A stretch of 47,024 nt of DNA from an uncultured Opitutia bacterium (GTDB lineage Bacteria; Verrucomicrobiota; Verrucomicrobiia; Opitutales; Opitutaceae), in the NCBI GenBank assembly GCA_903827245.1, contig CAIKHO010000072.1, positions 1 to 47,024 of the forward strand, read 5' to 3'. The position numbers and the translations under genes were made by a program. This document shows, piece by piece, positions 1-47,024 of the stretch (positions within the stretch are counted from its first letter, which is position 1; each line of letters starts with the position of its first letter). The notes beneath the pieces were generated by a model that did no database searches, was not told where the DNA came from, and saw only the letters and a list, made by a program, of their open reading frames with translations.

Positions 1-58
1 CGACCTCCGGGCGGCGGATTCCGGGTGGTTGATGGGCCACACCGCCGCCCGGAGGTCG
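1..58. repeat. Perfect 17-bp inverted repeat (hairpin)
   Basis: Positions 1-17 (CGACCTCCGGGCGGCGG) are the exact reverse complement of 42-58, with a 24-nt loop. The right arm is also the start of a block shared with a second locus at 46333-46421, so the hairpin is part of a dispersed repeat. The window edge may truncate it on the left. Confidence 0.85.
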
Positions 59-131
59 GCGGCCACCTGTGCCTTCTCGCCTGCATTGGCCAGCAGGCAA
101 AAGTGAAAAAGCTAGCGGACGTTGGTATAAG
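41..131. repeat. Family A dispersed repeat, copy 1 (right part)
   Basis: This block aligns with 46332-46421: both carry CCGCCGCCCGGAGGTCGGCG, then CACCTGT, a variable middle with TTGGCC, and end in GCGGACGTTGGTATA. In the other copy the end is matched by an inverted ATACCAA-CGTCCG at the left, giving a terminal-inverted-repeat element of 115 bp; here the left terminus is not recognisable. The right terminus (116-130) lies inside the 3' end of the desaturase gene and provides its stop codon. Confidence 0.75.
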
Positions 132-1191
132 ACTTCGAGTGCAAGGGAGGAGTGCCGGCCCGCGCCTTCCCTTTGATGCGTATTTCGCGATAGCCGACGA
201 GGCGCTTGTGCTCTTCGTCCCAGAGCCGCAGGGAGAGTGACTTCAGGCTGCCGGCGACCGTGATGGGGCTGACTTTCTGGGCGAGCGCCAGCTCGCGGTG
301 ACAGCGCTCCAGGTTATAGTTTGGGATGCGTGCGCTCAGATGGTGGATGTGATGGAAGCCGATGTTCCCGGTGAACCACTGCAGGATCCGCGGCAGCTTG
401 TAGTAGGAGCTGCCCTCCAGGGCCGCAGTGGTGAAATCCCACGTGTCGCCATGTTCCCAGCGTACGTCCTCGAACTGGTGCTGGACATAAAACATCCAGA
501 CGCCCGCCGAGCCGGCCACGGCCATCACGCTGATTTGGATCACAGCATACGCTTTCCAGCCGAGGATTGCGCTCATGCCGACGGCCATCGCCAGGATCGC
601 GAGGTCCATCCAGTACACCGACTGCCGCTCGCGCGAGTTGGCCCCGCGCGTCGGGAAACGTTCGCGTACAAGAAAGAGAAAGAGCGGGGCAATGAGGAAC
701 AGCACGAACGGATTCCGCGCCAGGCGGTACCCGAGGCGTTTCCAGCGTGAAGCTTGGATGTACTCCTGCACCGTCATGGTCCAGATGTCGCCGATGCCGC
801 GCTTGTCGAGGTTACCCGAGCTCGCATGATGGATCGCGTGCTCCCAGCGCCAATGGTGGTAGGGGGTGAAGGTCAGCAGCCCCGTGATAAATCCGACCCG
901 GTCGTTCGCCGTCTTCGACTTGAAGAACGAGCCGTGCCCGCAGTCATGGAAGATGATGAAGACCCGCACCAGCACGCCACCGGCAATCAGCACGAGCGGC
1001 ACGGCGAGCCAGGTGGAAACCGCGAGACTGAGGCAGATCAGGTACCAGAGCAGGGCGTAGAGTCCCAGCGTGCTGCTGAGCTGCCAGAGAGCGCGCTTCA
1101 ATGAAGGCTGCTGGTACTTCAGGACCTTGTCCTTCCACGCAAGAGTGCCCGGAGACGTTTCGTGGCCGGTCAGGTCCGTATCGATGATCAT
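112..1191 (-). CDS. Fatty acid desaturase (membrane, three-His-box type)
   Basis: A 359-residue integral membrane desaturase that would introduce a double bond into acyl chains using a di-iron centre. The three histidine boxes are visible: HDCGH at about residue 82, HAIHH at about 118 and HHIHH at about 280, separated by hydrophobic membrane segments (about residues 45-80 and 195-240). This pattern is that of the DesA / omega-6 desaturase superfamily; the substrate position cannot be told. The start at MIIDTDL is preferred because the longer frame would run through the DUF2934 gene upstream on the same strand. No good ribosome-binding site is seen. The last residues (SYTNVR) and the TAG stop are encoded by the terminus of a family A repeat, so the native C-terminus was probably replaced. 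Downstream is repeat DNA. Confidence 0.9.
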   Translation of the reverse strand: MIIDTDLTGHETSPGTLAWKDKVLKYQQPSLKRALWQLSSTLGLYALLWYLICLSLAVSTWLAVPLVLIAGGVLVRVFIIFHDCGHGSFFKSKTANDRVGFITGLLTFTPYHHWRWEHAIHHASSGNLDKRGIGDIWTMTVQEYIQASRWKRLGYRLARNPFVLFLIAPLFLFLVRERFPTRGANSRERQSVYWMDLAILAMAVGMSAILGWKAYAVIQISVMAVAGSAGVWMFYVQHQFEDVRWEHGDTWDFTTAALEGSSYYKLPRILQWFTGNIGFHHIHHLSARIPNYNLERCHRELALAQKVSPITVAGSLKSLSLRLWDEEHKRLVGYREIRIKGKARAGTPPLHSKSYTNVR

Positions 1192-1270
1192 GTCGTATTG
1201 ATGGGCGTTGATTTGGCCGCCGATGGTTGTTCCGCGGCGAGGGCAGGCGAGGGAGACTCCGGGATTCCGG

Positions 1271-1651
1271 TCACTTCGCGCTTTTTGGCTGCGATCGCAG
1301 CGAGTTGTCAAACCGGCGGCCGCGCACCCGCTGGCGCGCCTCGCGAGCAATCACGTCCAAGCGGTCGTCATGTGGGGCCCCCGCGGTGTGAAACCGGTGC
1401 GCGGGATCGCTCTGATGGTCGGTGAGCGTATGCCGGATCGAAAATGCCGCGGGCGCATTCTTTCCGGAGCGGGGATTTTTCGGGACAGCCGCCTGTTCCT
1501 TCGCCAGCAGTTCCTGCTCGGCGGTGAACCAATGCGCCAGATCCTCTCCTTCCGGACAGTTATCTTCGAGCCAAAGAAAATAGGCACGCAACCGGATCCG
1601 GTCCTCCGGCTGCTGGGACTGACGTGACGATGCCGATGCGGTGGCTTTCAT
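1271..1651 (-). CDS. DUF2934 domain protein
   Basis: A 126-residue soluble protein. Residues about 17-50 (RLRAYFLWLEDNCPEG followed by HWFTAEQELL) match the short DUF2934 motif, in which a charged helix is followed by the G-x-D-x-x-HW-x-x-AE signature. The family has no established function. The remaining 75 residues are basic and low in hydrophobicity and are not recognised. The start is supported by AAGGAG about 7 nt upstream of the ATG. The desaturase lies 79 bp downstream on the same strand, so the two may be co-transcribed. Confidence 0.75.
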   Translation of the reverse strand: MKATASASSRQSQQPEDRIRLRAYFLWLEDNCPEGEDLAHWFTAEQELLAKEQAAVPKNPRSGKNAPAAFSIRHTLTDHQSDPAHRFHTAGAPHDDRLDVIAREARQRVRGRRFDNSLRSQPKSAK

Positions 1652-1914
1652 GGGATGCTCCTTGGGTTGATGAATGATCCCAATTTAAACTTTTCCCCGG
1701 AAAGCACTCGCCATTCCTTGGCTTTCGCAGGGCGAATCTTGGCCGATGGTTTCGTTGACAGTTGTGCGGTGGACTACTGGAACGATTTCGATGGATCTGC
1801 CATGCGTGGCGGACTATCGCAGCTCGATCTTGGGGTGGACAGTGGACCCGCGGTTTCTGATCTACCTCAAAATAATTTCGTGTCCTTCGTGTCTTTCGTG
1901 GTTAATTCCGAGCC

Positions 1915-2142
1915 GTGTTCGATCTCACCACCGGAACCGTTATCTACTGCCTGCTGGTCGCGGCGGTGTTTCTCGGCCTGTGGCTTTATTATGACCGGCG
2001 CGAACACACCCGTTTCGAGCTGGAGCGCCGCAAGACCGTCTTTCACTGCATCCGCTGCGATCAGCTTTACACGGCGCATGCCGGCACCGAGCTCTGCAAG
2101 TGTCCCCGTTGCAACTATGAGAACACTCGCCTCAAGTACTGA
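1915..2142 (+). CDS. Small membrane protein with C-terminal zinc ribbon
   Basis: A 75-residue protein starting at GTG. Residues about 8-25 form one transmembrane segment (VIYCLLVAAVFLGLWLYY), followed by a basic stretch and then two CxxC pairs, CIRC and CKCPRC, spaced about 16 residues apart, as expected for a small zinc ribbon facing the cytoplasm. The family is not recognised and no function is proposed. Just upstream (1878-1906) is half of a dispersed repeat of the type that reads GTGTCCTTCGTGTCTTTCGTGG. The gene is convergent with the VOC gene, and a family J repeat separates them. Confidence 0.7.
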   Translation: MFDLTTGTVIYCLLVAAVFLGLWLYYDRREHTRFELERRKTVFHCIRCDQLYTAHAGTELCKCPRCNYENTRLKY

Positions 2143-2159
2143 GCCGGGTTCAGGTGAGA

Positions 2160-2256
2160 GGACGTGTTTTCTCACTCCGTTTGTCATTCTGCATGGAGCA
2201 GCGACCGTGAGGCCACTGCTCCAACTCAAAGCGCCAAACGGGGTTTGAAAACACTC
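2160..2256. repeat. Family J dispersed repeat, copy 1
   Basis: The two ends are inverted relatives (GTGTTTTCTCACTCC at the left; GGGTTTGAAAACACTC at the right), and an inner hairpin GGAGCAG (2195-2201) / CTGCTCC (2216-2222) sits between them. The right half resembles 41838-41880 downstream of ppk2 (CTGCTCCAA, AAAG-GCC, GGTTTTGAAAACAC). Both copies lie between convergent genes. Confidence 0.65.
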
Positions 2257-2286
2257 GCTGGCTGGATTCTTGGCTGCCTGCTTCGC

Positions 2287-2748
2287 CTAAGCCTCTTGGA
2301 AATCCTCGCCGGTGAACTGGCGGCTTTGCGGGGTGTATTCCTGCAATTCGATCAGGTTGCCATCCGGGTCCTTGATCCAAGCTTGGTGCGAGCGGTCGTT
2401 GCCGGTTTTCCGGCCGGTGACGGACAGGCCGCGGGATTCGAGCAGTTTGACGTAGGCGTCGAGTCCCTCGACCTGCAGGCAGAAGTGATTGTACCGTGCC
2501 AGCCAACGATCGCGCGGATCCTCGAGTGGTTCAAGCGGCTTGGATGAATTGCTGCGGCGGTGGGCATCGGCATGGTCGAAGACCTCCACGAAGGTGGTTC
2601 CGCCGAAGGCAAAGTAGCACCCGATCGGCCGTCCATCCTTGGACAGGTAGCGGAACTTGAGCGTGGCCCCGAGCGTGTCGCGGTAGAACACGGTCATCCG
2701 GTCAAGCTGGCTCGTCTTCAGGCAGAGGTGGGCGAGTTGTTTGATCAC
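2287..2748 (-). CDS. VOC family protein (glyoxalase-like)
   Basis: A 153-residue single-domain vicinal-oxygen-chelate protein with the two beta-alpha-beta-beta-beta halves. Typical features are the N-terminal HLCLKTSQLDRMTVFYRDTL, a middle NHFCLQV, and the C-terminal KDPDGNLIELQEY, whose Glu is the usual metal ligand. The His of AHLCL and the His of YNHFCL are the other likely ligands. VOC proteins include glyoxalase I, ring-cleavage dioxygenases and antibiotic-binding proteins; the substrate cannot be assigned here. It is convergent with the zinc-ribbon gene. Confidence 0.85.
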   Translation of the reverse strand: MIKQLAHLCLKTSQLDRMTVFYRDTLGATLKFRYLSKDGRPIGCYFAFGGTTFVEVFDHADAHRRSNSSKPLEPLEDPRDRWLARYNHFCLQVEGLDAYVKLLESRGLSVTGRKTGNDRSHQAWIKDPDGNLIELQEYTPQSRQFTGEDFQEA

Positions 2749-2900
2749 GGGATCATTGAGCTGAATTCGGGGACCGTGTCACCAACGCAACTGCACCGGC
2801 AGGGTTGCCAGGCGGCAGATTGTAGCCGGCCTCGCCGAGGCCGGGCCGGGGTCACCGACCCCGGTTACAACAAACGGCGTGAGGACCAGGCAGACGCGCT

Positions 2901-5624
2901 TCAGCGTCCCGGCGGCTGGCAGCGGACCCTGCGCCGGCAGAAAAGGGCGGCAAGCCCGAGGCCGGACCCGAGGAGAGCCCACGTGGAGGGCTCGGGCACA
3001 GGGGTGAAGTTCAACTGAAGCAGGTTGCCATTCTGGCTGAAGGAGAAGGTCCCGGGGCCGGCGTCACTCGTGAAGGACGACGTGTTGATGGCGAAGGCCG
3101 CAGGATTGAACGTGCCGGTGATGTCCGAGTTGCTCGCGTCGAAAATCGTCCACGTGTACGCCTGATTGAGAAACCCGGTGGTCGTGCCGAGGGCGCCGCT
3201 GCCGTTGAGCGAAATCAGTTTGAGCGTGAACGGCGTGCCGGGGGTGACGGAAGGGTCGATGTTGAGGGAATTTGAATTGACCGAAATCGAGATCAAATCC
3301 CATCCGGTACCGGCGGTGCCGTTTGGGTCCTGGAGGTTCCATTCCAGGATGCCGCCGCCCTTGATCCAAAGTTCGTCAAACACGAGGTGGCCGACCGCAT
3401 TCGGAACGCCGAGCCCGGGGGCGAGGATAGCGCCGCTATTGATGATGGTCGTGGTGTCGCCGAAGCCGGTGCCGAGCGTGCCGTTACCCGTGAGCCGGCC
3501 GCCGGAATTCACCGTGACCGTGGGATTCTGGAGGGAGGCACCATTCGTCAGCGTCACGGTGCCGCCGTTGTTCACGATCACGTTGCCGAAGCCAAAGACA
3601 TAGGCACCGGAGTTCGCCACCAAGGTACCGCCGTTGACGGTGGTGTCGCCCGAGTAATTATTGTTTCGGTTGAGCACGTTGTAGCCGGCGGTATTGATGA
3701 CCTGGACCGGTCCATTGATGACGGGTGCCAAGCCGGAGGCGGCGCCATTGCTGGTCAGGTAGTACGGACTTGCCGATGTGGCGGTCGTGTTGAATTGCAG
3801 GGTGCCGGCGTTGCCATCGCTGCTAATCTCGCCGGCTTGGACGATGCCACCATCGGCCGCCGGCCCGATCGCCGGTCCGCCAATATTGAGCGTGCCGATG
3901 CCGCCCCCATTGTAACCGAGCCAGAGGGTGCCATCTCCACCGCCAACATACACCCCTCCGTCATTGGAAAGGGTCAAGGTGCCGACGCCGGTGTAGCCGA
4001 TGTAGAGGTCGCCGTTGCTGGACCACGAGCTGCCGCCGTCGACCGTGGCTGCGCCGTTGTAAATGAAGCCGCTGCCTTCCGTCGTGGTGAGGTTTCCGCC
4101 GGCGAGGATCCCGAGGTTGCCATGGATGATGCGGAAATCATTGATGACTTCCCACACGCTCGCGTCGCCGGTGATGGTGGCGGTGCCAACACCCCCGGCC
4201 GAATAACCGAGGTCGCCGAAGTTGGAGCTGATCGCGCCACCATTAGTAATCGTCAGGGTGCCAGTGCCGTGGTCTCCAATCACCAATTCGTTACCGGCGG
4301 CAAAAAAGCTGTCGGTTCCGTCCACGAGCAACGTGCCGGAACTGCCGGCCTGGTACCCAACGGTGCTGTAGGAGGCGGTGACCTCTCCGCCATTTTGGAT
4401 GGTGAGATGGCCCGTGCCGGAATACCCGACCCAGATGTGATCGCTGGAGGTATTCCACAAGCTGCCGCTATCCGTCACGCTCACCGCGCCAGTGCTGCCC
4501 GCCTGGTGGCCGATGATTCCATTGGAGCTAGACACCACTGAGCCGGTGGCCACTCCGAGTAGCCCCAAGCCGGAATCGCCAATGGTCAGTGTTCCCTCAA
4601 AGCTCAAAGTGCTGTTGCCCGACATGGTGACGATGCCGAAGCCGGAGGCGCCGGACCCGATGACGCCGGTGCTGCCGTTCACCGTGCCGCCGGCGGTGAT
4701 ATTCAGGTTCCCCTGGCCGAACTCGCCGACGATGGTGGTCGAGTCACCGGCCAGCTGGCTTCCGCTTCCGGTGACCGTGACGGTACCTTCTGAGCCGGTG
4801 GTGTGGCCGAGCGTGTTACCAATGCTGTGGGCGATGCCGCCGTTCGAGACGGTGAGCGAACCGGTGCCGGAATAGCCGATATAGATCAGGCCGGCGTCCC
4901 ACGTGGAGCCCGCGCCATCGACGGTTACTGCTCCCGTGCTGCCGGCAATGTAGCCGATATAGCCAGAGAAGGCGTTGTTGAGCGCGCCTTCGCCCAAGAT
5001 CGAGAAGGTGCCATTGTCCCCGTTGTTATTGCCGACGAAAAAGTAGCCGTTGGCACTCGTGATGGAGCCGCCATTCAAGATGAGCGTGCCGTTCGCGACC
5101 GTCGTGGTGCCCGAGTAGGTATTGGTGCCGGTCAGCGTGAGCGTGCCGGCACCCTGCTTGACCAGGCTCGCGTTTGCGGTTTGGTCGCTGATGTTCCCGT
5201 TGGCGTTGAGGGTGACGCCCGAGGCAATCGTGATGGTATGAGTCGTGTTGGTGAAATGGACGGCCAGGTTCGAGGATAGCGTGACATTCCCGCCGGCGCC
5301 GACGTTCACGTCGCCCGCGAGCACGAGAATCGGCGTGCCCGTACCACCACCGAACGTAAAGGCGGGTCGACTTACGCCGTTGAAGGTGACGCTGCCCAAG
5401 GCGCCCGTGCCGTTGATCAGGACAGTCGTCTGGCTGCCGGTCAGGTCGCCAAAGAAAGCGCTTTCCGAGCCATCGAACAGGGGCACCGCGATCGGGCTCC
5501 AATTACCCGCCAGCGACGAGTCCCCCGAGGAACCCGATCCCGTCCACGTGATGACCTGTGCGCGCCCGGTCGACAAGGCGCCAACCAAACTGAGACCAAT
5601 CATGGCTGGGATCCGGAATCGCAC
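2901..5624 (-). CDS. Secreted PEP-CTERM protein with T5SS/PEP-CTERM-type repeats
   Basis: About 907 residues, Gly/Thr/Ser-rich beta-helix. The N-terminus has a short signal peptide ending near STGRAQ. The middle (about 130-640 of the longer frame) contains roughly seven copies of a unit of the form IGYSGTGSLTVSNGG...GSTGAVTVDGAGSTW, matching the T5SS/PEP-CTERM-associated repeat. It also has autotransporter-type strand repeats such as GAGTLTLTGTNTYSGTTTV. The C-terminus is a PEP-CTERM sorting signal: VPEPSTWALLGSGLGLAALF followed by RRRVR. There is no autotransporter barrel, so surface display is expected through exosortase/PEP-CTERM sorting. The GTG start at 5624 is preferred over ATG 5705 or ATG 5603 because it gives a basic n-region and has GGGAG 9 nt upstream. 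Function is probably an adhesin or matrix protein; the partner is unknown. Confidence 0.85.
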   Translation of the reverse strand: MRFRIPAMIGLSLVGALSTGRAQVITWTGSGSSGDSSLAGNWSPIAVPLFDGSESAFFGDLTGSQTTVLINGTGALGSVTFNGVSRPAFTFGGGTGTPILVLAGDVNVGAGGNVTLSSNLAVHFTNTTHTITIASGVTLNANGNISDQTANASLVKQGAGTLTLTGTNTYSGTTTVANGTLILNGGSITSANGYFFVGNNNGDNGTFSILGEGALNNAFSGYIGYIAGSTGAVTVDGAGSTWDAGLIYIGYSGTGSLTVSNGGIAHSIGNTLGHTTGSEGTVTVTGSGSQLAGDSTTIVGEFGQGNLNITAGGTVNGSTGVIGSGASGFGIVTMSGNSTLSFEGTLTIGDSGLGLLGVATGSVVSSSNGIIGHQAGSTGAVSVTDSGSLWNTSSDHIWVGYSGTGHLTIQNGGEVTASYSTVGYQAGSSGTLLVDGTDSFFAAGNELVIGDHGTGTLTITNGGAISSNFGDLGYSAGGVGTATITGDASVWEVINDFRIIHGNLGILAGGNLTTTEGSGFIYNGAATVDGGSSWSSNGDLYIGYTGVGTLTLSNDGGVYVGGGDGTLWLGYNGGGIGTLNIGGPAIGPAADGGIVQAGEISSDGNAGTLQFNTTATSASPYYLTSNGAASGLAPVINGPVQVINTAGYNVLNRNNNYSGDTTVNGGTLVANSGAYVFGFGNVIVNNGGTVTLTNGASLQNPTVTVNSGGRLTGNGTLGTGFGDTTTIINSGAILAPGLGVPNAVGHLVFDELWIKGGGILEWNLQDPNGTAGTGWDLISISVNSNSLNIDPSVTPGTPFTLKLISLNGSGALGTTTGFLNQAYTWTIFDASNSDITGTFNPAAFAINTSSFTSDAGPGTFSFSQNGNLLQLNFTPVPEPSTWALLGSGLGLAALFCRRRVRCQPPGR

Positions 5625-5856
5625 AATTGCAGGCTCCCAGCGCCCGCACACCCTTCGCAAGGCGGAATATCCGGGGCGTGGTGCTATTAGGACATTTCCG
5701 CCCAACCGCCCCGGCCCCAGTAGATTTGTTGATGATCCGCCGGATCCATGCCGGCTACGACACGACCCTCAGACCCAAACTCTGATCAGTGGTTCGAAAG
5801 CGGTGCGTCGTAGCGTCGTTGCGCGACACGCATTGGAGCCCTCGAGCCGCGCTCTT

Positions 5857-6933
5857 TCAGGGAACGCTCCCTTCGTCCTCCACCCGGCCGTCGGGATCGA
5901 CCGCACGCTCGAGCATGTAAAGCCAGTCGAGGGACGCCATGTCCTTCCGGGCTTCCATTTGCTGCTTGATGAAGCGCAGCGGTTGCGCGGTCACCTCCGT
6001 GACCCACGGCGTCTGGGTGTTCATGTTCTCGATCCTTTCGCCGCGGTACATGTTCTTCCGGAGGACCCGGATGGTGTGCACGAAGTCCTCGCGGGACTTG
6101 GTCTTGTCGATGCCGTCGACATGAATGATCACTTCGTCGCCGGCGAAACGGGTTTCCGTGAATGCCACGTACGGATTGGACACCGTGGCATTCTTCAACT
6201 GGTCCAGGGGATTGATGATCTTGTAGCGCAGCAGATGCCGGCGGATGATGGCGGCGGAGGTCTGGCGGCTCTGGAGGAAAGGATCCTGCGAGATCGAGCC
6301 CTGCATGATTTCATTGCCCAGGCGGATATCTTCATCGACGAGTTTCTGGTAGAGCACCAGCAGGTCGATCAAGTGATGCTCGAGCAGGAGCTGCATGGCC
6401 GAAAAATAAAGTGGCTCCTGCGCGTGCAGCCGGTCGAGGAGCCCCCGCACGGTCCCGGGGTCGCGAATGGGCGCTGGGGCCAGGCCGCCGGCGGCATGCA
6501 GGTCCGCCAGGGTTCGGGCGATGCGGTGGGGCGACGCGGAGAGGGCCAGCTCCTTGATCAGCGCCTGCTGGGCCGGCGTGGCGCTCCGATAGTGGCCCCG
6601 CAGGGTCTGCTGCACGTCATCCAGCCAGAAGACGGCCCTCGCCCGGTTGGCGGTATCGACATAGTAAAGCGTCCAGGGGTCGCCCTCCGCCTCGCCGACC
6701 TGATAGGTGAAATCGACCTTCAGCAGAAGATCCCGGACCAATGCGTGGCCATTGGCATCGTCGGACCGCACGGCGAACAGCGCCCAGAGGTCCGCCTCGA
6801 GGGCGAGATTGCCCCCGAAGTCCCTGGCTTGTGGTCGCAGAAAATCCAGGATCTCGCGTTCATCCCGCACGGAGGCCGGGCCGCTGAGCGGGAAGGGGGC
6901 TGCGGCCGGCGGGATCGGGGGGAGTGATGACAT
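5857..6933 (-). CDS. Unrecognised cytoplasmic protein
   Basis: A 358-residue protein without signal peptide or membrane segment. It opens with a Pro/Ala-rich leader (MSSLPPIPPAAAPFPLSGP) and is otherwise mixed alpha/beta, with mid-region helices (about 155-245, LLDRLHAQEPLYFSAMQLLL and following) and a conserved-looking segment HVDGIDKTKSREDFVHTIRV. I do not recognise the family. Codon use and length support a real gene. Its neighbours (PEP-CTERM protein downstream, exported cupin upstream across a family F repeat) give no hint of function. Confidence 0.7.
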   Translation of the reverse strand: MSSLPPIPPAAAPFPLSGPASVRDEREILDFLRPQARDFGGNLALEADLWALFAVRSDDANGHALVRDLLLKVDFTYQVGEAEGDPWTLYYVDTANRARAVFWLDDVQQTLRGHYRSATPAQQALIKELALSASPHRIARTLADLHAAGGLAPAPIRDPGTVRGLLDRLHAQEPLYFSAMQLLLEHHLIDLLVLYQKLVDEDIRLGNEIMQGSISQDPFLQSRQTSAAIIRRHLLRYKIINPLDQLKNATVSNPYVAFTETRFAGDEVIIHVDGIDKTKSREDFVHTIRVLRKNMYRGERIENMNTQTPWVTEVTAQPLRFIKQQMEARKDMASLDWLYMLERAVDPDGRVEDEGSVP

Positions 6934-7040
6934 GGTGGGAGCCGTTGCAATCCTGTGGTCCTGATTCAGGGGAAAGGCCCGGGCGTCAAGATCGCGAGCA
7001 TTTCCTTGGTGGTATGGTTTGCAATAGACTACACCCAGCC

Positions 7041-7206
7041 GGTATCGCGCAGAGGCGCAAAGTCGTGGAGCGTAAACAAGGGTATGGCATCAATGCTCGA
7101 AAGGAGAAATTAGGAGATCTGCCAGTCAGCTTGGTTCATACCAAGGCCCCTGATTCGTCGGCTTATTGGGTTTCTCTGCGCTCGTGCGCCTCTGCGTGAA
7201 ACCATA
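7041..7206. repeat. Family F composite palindromic repeat, copy 1
   Basis: The outer arms are imperfect inverted repeats around GCGCAGAGGCGCAAAG (7047-7062) and GCGCCTCTGCGTGAAACC (7187-7204). Related blocks lie at 7771-7952, 17231-17371, 22998-23110 (reverse) and 31461-31609. It fills most of the 305-bp gap between two minus-strand genes; nothing else is seen there. Confidence 0.65.
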
Positions 7207-7238
7207 ACCACGACGATCGTTTCGGTGGTGGCAATGGG

Positions 7239-7685
7239 TCAGTTCTTCGGCGTGAGCGGCGTGAAGTAGTTGATCACGGTGTAGGTGACCGGGACCTTGC
7301 CCGGGTTGCGCAGGAAGGTGGTCGCGCCGGAGGCGAGGAAGATAACGGAACCGGGCCCGCCGGTTTTGGCGGTGCCGTCGTAGTTGGCCTCGAGGGTACC
7401 TTCCTTCACGATGACGATCTCCTCCTGCAGGTGCTTGAGCGGCTGGCCGCTGCGTTCGCCTGGATTAAGCGTGGAGATGTGACAGTGCAGCTTATCCAGC
7501 GTGGTCGTGGTCCCTTCGAACACCATGCGGCGTTCGCCCGTGGGCAGCGGCGAGGGTTGCATCCTGCCCCATTCATACACTTCGGAAACCAGTTTGGTCA
7601 CGGGGGCCTTCGGTGCTGCCGGGGCTTGGGCGTAAAGCGCGCCGATGACGGCCGCGGAAAGGACGAGCGGGAACAGGTATTTCAT
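7239..7685 (-). CDS. Exported cupin-domain protein
   Basis: A 148-residue protein with a cleavable signal peptide (MKYLFPLVLSAAVIGALYAQ) and one cupin barrel. The cupin shows the first motif as KLHCHISTLNPGERSGQPL followed by HLQEEIVIVKEGTLEANYDG, and the second as GSVIFLASGATTFLRNPG. The His and Glu positions fit a metal-binding cupin, although some ligands of the canonical motif are replaced. Start at 7685 is chosen because it gives a clean signal peptide; an ATG three codons earlier is possible. Substrate unknown. Two other small exported or soluble cupins occur in the window. Confidence 0.8.
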   Translation of the reverse strand: MKYLFPLVLSAAVIGALYAQAPAAPKAPVTKLVSEVYEWGRMQPSPLPTGERRMVFEGTTTTLDKLHCHISTLNPGERSGQPLKHLQEEIVIVKEGTLEANYDGTAKTGGPGSVIFLASGATTFLRNPGKVPVTYTVINYFTPLTPKN

Positions 7686-7770
7686 GGGGAACATGGGGTG
7701 GGGTAACGGGAAAAGTCTAAGGCCGGCCGCGTCGCTGTCGAGAATCGAGGCCGTCAGGTCGTGGCGACAA

Positions 7771-7952
7771 TGTCGCGCCGAGACGCAAAGACCGAGGGTA
7801 GAGGAAATTTCACGCAGAGGCGCAGGGAACACAGAGCAAGGCATCGGAATCGATCTCTGCGTCCTCCGCGCCCCTGCGTGAAATTCCAGGCTCCCGGCCC
7901 AATCTCCCGCCTTACTCCGCGGCTTTGCGCCTCTGCGCGAAACGGGCTTGGT
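7771..7952. repeat. Family F composite palindromic repeat, copy 2
   Basis: An inner palindrome runs from 7802 (GAAATTTCACGCAGAGGCGC) to 7887 (CCCCTGCGTGAAATTCC). A second pair of inverted blocks lies outside it, near TGTCGCGCCGAGACGCAAAG (7771-7790) and GCCTCTGCGCGAAACGGG (7930-7947). The 3' module GGCTTTGCGCCTCTGCGCGAAAC is shared with the copy at 31461-31609. It occupies most of the 360-bp gap between the divergent cupin and HAD genes. Confidence 0.7.
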
Positions 7953-8045
7953 AGGATTGATCAAAATTGTATCACGAATACCGCCCTTCGCCTCCGCCAT
8001 CGGGCCGGCGCTTGACTCGCGGGCCGGCTTTCCCTGACTGCCCGC

Positions 8046-8756
8046 ATGGCCGTTTCCGACCTGACCATTGGCTTCGATGCCGATGACACCCTCTGGCACA
8101 ACGAGGTGATCTTTGAGCAGACCCATGAGCGCTATCGCGCGTTGCTGTCCCGCTATCACGACGCGGCCACGGTCGACCGCACGCTATTCGTCACGGAAAT
8201 GCGCAACCTCGAGCTCTATGGCTACGGGATCAAGGGCTTCACGCTTTCCTCGATCGAAACCGCCATCGAGCTCACCCGCGGGCGAATCAGCGCGGAGGAA
8301 ATCCGGCAGTTGATCGGCCTCGGGCAGGAGATGCTGGCGCATCCCGTCAACCTCCTCGAGGACGCGGCCGAAACGCTCGCGGCGCTGGCGCCGAGCTACC
8401 GCCTGGTGCTCATCACCAAGGGCGACCTCCGCGACCAGGAGCGGAAGCTGGCGAAGTCCGGGCTGGCCGGGCATTTCCGGCATGTCGAGATCGTCTCGGA
8501 AAAAGACGCCGGCGCATACGGCCGGCTCTTCCGCCGCCACGCGATCGAACCCGCGCGATTCCTCATGGTCGGAAATTCCCTGAAGTCCGACATCCTGCCC
8601 GTGCTCGAACTCGGAGGTGCCGGCGTGCACATTCCCTATCATCTCACTTGGGCGGCAGAACGCGCGGAGCCGCCGCCCGCTCATCCGGGAAGACTGTTCA
8701 CGGTGCAATACCTGCGCGAGTTGCCCGACGTTGTCCGGAGCTGGGCCGGGAAGTAA
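8046..8756 (+). CDS. HAD-superfamily hydrolase
   Basis: A 236-residue cytoplasmic phosphatase-like protein. All four HAD motifs are visible: motif I as GFDADDTLWHN (nucleophile Asp about residue 11, acid/base Asp 13), motif II as LVLITKGD, motif III Lys in SEKDAGAY, and motif IV as MVGNSLKSDI. A helical cap lies between motifs I and II (about residues 20-95), as in subclass I phosphoglycolate-phosphatase-type enzymes. The exact substrate cannot be read from sequence. The gene stands alone and is followed by a family D palindromic repeat. Confidence 0.9.
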   Translation: MAVSDLTIGFDADDTLWHNEVIFEQTHERYRALLSRYHDAATVDRTLFVTEMRNLELYGYGIKGFTLSSIETAIELTRGRISAEEIRQLIGLGQEMLAHPVNLLEDAAETLAALAPSYRLVLITKGDLRDQERKLAKSGLAGHFRHVEIVSEKDAGAYGRLFRRHAIEPARFLMVGNSLKSDILPVLELGGAGVHIPYHLTWAAERAEPPPAHPGRLFTVQYLRELPDVVRSWAGK

Positions 8757-8773
8757 CCGACAGAAGGGATCCC

Positions 8774-8890
8774 GGATTTTTTGCCACGAAAAGGCACGAA
8801 ATGACACGATAGGAACCCGTTGGAACGGATTGAGGGTTCGGAACTCAAACCGTCCCGGTCTTTTTCGCGTCATTTTGTGGCCAAAAATCC
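8774..8890. repeat. Family D palindromic repeat, copy 1
   Basis: The left arm TTTTTTGCCACGAAAAGGCA, continuing into AATGACACG, is inverted at the right as GCGTCATTTTGTGGCCAAAA. The centre has GAACTCAAACC. A second copy with the same arms and centre lies at 38682-38802. It is positioned between the HAD gene and the HtrA-like gene. Confidence 0.8.
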
Positions 8891-8947
8891 GGACCTCCTA
8901 GGCGTGGATTTGCGAAACCGGGTTTCTTTCGCTCCTTTCATGGAATC

Positions 8948-9949
8948 ATGGATTCCCTGCTTACCCACGTGGCCGGCATGCCCGCTGATGAAACGCTCAT
9001 CGACGCCTATTCCAGCGCGGTGTCCGGCGCCGTGGCGGCGGCGCACCCTGCCGTCGTGCACATCGAGGTCCGCGGCAGCAGCACCCCCAAGGCCGCCAAG
9101 GCGGGGGCGGACGAGCCGGGCGGCACCGGCTCGGGTTTCTTCATCTCGCCCGACGGCTACATCCTCACCAACAGCCACGTGGTCCATGGCGCGCGGGAGC
9201 TGAAGGTGTTCCTGGCCGACGGACGCAAGCTCGCCGCCGATCTTGTGGGCGACGATCCTGACACCGATCTCGCGGTGATCCGCGTAAGCGCGGACGAACT
9301 CTCCCACCTCACGCTGGCGGACAGCGATGGCGTGCGGCCCGGCCAGATCGCCATCGCGATCGGCTCGCCAATGGGATTCCAGCAGACGGTCACGGCCGGG
9401 ATCGTCAGCGGCCTCGGCCGGTCGCTACGCGGCGCCTCCGGGCGGCTGATCGACAATGTCATCCAGACCGATGCCGCGCTCAATCCCGGCAACTCGGGCG
9501 GCCCGCTTGTCAACACGCGCGGCGAGGTGATCGGCGTGAACACCGCCATCATCCGGCCCGCGCAGGGCATCTGCTTTGCCATCGCGAGCAACACCGCGCG
9601 CTGGGTCGTGGGACTGCTGATCAAGGACGGACGCATCCGGCGCAGCTTCATCGGCGTCGCCGGGCAGACCGTCCCACTGATCCGCAAGGTCGCGCGTTAC
9701 CATCACATCAAGGAGGAAACCGGCGTGTTGGTCGCGGGCCTGGAGCCCGGCAGCCCGGCTGGCCGCGCAGGCTTGCTCGAGGGCGACATCCTGCTCGCCC
9801 TTGATGGTGCGCCTACGCCGGCGGTCGACAGCCTGCACAAGCTGCTGACGGCCGACCGCATCGGCGAGCGGGCGATCATCACCTTTCTCCGGGGCGTCGA
9901 ACTCCGCCGCCACGCGATCATCCCGCTCGAGATGCCCGGCCACGGCTGA
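8948..9949 (+). CDS. HtrA/DegP-like S1C serine protease with one PDZ domain
   Basis: A 333-residue trypsin-fold protease. The catalytic triad is visible as His77 in LTNSHVV, Asp107 in DPDTDLAVI and Ser183 in NPGNSGGPL. The oxyanion region and the conserved VIQTDAALNPGNSGGP block match HtrA proteases. A single PDZ domain follows at about residues 240-325 (GVLVAGLEPGSPAGRAGLLE). Unlike DegP, DegQ or DegS, no signal peptide or membrane anchor is seen at the chosen start, so the protein may be cytoplasmic. The family handles misfolded-protein quality control. The gene is flanked by family D and family E palindromic repeats and appears monocistronic. Confidence 0.92.
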   Translation: MDSLLTHVAGMPADETLIDAYSSAVSGAVAAAHPAVVHIEVRGSSTPKAAKAGADEPGGTGSGFFISPDGYILTNSHVVHGARELKVFLADGRKLAADLVGDDPDTDLAVIRVSADELSHLTLADSDGVRPGQIAIAIGSPMGFQQTVTAGIVSGLGRSLRGASGRLIDNVIQTDAALNPGNSGGPLVNTRGEVIGVNTAIIRPAQGICFAIASNTARWVVGLLIKDGRIRRSFIGVAGQTVPLIRKVARYHHIKEETGVLVAGLEPGSPAGRAGLLEGDILLALDGAPTPAVDSLHKLLTADRIGERAIITFLRGVELRRHAIIPLEMPGHG

Positions 9950-9958
9950 GGCGGTCGA

Positions 9959-10058
9959 ATTTTTGGCCACAGATTGCACAGATGACAGAGATGTAAACCC
10001 GCGATCCTGACTGATCGGGATCATTGGGTCGTATTTGTGCCATCTGTGGCTAAAAATC
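9959..10058. repeat. Family E palindromic repeat, copy 1
   Basis: The left arm TTGGCCACAGATTGCACAGA is matched in inverse by TGTGCCATCTGTGGCTAAAA at the right; the centre contains GATCCTGACTGATCGGGATC. Copies with the same arms lie at 19716-19821 and, split by a family A element, at 46275-46471. Confidence 0.8.
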
Positions 10059-10148
10059 CGGATTGCCGAGGCACGCGTTGCGCCCTGCCACTTTGCCGGC
10101 TTACAACCGTCAATCCTTGGTTGCCGAAACCCCACCTTGATCATCCCC

Positions 10149-11087
10149 ATGCACTTCTCCCGCCTTCGTCTTCTTCCGGTTCTGAAAACGCTGCTCGCCG
10201 GTGCGAGCCTGCTCGGCCTCGGACGGCTTGCGGCGGCTGATGCCTCCGCGGGCCCGCCCACGATCTTTGTGATGGGCGACTCGACCGCACACAACACCGG
10301 CAAGGGCCGCAGCGGCGAGCCGATGGTCGGCTGGGGCACGCCGCTGGCCGACTATTTTGACCCCGCCAAGGCGGTTGTCTCCAATGTGGCGCACGCCGGA
10401 ACCTCGAGCCGCACCTATTACAACAACCCCGCCGACTGGCCCCATGCGCTGCCGCTGATCAAGCCGGGCGATTTCGTGCTGCTGGTCTTTGGCATCAACG
10501 ACGGCGGCCCGCCGCGCACCGAAAAGGATCGCGGTTCCATCCCGGGCCTTGGCGATGAAACGGTCGAGTTGAAGCGGGCCGACGGCACTACCGAGACGGC
10601 GCACACCTACGGCTGGTACATGTCCACGATGGCCAATGCAGCGCGGGATAAGGGCGCGCGCGTTGTCCTGCTCACGGTCACGGCGCGCAACATTTGGACC
10701 AACCCGAAGGTCCAGTTCCGCGATGCCACGCCGTCCGGCCCGCTGCCGGCCGACTACGATCCGAAGGACGACCGGATCGAGCGCGGCACGGCCGGGGGCA
10801 AATACACCCAGTGGACCAAGGATCTTGGGGTGAAACTGCACCTGCCGGTGCTGGACCTCACGAACCTGTGCGCGGACAAGTACGAGAAAATGGGCCGCGA
10901 GACCGTCAACGCGCTCTACACCGACCACAACCACACCTACCTGCCCGGCGCCGACATCGTCGCCGCCTCGATCGTCTCGGGCCTGAAGGCATTCAAGGAC
11001 AGCCCCTTCCTCCCGCTGCTCTCCGACAAGGGCCGGGCGGTGGAGCCGGCCGCCGCCAAGTATGTCAGCGACAATCCGGCGCCATAA
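10149..11087 (+). CDS. Exported rhamnogalacturonan-acetylesterase-like SGNH hydrolase
   Basis: A 312-residue secreted esterase. It has a signal peptide to about residue 31 (VLKTLLAGASLLGLGRLAAA), then the SGNH blocks: block I GDST with nucleophile Ser45, a Gly in block II (HAGTSSRTYYNN), block III GINDGG, and a terminal DHNHTYLPGADI region supplying Asp and His. This order and the GDSTAHN start match rhamnogalacturonan acetylesterases, which remove acetyl groups from pectin rhamnogalacturonan I. A second homologue lies at 12319-13296 on the opposite strand, with a PilZ gene between them. The ATG at 10149 is chosen because it gives the signal peptide. Confidence 0.88.
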   Translation: MHFSRLRLLPVLKTLLAGASLLGLGRLAAADASAGPPTIFVMGDSTAHNTGKGRSGEPMVGWGTPLADYFDPAKAVVSNVAHAGTSSRTYYNNPADWPHALPLIKPGDFVLLVFGINDGGPPRTEKDRGSIPGLGDETVELKRADGTTETAHTYGWYMSTMANAARDKGARVVLLTVTARNIWTNPKVQFRDATPSGPLPADYDPKDDRIERGTAGGKYTQWTKDLGVKLHLPVLDLTNLCADKYEKMGRETVNALYTDHNHTYLPGADIVAASIVSGLKAFKDSPFLPLLSDKGRAVEPAAAKYVSDNPAP

Positions 11088-11133
11088 AACGCCTGCTTGG
11101 CCGGAATGATCCAGTTGAATCGCAGCGACCGAT

Positions 11134-11203
11134 GTGGCAGCCGAGGTAACGAGGCTGGGTTTGGTGACTCACTTCAAACCAGCCTCCTCACGTCGGCTGC
11201 TAC
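11134..11203. repeat. Family B palindromic repeat, copy 1
   Basis: An imperfect palindrome running from GTGGCAGCCGAGGTAACGAG to CAGCCTCCTCACGTCGGCTG-CTAC. It matches 38167-38237, which lies inside the coding part of purL (shared GAGGCTGGGTTTGG core and both ends). A partial third copy starts at 12174. Confidence 0.85.
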
Positions 11204-11378
11204 CGGCGACTTCATCTTTTCGGCTTAGGGGTGCGCCTGCGCCAGGAAATTCCGGATGGCCTTCCGGCATCCGGCGGAGGCCGGCGAACGGCACGATTTC
11301 GGCTGGCGTGAAGGCAGACCGTCCGATCATGGTGCTATCACCATTGGACCCAGCCATGCCTCCGTTTCGCCAGCACCG

Positions 11379-12131
11379 ATGATCTTCCAAAAGCTTTTCA
11401 GCTTCCGCGGCGACGACCTCAAGCAGGTTGAACGGCGCCTGAAAAACCGTTATTCGGTCGGTTCGTCGTTTCCCCTCGCCGTGTCGTTGTCCGCCGGCGG
11501 CCGTTCGCATCGCGGACGAATCGTGAACATTTCCACCGGCGGGCTGGGGATCGTGGTGGATGACAAACCGGCGATCGATCCCATGACGCCGGCGCAGATT
11601 GCATTCCTCCTCGAGGGGTTTGAGATCAAGACAAACGCCCAGGTGCGCTATGTCCGGCCGGCCGAGCAAGGATTTCATTGCGGCGTGACGCTCGGTTTCG
11701 ACCAGCCGGAAGTCCGGACCGCCTACCTGCAGCTCCTTGTCCCCATCTCGATCGGCAGCACCCTGGCGCGGATCGAAGGGGCCGGCTCGGGGCCGCACAT
11801 CGAGCCGGAGTTCGAGCGGGTGAGTTTCAGCGGCGAATCGGACTCGAAGCTCACAGTCTGGTGCCGGCGCGACGGCAGCGCGACGCCGGAGAATTTTGAA
11901 TTCCAAGTGGAGGAATATTTTGTCCGGGGCCGGGCCATCGACCGCGGCCTGAGCGTATTTTCGCTGGTGGATGACGACCGGCCGCACCGCGCCAAGGAAA
12001 CGGCGCCGCTGTTCCAGACCGGGAGCCGGATAGAGACGGAAATCCGGCAGCTCTTCCGCTGGTCCGCGCTGAACATGCAGCAGAACATTCCCGACCGCCT
12101 GCGCGGGTTTCTCCGCACCTTTATCCGCTGA
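11379..12131 (+). CDS. PilZ-domain protein
   Basis: A 250-residue cytoplasmic protein. An N-terminal PilZ domain (about residues 15-120) shows the c-di-GMP-binding pair: RRLKNRY (RxxxR) and NISTGGLGI (D/NxSxxG), about 30 residues apart. The remaining half (about 120-250) is mixed alpha/beta and not recognised. By family knowledge the protein would bind cyclic di-GMP and change the activity of a partner, often in motility or matrix production. The start at MIFQKLF is chosen because the upstream frame is compositionally poor. It lies between two acetylesterase-like genes, flanked by family B repeats, without obvious operon partners. Confidence 0.82.
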   Translation: MIFQKLFSFRGDDLKQVERRLKNRYSVGSSFPLAVSLSAGGRSHRGRIVNISTGGLGIVVDDKPAIDPMTPAQIAFLLEGFEIKTNAQVRYVRPAEQGFHCGVTLGFDQPEVRTAYLQLLVPISIGSTLARIEGAGSGPHIEPEFERVSFSGESDSKLTVWCRRDGSATPENFEFQVEEYFVRGRAIDRGLSVFSLVDDDRPHRAKETAPLFQTGSRIETEIRQLFRWSALNMQQNIPDRLRGFLRTFIR

Positions 12132-12173
12132 TCGGGGAGCACGGGTGGGGATAGAGGATCGTGCCGGTGAAAG

Positions 12174-12240
12174 TGGCAGGCGCGGTCACGAGGCTGGGTT
12201 GCGACGCTGCCGGACGGCGACCGGGAGGTCGCCGCTCCAA
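12174..12240. repeat. Family B partial copy plus hairpin
   Basis: GTGGCAGGCGCGGTCACGAG and GCTGGGTTG repeat the left half of family B. They are followed by a perfect hairpin, GGCGACC (12217-12223) / GGTCGCC (12228-12234), with a GGGA loop. The module GGGAGGTCGCCGCTCCAA recurs near 41830-41846 with one change. This looks like a mosaic of modules from different repeats. Confidence 0.6.
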
Positions 12241-12318
12241 CCTTCATGCCGGGCTCGCGACTGGCCGTTACGAGGTGGCGGCGGACGCCGCGGTATGAGT
12301 CTGGCGGGCGAGGCCCGG

Positions 12319-13296
12319 TCAATTGGCCGGTGCGGGCTGGCTGGACGCCGGTGCGACCTCGCGGGCCTTTGCGGAAAAATAGGCGGCGACCGGATTGTCG
12401 GGCAGGGCCTTGAGTCCGGAGACGACGACCTCGGCATTGATCACGGCTCCGTCCCAGCCGGGATGGACGGTTTCACCCTTCGGTTTGTCCGGCGTGGGAT
12501 TGGGCACGTAAAGGAGGTCGACCTTCTCCTTGCCGAGCGCGTCGAGCCGGCGGGCGATCAGTTCGTTGAGATCGATGAAACCGACTTTTTCGGCCTGGGC
12601 GACCTGACCGGTCCAGCCCTCGAAGCCGTCCATGGTGCGCTTGATGTGCCCATTGTCATCCCACGCCTTGCGGGGGATGAGCGAGCAGATGATGGGCGTG
12701 GCACCCTTCGCGCGGGTTTCCGCAATGAACTGGCGGAGGTACCAGCCGAAGGTGTGGATTGTCTCCGGCTTGCCGGCGCGGTTCGTGATGTCCTGCGTCT
12801 CCTCCCCGATGCCCTTGAGTTCGCCCACGCTGGAGGCGGGGTTGCCGCCGTCGTTGGTGCCGAACTGCAGGATGAGCACGTCACCCCGCTTGATCAGGTC
12901 CACCATGTTCTTCCAGTTGTTGTTGTAGAAGCTCCGTGCGCTGGTGCCACCGAGGGCGCGGTTCACCACGTTGACCTTCTGCAGGTCGAAATAAAAGGTC
13001 AGCGGCGCGCCCCAGCCCCATTGGTTGAGGTTCGTGCCGTCCCCTGCGGAGCCGTTGCGCACGGTGGAATCGCCGATCAGCCAGAACGTCGGCAGCTTCT
13101 CGTCGACGGGCGACGGCGGCGAGTAGCGGGCTCCGGGCGGCCCGGCCTGCGTGCGCATATCCACGCCGTGGGTGTCCGGCGGCGGCTTGGGCGCGGCGGG
13201 AGGGGTGCCCGGTGGCTCTGACACCGGCGCGGGGGTGTCGGCTGCGTTCAGGATGACGACGCCTAAAAGACCGAGGAGGAGTAGGGTATTTTTCAT
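12319..13296 (-). CDS. Exported rhamnogalacturonan-acetylesterase-like SGNH hydrolase, second copy
   Basis: A 325-residue secreted esterase. After a signal peptide (MKNTLLLLGLLGVVILNAA) comes a Pro-rich linker of about 40 residues, then the SGNH domain: IGDSTVRN (nucleophile Ser77), RALGGTSARSFYNN, FGTNDGG and a terminal VHPGWDGAVINAEV with the catalytic Asp/His region. The fold and motif order match the gene at 10149-11087, but the linker and the region around HPGWDGA differ. An acetyl-pectin or other plant polysaccharide ester is the likely substrate. It is followed upstream on the same strand by the TPR membrane gene (43-bp gap). Confidence 0.87.
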   Translation of the reverse strand: MKNTLLLLGLLGVVILNAADTPAPVSEPPGTPPAAPKPPPDTHGVDMRTQAGPPGARYSPPSPVDEKLPTFWLIGDSTVRNGSAGDGTNLNQWGWGAPLTFYFDLQKVNVVNRALGGTSARSFYNNNWKNMVDLIKRGDVLILQFGTNDGGNPASSVGELKGIGEETQDITNRAGKPETIHTFGWYLRQFIAETRAKGATPIICSLIPRKAWDDNGHIKRTMDGFEGWTGQVAQAEKVGFIDLNELIARRLDALGKEKVDLLYVPNPTPDKPKGETVHPGWDGAVINAEVVVSGLKALPDNPVAAYFSAKAREVAPASSQPAPAN

Positions 13297-13338
13297 GGGA
13301 AGATGGACAACATTGGCCGTGGATTGGCAGGGCTGCAA

Positions 13339-15138
13339 TCAGCGCTGTCCGGCGCGCCAGCGGCGCATGATTTCCTGCGCGAGCGGGAAATCGGGGTTGA
13401 TTTTCAAGGCCGCCTCAAAGTGGGTGATCGCCTCGGGCACCAGCGCCGGGTCTTGGATCAGGGCAATGCCGAGGTTGTACTGGGCCTCGGCCATGCCGGG
13501 GTTGATCCGCACCGCCTCCCGGTATTGGACGATCGCGTCCGGGAGACGTTCCGGGATCCGCAGCAGGACATTCCCGAAGTTGTAGCGGATGGCGGCGTTG
13601 TCCGGCGCCAGCCGCACCGCGGCCTCGAAATGGCTGATCCCCTCGGGCAGGCGGCCGGGGATTCGCGAGAGGATCGTGCCGAGGTTGTAATGCGCGTCGG
13701 GCAGGTCCGGATTGATCCGCAGGGCCGCCTCAAACTCGGGCACCGCCTCGGCCTCGTGCCCCGGGGTCTTCGACAGGTGGCCGCCGAGGTTGAAGTGCGC
13801 CATCCACGCGGCTGAGTTGCGCGCGAGGGTGGTGTGGAAAAGGACCTGGTCGTCGTGAAACATCCCGCAGTGGTCCCACGCCAGCGCCCCGAGGAACCCG
13901 GCCAGCACGACGGCCAGCGCCGGGCCGGCCCAGTTCAGCCGGATTGACGTCCACGCCCAAGCCTGGACCAAGGCCGTGCCTGCCAGCGCGGCGAGGCCGA
14001 GGTCGGGCAGGTACTGCCAGTGATCCCAGACGAAGGAGTAGAGCGAGCCGTACAGATTGACGAAGCCGAGCACCGGGAAAAGGGAGCCGACGAAAAACAG
14101 GAACGCGGCGAGCGGCGCCCGCGTCCGGCGCCGCACAGCCCACAGCCCGGCGGTAAGAGCGAGCACACCCAGCGGGTAGAGCCATTGCCATCCGGACGAA
14201 GCGTCGGGCACCCAGCGCGGGTAGATGAAGTTCAGGTCGAACGGCCAGACGAACTTCCCGAGGTAAAACCAGACGGCCCGGCCGGCGATCAGTCCGCGCG
14301 AGAGGAACGGCAGGTTGAAGTCCTGGCCCTTGGCCCCGAGGTAGTGCTGCTCCACCCAACTCGTGAACAGACCGACGCCGGCGCCGATGAGCAGCCAGGG
14401 AATCAGCGGTTGAAAATCGCGCCGCCATTCCAGTCGGCCCCGTCTCCACCAGAAAGCCACCAGCAGGGCCGCGGGCAGCGAGGCGGTGACGGTCTTGCAG
14501 AGGAGCGAGATGACAAACCAGCCGAGGGCGAGGTAGTACGGCCCCGGCAGCCGGGTCTGATCGTAGCGGAGGTAGGTCAGGGCCGCGAGCAGGTAGAAAA
14601 TAAGGGAGAGCGTGTTCTTCTGCTCGGTGATCCAGGCCACCGACTCGACATGTACGGGATGCAGCGCGAAAATGAGGGCCGCGATCCATTCGGCCCCGGC
14701 ACAGCGCCTCGGCGCTGGTTCTGCGGCTGCAACCTTGGAGCGGGATCCCTTGGTCGAAGCTGCCGGGCTGGTTTCGCCGTCGAACAGCCGCCGCAGCACG
14801 AGCGCGAACAGCACTGCGGAGCCCGCATGCAGCAGGAGGGTCACAAGGTGGTAGGGCAGGGTGTGGTCGCCCCAGAGCAGGTGCTGCACCCAAAAGGCGC
14901 TGTGGAGCAGTGGATAATATTGCTCGGTCACGCCGGGCTGGGTCCAGATCTGCCAGAGCCCGCTGAGCGAGCGCAGCGTCGGTGCGGTGACATAGTCGCT
15001 GTCGTTCCAGATGAAATCCCCGGACAGTGAGGGCAGGTAGGCGATGAAAGTCGCGCAAACAACCAGCGCGGCCATTCCCCAGTCGCGGGTGCTGACTGCC
15101 CCGGAGCTCACGGCTCGGGGTGGGGAATTTTTCGCCAT
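13339..15138 (-). CDS. Multi-TM protein with C-terminal TPR repeats
   Basis: A 599-residue membrane protein. About ten transmembrane segments in residues 20-430 resemble the PMT/ArnT-type GT-C glycosyltransferase fold (SLSGDFIWNDSDYV early loop; ALHPVHVESVAWITEQKNTL). About four TPR units follow at residues 445-590, with the typical NLG...FEAALRINPD spacing. This architecture (GT-C-like plus TPR, sometimes called TMTC-like) is common in Verrucomicrobiota and Planctomycetota; no acceptor substrate is known. A hydrophilic stretch at about residues 122-148 (SPAASTKGSRSKVAAAEPAP) sits between membrane segments and could be a later addition. Immediately upstream is a long perfect inverted repeat. 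Confidence 0.82.
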   Translation of the reverse strand: MAKNSPPRAVSSGAVSTRDWGMAALVVCATFIAYLPSLSGDFIWNDSDYVTAPTLRSLSGLWQIWTQPGVTEQYYPLLHSAFWVQHLLWGDHTLPYHLVTLLLHAGSAVLFALVLRRLFDGETSPAASTKGSRSKVAAAEPAPRRCAGAEWIAALIFALHPVHVESVAWITEQKNTLSLIFYLLAALTYLRYDQTRLPGPYYLALGWFVISLLCKTVTASLPAALLVAFWWRRGRLEWRRDFQPLIPWLLIGAGVGLFTSWVEQHYLGAKGQDFNLPFLSRGLIAGRAVWFYLGKFVWPFDLNFIYPRWVPDASSGWQWLYPLGVLALTAGLWAVRRRTRAPLAAFLFFVGSLFPVLGFVNLYGSLYSFVWDHWQYLPDLGLAALAGTALVQAWAWTSIRLNWAGPALAVVLAGFLGALAWDHCGMFHDDQVLFHTTLARNSAAWMAHFNLGGHLSKTPGHEAEAVPEFEAALRINPDLPDAHYNLGTILSRIPGRLPEGISHFEAAVRLAPDNAAIRYNFGNVLLRIPERLPDAIVQYREAVRINPGMAEAQYNLGIALIQDPALVPEAITHFEAALKINPDFPLAQEIMRRWRAGQR

Positions 15139-15191
15139 CGAAAAATCAAAATAAGGCGTCCCGTGCCCGGCAATCGTTTTAAAACCGGGGA

Positions 15192-15279
15192 TTTCGCGCC
15201 ACGACGCAGCGGCATAACGCCTGGACGCAATCCAAGCTCCGTTGATCGGAACGTAGCGCCGCTGCGTCGTGGCGCGAAA
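15192..15279. repeat. Perfect 22-bp inverted repeat upstream of TPR gene
   Basis: Positions 15192-15213 (starting TTTCGCGCCACGACGCAG) are the exact reverse complement of 15258-15279, with a 44-nt loop; AAAACC (15181-15186) and GGTTTT (15282-15287) extend the arms. It lies between the 3' end of the cytochrome gene and the 5' end of the TPR gene, both on the minus strand, so it could form a strong hairpin in a read-through transcript. No second copy was clearly identified in the window. Confidence 0.85.
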
Positions 15280-15285
15280 CAGGTT

Positions 15286-16401
15286 TTATTTTCCCGCCAC
15301 GACTGGCGGCGGCGCAAGCGAGGCAACATACGCCGCGATCGCCACCATGTCGTCGCCCGTGAGATTGAGGACGATGGGCTGCATCAGCGGGGACGATATT
15401 CCCTTCCGGGTGCCCTGTTGCAGATCGTAAAGTTGCCGCACCATGTAGCTGGGAGAGCGGCCGGCGATGCCCGGGATATCGGCGAGGCCCATGAGATCCG
15501 GTCCGTGGCATGTCGCGCAGGCGAGCGTCTTGCCCGGCATGATGGCGCCGTCGACGATGCTCATGCCGCCGGTCTTCACGAGGTTCTCGCCCCTCTTCAC
15601 GCTGCCGACGGGCACGTACGCGATGAAACCCGAGTGCGGGTTGCGCAGGGTCTCCGCCTGTTCCTCGTCCTCGGGCACCTCGATGATCCGGCCGGCGATC
15701 GGCTCGGTCCGGGTCTTCTCGGTCGCGATGAAGAGGTTGCCCGAAATTCTCGTCTTCGGCACGAGGTCGGTCTCGACCACGCGGATCCACGGCGTCCACT
15801 TAATGGCGCCGAAGTAGTCCGCGGCGGCCTTCATCTCGTCGTCGGTCATGGCCTTCGCGAGTGCGATCATCGTTGCGGGATTCGGCTTCCGCGGGTCGGC
15901 CGTGTGGCGGGTGTCGTTGCGGAAGTCCTGGAGCTGGCGGAGAAAATACGCCGCGGGCTGCCCCGACACCGGCGCGTTTTCCGGGCGCCCCTTCCCATTG
16001 GAAAGGTGGCACGAGGCACAGGCGCGGGCCGTGTTGCCGGTGCCGGCGGCGGGGCCGTGCGCGACGACGGCGGGCATGGGCGGATGCTCGTTGGGAAACC
16101 AGTCGATCGCATTGGCCGCGTCGCGGATGTCCAGCAGCGAAAAGGCGGCGCTGCTACCCTCGACGTGCCGTGGCTTGGTTTGCTCGGCGGCATCCTGGTT
16201 CGCGCGCAGACCTCGCGGTCCGGGAGCACCCTGCGGCACCGCCTTGTCGCCCGGGGCGGGTGGGGTGAGAAAGCCATACGCCCAGAGCGGCTCCGGCTCA
16301 CCCGTGGCATGGAGCCAGGATGCGCCCAGCATGAACCCGAGGACGAGGCCGATCACGGGCCGGGAAACTTGGCGGATACGGATGAGATGCGGGGGAATCA
16401 T
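15286..16401 (-). CDS. Exported diheme cytochrome c (c4-like)
   Basis: A 371-residue periplasmic electron carrier. After a signal peptide (about residues 1-33) it has two cytochrome c domains with haem motifs CASCH (about 140) and CATCH (about 295). Each is followed by the P-R/S-Y-x-x-RQL-x-D-F/L block typical of cytochrome c4/c553 (AAYFLRQLQDFRND and PSYMVRQLYDLQQG), and by a conserved distal Met (ATMIALAKAM; SSPLMQPIV). An insert between the domains (about 205-270) is not recognised. A role in a respiratory or oxidative exported pathway is likely, but no partner oxidase or dehydrogenase is adjacent. Confidence 0.87.
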   Translation of the reverse strand: MIPPHLIRIRQVSRPVIGLVLGFMLGASWLHATGEPEPLWAYGFLTPPAPGDKAVPQGAPGPRGLRANQDAAEQTKPRHVEGSSAAFSLLDIRDAANAIDWFPNEHPPMPAVVAHGPAAGTGNTARACASCHLSNGKGRPENAPVSGQPAAYFLRQLQDFRNDTRHTADPRKPNPATMIALAKAMTDDEMKAAADYFGAIKWTPWIRVVETDLVPKTRISGNLFIATEKTRTEPIAGRIIEVPEDEEQAETLRNPHSGFIAYVPVGSVKRGENLVKTGGMSIVDGAIMPGKTLACATCHGPDLMGLADIPGIAGRSPSYMVRQLYDLQQGTRKGISSPLMQPIVLNLTGDDMVAIAAYVASLAPPPVVAGK

Positions 16402-16633
16402 GGGGGCTCAGGGGTGGGAGAAATGATGCCGGGGCGGCGTCCGGCTGGTGGGGTGACGGAAAACGCCGGTGAGGAAATCGGATTTCCCCGGAGGGAGGCG
16501 AGCGGATTGTTGTGGGGTAGAGCGGTGCCGAAGCCCCGCGCCACCTCAGACACCGTCGCCTGCTTGAGATGCGGCCTTGATGCTCTTCGGGCTTTCGTTT
16601 TCCGCCTCCTTCGTTCACCCCTGCGATATACTC

Positions 16634-17203
16634 ATGGACGACATCCTTGGCCAGCTGGCGCGCCTCTTCACGGAGGCGCCATGGTATTTCCTTTCGTGGC
16701 CGGCGGTCGCGATGATCACGGGCACCATCGTGGGAATGCTCTCTTCCCAGGCTGCCGCGAAGCTCGCGGTGGTGCCGCGGACGGCGGACGGGCTCGTGGG
16801 GTTGCTGACGGCGCCGTTCATCCATGCGAATTTCGCGCATCTGTGCGCCAATCTCCCGGCGTTCCTCGTGCTGGGCGGACTCGTCCTTCGGCATGGCCGG
16901 TCGCAATTTCTGGAGGTCGCGCCCGCCATTGCGCTCGGGCAGGGTGTGCTGCTCTGGCTGCTCGGCCGCAAGGCGGCGCACATCGGGATGAGCGGCGTGA
17001 TCTTTGGGTTCCTCGGCTGGCTGCTGGCGGTCGCTTGGTTTACGCGCACCACGCCCGACTTGCTCGTGGCCGCCGCAGTGCTCGTGTTCTACGGCGGCAT
17101 GCTCGCGGGCATCGCGCCGGCACGGAACGGCACCTCGTGGGACGGACATCTTTTCGGCCTCATCGCCGGACTCGGAGTGGCGTGGTTCCAGTATCGAGCA
17201 TGA
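16634..17203 (+). CDS. Rhomboid-family intramembrane serine protease
   Basis: A 189-residue integral membrane protein with about six hydrophobic segments. The catalytic dyad is visible as Ser120 in IGMSGVIFG (GxSG) and His172 in WDGHLFGLIAGL, and the HxxxN motif of the second helix is present as HLCAN (His69, Asn73). Rhomboids cleave transmembrane substrates within the membrane; the substrate is unknown. ATG 16634 is chosen since it precedes the first helix in the usual place. Upstream (16402-16633) there is only a small palindrome, GGAAATCGGATTTCC. Confidence 0.85.
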   Translation: MDDILGQLARLFTEAPWYFLSWPAVAMITGTIVGMLSSQAAAKLAVVPRTADGLVGLLTAPFIHANFAHLCANLPAFLVLGGLVLRHGRSQFLEVAPAIALGQGVLLWLLGRKAAHIGMSGVIFGFLGWLLAVAWFTRTTPDLLVAAAVLVFYGGMLAGIAPARNGTSWDGHLFGLIAGLGVAWFQYRA

Positions 17204-17230
17204 TGTCAAGGATTGCGGCCCACCAGGAAG

Positions 17231-17371
17231 GTTTTGCACCGAGGCATGCAAGACACAGAGATCAATCATTTCTCAAACTATCCGGTGTCCTACATGCCTC
17301 GGGAGGAAAATTCCGAGCCCAGGCCCACGCCTGACTCCGCGGCCGTGCGACTCCGCGCAAGACCGGCTTGG
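17231..17371. repeat. Family F composite palindromic repeat, copy 3
   Basis: The inner inverted arms are TTTTGCACCGAGGCATGCAA and a right arm around CATGCCTCGGGAGGAAAA. The 3' module AGCCCAGG-CC-ACGCCTGACTCC followed by GCGACTCCGCGCAAGACCGG parallels the modules at 7890-7950 and 31560-31609. It fills most of the 298-bp gap between the rhomboid and GH28 genes. Confidence 0.6.
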
Positions 17372-17501
17372 AATGATCGATTCCAAACCGCACCACGACT
17401 GAAGTTCGCGTTGCAATGCCCTTCGGAATGTGTGGATTTCGGGCGCCCCCAACCTGCGCGTATCCTGCGTGGGTCGACCATAACTTTTCTTCTGTTATTC
17501 C

Positions 17502-19004
17502 ATGGCTCTGTCCGATCTTTCCCGCCGCCAGGCCATCGGCCTGCTTACCGGGCTCACCGCCACGATGGCCTGCGGGCTCGGCCCGGTGGCGCGGGCGGCG
17601 GCGCCCCTCGGGCGGGCGGGCCGGCGTGAGTTCAACGTCCGCGATTTCGGCGCGGCGGGTGACGGCACGACCCTGGACACGGCTGCCCTCCAGCGGGCGA
17701 TCGAGGCCGCGGCGGCGGTGGGCGGCCGGGTCGTCGTGCCGGGCGGCCGGGTCTATCTGGTGGGTACGCTCGAGTTGAAAGGCGGCATCGATTTTCACCT
17801 GGCGGACGACGCAACGCTGCGGATCAGCACGCGGCCGGAGGATTACCCCTCGGGGGCTGCGGTGGTGGCGGCGGTGCGCAACGCGCAGGGCCGGGTCGCC
17901 GGGGTCGAGCCGACGCCGGCCGAGCGGGCGGCCGCGGTGCTGACGGCGCGCGGCGCGCAGGGGCTCAGCCTCACCGGCACCGGGCGCATCGATGGACGCT
18001 CGCCTGAGTTCATGACGAAGTACGACGAAAAGGACGAATGGTGGCGGCCCGCCGATTTCCGGCCGACGCTCGCGTTTCTCGTCGGTTGCCGCGACCTCGA
18101 GGTGCGTGACATTACGTTCCATCAGGCGCCGATCCGCACGCTTCATATGGTGGGGTGCGACCAGGTGCTGGTCGACGGCATCAGGATTCACAACCAGCTG
18201 GACGTGCCGAACTGCGACGGGATCGATCCCGACCACAGCCGCGACGTCGAGATCAGGAACTGCAAGGTCGTGTGTGGCGACGACGCGATCGTCGTGAAGG
18301 CCTCGCGGGCGTTCGCGGAACACGGGGAGGTTGCGAACATCCACGTCCACGACTGCGTGATCGAGACCCAGGACGCCGGCCTGAAAGTCGGCACCGAGAC
18401 CACGCGCGCCATCCGCAACGTGCGCTTTGAGCGCTGCGAGATCCGCAACAGCAGCCGCGGCTGTGACATCCAGCTGCGCGACGAGGGTGACATCAGCGAC
18501 ATCGTGTTCCGCGACATCACGTTCAAGTCGCGGTATTTCTCGGACCCATGGTGGGGCCGGGGCGAAGGCATTTCATTCACGGCGTTGCCCCGCACGGTCG
18601 GCGGCAAGATCGGGCAAATCCGGGGCGTCCGCGTTGAAAATGTCACGGGCCACGCGGAGAACAGCGTGCGGATCAGCGGCTGCAAGGAGAGCCGCATCCA
18701 GGATGTGGCCTTCGACAACGTGGCGGTCACCCTGAACCGCGAGACGAAGTACCGTGGCGGTGTATGGGACAACCGGCCAACCACCTCGGCGTACCCGCCG
18801 ATCGAGGAACACGGGAATCCCGGCATTCACGTGCGGTTCGCCGACAACGTGTCCCTGCAACGCTGCCGGATCGCCTGGGGCGCGAACCGGCCGGATTATT
18901 TCACACACGCGCTGGAGGCCCACGACGTGACGAGCCTGGCCCATCCCGGTTTCAGCGGTGAATCCGCTCATCCGGAACGCCTGGCCGCGGTGGCAGTGAA
19001 GTGA
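17502..19004 (+). CDS. Exported glycoside hydrolase family 28 (polygalacturonase-like)
   Basis: A 500-residue right-handed beta-helix enzyme. It has a twin-arginine-type leader (SRRQAIGLLTGL) followed by a pectate-lyase-like start (FNVRDFGAAGDGTTLDTAAL). The GH28 catalytic acids are present: NCDGIDPD (Asn237/Asp239) and GDDAIVVK (Asp260/Asp261). The usual GHG motif appears instead as DAGLKVGTE (about residues 291-299), so the conserved His is not obvious. GH28 enzymes cleave pectic galacturonan or rhamnogalacturonan by inversion. Three SGNH esterases are also encoded in the window, and the amidohydrolase/isomerase pair lies just downstream on the opposite strand. Monomer-level specificity cannot be assigned. 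Confidence 0.88.
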   Translation: MALSDLSRRQAIGLLTGLTATMACGLGPVARAAAPLGRAGRREFNVRDFGAAGDGTTLDTAALQRAIEAAAAVGGRVVVPGGRVYLVGTLELKGGIDFHLADDATLRISTRPEDYPSGAAVVAAVRNAQGRVAGVEPTPAERAAAVLTARGAQGLSLTGTGRIDGRSPEFMTKYDEKDEWWRPADFRPTLAFLVGCRDLEVRDITFHQAPIRTLHMVGCDQVLVDGIRIHNQLDVPNCDGIDPDHSRDVEIRNCKVVCGDDAIVVKASRAFAEHGEVANIHVHDCVIETQDAGLKVGTETTRAIRNVRFERCEIRNSSRGCDIQLRDEGDISDIVFRDITFKSRYFSDPWWGRGEGISFTALPRTVGGKIGQIRGVRVENVTGHAENSVRISGCKESRIQDVAFDNVAVTLNRETKYRGGVWDNRPTTSAYPPIEEHGNPGIHVRFADNVSLQRCRIAWGANRPDYFTHALEAHDVTSLAHPGFSGESAHPERLAAVAVK

Positions 19005-19041
19005 TTTGCCCCCTCGCGGCGCCGTGTTCCAGCGGCTGGCG

Positions 19042-19485
19042 TTACTTGCCGGTGCCGGCCGGGCCGGACTTGGCGGCTTCGGGTTTTGGTGCCGGGGTTC
19101 CGTCCGGCTGCCAATGGCCTTCGCTCCAGTGCTTGGCTTGGGCATCGTAGGTGCCCTCGATCCACACTGACTCCACTGTCGGTGGCATGCTCCATTTCCC
19201 AGCGACCCACTTCCATTCACCCTTCAGGGGAATGTAATGTCCCGCGACCCACGCATACATCGGACCGGGCGCGGCGGTTTTTTTCTCCACCAAGGGTTTC
19301 GGTGGTGGGGCAGCGATAAAAGCGGGATCGGTGTTGTCCCCGAAGGTGTCCGAGCCCCCATGGGCCACGGGGGCGGGAGGCGGGGGAGGAGGAGCCGCCG
19401 GCGCGTGATTATCCTGCCCGAACGAAGCCACCCTCAGCAGGCTGCAGGAGAGGCTGGCGAGAATCCAAAGGGATTTAGTTTTCAT
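19042..19485 (-). CDS. Secreted W-rich repeat protein (paralogue of 25220-25663)
   Basis: A 147-residue protein with a signal peptide (KSLWILASLSCSLLRVASFG), a Pro-rich linker (AAPPPPPPAPVAHGGSD) and a domain built of W/Y-x-x-G-x-W/Y units: MYAWVAGHYIPLKGEW, WVAGKWSMPPTVESVW, EGTYDAQAKHWSEGHWQPDG. It is convergent with the GH28 gene (38-bp gap). The gene at 25220-25663 is a clear paralogue, sharing AGKWSMPPTVESVW and KHWSEGHWQPDG. W-x-x-G-x-W repeats occur in exported proteins of unknown role; no function is assigned. Confidence 0.72.
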   Translation of the reverse strand: MKTKSLWILASLSCSLLRVASFGQDNHAPAAPPPPPPAPVAHGGSDTFGDNTDPAFIAAPPPKPLVEKKTAAPGPMYAWVAGHYIPLKGEWKWVAGKWSMPPTVESVWIEGTYDAQAKHWSEGHWQPDGTPAPKPEAAKSGPAGTGK

Positions 19486-19715
19486 ATTGATGGTGGGAAG
19501 AAGGGCGCTGCCCGGGCTTTTGCTCACGATCCATTTGGGCGGGACCGGGCCGGTGCCGCGACTGACCCGGATCGCAGGGAATGGTTGCGAGATGGCCCGT
19601 GTTATTTGCTGGCCCGGGAAATGAGATGCGCCATCGCGCTTGGCTCGGTGCCGGCATGGGTGCCCTGATTTTTGCCGCGAAAGGGTACGAGATGGCAGAA
19701 AGGGAATCCTCGCCC

Positions 19716-19821
19716 GGATTTTTCTGCCACTGATTGCACGGATGGGCACAGATAAAAAGCCCCTCCTGCAGATCGGGATCAATGATCCGTATCTGTGACC
19801 ATCCGTGTAATCAGTGGTACA
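19716..19821. repeat. Family E palindromic repeat, copy 2
   Basis: The left arm CTGCCACTGATTGCACGGAT is inverted at the right as ATCCGTGTAATCAGTGGTAC, and the inner arms GATGGGCACAGAT / ATCTGTGACCATC also pair. The centre GATCGGGATCAATGATCC resembles that of the copy at 9959-10058. A partial family D unit (TTTTTGCCGCGAAAGGGTAC) precedes it at 19671. Confidence 0.75.
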
Positions 19822-19848
19822 ACCTGCCTTCGAATACGTGGCTTGCCT

Positions 19849-20823
19849 CTAGGCCGAAGTGCCGCCGAGGCCGGCAAAGGGCCAGACCTGCAGGGCGGTG
19901 AGGCCGCAGATCCAGCGGCGGTCCTCCGGGCTGAGGAAGGCGATGCGCTGGCGGGCGATGTCGACGGCCTGGCCATAGGTGCAGAATTTTTCCACCAGCG
20001 GCCAGTCCGTCCCGGCGATCAGCCGCTTCGGCCCGAAGGCGTCGTAGAGCCGTCGGACCTGTTCCTGGGAATCAAGGTAGGGATACGGCTGGGCGGACAG
20101 CGTCCACGTATGGGAGATCTTCACGAAAAGCTTGGGGAAACGCCGGAGCGCGAGCAGCTTTTCCAGTTCCTTGGGCTGGTTCAACGGGCAGTCGGCCATG
20201 TGGTCGACCACGATGGTGAGGTCGGGAAACTGGTCCGCGAGACGCATGACGTCCGGCATGCGCGAGATCGGCGCGAGGACGGTCATCGGCACCTTCAGGT
20301 CCCGGCAGCGCTGCCAGAGCGGCGGCATGAGCGGGCCGTGGAACCAGTCGCCGGACGCTTCGCCCGAAGGACTGATGCGGACGCCGTGAAATCCGTCCTG
20401 CTCGGTGAGCCGTGAAAGATGATCAGGCGCCGCGGGATCCTCCGGGTTCACGCGAGCCACGCCGCGGAAATACTGGGGGTAACGTTTCAGCACGCTGGCG
20501 GCGTAGCGGTTGTCCCAGCGGTAATGGATGACCTGGATGATGACGGTCCGGCTGACACCGGCGGACTTCATCAGCTCGATCAACTGCTCCGCGGTCGCGT
20601 CGCGATCCGGGGGATTCTTGGTCTCCGCGGCCCAGGGGAACTGCGGGTCCTTTTTCCAGACATGGACATGCCCGTCGATCGTGAGCGGCACATTCGAGGA
20701 GGCCGCCGCGGATTCGTCGGCAGCCCGGGACTTGGTGCCGGAGAGAGCCGCGGCGGCGGCGCCGGCCCAAGGGAGGAGGCTGACACCTTTCAGGAAAGTC
20801 CGTCGGCTGCAGGGATCGCTCAT
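19849..20823 (-). CDS. Exported amidohydrolase (amidohydrolase_2 family)
   Basis: A 324-residue TIM-barrel hydrolase. It begins with a Tat-type leader (SRRTFLKGVSLLPWAGAAAA) and then IDGHVHVWKKDPQFPW, the HxH metal site of amidohydrolase family 2. Later conserved elements are HGVRISP, VVDHMADCPL and the C-terminal GTDWPL (catalytic Asp). Relatives include lactonases and decarboxylases such as the L-fucono- and L-rhamnono-lactonase type, and 4-sulfomuconolactone hydrolase; the substrate here is unassigned. It lies 22 bp downstream of the sugar isomerase gene on the same strand, probably one operon. A sugar-acid lactonase would fit that context, by inference. Confidence 0.82.
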   Translation of the reverse strand: MSDPCSRRTFLKGVSLLPWAGAAAAALSGTKSRAADESAAASSNVPLTIDGHVHVWKKDPQFPWAAETKNPPDRDATAEQLIELMKSAGVSRTVIIQVIHYRWDNRYAASVLKRYPQYFRGVARVNPEDPAAPDHLSRLTEQDGFHGVRISPSGEASGDWFHGPLMPPLWQRCRDLKVPMTVLAPISRMPDVMRLADQFPDLTIVVDHMADCPLNQPKELEKLLALRRFPKLFVKISHTWTLSAQPYPYLDSQEQVRRLYDAFGPKRLIAGTDWPLVEKFCTYGQAVDIARQRIAFLSPEDRRWICGLTALQVWPFAGLGGTSA

Positions 20824-20845
20824 GGCGGTTAGGCTTGGCGAAGCA

Positions 20846-21826
20846 TTAAGCGTAGATCGGCTCCAGCTTGCTGCGGATGTAGGCCCCGCAATGCTGGTAG
20901 CTGGCCAGGGGACCTTGCCGTGCGGTGTCGAGGTCGACACAGATCCAACCGCGGTAGTTGATGCTCTTCAGCACGCGGTGGCAGCCGGGGAAATCGACCT
21001 CCCCGTCGCCCAGGTCGTAGATGCTCGAGAAGAATTTCGCCGAAGCGGAGTCCTTGGGCAGGATGGCCTTCTTCTGCCCGGCGCCACTCGCCTGCACCAC
21101 GTCGGCGGTCGGCGTGGTCCACTTGGAGTCCTTGTAGTCGAGAAACCGGATCCGATCCTTGTAACGGTCGAGCGTGTCGACGACGTTGCAGCCGGCGAGA
21201 TTGAGGTGGGCGGTGTCGGGCGAGAAGCCGAAGAGCTTCGGGTCGGTCATGGCCATGAACCGGTCGACCTCCTCGCGCGACTGGACCATCTGGCCCCAGT
21301 GGTTGTGGACCCCGGCGGTGAAGCCCAGGCCGTGGGCGATCTCGCCGATCTGGTTGCAGCGGTCGCACAGCTCCTTGAATCCCTCTGGCGTGGTCCCGCC
21401 GGGTTTTTCGCGACCGGGGGTGAAGACCACGAGGTGGTTGGCGCCGAGGTCGGCGAGGAACTCCATCGCGGTGCGCGCGTTGTCGAGGGTCTGCTGCTTC
21501 TGGGCGGGATCCTGCAGCGGACCGTTCCAGGAAATCGTCACGGCCTGGAGATCGCGCTTTGACAGCTCGGCCTGCAGCTGCGCCTTGGTGAGATTGTATT
21601 TCTGCAGGAAGCCGGGGAAACCGGTGAGGCGGATGCCGGTGAAGCCGGTCTCCTTCATCACGTCGAGGATGTCGGTGAACGGGCACGGTGGAAAATAATT
21701 CCAGAGTGCGAGGCTCAGCGCCCACTTGATGTTCTTGTTTTGGGGCAAGCTGTCGGCGGCCCGAAGCAGGGCGGCGGTCAGCGGGGGTAGGGTAGCCAGG
21801 AATGCCCGGCGGGTCAGCGCGCGCAT
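20846..21826 (-). CDS. Exported sugar phosphate isomerase/epimerase (AP endonuclease 2-like)
   Basis: A 326-residue TIM-barrel protein of the xylose-isomerase-like family. The start ATG 21826 gives a Tat-type leader (RALTRRAFLATLPPLTAALL). Family features include TGIRLTGFPGF, HNHWGQMVQSREE (metal-ligand region), GFSPDTAHLNLAGCN and YRGWICVDLDTA. Such proteins act on sugars, sugar acids or inositols; the exact substrate cannot be stated. It is the upstream member of a two-gene unit with the amidohydrolase. Confidence 0.82.
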   Translation of the reverse strand: MRALTRRAFLATLPPLTAALLRAADSLPQNKNIKWALSLALWNYFPPCPFTDILDVMKETGFTGIRLTGFPGFLQKYNLTKAQLQAELSKRDLQAVTISWNGPLQDPAQKQQTLDNARTAMEFLADLGANHLVVFTPGREKPGGTTPEGFKELCDRCNQIGEIAHGLGFTAGVHNHWGQMVQSREEVDRFMAMTDPKLFGFSPDTAHLNLAGCNVVDTLDRYKDRIRFLDYKDSKWTTPTADVVQASGAGQKKAILPKDSASAKFFSSIYDLGDGEVDFPGCHRVLKSINYRGWICVDLDTARQGPLASYQHCGAYIRSKLEPIYA

Positions 21827-21967
21827 GGGGGCGAAGTTATGTTTTCGGCTCAGGGTGTCGATCCGCAAAGGCGGAGCAGACTCATTTTGTCCCGCTCCTC
21901 GATTCCGATTCATCGTTTTCGTTCTCAACTTCGTTCGGGCGAGAACGGGAAACTGGATGAGTTCGGC

Positions 21968-22921
21968 TCAGTTCGGCGGCGGAGCGGTCGATGACGGTGC
22001 CGGCTGGCCGTCCACGGTGTGCGCCTCCATGAGCTCGACGCGGGTGCCGTCGGGATCGAGCACGCGCAGCTGCCGACGGCGGTTGACGCCGACGGTGATT
22101 TTGTCCGAAAGCACGGCGCCCGCGGGCACGGTCCGGCCGGCCAGGATCTTCGCCGTGCTGGCGAGATCGGGCACCTCGAGGCAGAGGTGATGGCTGATGC
22201 CGATACCGGCGAGGTCGGGCATTTTATCGTAAAGCATGAACTCAACCCAGTCGTTGCCGTCGGGCACCTTCATGGTCACCCAGCTCAGCACCTGGCCGTT
22301 GCCGCTCCCGCGCCAGGTCTCGGTGCAGCCGAGGATGGCGCCGTAGAATTTAAGGGCGGCGTCAAGATGGCGGACCAGGATGCCGACGTGCGAGATGCGC
22401 GACGAAATGCGTGTGGCGGGCAGGTGCTGGCCGGTGTCTTTCACCGTCCAGCTGCCCGGCCCGAACTGCATGAACTCCACGACATGGCCGTCCGGGTCCT
22501 TCACTTGGAAGAACGCGGTCGTGACCGTGCCCTTGGTCACCTGGTCGGGCACGGCGATGCCGCGAGACTTGAGGTAGAGCCGCATGGCCTCGGCGTCGTC
22601 GGTCTCGAGGGAGAAGTGATTGAGCCGGTCGGTCGCGGGAGCGGCCTCGGGGAGCAGCTGGATGGTCTGCCGGTCGGCGACCTTGACGAGCGCGGCGCGC
22701 AGGCTGCCGTCGGGATTGGTCAGGGCGAGCGCTTCCTCGAAGCCGAGGAAGTCCCGGCAGAATTTCCGGGCGGTCCCGATGTCGTGCACGTAGACGGCGA
22801 CCTGGGCGACGCCACGGATGCGCGGGCGGGCCGGGGCGGGGACATCCGCGGCGCGGAGGGAGACCATCGTGAGGATGAGAGCGGTTCCGCCCGCGGCCCA
22901 AGGGAGATATTTCGTGATCAT
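21968..22921 (-). CDS. Exported two-domain VOC protein
   Basis: A 317-residue protein with a signal peptide (LPWAAGGTALILTMVSLRA) followed by two glyoxalase-type VOC modules. The first (about 35-165) has VAVYVHDIGTARKFCRDFLG and FQVKDPDGHVVEFMQFG. The second (about 175-300) has SHVGILVRHLDAALKFYGAI, HHLCLEVPD and RVLDPDGTRVELMEAH. The Glu in each VEFM/VELM is the expected metal ligand. The two-module architecture resembles extradiol dioxygenase-like VOC proteins, but no substrate can be named. Export of a VOC protein is noteworthy. It sits 141 bp upstream of the isomerase gene on the same strand. Confidence 0.83.
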   Translation of the reverse strand: MITKYLPWAAGGTALILTMVSLRAADVPAPARPRIRGVAQVAVYVHDIGTARKFCRDFLGFEEALALTNPDGSLRAALVKVADRQTIQLLPEAAPATDRLNHFSLETDDAEAMRLYLKSRGIAVPDQVTKGTVTTAFFQVKDPDGHVVEFMQFGPGSWTVKDTGQHLPATRISSRISHVGILVRHLDAALKFYGAILGCTETWRGSGNGQVLSWVTMKVPDGNDWVEFMLYDKMPDLAGIGISHHLCLEVPDLASTAKILAGRTVPAGAVLSDKITVGVNRRRQLRVLDPDGTRVELMEAHTVDGQPAPSSTAPPPN

Positions 22922-22997
22922 GGGGTAGCCCTGAATCTTGATGGAGGCCGCGCATGCTGGCCAGTAAATGAATGGAATTAAGGATCAATCATTCCCA

Positions 22998-23110
22998 TCC
23001 GTTGTCGCGCTGAGGCGCCAAGCCGCGGAGCAAGGCAGGAGGTTGGGCTCGGAACCGTGGAATCTCACACGGACCGCGGAGGGCACGGAGATCCGGATCG
23101 GTGAGATTCT
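22998..23110. repeat. Family F repeat, copy 4 (reverse orientation)
   Basis: CGCGCTGAGGCGCCAAGCCG and CAAGGCAGGAGGTTGGGCTC are the reverse complement of the 3' module seen at 31548-31600. An inner pair AATCTCACACGGACCGCGGA / GATCGGTGAGATT follows. It lies between the divergent VOC and sigma-factor genes, in a 232-bp gap with nothing else recognised. Confidence 0.65.
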
Positions 23111-23153
23111 TTGTTCGGTTTGGAATCCGGCGCTGTTAAGTAAGTGAACCCGC

Positions 23154-24626
23154 ATGAATGATGACGCCGCGCTGCTCCGCCAATATGCCGAGGAAGGCTC
23201 GGACTCCGCCTTCACGGAGCTGGTGCGCCGCCATGTCGATCTCGTTTACGGGGCCGCCCTGCGCCGCACCGGCGACCCGCACCGTGCTGCCGACGTCGCG
23301 CAGCAGGTCTTTACCATGCTGGCCCGCGATGCGCGGAAGCTTTCGCGCCACGCCGTGCTCGGCGCGTGGCTCCACACTGCCACGCGTAACGCCGCGCTCA
23401 ACCTCATGATCTCGGAGCAACGCCGCCAGGCCCGTGAACTTCAGGCGATGGCGCTCAATCCTGTCTTGGCCAATGATGGCGCGGCTCCCGACTGGGAACG
23501 CCTGCGGCCGGTGCTCGACGCGGCGATCGACGAGTTGCCCGAGCCCGACCGTGCCGCCGTCGTATTGCGTTTCCTCGAGCGGCGGGCATTTGCGGAGATC
23601 GGTGGCATCCTGCGGGTTTCCGCGGACGCCGCGCGCATGCGGACCGACCGCGCCCTCGACAAGCTGCGCCTGGCACTGGCCCGCCGCGGCATCACGTCGA
23701 CCGCCGCCGCGTTGGGCGCGATCGTTGCCAGCCAGCCGCTGATGTCCGCGCCCGCCGGCCTCGCCACCGCGCTGGCCTCCACCTCGCTCGCGGCCACCGG
23801 CGCGGGTGCGGGCCTGCTCACTACCGCGCTCATTTCACTTATGACCATGAAAACCGCCACCATCGCCGCCGGCGCGCTCGTCGTGTTCGGCCTCGGACTT
23901 TATTTTAGCCTCAACCGTGATTTGCCCGCTTCAGCCTCACCGGGACAATTCGCGCAGCGCGATTTGCAAATAATCGCGGCACTGCGCGAGGACAATCTGG
24001 TGCTGAAGACTGAGACCGAAAAACTGCGATCGGAGGTCGATCAGCTCAACGTCAGCAATGCCCGATTGACCGCGCAACTTGAGGCTCCGCCTCCGGCCGC
24101 GCCCGCGCCGAAGGATACCACGCTCGGTTGGATGCCGCGTTACGAACGGCAGCGATTGATTATGAACTCCCTCCATCAACTGGGCGCGGCCCGTGACCAA
24201 TTTTGGTTCGAAAAGGGTCAGGCGCCCGGTTCGGTTCACGAACTCGTCGGGCTTGACGCCTACGTGAAGACGGTGCGCCCGGTAAGCGGTGAAGACTACT
24301 CCGGTATCTCCATGGCGAAGGGCCAGCCCTTGTCGGTAACCACGCCTGACGGAATGACGGTAACCTTCGATCCGTCGGGTGCCACCACCACGCCGATTGA
24401 AATGCCACCAGAGGTGGCGCGGGCAGAGCAACTCAGCCAGAAGCTGGCGCCCGCAATGCAGAAAGCGGCTGCTGTTTACCGTCTGGCCAATCCGGAGGTC
24501 AAGAGCATGCCAAACCCTCAGGTCTTGGTCCCCTATTTCACCACCCCGCAGGAAGGCGCGGACTTTCTAGAAATGATAGAAGCGCAAAACGCCGCTATGG
24601 AGGCGCAGAAGACGGCTCCTCGTTGA
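23154..24626 (+). CDS. ECF sigma factor fused to a membrane-anchored C-terminal domain
   Basis: A 490-residue protein. The N-terminal half is an ECF RNA polymerase sigma factor: region 2 at about residues 10-85 (FTELVRRHVDLVYGAALRRT, then AWLHTATRNAALN) and region 4 at about 115-178 (LPEPDRAAVVLRFLERRAFA and a helix-turn-helix ending RMRTDRALDKLRLAL). A hydrophobic Ala/Gly-rich stretch (184-230) leads to one clear transmembrane segment (about 233-253, TIAAGALVVFGLGLYFSL), then a coiled coil (270-310, LREDNLVLKTETEKLRSEVD) and a tail of about 170 residues, presumably outside the cytoplasm. No anti-sigma gene is visible; the tail may replace one by tethering or sensing (inference). The small membrane-protein gene starts 32 bp downstream. 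Confidence 0.88.
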   Translation: MNDDAALLRQYAEEGSDSAFTELVRRHVDLVYGAALRRTGDPHRAADVAQQVFTMLARDARKLSRHAVLGAWLHTATRNAALNLMISEQRRQARELQAMALNPVLANDGAAPDWERLRPVLDAAIDELPEPDRAAVVLRFLERRAFAEIGGILRVSADAARMRTDRALDKLRLALARRGITSTAAALGAIVASQPLMSAPAGLATALASTSLAATGAGAGLLTTALISLMTMKTATIAAGALVVFGLGLYFSLNRDLPASASPGQFAQRDLQIIAALREDNLVLKTETEKLRSEVDQLNVSNARLTAQLEAPPPAAPAPKDTTLGWMPRYERQRLIMNSLHQLGAARDQFWFEKGQAPGSVHELVGLDAYVKTVRPVSGEDYSGISMAKGQPLSVTTPDGMTVTFDPSGATTTPIEMPPEVARAEQLSQKLAPAMQKAAAVYRLANPEVKSMPNPQVLVPYFTTPQEGADFLEMIEAQNAAMEAQKTAPR

Positions 24627-24657
24627 GGCGACGACGCGTTCAACGAGGAAACTCACC

Positions 24658-25119
24658 ATGGCGACACCAAGGAAGATTCGAGTCGGGCTGGTGCTCGGAG
24701 GGCTGCTTTTCCTCGGTGCAGTCATCCTGCTGGTGCAGCCGGGCGCCGTGCGCACCTCTCGCCTGTTCCTGAGGTGGGTCGTCTTTGACACCCGACTCAA
24801 GCTGTCGCTCGAACAGGATGCCGCGGGGCCCTCCTATTATGGGGCAACGGCCAAGGGCCCGGTGGCGCTCGCGGGCATTGTTCGTGAGTTTCGCGTCGCT
24901 TGGCCGGAGCAAGGCGTGGATCGGGTACATGCGTCAGCTTGCGAGGTCGCGACCGCCCTCCTGCATCACGGTGACGTCGAGGTCGGTGATTTTGACGGGA
25001 CGAAATTCGTCCCGTGGCGGATGCCGCGGTGGGTCGCGGCCGAGAAGATCAGCGCGGAGTTAAGGCCGATGCCTGATTTCCTCGAGGATGCGCACCACTA
25101 CGTTTTTCGGCGGAAATGA
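24658..25119 (+). CDS. Small membrane-anchored protein downstream of sigma factor
   Basis: A 153-residue protein with one N-terminal transmembrane segment (about residues 8-27, VGLVLGGLLFLGAVILLVQP) and a soluble part of about 125 residues rich in charged and aromatic residues (FREFRVAWPEQG-like and KFVPWRMPRWVAAEKI). I do not recognise the family. The 32-bp gap after the sigma-factor fusion suggests one transcript, so it may be a partner of that regulator, by context only. A family C palindrome follows the stop codon. Confidence 0.65.
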   Translation: MATPRKIRVGLVLGGLLFLGAVILLVQPGAVRTSRLFLRWVVFDTRLKLSLEQDAAGPSYYGATAKGPVALAGIVREFRVAWPEQGVDRVHASACEVATALLHHGDVEVGDFDGTKFVPWRMPRWVAAEKISAELRPMPDFLEDAHHYVFRRK

Positions 25120-25147
25120 AAAGGGAGACGCTACCGGTAATGCGAAA

Positions 25148-25211
25148 GTCCGACCAAGCTCGGGCCATACAGGGGAATGGAGCGAGTGGTAGGGCCCGAG
25201 CTTGCTCGGCC
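25148..25211. repeat. Family C palindrome between convergent genes
   Basis: Positions 25148-25170 (core CCAAGCTCGGGCC) pair with 25189-25211 (core GGCCCGAGCTTGC) with few mismatches, leaving an 18-nt loop. It lies between two convergent genes, so a bidirectional terminator role is possible, although no T-run follows. Confidence 0.75.
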
Positions 25212-25219
25212 TCTCCGCG

Positions 25220-25663
25220 CTATTTCGCGGCCGGACCTTTTGCGTTTGGCTCGGTTTTCACGGTTGGTTTTCCATCGGGTTGCCAGTGACCCTCACTCCA
25301 GTGTTTGGTCGCAGGATCGTAGGTGCCCAGGATCCACACCGACTCAACCGTCGGTGGCATGCTCCACTTCCCGGCGACCCACGTCCATTGCCCCTTCACG
25401 GGCATGTAGTATCCGGCCACCCAAATATAGAGCGGACCAGGCGCGGGCGGTTTCGTCTCGGCCCGAAGCTTGGGCGGTGGCGATGCCATGATGGCCGGAT
25501 CCGTGCGGTCCCTGAAGGTCTCGGAGCCGCCGTGGGCAGTGGCCGGCGCGCCGGTGGCAGGCGGGGGATTCGACGCCGTCTCGCAGGTACTTTCCCCGAA
25601 CGATGTCGTCGCCAGTACGCTAGCACTGAGGCCGGCGAGAACCCACAGGAGTGTCGTTTTCAT
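25220..25663 (-). CDS. Secreted W-rich repeat protein (paralogue of 19042-19485)
   Basis: A 147-residue protein with a signal peptide (TTLLWVLAGLSASVLATTSF), a short linker and the same W/Y-x-x-G-x-W/Y units as its paralogue: YIWVAGYYMPVKGQW, WVAGKWSMPPTVESVW, GTYDPATKHWSEGHWQPDG. Cys30 in the linker (STCETAS) is absent from the paralogue. The two genes lie 5.7 kb apart on the same strand and share nucleotide identity through the domain, pointing to duplication. No function is assigned. Confidence 0.72.
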   Translation of the reverse strand: MKTTLLWVLAGLSASVLATTSFGESTCETASNPPPATGAPATAHGGSETFRDRTDPAIMASPPPKLRAETKPPAPGPLYIWVAGYYMPVKGQWTWVAGKWSMPPTVESVWILGTYDPATKHWSEGHWQPDGKPTVKTEPNAKGPAAK

Positions 25664-25758
25664 AGGCCGCAACTAACCCGGCCGGCAGGGGTTGGTTGCA
25701 CCCGATCGCTTGCCCCGAAGGCCCAAAGCCTTCTGGGTTAAATCAAATCCGCGTCCGC

Positions 25759-26676
25759 TTACTTCATCAGCTCGGCGAGCGGGCCTTTGACGGCTTCGGC
25801 CCAGATGACGTAGCCTTTTTCGTTCGGGTGCAGCTTGTCGGCCATGATGTCCGGCTGGAGCACGCCATTTGCGTCGAGGAATTTGTCGCCGATATCGAGG
25901 TAGAAGACATTTTTACCGTCGTGGAGCTTCGCGATGATCGGGTTGACGTCCGAGACGATCTTCCGGGCAGCGTCGCCCGGATTGCCACGGGGGAAGATGC
26001 CGAGCAGCAGGATTTTTGCGGCCGGGAAATCCTTGCGCATTTCCAGGACAATCGCGCCGACGCCCTCGGCGATTTCCGCGGAGGAGCAGGTGGCGTAGTT
26101 GTTGGTCCCGATCATCAGCATGATGGCCTTGGGCTGGAAGCCCCGGCCTTCGCCGTCCATGAGGCGATAGAGCACGCCCTGGGTGGTGTCGCCGCCGATG
26201 CCGAAGTTCGCCGTCTTGATGGCGCCGTAATATTTATCAAAGACCGCCTTGCCGGCCCGGGGTGGGTTGGGATCGCCGGCGGGACCGCTGTTACGCCAAA
26301 AGTCATTGATGGAGTCGCCCATGAAGAGCAGGTCGATGTCGCCCTTTTTGGCGACTTCGAGATTGGCCTCATGCTTGGCGCGGTGGGCCGGGTTGAGCGC
26401 GGGGACCGTGGCGGGGTTTACGCGCGGCGGGTGGACGGCGATCAGGTCCGGAAACTTCGCGAGGACGGCCTTGGTTGCGGGATCGGCCTGGGCCAGGAGC
26501 CGCTGCACGTTTTGCGTCACCTGGGCGACCTCGGCGGCCGTCGGCCGGGCGATGGCGACCTCGGCGGGAACCGGGGCGGGGAGGGCATCCGCCGCAAATC
26601 CGACGGGCCCGCGCAGCGCGAGGGAGCCCAGCATAAACAGCACGGTGAGCCGACGGGTGAAAACAGGGGTATTCAT
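25759..26676 (-). CDS. Exported SGNH/GDSL esterase (PAF-acetylhydrolase-like)
   Basis: A 305-residue secreted hydrolase with a signal peptide (RRLTVLFMLGSLALRGPVGF). A helical segment (about 45-100) leads into the SGNH domain: block I FMGDSINDFW (nucleophile Ser), block II ANFGIGGDTTQGVLYRL, block III IGTNNYA and block V DKLHPNEKGY (Asp/His). This block pattern resembles platelet-activating-factor acetylhydrolase-like GDSL lipases and differs from the rhamnogalacturonan acetylesterases in the window. It is likely a carbohydrate or lipid esterase in the periplasm; substrate unknown. Confidence 0.87.
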   Translation of the reverse strand: MNTPVFTRRLTVLFMLGSLALRGPVGFAADALPAPVPAEVAIARPTAAEVAQVTQNVQRLLAQADPATKAVLAKFPDLIAVHPPRVNPATVPALNPAHRAKHEANLEVAKKGDIDLLFMGDSINDFWRNSGPAGDPNPPRAGKAVFDKYYGAIKTANFGIGGDTTQGVLYRLMDGEGRGFQPKAIMLMIGTNNYATCSSAEIAEGVGAIVLEMRKDFPAAKILLLGIFPRGNPGDAARKIVSDVNPIIAKLHDGKNVFYLDIGDKFLDANGVLQPDIMADKLHPNEKGYVIWAEAVKGPLAELMK

Positions 26677-27225
26677 TTGTCCTTTTTCGGATTCATCCGG
26701 TGCCGACGCAATTTAAAATCCACCGCTGCGGTGCGAGAGATCACGGGCGTTACATCCGTTAGAAACCACAAGCCATTTGAAAGGGGTAACTTGCCTCCTG
26801 TGAGTCGTTGACCACGGGATTCAAGATTCGGGCCGGCCCCTGATTCTAATTCCGGCCGTTCAACTTGGTCACAGATAACACCGATGGCACGAATGCAGAA
26901 ATTTGAAGGGAAAAACGCCTTTCCCGTTCAATTCCTGCCGAGTGAAAATTCAAGAATTCATCAGGGATTTGAATCCTTGGTCACTGTCGCCTGTTTGGGG
27001 CCGTTCTTTCCGCGTGCCTGAGCGGTACATCGGCAAATCCCCGATAGAGGTGGGTAACTACCCCATAGAGACGGACGGAATTCTGCGGTAAAAAGGAGTC
27101 GTCCCCGCCGGCGGCGTCATTTCCTCACTTGAAGGTATAAATTCAGGCAGGCGAAACGATGAGTGACGGTGCCCCTCTTCATCCGTCGTCCGGCGGGGGC
27201 ACCTTTAGGCCAAAAAATATTTGTC
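26677..27225. other. 549-bp gap with half repeats and a compound palindrome
   Basis: No convincing gene is seen. There is half of a family E repeat near 26868-26900 (TTGGTCACAGATAACACCGA) and, at 27039-27070, a regulatory-looking motif described separately. The rest is unassigned. Confidence 0.5.
27039..27070. promoter_or_regulatory. Possible operator: GGGTA-AC-TACCC with direct repeats
   Basis: A short perfect palindrome GGGTA (27052-27056) AC TACCC (27059-27063) is bracketed by direct repeats CCCCGATAGAG (27039-27049) and CCCCATAGAG (27061-27070). It lies about 155 bp upstream of the small gene at 27226 and is unlike the long palindromic repeats elsewhere. A protein-binding or RNA role is inference. 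Confidence 0.35.
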
Positions 27226-27540
27226 ATGAAAAATCACCTTGGTGGAGACCGTCCGGCGCCTTCCCCGTCCAACGAGCTGTTCAACGCGGAAGAAAAGCCA
27301 GACGTCATGACCGGGAGCGGTAGCAGACCGCCCCTGCCGGAAGGCTGGCGGCGCCTGTCCACCGGCCTGCGGGGCAGCCGGCTGTACTGCGTGACGCGAC
27401 CCGGAGGCACGATGACCTATTGGGAGGCTGAAATGTCACTCGACAGCGGGCGGGTGCAACGGCGGTTTGCGAGCGAACTCCATGCGCGGGCGTGGCTCCA
27501 CCTTGCCGCCCAACCGCGCTTCACCCAAGGCCCGGCTTAG
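27226..27540 (+). CDS. Small hypothetical protein
   Basis: About 104 residues, no signal peptide and no membrane segment. The C-terminal part (PEGWRRLSTGLRGSRLYCVT, then TYWEAEMSLDSGRVQRRFAS) has a folded, mixed alpha/beta look and GC-rich third positions typical of a real gene. The N-terminal 30 residues are polar and low in hydrophobics. Not recognised. The ATG at 27226 is preferred to an upstream ATG at 27163. It lies downstream of the compound palindrome at 27039-27070. Confidence 0.55.
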   Translation: MKNHLGGDRPAPSPSNELFNAEEKPDVMTGSGSRPPLPEGWRRLSTGLRGSRLYCVTRPGGTMTYWEAEMSLDSGRVQRRFASELHARAWLHLAAQPRFTQGPA

Positions 27541-27830
27541 AGGGAGCCGGTCAACGGACTGTTTCACGCCGCAGTCTGGCCCGCCCGTGATGCCTGAGAA
27601 ACCGTGGCGGGCCTCACGTCGTTCGTTCACGCAAAGGCGCAGGGAGCGCGTATGAGAGAGTTGAGTCTCGCCCGCGGTTGCTGTCAGGCCCAATGACGGG
27701 ACGAGGTCTTCAACGGCGGGTCCCTCGCGGGAAATGCCCCTGATGGGCTGAAATGACTGCTCAGCCGGAATCACGCGGCTGATGATTCCCGCCACGGCTG
27801 AAAATGGGAAATCGTTCGGTTGATCCAGGT

Positions 27831-27929
27831 AGGAGCCTGCTTGCAGGCGATGAGCCTAGCGGAACGGCTTTCCGTTCCGCGGTGGAGCCGGAAGCGGCTC
27901 CGCTACGAATCGCCTGCAAGCAGGCTCCT
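27831..27929. repeat. Family G palindrome: outer 21-bp stem enclosing two hairpins
   Basis: The arms 27831-27851 and 27909-27929 are perfect reverse complements (core GAGCCTGCTTGCAGGC). Between them are two perfect hairpins, GCGGAACGG/CCGTTCCGC (27859-27867/27872-27880, CTTT loop) and GGAGCCG/CGGCTCC (27884-27890/27895-27901, GAAG loop). The whole unit would fold as a three-stem cloverleaf. It lies in a 408-bp gap (27541-27948) that otherwise holds a half family F unit (CACGCAAAGGCGCAGGGAGC near 27629). Confidence 0.85.
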
Positions 27930-27948
27930 GCAACTGAATGATGACGGC

Positions 27949-28308
27949 TCAGGGATTTTCGGGCACGGGAAGCTGCGGCAGCCCGGCCGCGGCGGCGGAG
28001 GAGGCAAAGGCGGCGATCGTCACCACGGTACCCTCGGCACTTACGGTGTGAATGGCGCCCGCGGGGATGTCGATGCGGGTGCCGGCGCTCGCGCTGACGG
28101 GAGGCAGCGAGGGCCCGCCGTTGATCAGGAAAGCGCCGGACAGGACATAGATGCGCACCGGAGCGTCATGGCAGTGCAGGGGCGCCGGCGAAAATCCGCC
28201 CTGATGCACGGTGACGGGCCAGAGGTCATCCCGCGCAATCTCCGCCAGCACCTCGGCCTTCGAGGTGAAATGGCCCGGCGCTACAATGACCTTGGCCCGT
28301 GCATTCAT
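27949..28308 (-). CDS. Single-domain cupin protein
   Basis: A 119-residue cupin without signal peptide. Motif 1 is PAPLHCHDAPVRIYVLSGAF and motif 2 is GTRIDIPAGAIHTVSAEG, with HxH and a distal His consistent with metal binding; the usual Glu is replaced by Arg/Ile positions. The start is MNARAKVIVAPGHF; the longer frame runs into a palindrome at 28390-28408. It is divergent from the exported deaminase. Substrate unknown. Confidence 0.78.
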   Translation of the reverse strand: MNARAKVIVAPGHFTSKAEVLAEIARDDLWPVTVHQGGFSPAPLHCHDAPVRIYVLSGAFLINGGPSLPPVSASAGTRIDIPAGAIHTVSAEGTVVTIAAFASSAAAAGLPQLPVPENP

Positions 28309-28389
28309 TCGCTGCGTGCGACGATGTGACGCGGGAAACTTGGCAGAGGTCAAACCGAAGTGGCGCGGGATGCAGGCCAGTCTGGCTGG

Positions 28390-28408
28390 CTGCCACCTCG
28401 GCGAGGTG
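28390..28408. repeat. Short perfect palindrome
   Basis: GCCACCTCGGCGAGGTGGC is a perfect palindrome, flanked by GCAGG/CCTGC-like bases. It lies in the gap between the divergent cupin and deaminase genes (28309-28493). Confidence 0.7.
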
Positions 28409-28493
28409 GCCTGCAACTCTTTCTTCGTGGCATACGTTCTGCATCAACGTTGGACCGGAGCGGACCGTGCGTCGCTCCGAATAGAATCCGCTC

Positions 28494-29150
28494 ATGAATT
28501 TGTTCCGATGGTTGATCGCCTCTTTGCCTGCAACCTGCCTGCTGGCCCAAATGCCGAGCTTGCCGAAGGACCGGGCCACTGTCGCCGTCGCAGCGGTCGA
28601 GGCACTGCCCGACGATCCGGCGTGCGATGCCGGCGACCGGCGCTTCATGGCGCGCGCTTACGAACTGGCGCGGAGTTCGGTGGCGCACGGCAACCATCCC
28701 TTCAGCGCGCTGCTGGTGAAGGACGGGAAGATCATCTTCGAGTATGAAAACACCATTTATACGACGCACGACCTCACGCAGCACGCCGAGACCGGGCTGA
28801 TCGGGAAGGCCACGCAGAAATTCGACCCCGCCACGCTGGCCGCGTGCACGCTCTACGCCAGCACGGAGCCCTGCATCATGTGCTGCGGCGCAATCCGCTG
28901 GGCCGGAATCCGCCGGGTCGTCTATGGCACCACCTCGTCGCAAATGTCGCGCGTGATCGCCCTGCTGCTGCCGCCGGCGCCGCCGTCGGCTCGTCCGCCC
29001 GTGCCGCTGGAAATCCGGGAGGTTTTCGCCCGGACCGAGCCCGCAGTGAAAGTGCTGGGTCCGCTGATGGAGGCGGAAGGCCTGGCGATCCACGAAAGCT
29101 ACTGGCCGCATGACCCCGTGTTGCAGGCGAATATGGCGAAACAGAAGTAG
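28494..29150 (+). CDS. Exported nucleoside/cytidine deaminase-fold protein
   Basis: A 218-residue zinc-dependent deaminase-like protein. The zinc site is intact: His97-Ala-Glu99 (QHAET) and Cys127/Cys130 in PCIMC, with the conserved NHPFSALLVKDGKIIFEYEN segment, as in guanine deaminases and tRNA adenosine deaminases. A hydrophobic N-terminus (LFRWLIASLPATCLLAQM) looks like a signal peptide, which is unusual for this normally cytoplasmic family. The chosen start is the first in-frame ATG; a start near Met52 would give a cytoplasmic protein of about 167 residues. Substrate unknown; purine or pyrimidine bases or nucleosides are candidates. Confidence 0.8.
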   Translation: MNLFRWLIASLPATCLLAQMPSLPKDRATVAVAAVEALPDDPACDAGDRRFMARAYELARSSVAHGNHPFSALLVKDGKIIFEYENTIYTTHDLTQHAETGLIGKATQKFDPATLAACTLYASTEPCIMCCGAIRWAGIRRVVYGTTSSQMSRVIALLLPPAPPSARPPVPLEIREVFARTEPAVKVLGPLMEAEGLAIHESYWPHDPVLQANMAKQK

Positions 29151-29270
29151 GGGATGGATGGGTGGGTGACGGGACAGAGTGGAGGGGAGACAGGAGATTG
29201 ACCAAATGATTGGCGTGGCCCTTTCAAATTTTCCTCCGAAGTTAGGCCCGTACCAAGTCAGGAAACCATT

Positions 29271-29343
29271 TTGCAGGAGACGGACCGAGAGGAGAAAGAG
29301 AATCCCAAATCCTCGGGTCTCCCCTTGGTTTGTCTCCTGTAAA
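29271..29343. repeat. Imperfect palindrome upstream of phosphoribosyltransferase gene
   Basis: TTGCAGGAGACGGACCGAGA (29271-29290) pairs imperfectly with the segment ending TTGGTTTGTCTCCTGTAA (to 29343). It occupies part of the 223-bp gap; the rest holds a purine-rich stretch (29150-29200) and nothing assigned. Confidence 0.65.
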
Positions 29344-29373
29344 TAATCTTGCCTCAGTCCCCTTCAAGTTCCC

Positions 29374-29970
29374 ATGCAGGACGAAATCATCAGGCTGCTC
29401 GACGGCCGGCGCGGGCATTTCCAGACGGAATCGGGTTGCCATGGCGAATGGTGGTTCGAGTTGGATGCACTGTTCGAGCGCCCCGGGCGGCTGCGGCCGT
29501 TTGTCCGGGAACTCGGGCGGCGGATTGCGGCCCACCGGATCGACGCCGTGTGCGGGCCGATGACGGGTGGCGCGAAGCTGGCGGAGATGATCGCTGGCGA
29601 TCTGGATGTCGGCTGCTTTTTCACCGAGCGATTTGAGCGTTCCGGAGCGACGGGGCTTTTCCCGGTCGAGTATCGCCTGCCCGCCGCGCAGCGCGAGAAG
29701 GTGCGCGGCAAGGTGATCGCGATCGTGGACGATGCGGTGAGCGCAGGTTCCGCGGCGCGGGGCACCCATGCGGACCTCCTGGCCTGCGGGGCCCGGCCGG
29801 TGGCGCTCGGAGCGCTGTTTGTCTTCGGCGGGGCCGCGGCGGCTTTCGCGACGGAAAAGGAACTCGCCCTCGAGGCCATCGCACAAACGTCCTTCGGCCT
29901 GTGGGCGCCGGCGGATTGTCCGCTTTGCCAGGCCGGAGTGGTGCTCGAAAAGGTGGCACCGGTCGATTGA
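29374..29970 (+). CDS. Phosphoribosyltransferase (orotate PRTase-like)
   Basis: A 198-residue type I PRTase. The PRPP-binding loop is present as VIAIVDDAVSAGSAARGT (about residues 114-131), where the DD pair and following small residues are diagnostic. It is followed by LLACGARPVALGALFVFGG, and the N-terminal part includes VCGPMTGGAKLAEMIA. This arrangement is closest to orotate phosphoribosyltransferase, but a specific base cannot be assigned, and Cys in DCPLC near the C-terminus is unusual. No pyrimidine genes are adjacent. Confidence 0.8.
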   Translation: MQDEIIRLLDGRRGHFQTESGCHGEWWFELDALFERPGRLRPFVRELGRRIAAHRIDAVCGPMTGGAKLAEMIAGDLDVGCFFTERFERSGATGLFPVEYRLPAAQREKVRGKVIAIVDDAVSAGSAARGTHADLLACGARPVALGALFVFGGAAAAFATEKELALEAIAQTSFGLWAPADCPLCQAGVVLEKVAPVD

Positions 29971-30045
29971 TGCCGGCGGCGGGCGACCGTGAAGCTGGCG
30001 GGCCGGGGATTGCCGAGGCAGGATGAACGGTGCAAGGTCGGTTTT

Positions 30046-30642
30046 ATGAAACGAACTTCTCTCGTCCTGCTCGCTCTCGCGGGGTGGGTTGGATTGACTG
30101 CTCTGCCAGCGGCTGAACCGGCCCCGGTTGCGCGGCAGGTGCCGGCGTACGTCGATGATCCCGCCGCCCTGCTTCCGCAGGATCCGGCCGGGCGGAAGGA
30201 GCTGGAAGCGAGGCTCGCAGCCTTCGAACGCAGCAGTGGCATCAGGATCCTCATGCAATTCCATGCCAAGTCCCCGCCGGCCGATGAAGACAAGGTGGCC
30301 GGCGCCTACATGCGCGCCCTCTCGGGCCGGCTGGGCACGCTGCAGCACGGGGTGCTGGTCGTATATTTTGCCGATGATCCCGACTGGCGCGTCTGGATCG
30401 GCGACGACCTCGCGCCGGTTTTCGCGGGCAAGCCCGGCACGGTCAAGGAACTGACCGCGAGCGGCGCCATCCATGACGTGAAGGAAGCGCTGCTCACGAA
30501 CGCCAAGGCCAAGGCTGACGCGGCTTTTGGCGCGCTGCGCCAAGCGGCCCCGGCTGATCGGCCGCCGACACCGGCGCAATACCTGCGCCTGCAAACCGAT
30601 GCCCTGCTTGAGGCCTTGATGGCCAAACTTGGCCCGAAATGA
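30046..30642 (+). CDS. Exported TPM-domain protein (TLP18.3/Psb32/MOLO-1 family)
   Basis: A 198-residue protein with a signal peptide (RTSLVLLALAGWVGLTALPA). The domain start VDDPAALLPQDPAGRKELEA and the segment RILMQFHAKS ... HGVLVVYFADDPDWRVWIGD match the TPM fold, found in exported acid-phosphatase-like or membrane-repair-related proteins. The C-terminal Ala-rich helix has no membrane anchor, unlike many TPM proteins. ATG 30046 is chosen for the signal peptide. It may be co-transcribed with the upstream PRTase (75-bp gap). Confidence 0.75.
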   Translation: MKRTSLVLLALAGWVGLTALPAAEPAPVARQVPAYVDDPAALLPQDPAGRKELEARLAAFERSSGIRILMQFHAKSPPADEDKVAGAYMRALSGRLGTLQHGVLVVYFADDPDWRVWIGDDLAPVFAGKPGTVKELTASGAIHDVKEALLTNAKAKADAAFGALRQAAPADRPPTPAQYLRLQTDALLEALMAKLGPK

Positions 30643-31034
30643 GCCCAAGGCTTTGATTGGCCCATTGTCCTTAACCGCGATGTCCAGACAGGGAACAGGA
30701 GGCTGCGCGCCGCGTGATCACGATGCCATATTTCGGGCGATTGGCTTTCATTTTGTCCTGAATTTCGCAGTCGGATTTGAACCACGGAGACGCAAAAGAG
30801 CACAGAGCAGATATTTTATGCGGCCGATCGGGCCGAAGAGACTTTCACCTGCAGGGTGAGCGCGTTTTTACCCCGGTTACGGGCTTGGCCCCGTGCTTTT
30901 TGTGCCTTTGTAGTTAACAGCGCTTTTTAGGTTTATCGGAGGCAAACCGAGGAAATGAAGCGGTGCAGGGCAGGGATCCAGATCACCCGGATTTCCGTCC
31001 GTTCTCCTCCGGTGAAAGATCCGGCCGGTTCCTT
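30643..31034. other. 392-bp gap with half palindromic repeats
   Basis: Two facing half units are visible, GAACCACGGAGACGCAAAAG (about 30779-30798) and GTGCTTTTTGTGCCTTTGTA (about 30893-30912). These are relatives of the family D and F arms. No gene is recognised. Confidence 0.5.
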
Positions 31035-31409
31035 TCAGCTCTTCGGCGGATGGCCGCGCGATCGTTTTGCCATGACCAGGGCACGCAGCACGGAGTAAAG
31101 GCCGAATAACACAAACGCACTGCCCATGAAGTTCGTGAGACTGACCCCGCCGCCGAATCCGCCGGTAAAATAGATGAATGCGCCTCCGGCCAGCATGGAG
31201 AACACGCCCGACACCGCGGTGTTGACGGCGTTGCCCCCGGGACCGTCCGGCGCCGCCTCGCTTATGCGGATCAATCGTTGCACCTCGGCTTCGCACCGGT
31301 CCCGGCAGGCGAGCCCCTTGGGAAACTCGCTGGCGAACGGGAGCGAAAGACCGCGCCCGCAGGATTTACAGATCCCCACCGCCTCAGCCCCCGAGTAAAA
31401 ACATTTCAT
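31035..31409 (-). CDS. Small membrane protein with N-terminal zinc-finger-like motif
   Basis: A 124-residue protein. The N-terminus MKCFYSGAEAVGICKSCGRG resembles the B-box-like start of small Verrucomicrobiota membrane proteins, with C-x(n)-CKSC as possible zinc ligands, although one Cys of the usual set is replaced by Ser. Two hydrophobic segments follow (about 62-84, TAVSGVFSMLAGGAFIYFTG, and about 90-110, FMGSAFVLFGLYSVLRALVM) and a basic tail. Not recognised further. A family F repeat lies upstream. Confidence 0.7.
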   Translation of the reverse strand: MKCFYSGAEAVGICKSCGRGLSLPFASEFPKGLACRDRCEAEVQRLIRISEAAPDGPGGNAVNTAVSGVFSMLAGGAFIYFTGGFGGGVSLTNFMGSAFVLFGLYSVLRALVMAKRSRGHPPKS

Positions 31410-31460
31410 TCCGCCATGCTGCGGCCGAAAGCAAGGAGCTGCAATCTTGGGTAGTGGTAC

Positions 31461-31609
31461 CGTTTCACATAGAGGCGCGGAGGACGCAGGGTAGTTTTGC
31501 CGATGATTGATCTCTGTGTTTTCCGTGCCTCTGGGTGAGATTCCGGCTTCCAAGCCCAACCTCCTGCCTTGCCCCACGGCTTTGCGACTCTGCGCGAAAC
31601 CGGCTTGGA
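31461..31609. repeat. Family F composite palindromic repeat, copy 5
   Basis: The inner inverted arms are GTTTCACATAGAGGCGCGGA (31462-31481) and the segment ending TCCGTGCCTCTGGGTGAGAT. A 3' module follows: CAAGCCCAACCTCCTGCCTT, then GGCTTTGCGACTCTGCGCGA. The element ends within a few bases of the stop codon of the response regulator gene (31613-31615). Confidence 0.75.
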
Positions 31610-31612
31610 CGG

Positions 31613-31999
31613 CTAGGCGGCAGGAGCCGGCGTGAGGACGAGGATGCGGCGGATCGCCTCGAGGAGGGCGTCCGCGTTGAAGGGCTTCATGAGGATGCCG
31701 CTCGCGCCCATGGCCGCGAGCCGGGGAATGACGACGTGATCGGCGGGCGAGGCGAGCATGACCACGGGGATCGCCTGGATCTCGGGAGTGATTTTCAACC
31801 GCCGCAGCATCTCCACGCCGTCCATGACGGGCATGCTGATGTCGAGGAGAATGAGGTCGGGCCGGGCCCGCTCGATGCTGAAGAAGGCGTTGAAGCCGTT
31901 CGCGGCCTCGCACACCTCGCAGTCAAATCCGTTGAGCGCCTTTTGGACGAAGATCCGCAGGGCCTTGGAATCATCGACGGTGAGAATGTTGGGGCGCAT
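31613..31999 (-). CDS. Single-domain response regulator (receiver only)
   Basis: A 128-residue CheY-like receiver. Acidic pocket ILTVDDSKALR (Asp9/Asp10), phosphorylation site Asp53 in LLLDISMP, and Lys105 in ILMKPF are all present; the switch Thr/Ser position is Ser in VVMLASPAD. There is no output domain, so it works by protein interaction, as in chemotaxis or phosphorelay systems. No histidine kinase gene is adjacent. A family F repeat ends immediately downstream of the stop codon. Confidence 0.9.
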   Translation of the reverse strand: MRPNILTVDDSKALRIFVQKALNGFDCEVCEAANGFNAFFSIERARPDLILLDISMPVMDGVEMLRRLKITPEIQAIPVVMLASPADHVVIPRLAAMGASGILMKPFNADALLEAIRRILVLTPAPAA

Positions 32000-32038
32000 G
32001 GGATTTAGACTTGAGACAAACCGGCTAAGACAAGGTGC

Positions 32039-33256
32039 TCAATTGGCTGCAGTCGTCGGTTTCGGTATAAAACGCAGCAATGCCCCCGCGGCTTCGTCGA
32101 CCGGGCCGGGCATGCCTCCGCGGTTGCAGGCGATCAGGAGGGCGAAATCGATCTCGGGGGCGAGCCACACGACGGTGCTCCACCGGCCGTTGTCGCCGGC
32201 GTGAAAGAGGACGCGGCCGGTGTCGGAGGGGCGCGGGCCTTTCGCCCATGGCCGCGTGCCGATGAACCAGCCGCCGGTGTATTCCTTTTCGCCAGCCTCG
32301 GGTTCGTGGAATTGGGCGAAGGTCTCCGCCTTGAGCAGGGTAACCTGCCGGTGAGGGTTGGCCGGGTCGCCCCGCAGGTGCAGCGCCACGAATTTCGCCC
32401 AGTCGGTGACGTCCATGTGCGCCATGCCGGCGGGCCCGGCGGCGAGCGGGTAATCGGCGCTGTCGCTCCCGGGATCGAAGGGCGTATCGCCCCAGCCGGG
32501 CATCGGCACGTAAAGGAGGCGCCGGTGTCCGTGGCCCCAGGGCTCGTCCACCTCGCCCGGTGTGCCGGGCGGGCCGAAGCCTCCGCTGGCGATGCCGAGG
32601 GGAGCGTAAAGGCGGTCCCGCATGATTTCCTCCCAAGCGCGCCCGGTGACTGCTTCCAGCACCGCTCCGGCGAGGATGAAGTTGGTGGCGGAATAGACAA
32701 ACTTGGTGCCGGGGGGAATGTCCGGCGGCTGCGACAGCAGCTTCACGGCAAACGCCCGGCGCTGCCGCAGAACGTCGTCCTTGGCCGCGCTGACGCTGCC
32801 GAGCAGGGCAAACGGATGGTTGCCGGTAATGCCGGCGCGCTGCGCGAGCAACTGCCGCACGGTCACGGTCCTCCACGCGGGGTCGATGTCCGGGGCCGCC
32901 GCGGCGAAGATCTCCGCGAGGGAGGTGTTCCAGCCGAGCTTTCCGTCCTCGATCAGCATGGCGACCAGCGTCGCGGTCATCGCCTTCGTGCAGGAGCAGA
33001 GTTCGAACTGGTCGGCGAGCGTGATGGTTTCAGTGCCGCCTTTTTTGCGGACGCCGGCGGCGCCCCGGGCGACGATGCGATCGCCCTGGAGCACGACCGC
33101 GGCCATGCCGGGGATCCTGGCCTTGGTGATGATGGGCTGGAGGATGGCGTCGAGGTTGGCGGGGGTGGCGCCGGCCGGCTGGGCCACGGCCGGGTGAGGA
33201 AGGCTCAGCGCGGTAAAAAGGCTGGCGAGCGCCAATGCTTTGAAGCGATGTGCCAT
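32039..33256 (-). CDS. Exported beta-lactamase-fold serine hydrolase
   Basis: About 405 residues, signal peptide (FKALALASLFTALSLPHPAV). The penicillin-binding/class C-like motifs are SCTK (SxxK, from ELCSCTKAM), YSATN (YxN) and FHAGDNG (the HxG replacing KTG). Most such exported proteins are esterases, D-amino-acid peptidases or unknown hydrolases rather than true beta-lactamases. An in-frame ATG at 33271 (five residues earlier) is also possible; MAHRF is preferred as a normal signal-peptide start. It shares the strand and a short gap with the lipoprotein hydrolase gene. Confidence 0.85.
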   Translation of the reverse strand: MAHRFKALALASLFTALSLPHPAVAQPAGATPANLDAILQPIITKARIPGMAAVVLQGDRIVARGAAGVRKKGGTETITLADQFELCSCTKAMTATLVAMLIEDGKLGWNTSLAEIFAAAAPDIDPAWRTVTVRQLLAQRAGITGNHPFALLGSVSAAKDDVLRQRRAFAVKLLSQPPDIPPGTKFVYSATNFILAGAVLEAVTGRAWEEIMRDRLYAPLGIASGGFGPPGTPGEVDEPWGHGHRRLLYVPMPGWGDTPFDPGSDSADYPLAAGPAGMAHMDVTDWAKFVALHLRGDPANPHRQVTLLKAETFAQFHEPEAGEKEYTGGWFIGTRPWAKGPRPSDTGRVLFHAGDNGRWSTVVWLAPEIDFALLIACNRGGMPGPVDEAAGALLRFIPKPTTAAN

Positions 33257-33280
33257 CGTGGAATCGTTCACGATTGGGGC

Positions 33281-34171
33281 TTAATGGCCCAGCGAGCGCA
33301 GCCAGGCACTGACTGCTGCTTCGAGGGTGGCGCCGCCGACCTGCCAGAGGTTGTCGTGGCCTGCTCCTGCGATCCATTGCTGGGTCACGGGAGCTTTGGC
33401 GGCCTCGGCGAGGCGGTCCGCCATCGATGGCGGGACCAGGCGGTCCTGTCGGCCATGGATGATGAGGATCGGGCAGGTGACCGCGGAAATTTTTGCCAGA
33501 TTATCGAAACGAGTGGCGGAAAAAAACGACGAGAGCAGCCAGTCGGGAGTGTTCGGGTAGAGCTGCCTGCTCATGTCGGTTACGTTCGTGAATGCGCCGA
33601 TCGTCATGAGGGCGGCAACGGATCGCCGGCTGGCCAGATGGATGGCGGGTGCTGTGCCCAAGGACCATCCCATGGCGACAATGCGGTCTGGGTCGAGGTC
33701 GGCGCGCGCATGGAGATAATCGAACGATGCCTCCGCCGTGGCGTAGAACCCGTTCTCGCTCGGCCGGCCCTCGCTCATGCCGTAGCCGGGGAAATCCGGA
33801 ATGAGCACGTTGACCCCGAGGTGGCGCAGCTTCAGGAAGAGCCCTTGGGTGCCGCCCGAAGCCGCGGTGTGCTTCATCCCGTAGAAAAAGATCACCGTGG
33901 GACGATGGCTGAAATCGGCCGACATCCGGCCGTCAGCCTCGAGGGCCCGGCCGAATTGAGCGCCGATTCTGGTGCCATCCTGCGTATTGAAGGAAACGAG
34001 TTCGTAATCTGGGCTGGAGGGCAGCATTCCCGCCGGTGTTGCCTGTGCCTGGCCGGGCAGTACCAGATGCTGGCCAACCATTGCGCAGCCGCCGCTGGCC
34101 AGGCAGAGCAGGAGGGCGAGGCTGATGCCGAGTGCGGAATGGGAACGATTTCGAGCTGGAACTATTCTCAT
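33281..34171 (-). CDS. Lipoprotein alpha/beta hydrolase
   Basis: A 296-residue lipoprotein with a lipobox LASGGC (lipid-modified Cys29). The alpha/beta hydrolase fold has nucleophile Ser170 in GWSLG, an acidic residue in HGRQDRLVP and a His in GAGHDNLW. The cap-like PGYGMSEGRP segment matches BAAT/serine-hydrolase-type alpha/beta hydrolases. Outer membrane or periplasmic location is expected. It lies 24 bp upstream of the beta-lactamase-fold gene on the same strand, probably one operon. Confidence 0.85.
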   Translation of the reverse strand: MRIVPARNRSHSALGISLALLLCLASGGCAMVGQHLVLPGQAQATPAGMLPSSPDYELVSFNTQDGTRIGAQFGRALEADGRMSADFSHRPTVIFFYGMKHTAASGGTQGLFLKLRHLGVNVLIPDFPGYGMSEGRPSENGFYATAEASFDYLHARADLDPDRIVAMGWSLGTAPAIHLASRRSVAALMTIGAFTNVTDMSRQLYPNTPDWLLSSFFSATRFDNLAKISAVTCPILIIHGRQDRLVPPSMADRLAEAAKAPVTQQWIAGAGHDNLWQVGGATLEAAVSAWLRSLGH

Positions 34172-34211
34172 GAGGTTCGGGATGGAGTTGGGGTGCGGGC
34201 CTTGCGAAAGG

Positions 34212-37200
34212 CTAACCGACCCACTCCCGTGCGTTGTAGAACATCCTCATCCACGGAGAGTCCTCGGGCCAGCCGGCGGGAGCCCAACTCATGCAGGCGG
34301 TGCGATGCACCCGCTCGGGATGCGGCATCATGATTGTGACCCGACCGCTGGTGGTCGTTAGGGCGGTCATGCCCAGCGGCGAACCGTTGGGATTGAGCGG
34401 GTATTGCTCGGTGTAGATCGGTCCGCCGTCGTTCACTGAACTATGGCGAGACTGCGCAAGCGCGAGCGCTTGCTTGTTGTCGACGAATCGCGCTGCGACC
34501 AGGCCTGAATCGCTGCAGCGTTTGGCGGCCTCCGGGCTCGCGAACTCGGTGAAACCCTCGCCGTGGGAGACGGCGATCGGGATGACGGAACCTTCCATGC
34601 CGGCGAAGAGGAGGCTGGGGCTCTTTTCGATCTTCACCGACGCGAAGCGGGCCTCGAAGCGCTCGGACTGGTTTTGCACGAAGCGCGGCCAGTGGCTGGC
34701 ACCGGGAATGATCGCATGCAGGTTGCTCATCATCTGGCAGCCGTTGCAGACCCCGAGCGCGAACGTGTCCTCGCGCGCGAAGAACGCCTCGAACTCGGCC
34801 CGGGCCCGGGGATTGAAGAGGATGCTCTTGGCCCAGCCCTCGCCGGCGCCGAGGACGTCGCCGTAGCTGAAGCCCCCGCAGGCGGCGAGGCCGCGGAAAT
34901 CCCGCAGCGAGACGCGACCGGCAAGGATGTCGGTCATGTGGACGTCGACGGCCTTGAAGCCGGCGCGGGTGAACGCGGCGGCCATCTCGACCTCGCCGTT
35001 CACGCCCTGCTCACGGAGAATCGCGATTGGAGGCCGGGAAGATTTTTTAAAGGAGGTAACTGAGGAAACAGAGAAGGAATCGGTTTTGGATTTCTCGGTT
35101 CCCTCTGTTCCCTCTTGTGAAATTGGCTTGGAAAGACCGAAGGTGATCTTGGGCGAAATACCCGGGTCGGTCTGATCCAGCTTCTGTTGATACTCTTCCT
35201 CGGCGCACTGGGGGTTGTCGCGGAGGGCGGCGATGCGGCGGGTGACATCGGACCAGAGGGCGCGCAGGGTCGTGAGGCTTTCGTTGAGCAACGTCTCGCT
35301 GCCGCGCTTGATCCGGAGGGCGTAGTGGGAATTGAGCGTGCCGATGCGGGTGACGCAGGCCTTCAGGCCGTGCTGGCGGAAGACGAGGGACACGTCGTCG
35401 AGGTCCTCGCTGCGGATCTGGATGACGGCGCCGAGTTCCTCGCTGAAGAGGGCGGAGAAGGCGTTGTACCCGGAGGGAATTTCGAGATCCACGCCGACGT
35501 GGCCGGCGAAGGCCATCTCGGCGACCGTGGCAAGCAGGCCGCCGTCGGAGCGGTCGTGGTAGGCGAGGATTTTCTTCTCGCGGCCGAGCTGCTGGATCGC
35601 GTTCCAGAAACCCTTCAGGTCGGCAGCGCTGTCGACATCGGGCGGGGCGTCGCCGGTCTGGGAGACGACCTGCGCGAGAATCGAGCCGCCGAGGCGGTTT
35701 TTGCCGCGACCGAGATCGATCAGGAGCAGAATGGTTTCACACAGAGGCACGGAGGACACTGAGGTCGGAAGGTCGGATGATTTAGGGTTCGATCCCTCTG
35801 TGTTCCCTGTGCCTCTGTGGGAAACAAATCCGGGATCGTAGCGCAGTTGCGGCGTGAGCGACAAACGGATGTCGGTCACCGGGGCGAAGGCGGAGACGAT
35901 GAGCGAAACGGGGGCGGTGATGCGCTTGTCTTTGCCGCCGTCCTTCCAGGCGGTGCTCATGCTCATGGAGTCCTTGCCGACAGGAATGGTGATGCCGAGG
36001 GCGGGGCAGAGGTCCATCCCGACGGCCTCGACGGCGGCGTAGAGGTCGGCGCCGTCGCCGGGCAGGGCGGGGGCGGCCATCCAGTTGGCGGAGAGGTTGA
36101 CACGTCCGAGGTCGCCGACCTGGGCAGCGGCGAGGTTGGTAAGGGCCTCGCCGACGGCGAGCCGGGCGGAGGCGGCGGCGCTGTTGATGGCGACGGGAGT
36201 GCGTTCGCCCATCGCGAGGGCCTCGCCAGTGTAGACGTCGAACGCGGCGGCGGTGACGCCGCAGTCAGCGACGGGAACCTGCCACGGGCCGACGAACTGG
36301 TCGCGGCAGACGAGGCCGCCGACGGTGCGGTCGCCGATCGAGATCAGAAACGTTTTATCAGCGACGGTGGGATGGGAAAGCACGCGACGAACGGCTTCGA
36401 GGAGGGAGGCGCCCGGCGATTCTCTTTCGGAATCGGAGACACGCCCCGCCCTGTCGGGCATCCCTCTTTTTAGAGGGGAGCTCGGAGGCAGCGGACCCCG
36501 TTCCCCTCGATCAAGAGGGGCGCCCGAAGTGGCGGGGTGTGTGGTTCTGAGGCCGCTGAGATCCAAAGGCGAAAGCAGCCGGGAGTGCGTGACATCCGCG
36601 CGGTGCATCTTCGGGGGTTTGCCGAGGAGGACGTTGAGGGGAAGGTCGATGGGCGTGTTCTTGAAATGCGGGTCCTCGAGGACGAGCTGCTTTTTCCCGG
36701 TGGCCTCGCCGACGACGGCGAAGGGGCAGCGCTCGCGCTCGCACAGCTGGCGAAACACGGCGAGGCGATCGGCGGGGACGGCGAGGACGTAGCGTTCCTG
36801 GGACTCGTTGCACCAGATCTCGAGCGGGCTCATGCCGGGCTCGTCGTTGGGGACGGCGCGAAGATTGAAGCGGCCGCCGCGGCCGCCGTCGTTGACGAGT
36901 TCGGGCAGGGCGTTGGAGATGCCGCCGGCACCGACATCGTGGATGAACGAGATGGGGTTCGCGTCCCCGAGGGCCCAGCAGCGGTCGATGACCTCCTGGC
37001 AGCGCCGTTCCATTTCGGCGTTGTCGCGTTGCACACTGGCGAAATCGAGGTCCTCGCTGCCGGCGCCGCTGCCCATGGAGCTCGCTGCGCCGCCACCGAG
37101 GCCGATGAGCATGGCGGGACCGCCGAGAACGACGAGTTGATCGCCGGGATTGATCCCGGCCTTCTGGACGTGGCCGGCGCGGATGTTGCCCAACCCGCCG

Positions 37201-38594
37201 GCAAGCATGATGGGCTTGTGGTAACCGCGAAGTTCGGTCCCGCCGGGGGCGGGTGTAATTGGCAATTTGGAATTGGGAAGTTGCGGATTCCGTGTCGTCG
37301 GGGGCGACTTTGCCGCTATTTCCGGTCCACCGTTTCCCGTCTCCTGCGCCGCGGGGACTTCCTGCTCAAAGGTGCGGAAGTATCCGTTGATGTTAGGCCG
37401 ACCGAACTCGTTGTTGAAGGCGGCGCCGCCGAGCGGGCCTTCGATCATGATGTCGAGGGCGGAGACGATGCGGCCGGGTTTGCCGTGGTCCTTTTCCCAC
37501 GGCTGCAGGGCGCCGGGGAGGCGGAGGTTGGAGACGGTGAAGCCGGTGAGGCCGGCCTTGGGCTTGGCGCCGCGGCCGGTGGCGCCCTCATCGCGGATCT
37601 CGCCGCCGGAGCCGGTGGCGGCGCCGGGAAACGGCGAGATCGCGGTCGGGTGGTTGTGCGTCTCCACCTTGCACAGGATGTGGATGTCCTCCTCGTGCGC
37701 GGCATATTCGCCGGTCTGCGGGTCGGCGTAGAAACGGCCGCCGCGCGAGCCGGCGAGGACGGCGGCGTTATCCTTGTAGGCGGAGAGAATGCCCTCGCTG
37801 TGGAGCTGGTAGGTATTCCGGATCATCTGGAACAGCGACAGGTCGCGCTTCTCGCCGTCGATGTCCCAGGTGGCGTTGAAGATCTTGTGCCGGCAGTGCT
37901 CGGAGTTGGCCTGCGCGAACATCATCAGCTCGATGTCGTTCGGGTCGCGGCCGAGGCCTTGGAAGGCCTGCACGAGGTAGTCGATCTCGTCCGCGGCAAG
38001 GGCGAGGCCGAGCGACTGGTTGGCGGTGACCAAGGCGGCGCGGCCCTCGGCGAGGACCGGCACGCTGGTCATCGGGCGCGGGGCGTCGTGGTTGAACAGG
38101 ACGCCCAAGCTGTCGAGGTCGTTGAACACCGCCTGGGTCATGCGGTCGTGGAGCAGCGCCTGCAGGGTAGCAGACCAGGTGACGAGGCTGGGTTTGGCGG
38201 TCTCGGCTCGATCCAGCCTCCTGACGTCAGCTGCTACATCCGGTCCGAGATCGATCGTGTAGGCGACGACCCGCTCGATGCGCTTGACGGCGGTGAGCCC
38301 GCAGATGTGCGCGATGTCGGTGGCCTTGGATGACCACGGCGAGATGGTGCCGGGGCGGGGAGCAACGACCTGGAGCAGGCCGGCGACGCCGGAAGTCGGG
38401 ACGCGGGTCGGGCCGTACGAGAGGAGCTTTTCCAGGATGGCCCGCTCGGCGGCGGTCGGTTCGGCGGTGACCTCAACGACATGAACGAACTCCGCGGCCA
38501 CGGAGCGGGCGGGGATACCGGCGGCGGCGATGGCCTCAAGGAGCTTCTGGAGTCGGAAGGTGGAGAGGGCCGGCGAGCCGCGTAGGATCAGCAT
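34212..38594 (-). CDS. purL: Phosphoribosylformylglycinamidine synthase PurL, with six extra segments
   Basis: A 1460-residue large-type PurL that converts FGAR to FGAM using glutamine and ATP in purine synthesis. The start [10 protein letters not shown], the SEHCRHK and [11 protein letters not shown] synthetase motifs, and the class I glutaminase domain with nucleophile Cys1283 (GVCNGCQ) and His1425/Glu1427 (MMPHPER) are intact, so the enzyme looks active. It is about 165 residues longer than E. coli PurL as recalled. The surplus falls in six loops: about residues 118-145, 414-453, 682-726, 924-954, 1160-1182 and 1374-1396. Four of these are encoded by imperfect palindromes, one related to an intergenic repeat at 11134. 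The frame is unbroken throughout. purF and purM lie 4.6 kb away on the other strand. Confidence 0.95.
34407..34475. repeat. Extra segment in purL with short perfect palindrome (possible repeat)
   Basis: This encodes PurL residues about 1374-1396, which exceed the E. coli loop between VDN and YP-NPNGSP by about 17 residues as recalled. It contains GCAAGCGC (34456-34463) GA GCGCTTGC (34466-34473). No second copy was found, so it may be ordinary loop variation. Confidence 0.4.
35049..35116. repeat. Palindromic repeat inside purL (insert 5)
   Basis: The left arm AAAGGAGGTAACTGAGGAAA and right arm TCGGTTCCCTCTGTTCCCTC are imperfect inverted repeats. They encode PurL residues about 1160-1182 ([20 protein letters not shown]), located between the FGAM-synthase C-terminal part and the glutaminase domain. 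Confidence 0.75.
35734..35825. repeat. Palindromic repeat inside purL (insert 4)
   Basis: The left arm GTTTCACACAGAGGCACGGA pairs with a right arm that ends CTGTGCCTCTGTGGGAAAC. The repeat is 92 bp and encodes residues 924-954 ([20 protein letters not shown], then [11 protein letters not shown]). The arms resemble the inner palindromes of family F (for example 7802-7887). The PurL length excess here, about 32 residues, matches the repeat length. Confidence 0.85.
36417..36554. repeat. Three-stem palindromic repeat inside purL (insert 3)
   Basis: The outer arms 36439-36459 (ACACGCCCCGCC core) and 36522-36542 (GGCGGGGTGTGT core) match at about 17 of 21 positions. Inside are two hairpins, CCCTC-TTTTTA-GAGGG (36462-36477) and CCCCTC-GATCAA-GAGGGG (36503-36520). 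It encodes PurL residues about 681-726 (with [15 protein letters not shown]). It has the same outer-stem plus two-hairpin plan as the intergenic element at 27831-27929. Confidence 0.8.
37244..37350. repeat. Inserted segment inside purL (insert 2)
   Basis: This encodes residues about 416-450 with [11 protein letters not shown]; an AT-richer tract AATTGGCAATTTGGAATTGG stands out against GC-rich coding DNA. PurL exceeds the E. coli loop by about 34 residues here as recalled. Palindromic structure is weak and no second copy was found in the window. Confidence 0.55.
38167..38237. repeat. Family B palindromic repeat inside purL (insert 1)
   Basis: The left end GTAGCAGACCAGGTGACGAG pairs with the right end TCCTGACGTCAGCTGCTAC. 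The 71-bp unit shares its ends and GAGGCTGGGTTTGG core with the intergenic copy at 11134-11203. It encodes PurL residues about 120-143. Confidence 0.85.
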
Positions 38595-38681
38595 GGTCAG
38601 GAAACCGCGACGGTTTCAAACATCGCCGACGCGGTCAAGGAGACTGCCGCGGATCAGGGAATCAGTCGTTCAACTCCCGGA

Positions 38682-38802
38682 GTTTTTGCCACGAAAAGGC
38701 ACAAGATGACACGAGAGGAATCCTCCTGAGAATGTTTGGGGTTCAGACTCAAACCATTTGGATGCTTTTCGTGTCATTTCGCGCCTCTGCGTGGCGAAAA
38801 AT
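38682..38802. repeat. Family D palindromic repeat, copy 2
   Basis: The left arm GTTTTTGCCACGAAAAGGCA is inverted at the right as TTTCGTGTCATTTCGCGCCT plus GTGGCGAAAAATTC; the centre has GACTCAAACC. Same layout as 8774-8890. It lies between the 5' end of purL and the 3' end of the exported cupin gene, on minus-strand DNA. Confidence 0.8.
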
Positions 38803-38823
38803 TCAGCAACCGCCCGGCGCGGC

Positions 38824-39447
38824 TCACTTCGGCTCGATTGCGATCACCCAGAGGTCCGTCTTGCCGATATTCTTGCCGACATGCGTCTGGCCCAGGCGCC
38901 AGAGACAATCCCCGGTCTTGATGCTGGAATCCTCCTGGTGGCCGTCCGGCAGCACGTGGCGCAATTCCGCCCCGGACAGGCAGACCACGACGCGGTCGCG
39001 GTGCGTATGCTGCGGCTCACTCAGGCCGGCGGGGATCGTGATGTTGTAGCACCGCGCAAACCCATTCTCGATCAGCATGCGGTAGTCCGGTGCAAATCCG
39101 CGCTCGCCCCAGGTCTCGTTTGACGCATTGCCCGGAAACTCGATCCGGACGAAGCGCACCGTGGCGGAGCCGGCATCGCGGAACGGCGCCGCCTTGGCTT
39201 CGCGAAAGATCACCTGCCCGCGTTTAACCGTCAGCGGCGCGGCGTTGGCGCCCGCTATGGCATCGGCCACGGTGCAGTCAGTAAGAAACACGACCACGCT
39301 CGGCAGATTGTCCGCTGTCGCCTCGGCTTCCGCGGGGGCGAGGGTTTGCTCGTAGGCGATGACTCGTTCGTTGCGGATCCGCTCGATCCGGGGTGCCGCC
39401 ATGGCCCAGGAAACGGCACACAGGTAGATTAAGGTGATCTTTTTCAC
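38824..39447 (-). CDS. Exported cupin-domain protein
   Basis: A 207-residue protein with a short signal peptide (KKITLIYLCAVSWAMA). The cupin lies in the second half: motif 1 EPQHTHRDRVVVCLSGAELR and motif 2 GDCLWRLGQTHVGKNIG, with HxH and His, consistent with metal binding. The N-terminal half (about 20-120, VVVFLTDCTVADAIAGANAA) looks like a second beta domain. It is divergent from the PPC-domain gene, with a 120-bp promoter region between them. Substrate unknown. Confidence 0.8.
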   Translation of the reverse strand: MKKITLIYLCAVSWAMAAPRIERIRNERVIAYEQTLAPAEAEATADNLPSVVVFLTDCTVADAIAGANAAPLTVKRGQVIFREAKAAPFRDAGSATVRFVRIEFPGNASNETWGERGFAPDYRMLIENGFARCYNITIPAGLSEPQHTHRDRVVVCLSGAELRHVLPDGHQEDSSIKTGDCLWRLGQTHVGKNIGKTDLWVIAIEPK

Positions 39448-39567
39448 GGAGGGGTGCCGCTTGATCTGACGCTGGGACTTGGTAGCGTCGGTTCAAGACC
39501 GAATTCCCCGGCCGGCGATCGGGGCCCCATTACAGAGCATCGCCGAAGTACCAAACGCCCCGACCCC

Positions 39568-40122
39568 ATGAAAATTAAAACCAAGCTGATGGCCGCGCTG
39601 TTGCTTTGCCTGACTGCAACCTTGTCGGCCGAAGAAACCCGGACGGAGATCGTGAATGCCACCACGCCGGCGCAGGACGCCAAGCCGAACAGCCCGGACG
39701 TGCCCGATGTTTTCGCGATCCCGGGGAAATTCGAGCGGATCGTGATTCTCCGCTTCAAGTACCAGGCCGACCTGCTGGCCGGCCTCGAGCGAATGGTGAA
39801 GGAGCAGAAGATCCAGAATGCCGTGATCCTTTCCGCCGCCGGGTCGGTGTGCAGTTATCACTATCACATGGTCAGCAACCGGACATTTCCATCGAAGAAC
39901 ATCTTCGTGAAGAACCCGGAGGGGTTCGCGGACATCGTGAGCATGAACGGCTATGTGATCGACGGCCGGCTGCACCCGCACATCACATTCGCGGACGCGA
40001 ACCATGCCTTTGGCGGCCACCTGGAACCCGGCACCTCGGTCTTCACCTTCGCCGTGGTGACCCTCGGCGTGCTGGAGAGCGGTATCGATCTTAAGCTGGT
40101 TGACGACAAGCTGTATCGCTGA
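39568..40122 (+). CDS. Exported PPC/DUF296-domain protein
   Basis: A 184-residue protein with a signal peptide (LMAALLLCLTATLSA) and a PPC (DUF296) domain: FKYQADLLAGLERMVKEQKI, ILSAAGSVCSYHYHM, and RLHPHITFADANHAFGGHLE-PG. The His residues of the last block match the zinc-binding His set of bacterial PPC proteins. PPC domains are usually cytoplasmic, and in plants are AT-hook-associated; an exported form is atypical. ATG 39568 is chosen because it starts the signal peptide. Confidence 0.82.
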   Translation: MKIKTKLMAALLLCLTATLSAEETRTEIVNATTPAQDAKPNSPDVPDVFAIPGKFERIVILRFKYQADLLAGLERMVKEQKIQNAVILSAAGSVCSYHYHMVSNRTFPSKNIFVKNPEGFADIVSMNGYVIDGRLHPHITFADANHAFGGHLEPGTSVFTFAVVTLGVLESGIDLKLVDDKLYR

Positions 40123-40298
40123 CGGACCTTGAGCCCCTGACGAGGCGGCGGAAATGACAGGGAGAAAAGGCGATCTGGGAGTCTTTTTGTTACGAACGCG
40201 TGACATAAGTCATCGGACAGGCACAGGAACGGGCATTTTGATTTCTTCCGCGCCCAGACCGGGTAAAACGGAGAAAGGTAACATCCCAGCCTCTCACG

Positions 40299-40652
40299 AT
40301 GAAAATTCACCTGTTCGACAATGATCCACAGCCCGAAATCTATTCCGCCGGCCAGTCCGTCTTTTGCGCAGGCGACAAAGGCGACTGCATGTTCGCGGTC
40401 ACAAAAGGCGCGGTCGACATCGTGATTGCCGGCAAGACGGTCGAGACGGTCGAGGGAGGTGGCATTTTCGGGGAGATGGCGCTGGTTGAGGACAAGCCGC
40501 GGGTGGCATCGGCCCTGGTGAAGTCCGACACCAGGCTGGTCCGGATTGACCGCAGACGGTTCACGTTCCTGGTGCAGCAGACCCCGTTCTTTGCGCTTCA
40601 GGTGATGGCAATCATGGCGGAGCGGCTGCGCCGGATGGACGAGAAACTATGA
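40299..40652 (+). CDS. Cyclic nucleotide-binding domain protein
   Basis: A 117-residue cNMP-binding beta-barrel without any output domain. The phosphate-binding cassette is visible as IFGEMALVEDKPRVASALVK (usual form GE-x-A/S-L then PR-x-A-S/T). The N-terminal FDNDPQPEIYSAGQSVFCAGDKGDCMFAV is the typical first strand set. As a stand-alone domain it may be a regulatory subunit that binds cAMP or a related nucleotide. The ppk2 gene starts 145 bp downstream on the same strand. Confidence 0.87.
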   Translation: MKIHLFDNDPQPEIYSAGQSVFCAGDKGDCMFAVTKGAVDIVIAGKTVETVEGGGIFGEMALVEDKPRVASALVKSDTRLVRIDRRRFTFLVQQTPFFALQVMAIMAERLRRMDEKL

Positions 40653-40796
40653 CGCCTCCCGCCCCGCGCTCGCGCGGGCCGGGCCCTTCAATCGATTCCG
40701 CCGCCGGTGTCACGGTCCGGTTAATTCGACGCCCAAGGGCCGATGCCGGACACGGCCGGATTGCAGCCCTCCGCCCGGCGGATAACTTTCATCATT

Positions 40797-41726
40797 ATGC
40801 CCACCGAACATCCGGAACACGACAGCGAGCTCATGAAGCGGGTCCACCGTGAACTCATCGACGACTATGACGAGGAACTCGAAATGGAGCGGGAGGATTG
40901 GGAGAAGCTCTCGGCGGACGCGCCGTTGCGCCCCTTGGCGCATGACCAGGATCGCGACGACCGGAACAATTATTTCAAGGAATTATTCCGGCTGCAGGGC
41001 GAGCTGGTGAAAATGCACGACTGGGTGGTCGAGACGGGCCACCGCATGGTGATCTTGTTCGAGGGGCGTGATGCGGCCGGCAAGGGTGGGGTGATCAAGC
41101 GGATTACCCAGCGCCTCAATCCGCGGGTGGCCCGGGTGACAGCGCTGCCCGCCCCATCGAGCCGGGAAAAGACCCAATGGTATTTCCAGCGTTACGTCGC
41201 GCACCTGCCAGCGGCGGGCGAGATGGTGCTCTTCGACCGCAGCTGGTACAACCGGGCTGGCGTGGAGCGGGTGATGGGCTTCTGCTCCGATGCCGAGTAC
41301 GAGGAGTTCTTCCGGAGCGTGCCCGATTTCGAGAATATGCTCATCCGCTCGGGCATCCAGCTGGTGAAGTACTGGTTCTCGATCCCAGACGAGGAGCAGG
41401 AATTCCGTTTCCGCTGCCGGATCAACGACCCGCTCAAGCAATGGAAGCTCAGCCCGATGGACCTCGAGTCGCGCAAACGCTGGGAGCTCTACACCAAGGC
41501 AAAGGAAGTGATGTTCGAGCATACGCACCGGCCCGAATCGCCGTGGTGGGTGGTGCAGGGCGCGGACAAGAAGAAGGCGCGCCTCAACTGCATCCACCAC
41601 CTGCTGTCCCAGGTGAAATACACCGAGGTCAAGCACGAGCCCATCGTGCTGCCCTCGCGAATCCACCACCCGGATTACCGGCGCGAGCCGATCCGGCCGG
41701 AGATGATCGTGCCGGAGATTTACTAG
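40797..41726 (+). CDS. ppk2: Polyphosphate kinase 2 (PPK2)
   Basis: A 309-residue cytoplasmic kinase that transfers phosphate between polyphosphate and nucleotides. Walker A is GRDAAGKGGVIKRI and Walker B is LFDRSWYNRAG, and the lid segment has FRCRINDPLKQWKLSPMDLE. The further conserved SPWWVVQGADKKKARLN block places it in the PPK2 family, probably class I by length and single domain. ATG 40797 is chosen; an upstream in-frame ATG at 40743 would add 18 residues with poor family match. It follows a cNMP-binding gene and is convergent with a small secreted protein gene. Confidence 0.92.
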   Translation: MPTEHPEHDSELMKRVHRELIDDYDEELEMEREDWEKLSADAPLRPLAHDQDRDDRNNYFKELFRLQGELVKMHDWVVETGHRMVILFEGRDAAGKGGVIKRITQRLNPRVARVTALPAPSSREKTQWYFQRYVAHLPAAGEMVLFDRSWYNRAGVERVMGFCSDAEYEEFFRSVPDFENMLIRSGIQLVKYWFSIPDEEQEFRFRCRINDPLKQWKLSPMDLESRKRWELYTKAKEVMFEHTHRPESPWWVVQGADKKKARLNCIHHLLSQVKYTEVKHEPIVLPSRIHHPDYRREPIRPEMIVPEIY

Positions 41727-41880
41727 GGAGTGTTTTCCAAACCCCTGATTCCGCCCTTTTACTCTGTGGCGGCAAAATTGCCTTGCGGAGACGCGACCCT
41801 ACTCCGCCAAGACTTCGCAGGGCAGGCCGGGAGGTCGCTGCTCCAATTGAAAGTGCCGAATAGGTTTTGAAAACACGCCC
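41727..41880. repeat. Family J dispersed repeat, copy 2
   Basis: GGAGTGTTTTCCAAACCCC at the left and GGTTTTGAAAACACGCCC at the right are inverted relatives. The module GGGAGGTCGCTGCTCCAA resembles 12224-12241 and part of 2195-2222. It lies between the convergent ppk2 and small secreted protein genes. Confidence 0.65.
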
Positions 41881-41929
41881 TGGTCGCCGATCGGACGGCG
41901 AATCATGGGGCGCCGGCCGGCGGGCAGCA

Positions 41930-41957
41930 AAAAGCCCGCGGGATCGGCGCGGGCTGG
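41930..41957 (-). terminator. Intrinsic terminator of the small secreted protein gene
   Basis: On the minus strand an 8-bp stem AGCCCGCG/CGCGGGCT (41955-41948 and 41940-41933) with a 7-nt loop is followed by a T-rich run (complement of CAAAAA, 41928-41933). It begins about 18 bp after the stop codon of the gene at 41975-42148. Confidence 0.85.
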
Positions 41958-41974
41958 GCGGAGCAAGGGAGCGT

Positions 41975-42148
41975 TTACGCCTTTTTGGGCTTTTTATGCT
42001 TCCGGGGTTTTTTGTGCGTCTTTTTCTTCGCCTTGGACACATGCTGCTTGCCCGTGGGCGCCGGAGTCGTGTCGGTGGCCGCAACGGCAAAATTAGCGAG
42101 CATCGCAAAGCCGAGGATGAACAGGAAAGGACGGAGGAATCGTTTCAT
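41975..42148 (-). CDS. Small secreted Lys-rich protein
   Basis: A 57-residue protein with a signal peptide (KRFLRPFLFILGFAMLANFA, cut near VAA) and a mature part of about 35 residues that is Lys/Pro/His-rich (SKAKKKTHKKPRKHKKPKKA). A polycationic exported peptide could bind DNA, polyphosphate or surface polyanions, but no function is known. An intrinsic terminator follows immediately, and the gene is convergent with ppk2, which makes polyphosphate; the link is only suggestive. Confidence 0.75.
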   Translation of the reverse strand: MKRFLRPFLFILGFAMLANFAVAATDTTPAPTGKQHVSKAKKKTHKKPRKHKKPKKA

Positions 42149-42220
42149 TTTGAGGAAATTTGAATCTAGGCCGGGGTTCGTGAAAGGGGCGGTGAAAGTG
42201 AGCATTGCGGCAGACTGTCG

Positions 42221-42574
42221 TCAAGCGAACGAGCCCCGCGGCATGGTCGCCCGCCGGCTGACGCAGTACGCGTGCTCCACCACGGCACCCAGGTATTCGT
42301 CCACGATGGCGGCCTTGTCGTCGCGCCGGAGGACGGTCAGAAACGCAAAATAACTCCCGCCCGGTCCCGGAATATTCTTCCAGTTGAAGGGCGAATAAGG
42401 ATTCGCCTTGAACTCCGCGAAGGCGCGCTCGAATCCGCCATCTTCCCATTCGAGTTGCATGTCGGCCCCCTCGAACGAATAGCTCCTGAGGCAGCGGTTG
42501 GCTTCCAGCACCTCCAGCACCTCTGTGACCAGCGCCCGGTAGGTTTCGGGCGTATCGCATGAAAGTCGGTACAT
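42221..42574 (-). CDS. Small cytoplasmic hypothetical protein
   Basis: A 117-residue protein, no signal or membrane segment. It starts MYRLSCDTPETYRALVTEVL and has a conserved-looking core YFAFLTVLRRDDKAAIVDEY, suggesting a compact alpha/beta fold. Family not recognised. The start ATG 42574 is the only reasonable one. The small Lys-rich secreted protein lies downstream on the same strand. Confidence 0.65.
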   Translation of the reverse strand: MYRLSCDTPETYRALVTEVLEVLEANRCLRSYSFEGADMQLEWEDGGFERAFAEFKANPYSPFNWKNIPGPGGSYFAFLTVLRRDDKAAIVDEYLGAVVEHAYCVSRRATMPRGSFA

Positions 42575-43181
42575 AAGTATTTCCAGATCAACCCCGCCGG
42601 CGGACGGGTGGCCGCCATGACGGCCATTCGTGCCAGCTTCAGCGGGTAAATTTCATTCCGGTTTGCGGCCCCAGCGTTTTTAACAGGCCGACAGCGATCT
42701 CCTTTGTCGCCGCCTCCGATTTTAAGACAAAACTGCCCCCGAGGATCCCTTCGGGTGGAGTAGACGCTCCGGCAAATCCTGAGTTACAACGCGGGCATCG
42801 GAGGATTGAAAATAACCCCGACGGACCCGGCCCATGGTGAAACGGACGTTCTGCCGGACGGATGTCCGACCTCGCGCGACACACCAGGGCCGTCAGGTTG
42901 CGACTTGGCGGCGACCAACGTGCAGCGGGCCGGCTGACCACGCGCTCCCCTGCCGGTGTGAGGGTGGGTCGTTTGCCCTTTTGGAGAAAGCCATTGACCA
43001 TTCCCGGTGACTCCCCGAAATCAGCCGTTTTCCACCGACGCGTGAGGATCCATCACCAGCAGCCCAAGGCCAGTTGCCAGATGCCAGCATCTGCCCGCCC
43101 GGCCCTGTCGCAGCTGGATCACATCCTGGCTGTTGAGGCGCGGGTTTCCGGTTCCCGTCTGCCGGTTCCGCGCACATCCCC
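42575..43181. other. 607-bp intergenic region upstream of purF
   Basis: No gene is supported here: open frames on both strands lack family features and overlap each other. Near 43139-43173 there is a GCGCGGGTTTCCGGTTCCCG / CCGGTTCCGCGC inverted arrangement close to the purF start, and CGGGTGGCCGCCATGACGGC near 42604 is also symmetric. A promoter for purF-purM is expected, but no clear -35/-10 pair could be called. Confidence 0.5.
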
Positions 43182-45089
43182 ATGAGCGACCGGATCACCC
43201 ATGAATGCGGCATCGCGCTGGTGCGGCTGCTGAAGCCGCTTTCCTACTACCAGGAGAAGTACGGCACGCCGCTGTGGGGTTTCACCAAGCTCTTCCTCCT
43301 GATGGAGAAGCAGCACAACCGCGGCCAGGACGGCGCGGGCGCGGCCTGCGTGAAGCTCGACGTCGGCGCGGGCGAGCCGTTCATGTTCCGCGAGCGCAAC
43401 GTGAAGTCCAACCCGCTGGACAAGATCTTCAAGACGCTGCTCACCCAGTACAACGAGAAGGTCGATACGGGCGTGATCCACCCCGAGTTCGCGGACACGG
43501 TGAAGAAGCACTTCGACTTTGGCGGCGAGCTCCTGCTCGGCCACCTCCGCTACGGCACCAGCGGCGGCTACAATCTCAGCTCGTGCCACCCGTTCTTCCG
43601 CCGCAGCCCGTGGCCCACCCGCAACCTCGCGCTCTGCGGCAACTTCAACCTGACCAACACGGCCGAGCTCAACGAGTCGCTGACCGCGATGGGCCAGCAC
43701 CCGATCCACGCGACCGACACGCAGGCCATCCTGGAAAAGATCGGGTTTTTCCTGGATGAGGAGCACGAGGATATCTTCCGCTTCCTCCGCACGCGCGGGC
43801 TGCCCGGCACCGAGATCTCCCAGCGCATCAGCGAGGACCTTGACCTGACCCGCGTGCTCACCCGCGCCTCGCAGAAATGGGACGGGGGCTACACCCTCTG
43901 CGGCCTGGTCGGCAACGGCGACGCGTTCGTCGCCCGCGACCCGTCGGGCATCCGCCCGTGCTTCTGGTTCCAGAACGACGAGGTCGTGGCGTTCGCCTCG
44001 GAGCGCGCGCCGCTCATGACGGTGTTCGACCTCGCGGTCGAGGAGGTCAAGGAGGTCAAGCCCGGCCACGCGGTGGTCATCAAGCGCCGCGGCACGGTCA
44101 CGGAAAACCAGTTCACCGCGCCGCTGCCGCGCACCTCGTGCTCGTTCGAGCGCATCTATTTCTCCCGCGGCAACGACGTCGACATCTATCGCGAGCGACA
44201 GGCGCTCGGCGGCACGCTGGCCGACCAGGTCATCACGTCGATCGGCAGCGACTGGGCCAACACCGTCTTCAGCTTCATCCCCAACACCGCCGAGGTGGCC
44301 TACTACGGCCTGATGTCCGCGTTGCGCACGAAACGCCGCGACGAGGTGAAGGCGGCGATCCTCAAGGCCAATGCCGCGGGGCAGCTCACGGAATCGCTGC
44401 TCGACGACCTGATTCTGCGCAACTGGCCGCGCGGCGAAAAGGTCGTGAGCAAGGACATCAAGATCCGCACCTTCATCGGGCAGGAGACGATGCGCAACCA
44501 GCTCGCGAGCCATGTCTACGACATCACCTACGGCTCGGTGAAGCCGGGCGACAACCTGGTGTGCGTGGACGACTCGATCGTCCGCGGCACCACGCTGCGC
44601 AAATCCATCCTGCGCATCCTCGCCCGCCTGAATCCGCGCAAGATCGTCATCGTCTCGACGGCGCCCCAGATCCGCTATCCCGACTGCTATGGCATCGACA
44701 TGTCGGAGCTGGGCAAGTTCGTGGCGTTCGAGGCCACGGTGGAGCTGCTGAAGGAGCGCGGCCAGGGCGCGCTGCTGGAGGAAGTCTACCGGCTGTGCCA
44801 CGAGGAGGTGGCGAAGGGCGGCGGGACCAACCATGTGCGCAAGCTCTACGAGCCGTTCACCCCCGAGGAGATCTCGGCCAAGATCGTCGAGCGCGTGCGG
44901 CCGAAGAACATCGAGTGGAAGGGTGAGGTGGAGATCATTTTCCAGACGATCGCGAACCTGCACGCCGCGGTGCCGCAGCACACCGGCGACTGGTATTTCA
45001 CCGGCAAGTATCCGACACCCGGCGGCTACCGCGTGGTGAACCAGGCGTACGTGAACTACTACGAGAAAAATGCCGGAAGAAGTTATTGA
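43182..45089 (+). CDS. purF: Amidophosphoribosyltransferase PurF (long form)
   Basis: A 635-residue enzyme for the first committed step of purine synthesis, converting PRPP and glutamine to phosphoribosylamine. The N-terminal glutaminase nucleophile is Cys9 in ITHECGIALVRLL, so an eight-residue propeptide must be removed, as in the long Bacteroidota-type PurF. The conserved KQHNRGQDGAG and HLRYGTSG follow. The PRTase domain carries the PRPP loop LVCVDDSIVRGTTLRKSI. At 635 residues it is longer than the E. coli type (about 505). The purM gene starts 68 bp downstream, separated by a palindromic repeat that overlaps the purF stop codon. Confidence 0.93.
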   Translation: MSDRITHECGIALVRLLKPLSYYQEKYGTPLWGFTKLFLLMEKQHNRGQDGAGAACVKLDVGAGEPFMFRERNVKSNPLDKIFKTLLTQYNEKVDTGVIHPEFADTVKKHFDFGGELLLGHLRYGTSGGYNLSSCHPFFRRSPWPTRNLALCGNFNLTNTAELNESLTAMGQHPIHATDTQAILEKIGFFLDEEHEDIFRFLRTRGLPGTEISQRISEDLDLTRVLTRASQKWDGGYTLCGLVGNGDAFVARDPSGIRPCFWFQNDEVVAFASERAPLMTVFDLAVEEVKEVKPGHAVVIKRRGTVTENQFTAPLPRTSCSFERIYFSRGNDVDIYRERQALGGTLADQVITSIGSDWANTVFSFIPNTAEVAYYGLMSALRTKRRDEVKAAILKANAAGQLTESLLDDLILRNWPRGEKVVSKDIKIRTFIGQETMRNQLASHVYDITYGSVKPGDNLVCVDDSIVRGTTLRKSILRILARLNPRKIVIVSTAPQIRYPDCYGIDMSELGKFVAFEATVELLKERGQGALLEEVYRLCHEEVAKGGGTNHVRKLYEPFTPEEISAKIVERVRPKNIEWKGEVEIIFQTIANLHAAVPQHTGDWYFTGKYPTPGGYRVVNQAYVNYYEKNAGRSY

Positions 45090-45152
45090 TCGCGAAAACA
45101 CGGAAGCACGGGATGAAATCCGGGTTTCCACTCCTCCGCGCTTCCGCGATTA
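45088..45152. repeat. Imperfect palindrome between purF and purM
   Basis: ATCGCGAAAACACGGAAGCA (45089-45108) pairs imperfectly with the segment ending GCGCTTCCGCGATT (45139-45152). It overlaps the last bases of purF and fills the 68-bp gap to purM. It belongs to the same kind of dispersed repeat but has no second copy here. Confidence 0.7.
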
Positions 45153-45157
45153 AATCC

Positions 45158-46258
45158 ATGTCCCTCTCCTACGAATCCTCCGGCGTCCGCTACGACCAGC
45201 TCGATGCGTTCAAGCGCGCCTGCCAGCAGGCGGCGCGCACGACCGCCGGGCTGCTCAAGGACCACGGCTATGCCGAGCCGGCGACCACGCGCGGGGAAAG
45301 CGCCTACCTGATCGAGGCGGCGGACCATTACCTGGCCCACGTGGAGGAGGGGCTCGGGACGAAGAACCTGGTCGCCGACGCGGTTTACGCCGCGACCCGG
45401 CGGAGCTTCTACCGCGAGATCGGCATCGATCTCGTGGCCACGATCGTCAACGACCTTGTCACCTGCGGGGCGCTGCCGATCGCCGTGGCGATGCACGCGG
45501 CCGTGGGCGACTCCGAGTGGTTCGCGGACGAGAGCCGCACGAACGGCCTGGTCGAGGGCTTTGCCGATGGCTGCCGGCAGGCGGGCGCGGTCTGGGGCGG
45601 CGGCGAGACGCCGACGCTGCGCGGCGTCGTGGATCCGGGCACCATTGTGCTGGCGGGCTCGGCGATCGGAAAAATCTCCCCGAAGTCGCTCCGCATCACC
45701 GGCGACGTTCAGGCGGGTGACGCGATCATCTTCCTCGCGTCGTCGGGCGTGCAGACCAACGGCCTCACGCTCTGCCGCAAGATCGCGGACCGGCTGCCGC
45801 AGGGGTTCCAGACCCCGCTGGGCGACGGCCGCACATTCGGCGAGGCGCTGCTGGCGCCCTCGGTCATCTACGTGGCGTTCGTGCGCGAGTGCCAGCGCCG
45901 CGGGATCAAGCTGAACTACGTGGCGCACGTGACCGGCCATGGCTGGCGCAAGCTAATGCGCCTCGAGGAACCCTTTGTGTACGAGATCACGGCGCCGCGG
46001 CCCGTGCCGGCGCTCTTCAGGTTCATCGAGCAGGCGGGCCCGGTGGATGCGCGCGAGATGTACGCGACCTACAACATGGGGGTCGGCTTTGCCGCGTATG
46101 TCGCGGCGGGTCAGGTCGACGCGACGCTCGCGGCGGCGAAGGCCACCGGCTACGATGCCTGGCTGGCGGGCCGGGTGAATAAGGAAGGCTCGCGCAAGGC
46201 GGTGGTCGCGCCATCGCTCGGCGTTGCCTTCGAGGGCGAGACCCTGCAGCTTCGGTAG
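45158..46258 (+). CDS. purM: Phosphoribosylformylglycinamidine cyclo-ligase PurM
   Basis: A 366-residue AIR synthetase of the PurM/ThiL ATP-binding superfamily, acting after PurL in purine synthesis. Recognisable parts are the N-terminal SLSYESSGVRYDQLDAFKRA, the ATP/Mg-binding region KNLVADAV... with IVNDLVTCGALPIAVAMHAA, VWGGGETPTLRGVV (phosphate loop), and the C-terminal HVTGHGWRKLMRLE. ATG 45158 is chosen; the frame extends 24 codons upstream only because the palindromic repeat is open. It forms an operon with purF. No terminator is evident before the family E/A repeat downstream. Confidence 0.9.
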   Translation: MSLSYESSGVRYDQLDAFKRACQQAARTTAGLLKDHGYAEPATTRGESAYLIEAADHYLAHVEEGLGTKNLVADAVYAATRRSFYREIGIDLVATIVNDLVTCGALPIAVAMHAAVGDSEWFADESRTNGLVEGFADGCRQAGAVWGGGETPTLRGVVDPGTIVLAGSAIGKISPKSLRITGDVQAGDAIIFLASSGVQTNGLTLCRKIADRLPQGFQTPLGDGRTFGEALLAPSVIYVAFVRECQRRGIKLNYVAHVTGHGWRKLMRLEEPFVYEITAPRPVPALFRFIEQAGPVDAREMYATYNMGVGFAAYVAAGQVDATLAAAKATGYDAWLAGRVNKEGSRKAVVAPSLGVAFEGETLQLR

Positions 46259-46274
46259 GATTTTTCTGCAGGTC

Positions 46275-46471
46275 GGGCCACAGATTGCACGGATGAGCAC
46301 GGATAATACCAATCGTCCGTAGTCACTCGGAATCCGCCGCCCGGAGGTCGGCGGCCACCTGTGACCACTGGCATGAATTGGCCGGTAGGCTAAGGAGCAA
46401 AATCTGGCGGACGTTGGTATAGTCGCCCCATGCCGCATCTGTGCCCATCTGTGTAATCCGTGGCCAAAAAT
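46275..46471. repeat. Family E repeat split by a family A element
   Basis: The left E arm GGGCCACAGATTGCACGGAT (46275-46294) and the right E arm CATCTGTGTAATCCGTGGCC (46446-46465, with CATCTGTGCC before it) are inverted relatives. The central region of the other E copies is replaced by the family A element (46306-46420), suggesting insertion of A into an E copy. It lies between convergent purM and the truncated kdpE-like gene. Confidence 0.7.
46306..46420. mobile_element. Family A element with terminal inverted repeats (MITE-like)
   Basis: The left terminus ATACCAATCGTCCG (46306-46319) is inverted at the right as CGGACGTTGGTAT (46408-46420), with one indel. The 115-bp unit has no coding capacity and shares its right 90 bp with 41-131. 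This is the structure of a miniature inverted-repeat element; no transposase or clear target duplication was found. Confidence 0.65.
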
Positions 46472-46546
46472 GGTTCGGATGAAGGGGTCTTGATCAAGCC
46501 GCCGCTGGGAAACAGGGACTCGCCGGGACGGACCGCGCGGGACGCG

Positions 46547-46891
46547 TCAGCCCTCCTCGACGAAGCGGTAGCCGATGCCGGACTCGGTCCGGAGGAAACT
46601 CGGCTGGCTCGCGGAGGATTCAAGTTTCTTGCGGAGGTTGGCCATGTGGACGCGCAGGTAGTGGGTGTCCTCCTCGTGGCCGGGGCCCCAGACATCGCGG
46701 AGCAGCTGGCGGTGGGTGACGACCTTGCCGCGGTGCTGCAGCAGCAGCCGCAGAAGGGCGTATTCCTTCACGGTCAGATGCACCTCGGCCCCGGACTTGG
46801 TGACGGTGCGCTGAGTGAAGTCCACCTCGATGTCGCCGAAGCGCACGACGCTGAGCTCGTCCGCCGGCTGAGCGCGGCGGAGGAGTGAGCG
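46547..46891 (-). pseudogene. 5'-truncated KdpE-like response regulator (DNA-binding domain only)
   Basis: About 115 codons encode the C-terminal winged helix of an OmpR/KdpE-type regulator: RSLLRRAQPADELSVVRFGD (linker and start), HLTVKEYALLRLLLQHRGKV, VTHRQLLRDVWGPGHEEDTH, YLRVHMANLRKKLES and ESGIGYRFVEEG. WGP with THYLR is typical of KdpE, which controls the K+ transporter operon kdpFABC. The receiver domain should lie upstream (positions above 46891), but that frame runs into unrelated codons and a stop near 46970. Homology ends sharply, so an insertion or rearrangement is likely. A GTG at 46846 could still initiate a free DNA-binding domain. Confidence 0.75.
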
Positions 46892-46979
46892 GGTCCCGAA
46901 AACTGGGCCAGGTGGAGTGTTAGTCTTTGGCTTGGTTTGATGTGCTGACTTCGGTTGTGGTTGGCAATCCTAAGCGGAG

Positions 46980-47005
46980 GGACGGACCGGCTTGGCGGTC
47001 CGTCC
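46980..47005. repeat. Perfect hairpin at window end
   Basis: GGACGGACCG (46980-46989) and CGGTCCGTCC (46996-47005) form a 10-bp stem with a GCTTGG loop. It lies in the unrelated DNA upstream of the truncated kdpE-like gene and may belong to the element that disrupted it. Confidence 0.75.
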
Positions 47006-47024
47006 TGGAGCTTGGGATTGGTAA

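Follow-up and report, generated by a model that had tools for sequence, protein, structure and literature searches.

Within the window, the whole stretch of 47,024 nucleotides that was analysed, the purL gene raises the question of why an essential enzyme should be so long and where its additional residues came from. The open reading frame at 34212..38594 on the minus strand encodes a phosphoribosylformylglycinamidine synthase of 1460 amino acids, as an earlier note on this DNA had claimed. An NCBIfam equivalog search, in which the protein scored above the curated thresholds for NF003672 and TIGR01735, identified it as a true PurL; Salmonella PurL (1t3t, 1303 amino acids) aligned with it in four stretches, and the core of its AlphaFold2 model matches the Salmonella core. 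It is longer than all 47 other full Opitutales PurLs and than the 61 that we collected outside the order, whose lengths range from 1293 to 1373 amino acids with a median of 1298. The GVCNGCQ and PHPER motifs, which we take to be catalytic, are legible directly in the sequence, and the frame is unbroken, in agreement with the earlier note.

Six extended loops in one PurL

Relative to the alignment median, the excess is confined to six loops that sum to 152 amino acids: 119 (+13; residues 121-137), 418 (+29; 418-451), 675 (+47; 675-730), 922 (+28; 922-951), 1158 (+18; 1159-1179) and 1378 (+17; 1378-1394). The earlier note had likewise counted six loops, and this part stood, but its sizes of 17, 34, 47, 32, 19 and 17 residues are replaced by ours. 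In the AlphaFold2 model, residues 420-448, 685-724 and 923-949 had pLDDT values below 50 and no secondary structure; low pLDDT is not peculiar to the inserts, since other regions of the protein, such as 315-333 and 499-524, also scored low.

Four of the extra segments, all read from the minus strand, proved to be real palindromes, as had been proposed. The 119-loop insert (38167..38237; residues ~120-142) is a REP-dimer-like palindrome bounded by GTAG...CTAC and read as 23 amino acids; its ends read GTAGCAG...CTGCTAC, which places the GTAG tag at the outer ends as in a REP dimer. The 675-loop insert (36417..36554; residues ~681-726) is a long nested palindrome with its core at 36439-36542 and arms of ~41 nt, and the 922-loop insert (35734..35825; residues ~924-953) is a CACAGAGG-type palindrome with 31-nt arms (35734-35764 and 35795-35825) around a 30-nt loop. 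A shorter palindrome with CACAGAG-like arms forms the 1158-loop insert (35049..35116; residues ~1160-1182), directly preceding the PurQ-like part of the protein, which starts near residue 1190. As read, neither a GTAG nor a CGTC tag is present at the palindrome ends of the 675, 922 and 1158 inserts. Against mononucleotide shuffles the folding z values were -2.3 (119), -6.7 (675), -6.0 (922) and -5.9 (1158). Equal-length insert-free purL windows were at least as stable in 38 of 234 cases for the 119 insert, none of 206 for the 675 insert, 23 of 225 for the 922 insert and 48 of 235 for the 1158 insert, and the absolute folding energy of the 119 and 1158 inserts is weak.

The remaining two segments, also on the minus strand, are non-palindromic. 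The 418-loop insert (37248..37334; residues ~421-449) had a z of -0.9, with 210 of 223 insert-free windows at least as stable, and it holds a recurring piece of ~25 nt (37255-37279). The segment at residues 1378-1394 (34413..34463) had a z of -1.1 against codon shuffles, and homology to it is recognisable in G003, in L119 and, more diverged, in G031; we accepted it as a patchily shared older stretch with normal divergence rather than an element, and it stays outside the mobile-palindrome set. The number of open sense frames was one of three for the 119 insert, two of three for the 922 insert and three of three for the 1158 insert, so for some inserts stop codons by themselves impose little constraint. 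An Rfam search of the inserts returned only miRNA hairpin matches, all below the gathering score; we took these as the chance resemblance of any hairpin and rejected a known RNA family as the identity of the inserts.

Dispersed copies and the Y1 transposase

The inserts were searched against their own genome (G000; 91 contigs, 97% complete), a check that the earlier note had recommended, with gene context taken from a 447-kb sample. All four palindromic inserts have dispersed copies; of the 17 matches listed in the sample, 16 lie between genes and one extends over a gene end. The 119 family occupies at least 40 distinct places, itself included (40 of 81 candidates scored; 47 matches were listed, 7 of them the opposite strand of a place already listed), and all five of its other places in the sample are intergenic, as is usual for a high-copy, mostly extragenic REP. 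For the 675 insert we found 25 matches at about 16 places, itself included. The 922 insert gave 57 matches at E <= 1, which after merging by hand correspond to about 36 places with itself, or about 27 at E <= 0.01; of its nine sample entries, one runs into the end of a gene and the other eight are intergenic. The listed 119 copies are mostly 76-86% alike and the 922 copies align mainly over one arm, so we did not catch a recent jump. Terminal inverted repeats, short length and many copies give the 922 and 675 inserts the hallmarks of MITEs, whereas the 1158 insert has few copies (four matches, itself included; both sample copies intergenic). Just the ~25-nt piece of the 418 insert recurs, in five further matches with E values up to 0.06; its sole sample copy lies within a called gene. 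Another dispersed family is represented by an intergenic palindrome 5' of purL (38683..38800; arms of 41 nt), which occurs at five other places in the sample, all intergenic.

When purL was cut into 144 windows of 90 nt, 26 of them matched another place in the own-genome sample at E <= 0.001. All windows under 1e-5 lay at the four palindromes; among the weaker matches (5e-5 to 6e-4), nine fell in ordinary coding sequence and two at the 418 insert. These comparisons indicate that the matches of these 90-nt pieces exceed chance and that the four inserts represent at least three dispersed repeat types in this genome.

A search for Y1_Tnp (PF01797), the RAYT transposase that a REP such as the 119 insert would be expected to have in its genome, gave no match in the 97% complete G000. 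Within the family group of G000, 33 of 36 members, G000 counted in, have a PF01797 match; G024 and G030, both insert carriers, gave none. In G005, GTAGCCGGG-type copies adjoin a Y1-transposase ORF (L235), with one copy just downstream and a pair overlapping the 5' end of the ORF as called from stop to stop, and the same motif, of a GTAG-type family, also lies within purL of G005 and G031. At a score of at least 24, hairpins lie beside or overlap the Y1 ORF in four of 13 relatives' loci (L234, L235, L242 and L243), and none was found in the other nine loci scanned; exact matching of the 119-family pattern at these 13 loci gave zero matches.

Turnover of the same loops across Opitutales

We compared 48 Opitutales PurLs, that of G000 included, counting as an insert any gain of at least 8 amino acids. 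Eight loops held 82 inserts in 34 genomes, and 14 of the 48 PurLs had none. Loop inserts would account for the erratic PurL lengths in the family. Hairpins at z <= -2 against codon shuffles were found in 33 of the 82 inserts and in three of 82 control segments of the same genes; since 49 inserts miss this threshold, the case for an element is not made for all of them. Parsimony required 7-13 changes at each of five loops. Segments common to all close relatives and lacking genomic copies, which the earlier note had set against its reading, were not what we found: relatives have none of the segments of G000, or mostly different ones in the same loops, and homologous sites are empty or otherwise filled (for example, G019 against L124 and L131 against G031). 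The exceptions are the 1378 segment and the 922 insert of the congener G002, which aligns with that of G000 with four compensating and five broken pairs; the 922 loops of G027 and L125 can likewise be aligned with each other. We therefore rejected old shared loops of normal divergence as a general account, although for these two 922 pairs it is partly true. No target-site duplication was clear by eye, the neighbours being diverged (the nearest at 81.5% nucleotide identity). The 14 inserts of the CACAGAG class are almost always read in one frame: the T-E frame takes 29 of their 31 left-arm motifs and the S-V frame 30 of their 31 right-arm motifs, where indifference to frame would predict one third.

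We consider it probable, at about 84%, that REP- or MITE-like palindromes were inserted in purL repeatedly and that copies survived only where they were open, in frame and in a tolerant loop. Short non-autonomous palindromes that are normally intergenic, comprising REP dimers as well as MITE-like hairpins and belonging to three or more types, would have entered purL several times, presumably by transposition. Any insertion that shifted the frame, introduced a stop or struck the folded core would have been lost; those open and in frame in a few surface-type loops would have been kept and translated as disordered, probably neutral loop extensions. An extended loop would tolerate further insertion or replacement, which, we propose, is why the same loops hold unrelated elements in different lineages. 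The GTAG-type elements may have been moved by a Y1/RAYT transposase, for whose gene the G000 assembly gave no match, and the CACAGAG and 675 types could have been served by the same enzyme or by another.

Fast drift of unconstrained loops, growing by slippage and by template switching that itself makes quasi-palindromes, would require no moving element at all. It would fit the 49 inserts that are not significant hairpins, the non-palindromic 418 loop of G000 and the alignable 922 contents of G027 and L125, which look like drift in place, and arm-to-arm correction could yield the 922 differences between G000 and G002; yet four inserts match dispersed copies in their own genome, and the GTAGCCGGG motif is both intergenic and in purL of two genomes, which makes this account unlikely. 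We give even less credence to inserts selected for a job, whether to control purL through hairpins in its mRNA or sites in its DNA, or to make new protein contacts. Several inserts are indeed strong hairpins, and the 922 insert keeps its four pairs through double changes, but the 14 insert-free PurLs, the contents that change between sisters, the frame bias that points to protein tolerance and the three inserts unstructured in the AlphaFold2 model all speak against it. It is well known that repeats can cause misassembly, and G000 lies in 91 contigs, but the frame is intact through six extra segments, and independent genomes, the single-contig G005, G006 and G021 among them, carry frame-keeping inserts in the same loops; we therefore rejected an assembly artefact, which has hardly any probability left.

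Precedents and other affected genes

In-frame insertion of palindromes is already known from the published REPs of Opitutus terrae and from Rickettsia. The closest precedent for mobile palindromes in purL, nearer than Rickettsia, is the intragenic GTAG REPs of O. terrae and other bacteria, which, as far as the text of PMC3733652 (2013) goes, occur as single palindromes or dimers, encode 20-30 amino acids in over half of their inserts, are present more than once per gene in both uvrA genes, differ at about the same recB site in two Xanthomonas species and have a proposed link to RAYT. The bacteria are related, Opitutus and Opitutaceae being among those relatives that bear names. G000 purL departs from what is described there in combining three or more unrelated palindrome types, with a GTAG tag on just one of the four palindromes, and in having loops that are refilled across the 48 Opitutales PurLs; the main text of that paper does not name purL. 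Rickettsia palindromic elements (Ogata et al. 2000, 2002), as related in the review PMC10969869, are ~150 bp long, fall into several families and lie in frame in unrelated metabolic genes, with about half of their copies outside genes. The likeness that the earlier note saw to them, with several families in one gene, holds as a resemblance drawn from descriptions rather than from Rickettsia sequences, and it rests on in-frame palindromic insertion in a protein gene; it does not extend to the 418 and 1378 segments, which are not shown to be elements. The phylum differs, and what chiefly marks the present case is that insertions recur at the same loops of a single protein. REPINs or BIMEs with RAYT (TnpA-REP) are described as extragenic repeats (PMC3116915, PMC2817692 and PMC8266576); their pairing of non-autonomous palindromes with a neighbouring Y1 transposase gene resembles the arrangement in G005, whereas G000 has no Y1 gene match and carries its palindromes inside purL. 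A literature search for purL insertion repeats in Verrucomicrobia returned no paper. What is striking here is the recurrence of several unrelated palindrome families in one essential gene.

More tentatively, Opitutales proteins may possess a few landing loops (PurL 418, 922 and 1159; RF3) in which unrelated mobile palindromes insert, stack and swap so often that the contents turn over between sister species, and at least one abundant family without a GTAG or CGTC tag, CACAGAG, may be suited to translation, its two arms reading as T-E and S-V repeats in a single frame. If so, mobile palindromes would steadily supply essential enzymes throughout the family with new protein segments. The question raised by Rickettsia, whether selfish palindromes can build proteins, becomes testable across tens of genomes in the loops of one essential enzyme, with many insertions, empty sites in relatives and the compact state outside the order. 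Insert-bearing loops can also mislead alignment and annotation.

The involvement of other genes rules out purL as the sole one affected. RF3 (prfC), compared without a shuffle test, behaves like purL in the loop that links its GTPase domain to domain 2, and hairpins are also found inside a CcoG-like gene of G002 and a MetH-like gene of G005 (names from reading the sequence). At a hairpin score of at least 30, a scan of 847 kb drawn from three genomes placed 12 matches within called genes, against one match in the whole Markov control. Five of the 12 lie in three purL genes, the G002 and G005 stretches having been picked because they contain purL, and three of the seven others (C21:88469, C21:82474 and C86:5806) may precede the true start or be Ala-rich DNA; an unusual hairpin load of purL is thus partly supported. 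An ungapped scan of the own-genome sample at a score of at least 17, which missed the 119 and 1158 inserts, gave 51 palindromes, 41 intergenic, six at gene edges and four intragenic, two of these in purL. As controls judged from match spans, GltB showed no change of at least 8 amino acids in 10 relatives (three with distant homologues only and one broken over contigs were left out). No long hairpin was found, without a shuffle test, in the 25- and 9-amino-acid IleS pieces of G003. IleS gained at least 8 amino acids in five of 14 relatives, with 34 in G003, so purL is not alone in varying.

Palindromic inserts in purL of the source genome

The purL gene occupies positions 34212-38594 on the minus strand of the window, which is one whole contig (C72) of the 3.55-Mb, 91-contig source genome; the named records nearest to it are from Opitutaceae and others of Opitutales type. 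The earlier note had described a PurL of 1460 residues, and this open reading frame indeed encodes 1460 amino acids, exceeds the curated PurL cut-offs and can be aligned to Salmonella PurL over four stretches with extra loops between them. PurL length ranged from 1286 to 1460 amino acids among 48 Opitutales and from 1293 to 1373 (median 1298) among 61 other bacteria, by title nearly all Gammaproteobacteria. The 48 full-length, non-redundant Opitutales proteins came from 32 genomes, the window's included, and 16 named loci; duplicates (L127, L130) and partial rows (G001, G028, G029, L151) were left out, and G033, G034 and other weakly matching members of the order lie outside the set. One relative (G007:C1:7246634-7250713) carries purL inside a 2017-codon open frame extending far past the gene, and L123, a record titled Akkermansia muciniphila, is probably mislabelled; its PurL clusters with Opitutaceae-type rows in the tree.

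At least four extra segments had been claimed to be palindromic, and the four palindromic inserts of this purL, at residues 119 (38167-38237), 675 (36417-36554), 922 (35734-35825) and 1158 (35049-35116), bear this out; searched against their own genome, as had been suggested, all four were matched elsewhere. The 119 insert, bounded by GTAG and CTAC, occupies at least 40 distinct places including itself, a lower bound because 40 of 81 candidates were scored. Merging matches by hand and counting the query, we found about 16 places for the 675 insert (25 matches), about 36 for the one at 922 (about 27 of them at E <= 0.01; 57 matches at E <= 1) and 4 matches including itself for the 1158 insert. 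Genes were called by a simple purpose-written script in 447 kb of sequence (12.6% of the genome) from contigs picked among those named by the first search. Of the 17 listed copies of the four inserts in this sample, 16 were intergenic and one overlapped the end of a gene; two of these 17 are arms of a single palindrome. The window has further palindromes between genes, belonging to these or related families, at 38683-38800, 7808-7883, 8776-8875, 11134-11203 and 31462-31538.

The insert at 418 (37248-37334) is non-palindromic and has only about 25 nt in common with other places, one of them within a called gene. The segment at 1378 is a homologous stretch of patchy distribution and no element: its 17 residues (QALALAQS...GPIYTE, 34413-34463) occur in the source genome, G003 and L119 and, diverged, in G031. 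Since they are missing from the tree sisters of all four, this distribution suggests allele exchange or repeated loss.

Hairpins, reading frame and predicted structure

When the folding of 82 inserts was compared with their own codon shuffles, 33 reached z <= -2 and one z >= 2, as against 3 and 0 of 82 control segments of equal length taken from these genes where they hold no insert. In 14 two-arm inserts of the untagged CACAGAG type, 29 of 31 motifs in left arms fall in one frame, reading as T-E repeats, and 30 of 31 in right arms, reading as S-V repeats. Because motifs inside one insert are not independent, we also counted by insert, and the dominant frame was the majority in 12 of 14 left and 13 of 14 right arms; a looser count that did not demand two arms, and caught flanking codons too, stood at 45 to 4 and 30 to 3. 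Of the three sense frames, one is open in the 119 and 675 inserts, two in 418 and 922 and all three in 1158, so that stops alone do not fix the frame in the last three.

An AlphaFold2 model of residues 1-1200, built from 42 rows (mean pLDDT 71.4, pTM 0.76), has a core that matches structures of Salmonella PurL (TM, by query, about 0.79). Residues 420-448, 685-724 and 923-949 are predicted at pLDDT below 50 and without secondary structure. Several core stretches are likewise low in pLDDT; 1146-1200 is low too, but at the cut end of the model. The 119 insert is predicted to be partly helical with moderate confidence.

Refilling of the same loops in Opitutales

Aligning the 48 Opitutales PurLs with 6 of the 61 outsiders, and defining a loop by some row at least 10 amino acids over the median, we found eight loops, with inserts of at least 8 amino acids at residues 42 (3), 121 (2), 418 (19), 675 (12), 922 (15), 1040 (9), 1159 (18) and 1378 (4). 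The six aligned outsiders have no such insert in these loops, and per loop 0 or 1 of all 61 is 8 amino acids above the outsiders' own median. On a FastTree phylogeny of 1181 core columns, whose support values were not used, the fewest insert/no-insert changes were 3, 1, 13, 7, 11, 7, 12 and 4, in the same order. In 200 random placements for the five main loops, mean and minimum changes were 15.9 and 12 (418), 11.0 and 8 (675), 13.2 and 10 (922), 8.4 and 4 (1040), and 15.2 and 11 (1159). Thus, inserts at 675 are inherited more than in any shuffle, one being common to G015 and G030 and another to G003, G022, G026, G027 and L125, and those at 418, 922, 1040 and 1159 cluster just slightly above chance.

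The comparison with relatives envisaged in the earlier note revealed loops empty or differently filled between sisters: 922 and 1159 are empty in G019 and filled in L124 (core 87.7% identical), five loops hold inserts in G031 and none in L131, and G027 and L125 (92.8%) differ in the contents of 1159 with alignable contents at 922. Each single change may be a gain or a loss. The 922 inserts of the source genome and G002, of the same genus code, are alignable and equally long. The G002 fold has 28 pairs, of which 19 are unchanged, 4 changed on both sides yet still pair and 5 are broken in the source genome. The 1159 loop of G002 holds a near-identical second copy of its 922 insert, so it may have been copied within purL or brought in from another place.

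Intragenic palindromes are classically known from Rickettsia (PMC10969869). Another report records intragenic REPs, the GTAG ones most numerous in O. terrae, with two insertions in each of its uvrA genes, and, in recB of two Xanthomonas, different REPs at roughly the same position (PMC3733652). What is new here is that a single essential gene combines tagged with untagged families and that the same loops are filled anew throughout the family; neither was reported for purL in the literature searched, supplementary files being outside its scope.

A candidate mover and other genes

The transposase family Y1/RAYT (PF01797) had no match in the source genome and was matched in 33 of 36 searched members of its family group. 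In the relative G005, GTAGCCGGG-type palindromes adjoin a Y1 open reading frame, one just downstream and a pair overlapping its 5' end (called stop to stop), and the motif also occurs in purL of G005 and of G031. This arrangement, together with the same motif in purL, agrees with the hypothesis, put forward in PMC3733652, that RAYTs mobilise GTAG REPs.

RF3 (prfC) of the source genome (L085:9497-11209, equal to C42:49497-51209) carries an in-frame palindrome that lies, around residues 285-302 as the gene was called, between the GTPase domain and domain 2. Across 14 genomes including the window's, this region is 30 to 67 residues long; it is compact (30-31) in five (G032, G006, G003, G007, G023) and longer, with differing sequences, in the other nine, several with inverted repeats seen by eye. 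The RF3 match of G017 (L214, G017:C3:123918-125624) was flagged for one internal TAG. Among the relatives compared, GltB had no comparable length change and IleS had some of this sort. In-frame hairpin stretches also lie in genes named by reading as encoding a CcoG-like protein (L097, G002:C11:45076-46665), a lipoyl-domain protein (L096, G002:C11:27523-28020) and a MetH-like protein (L109, G005 joined stretch 84567-87392).
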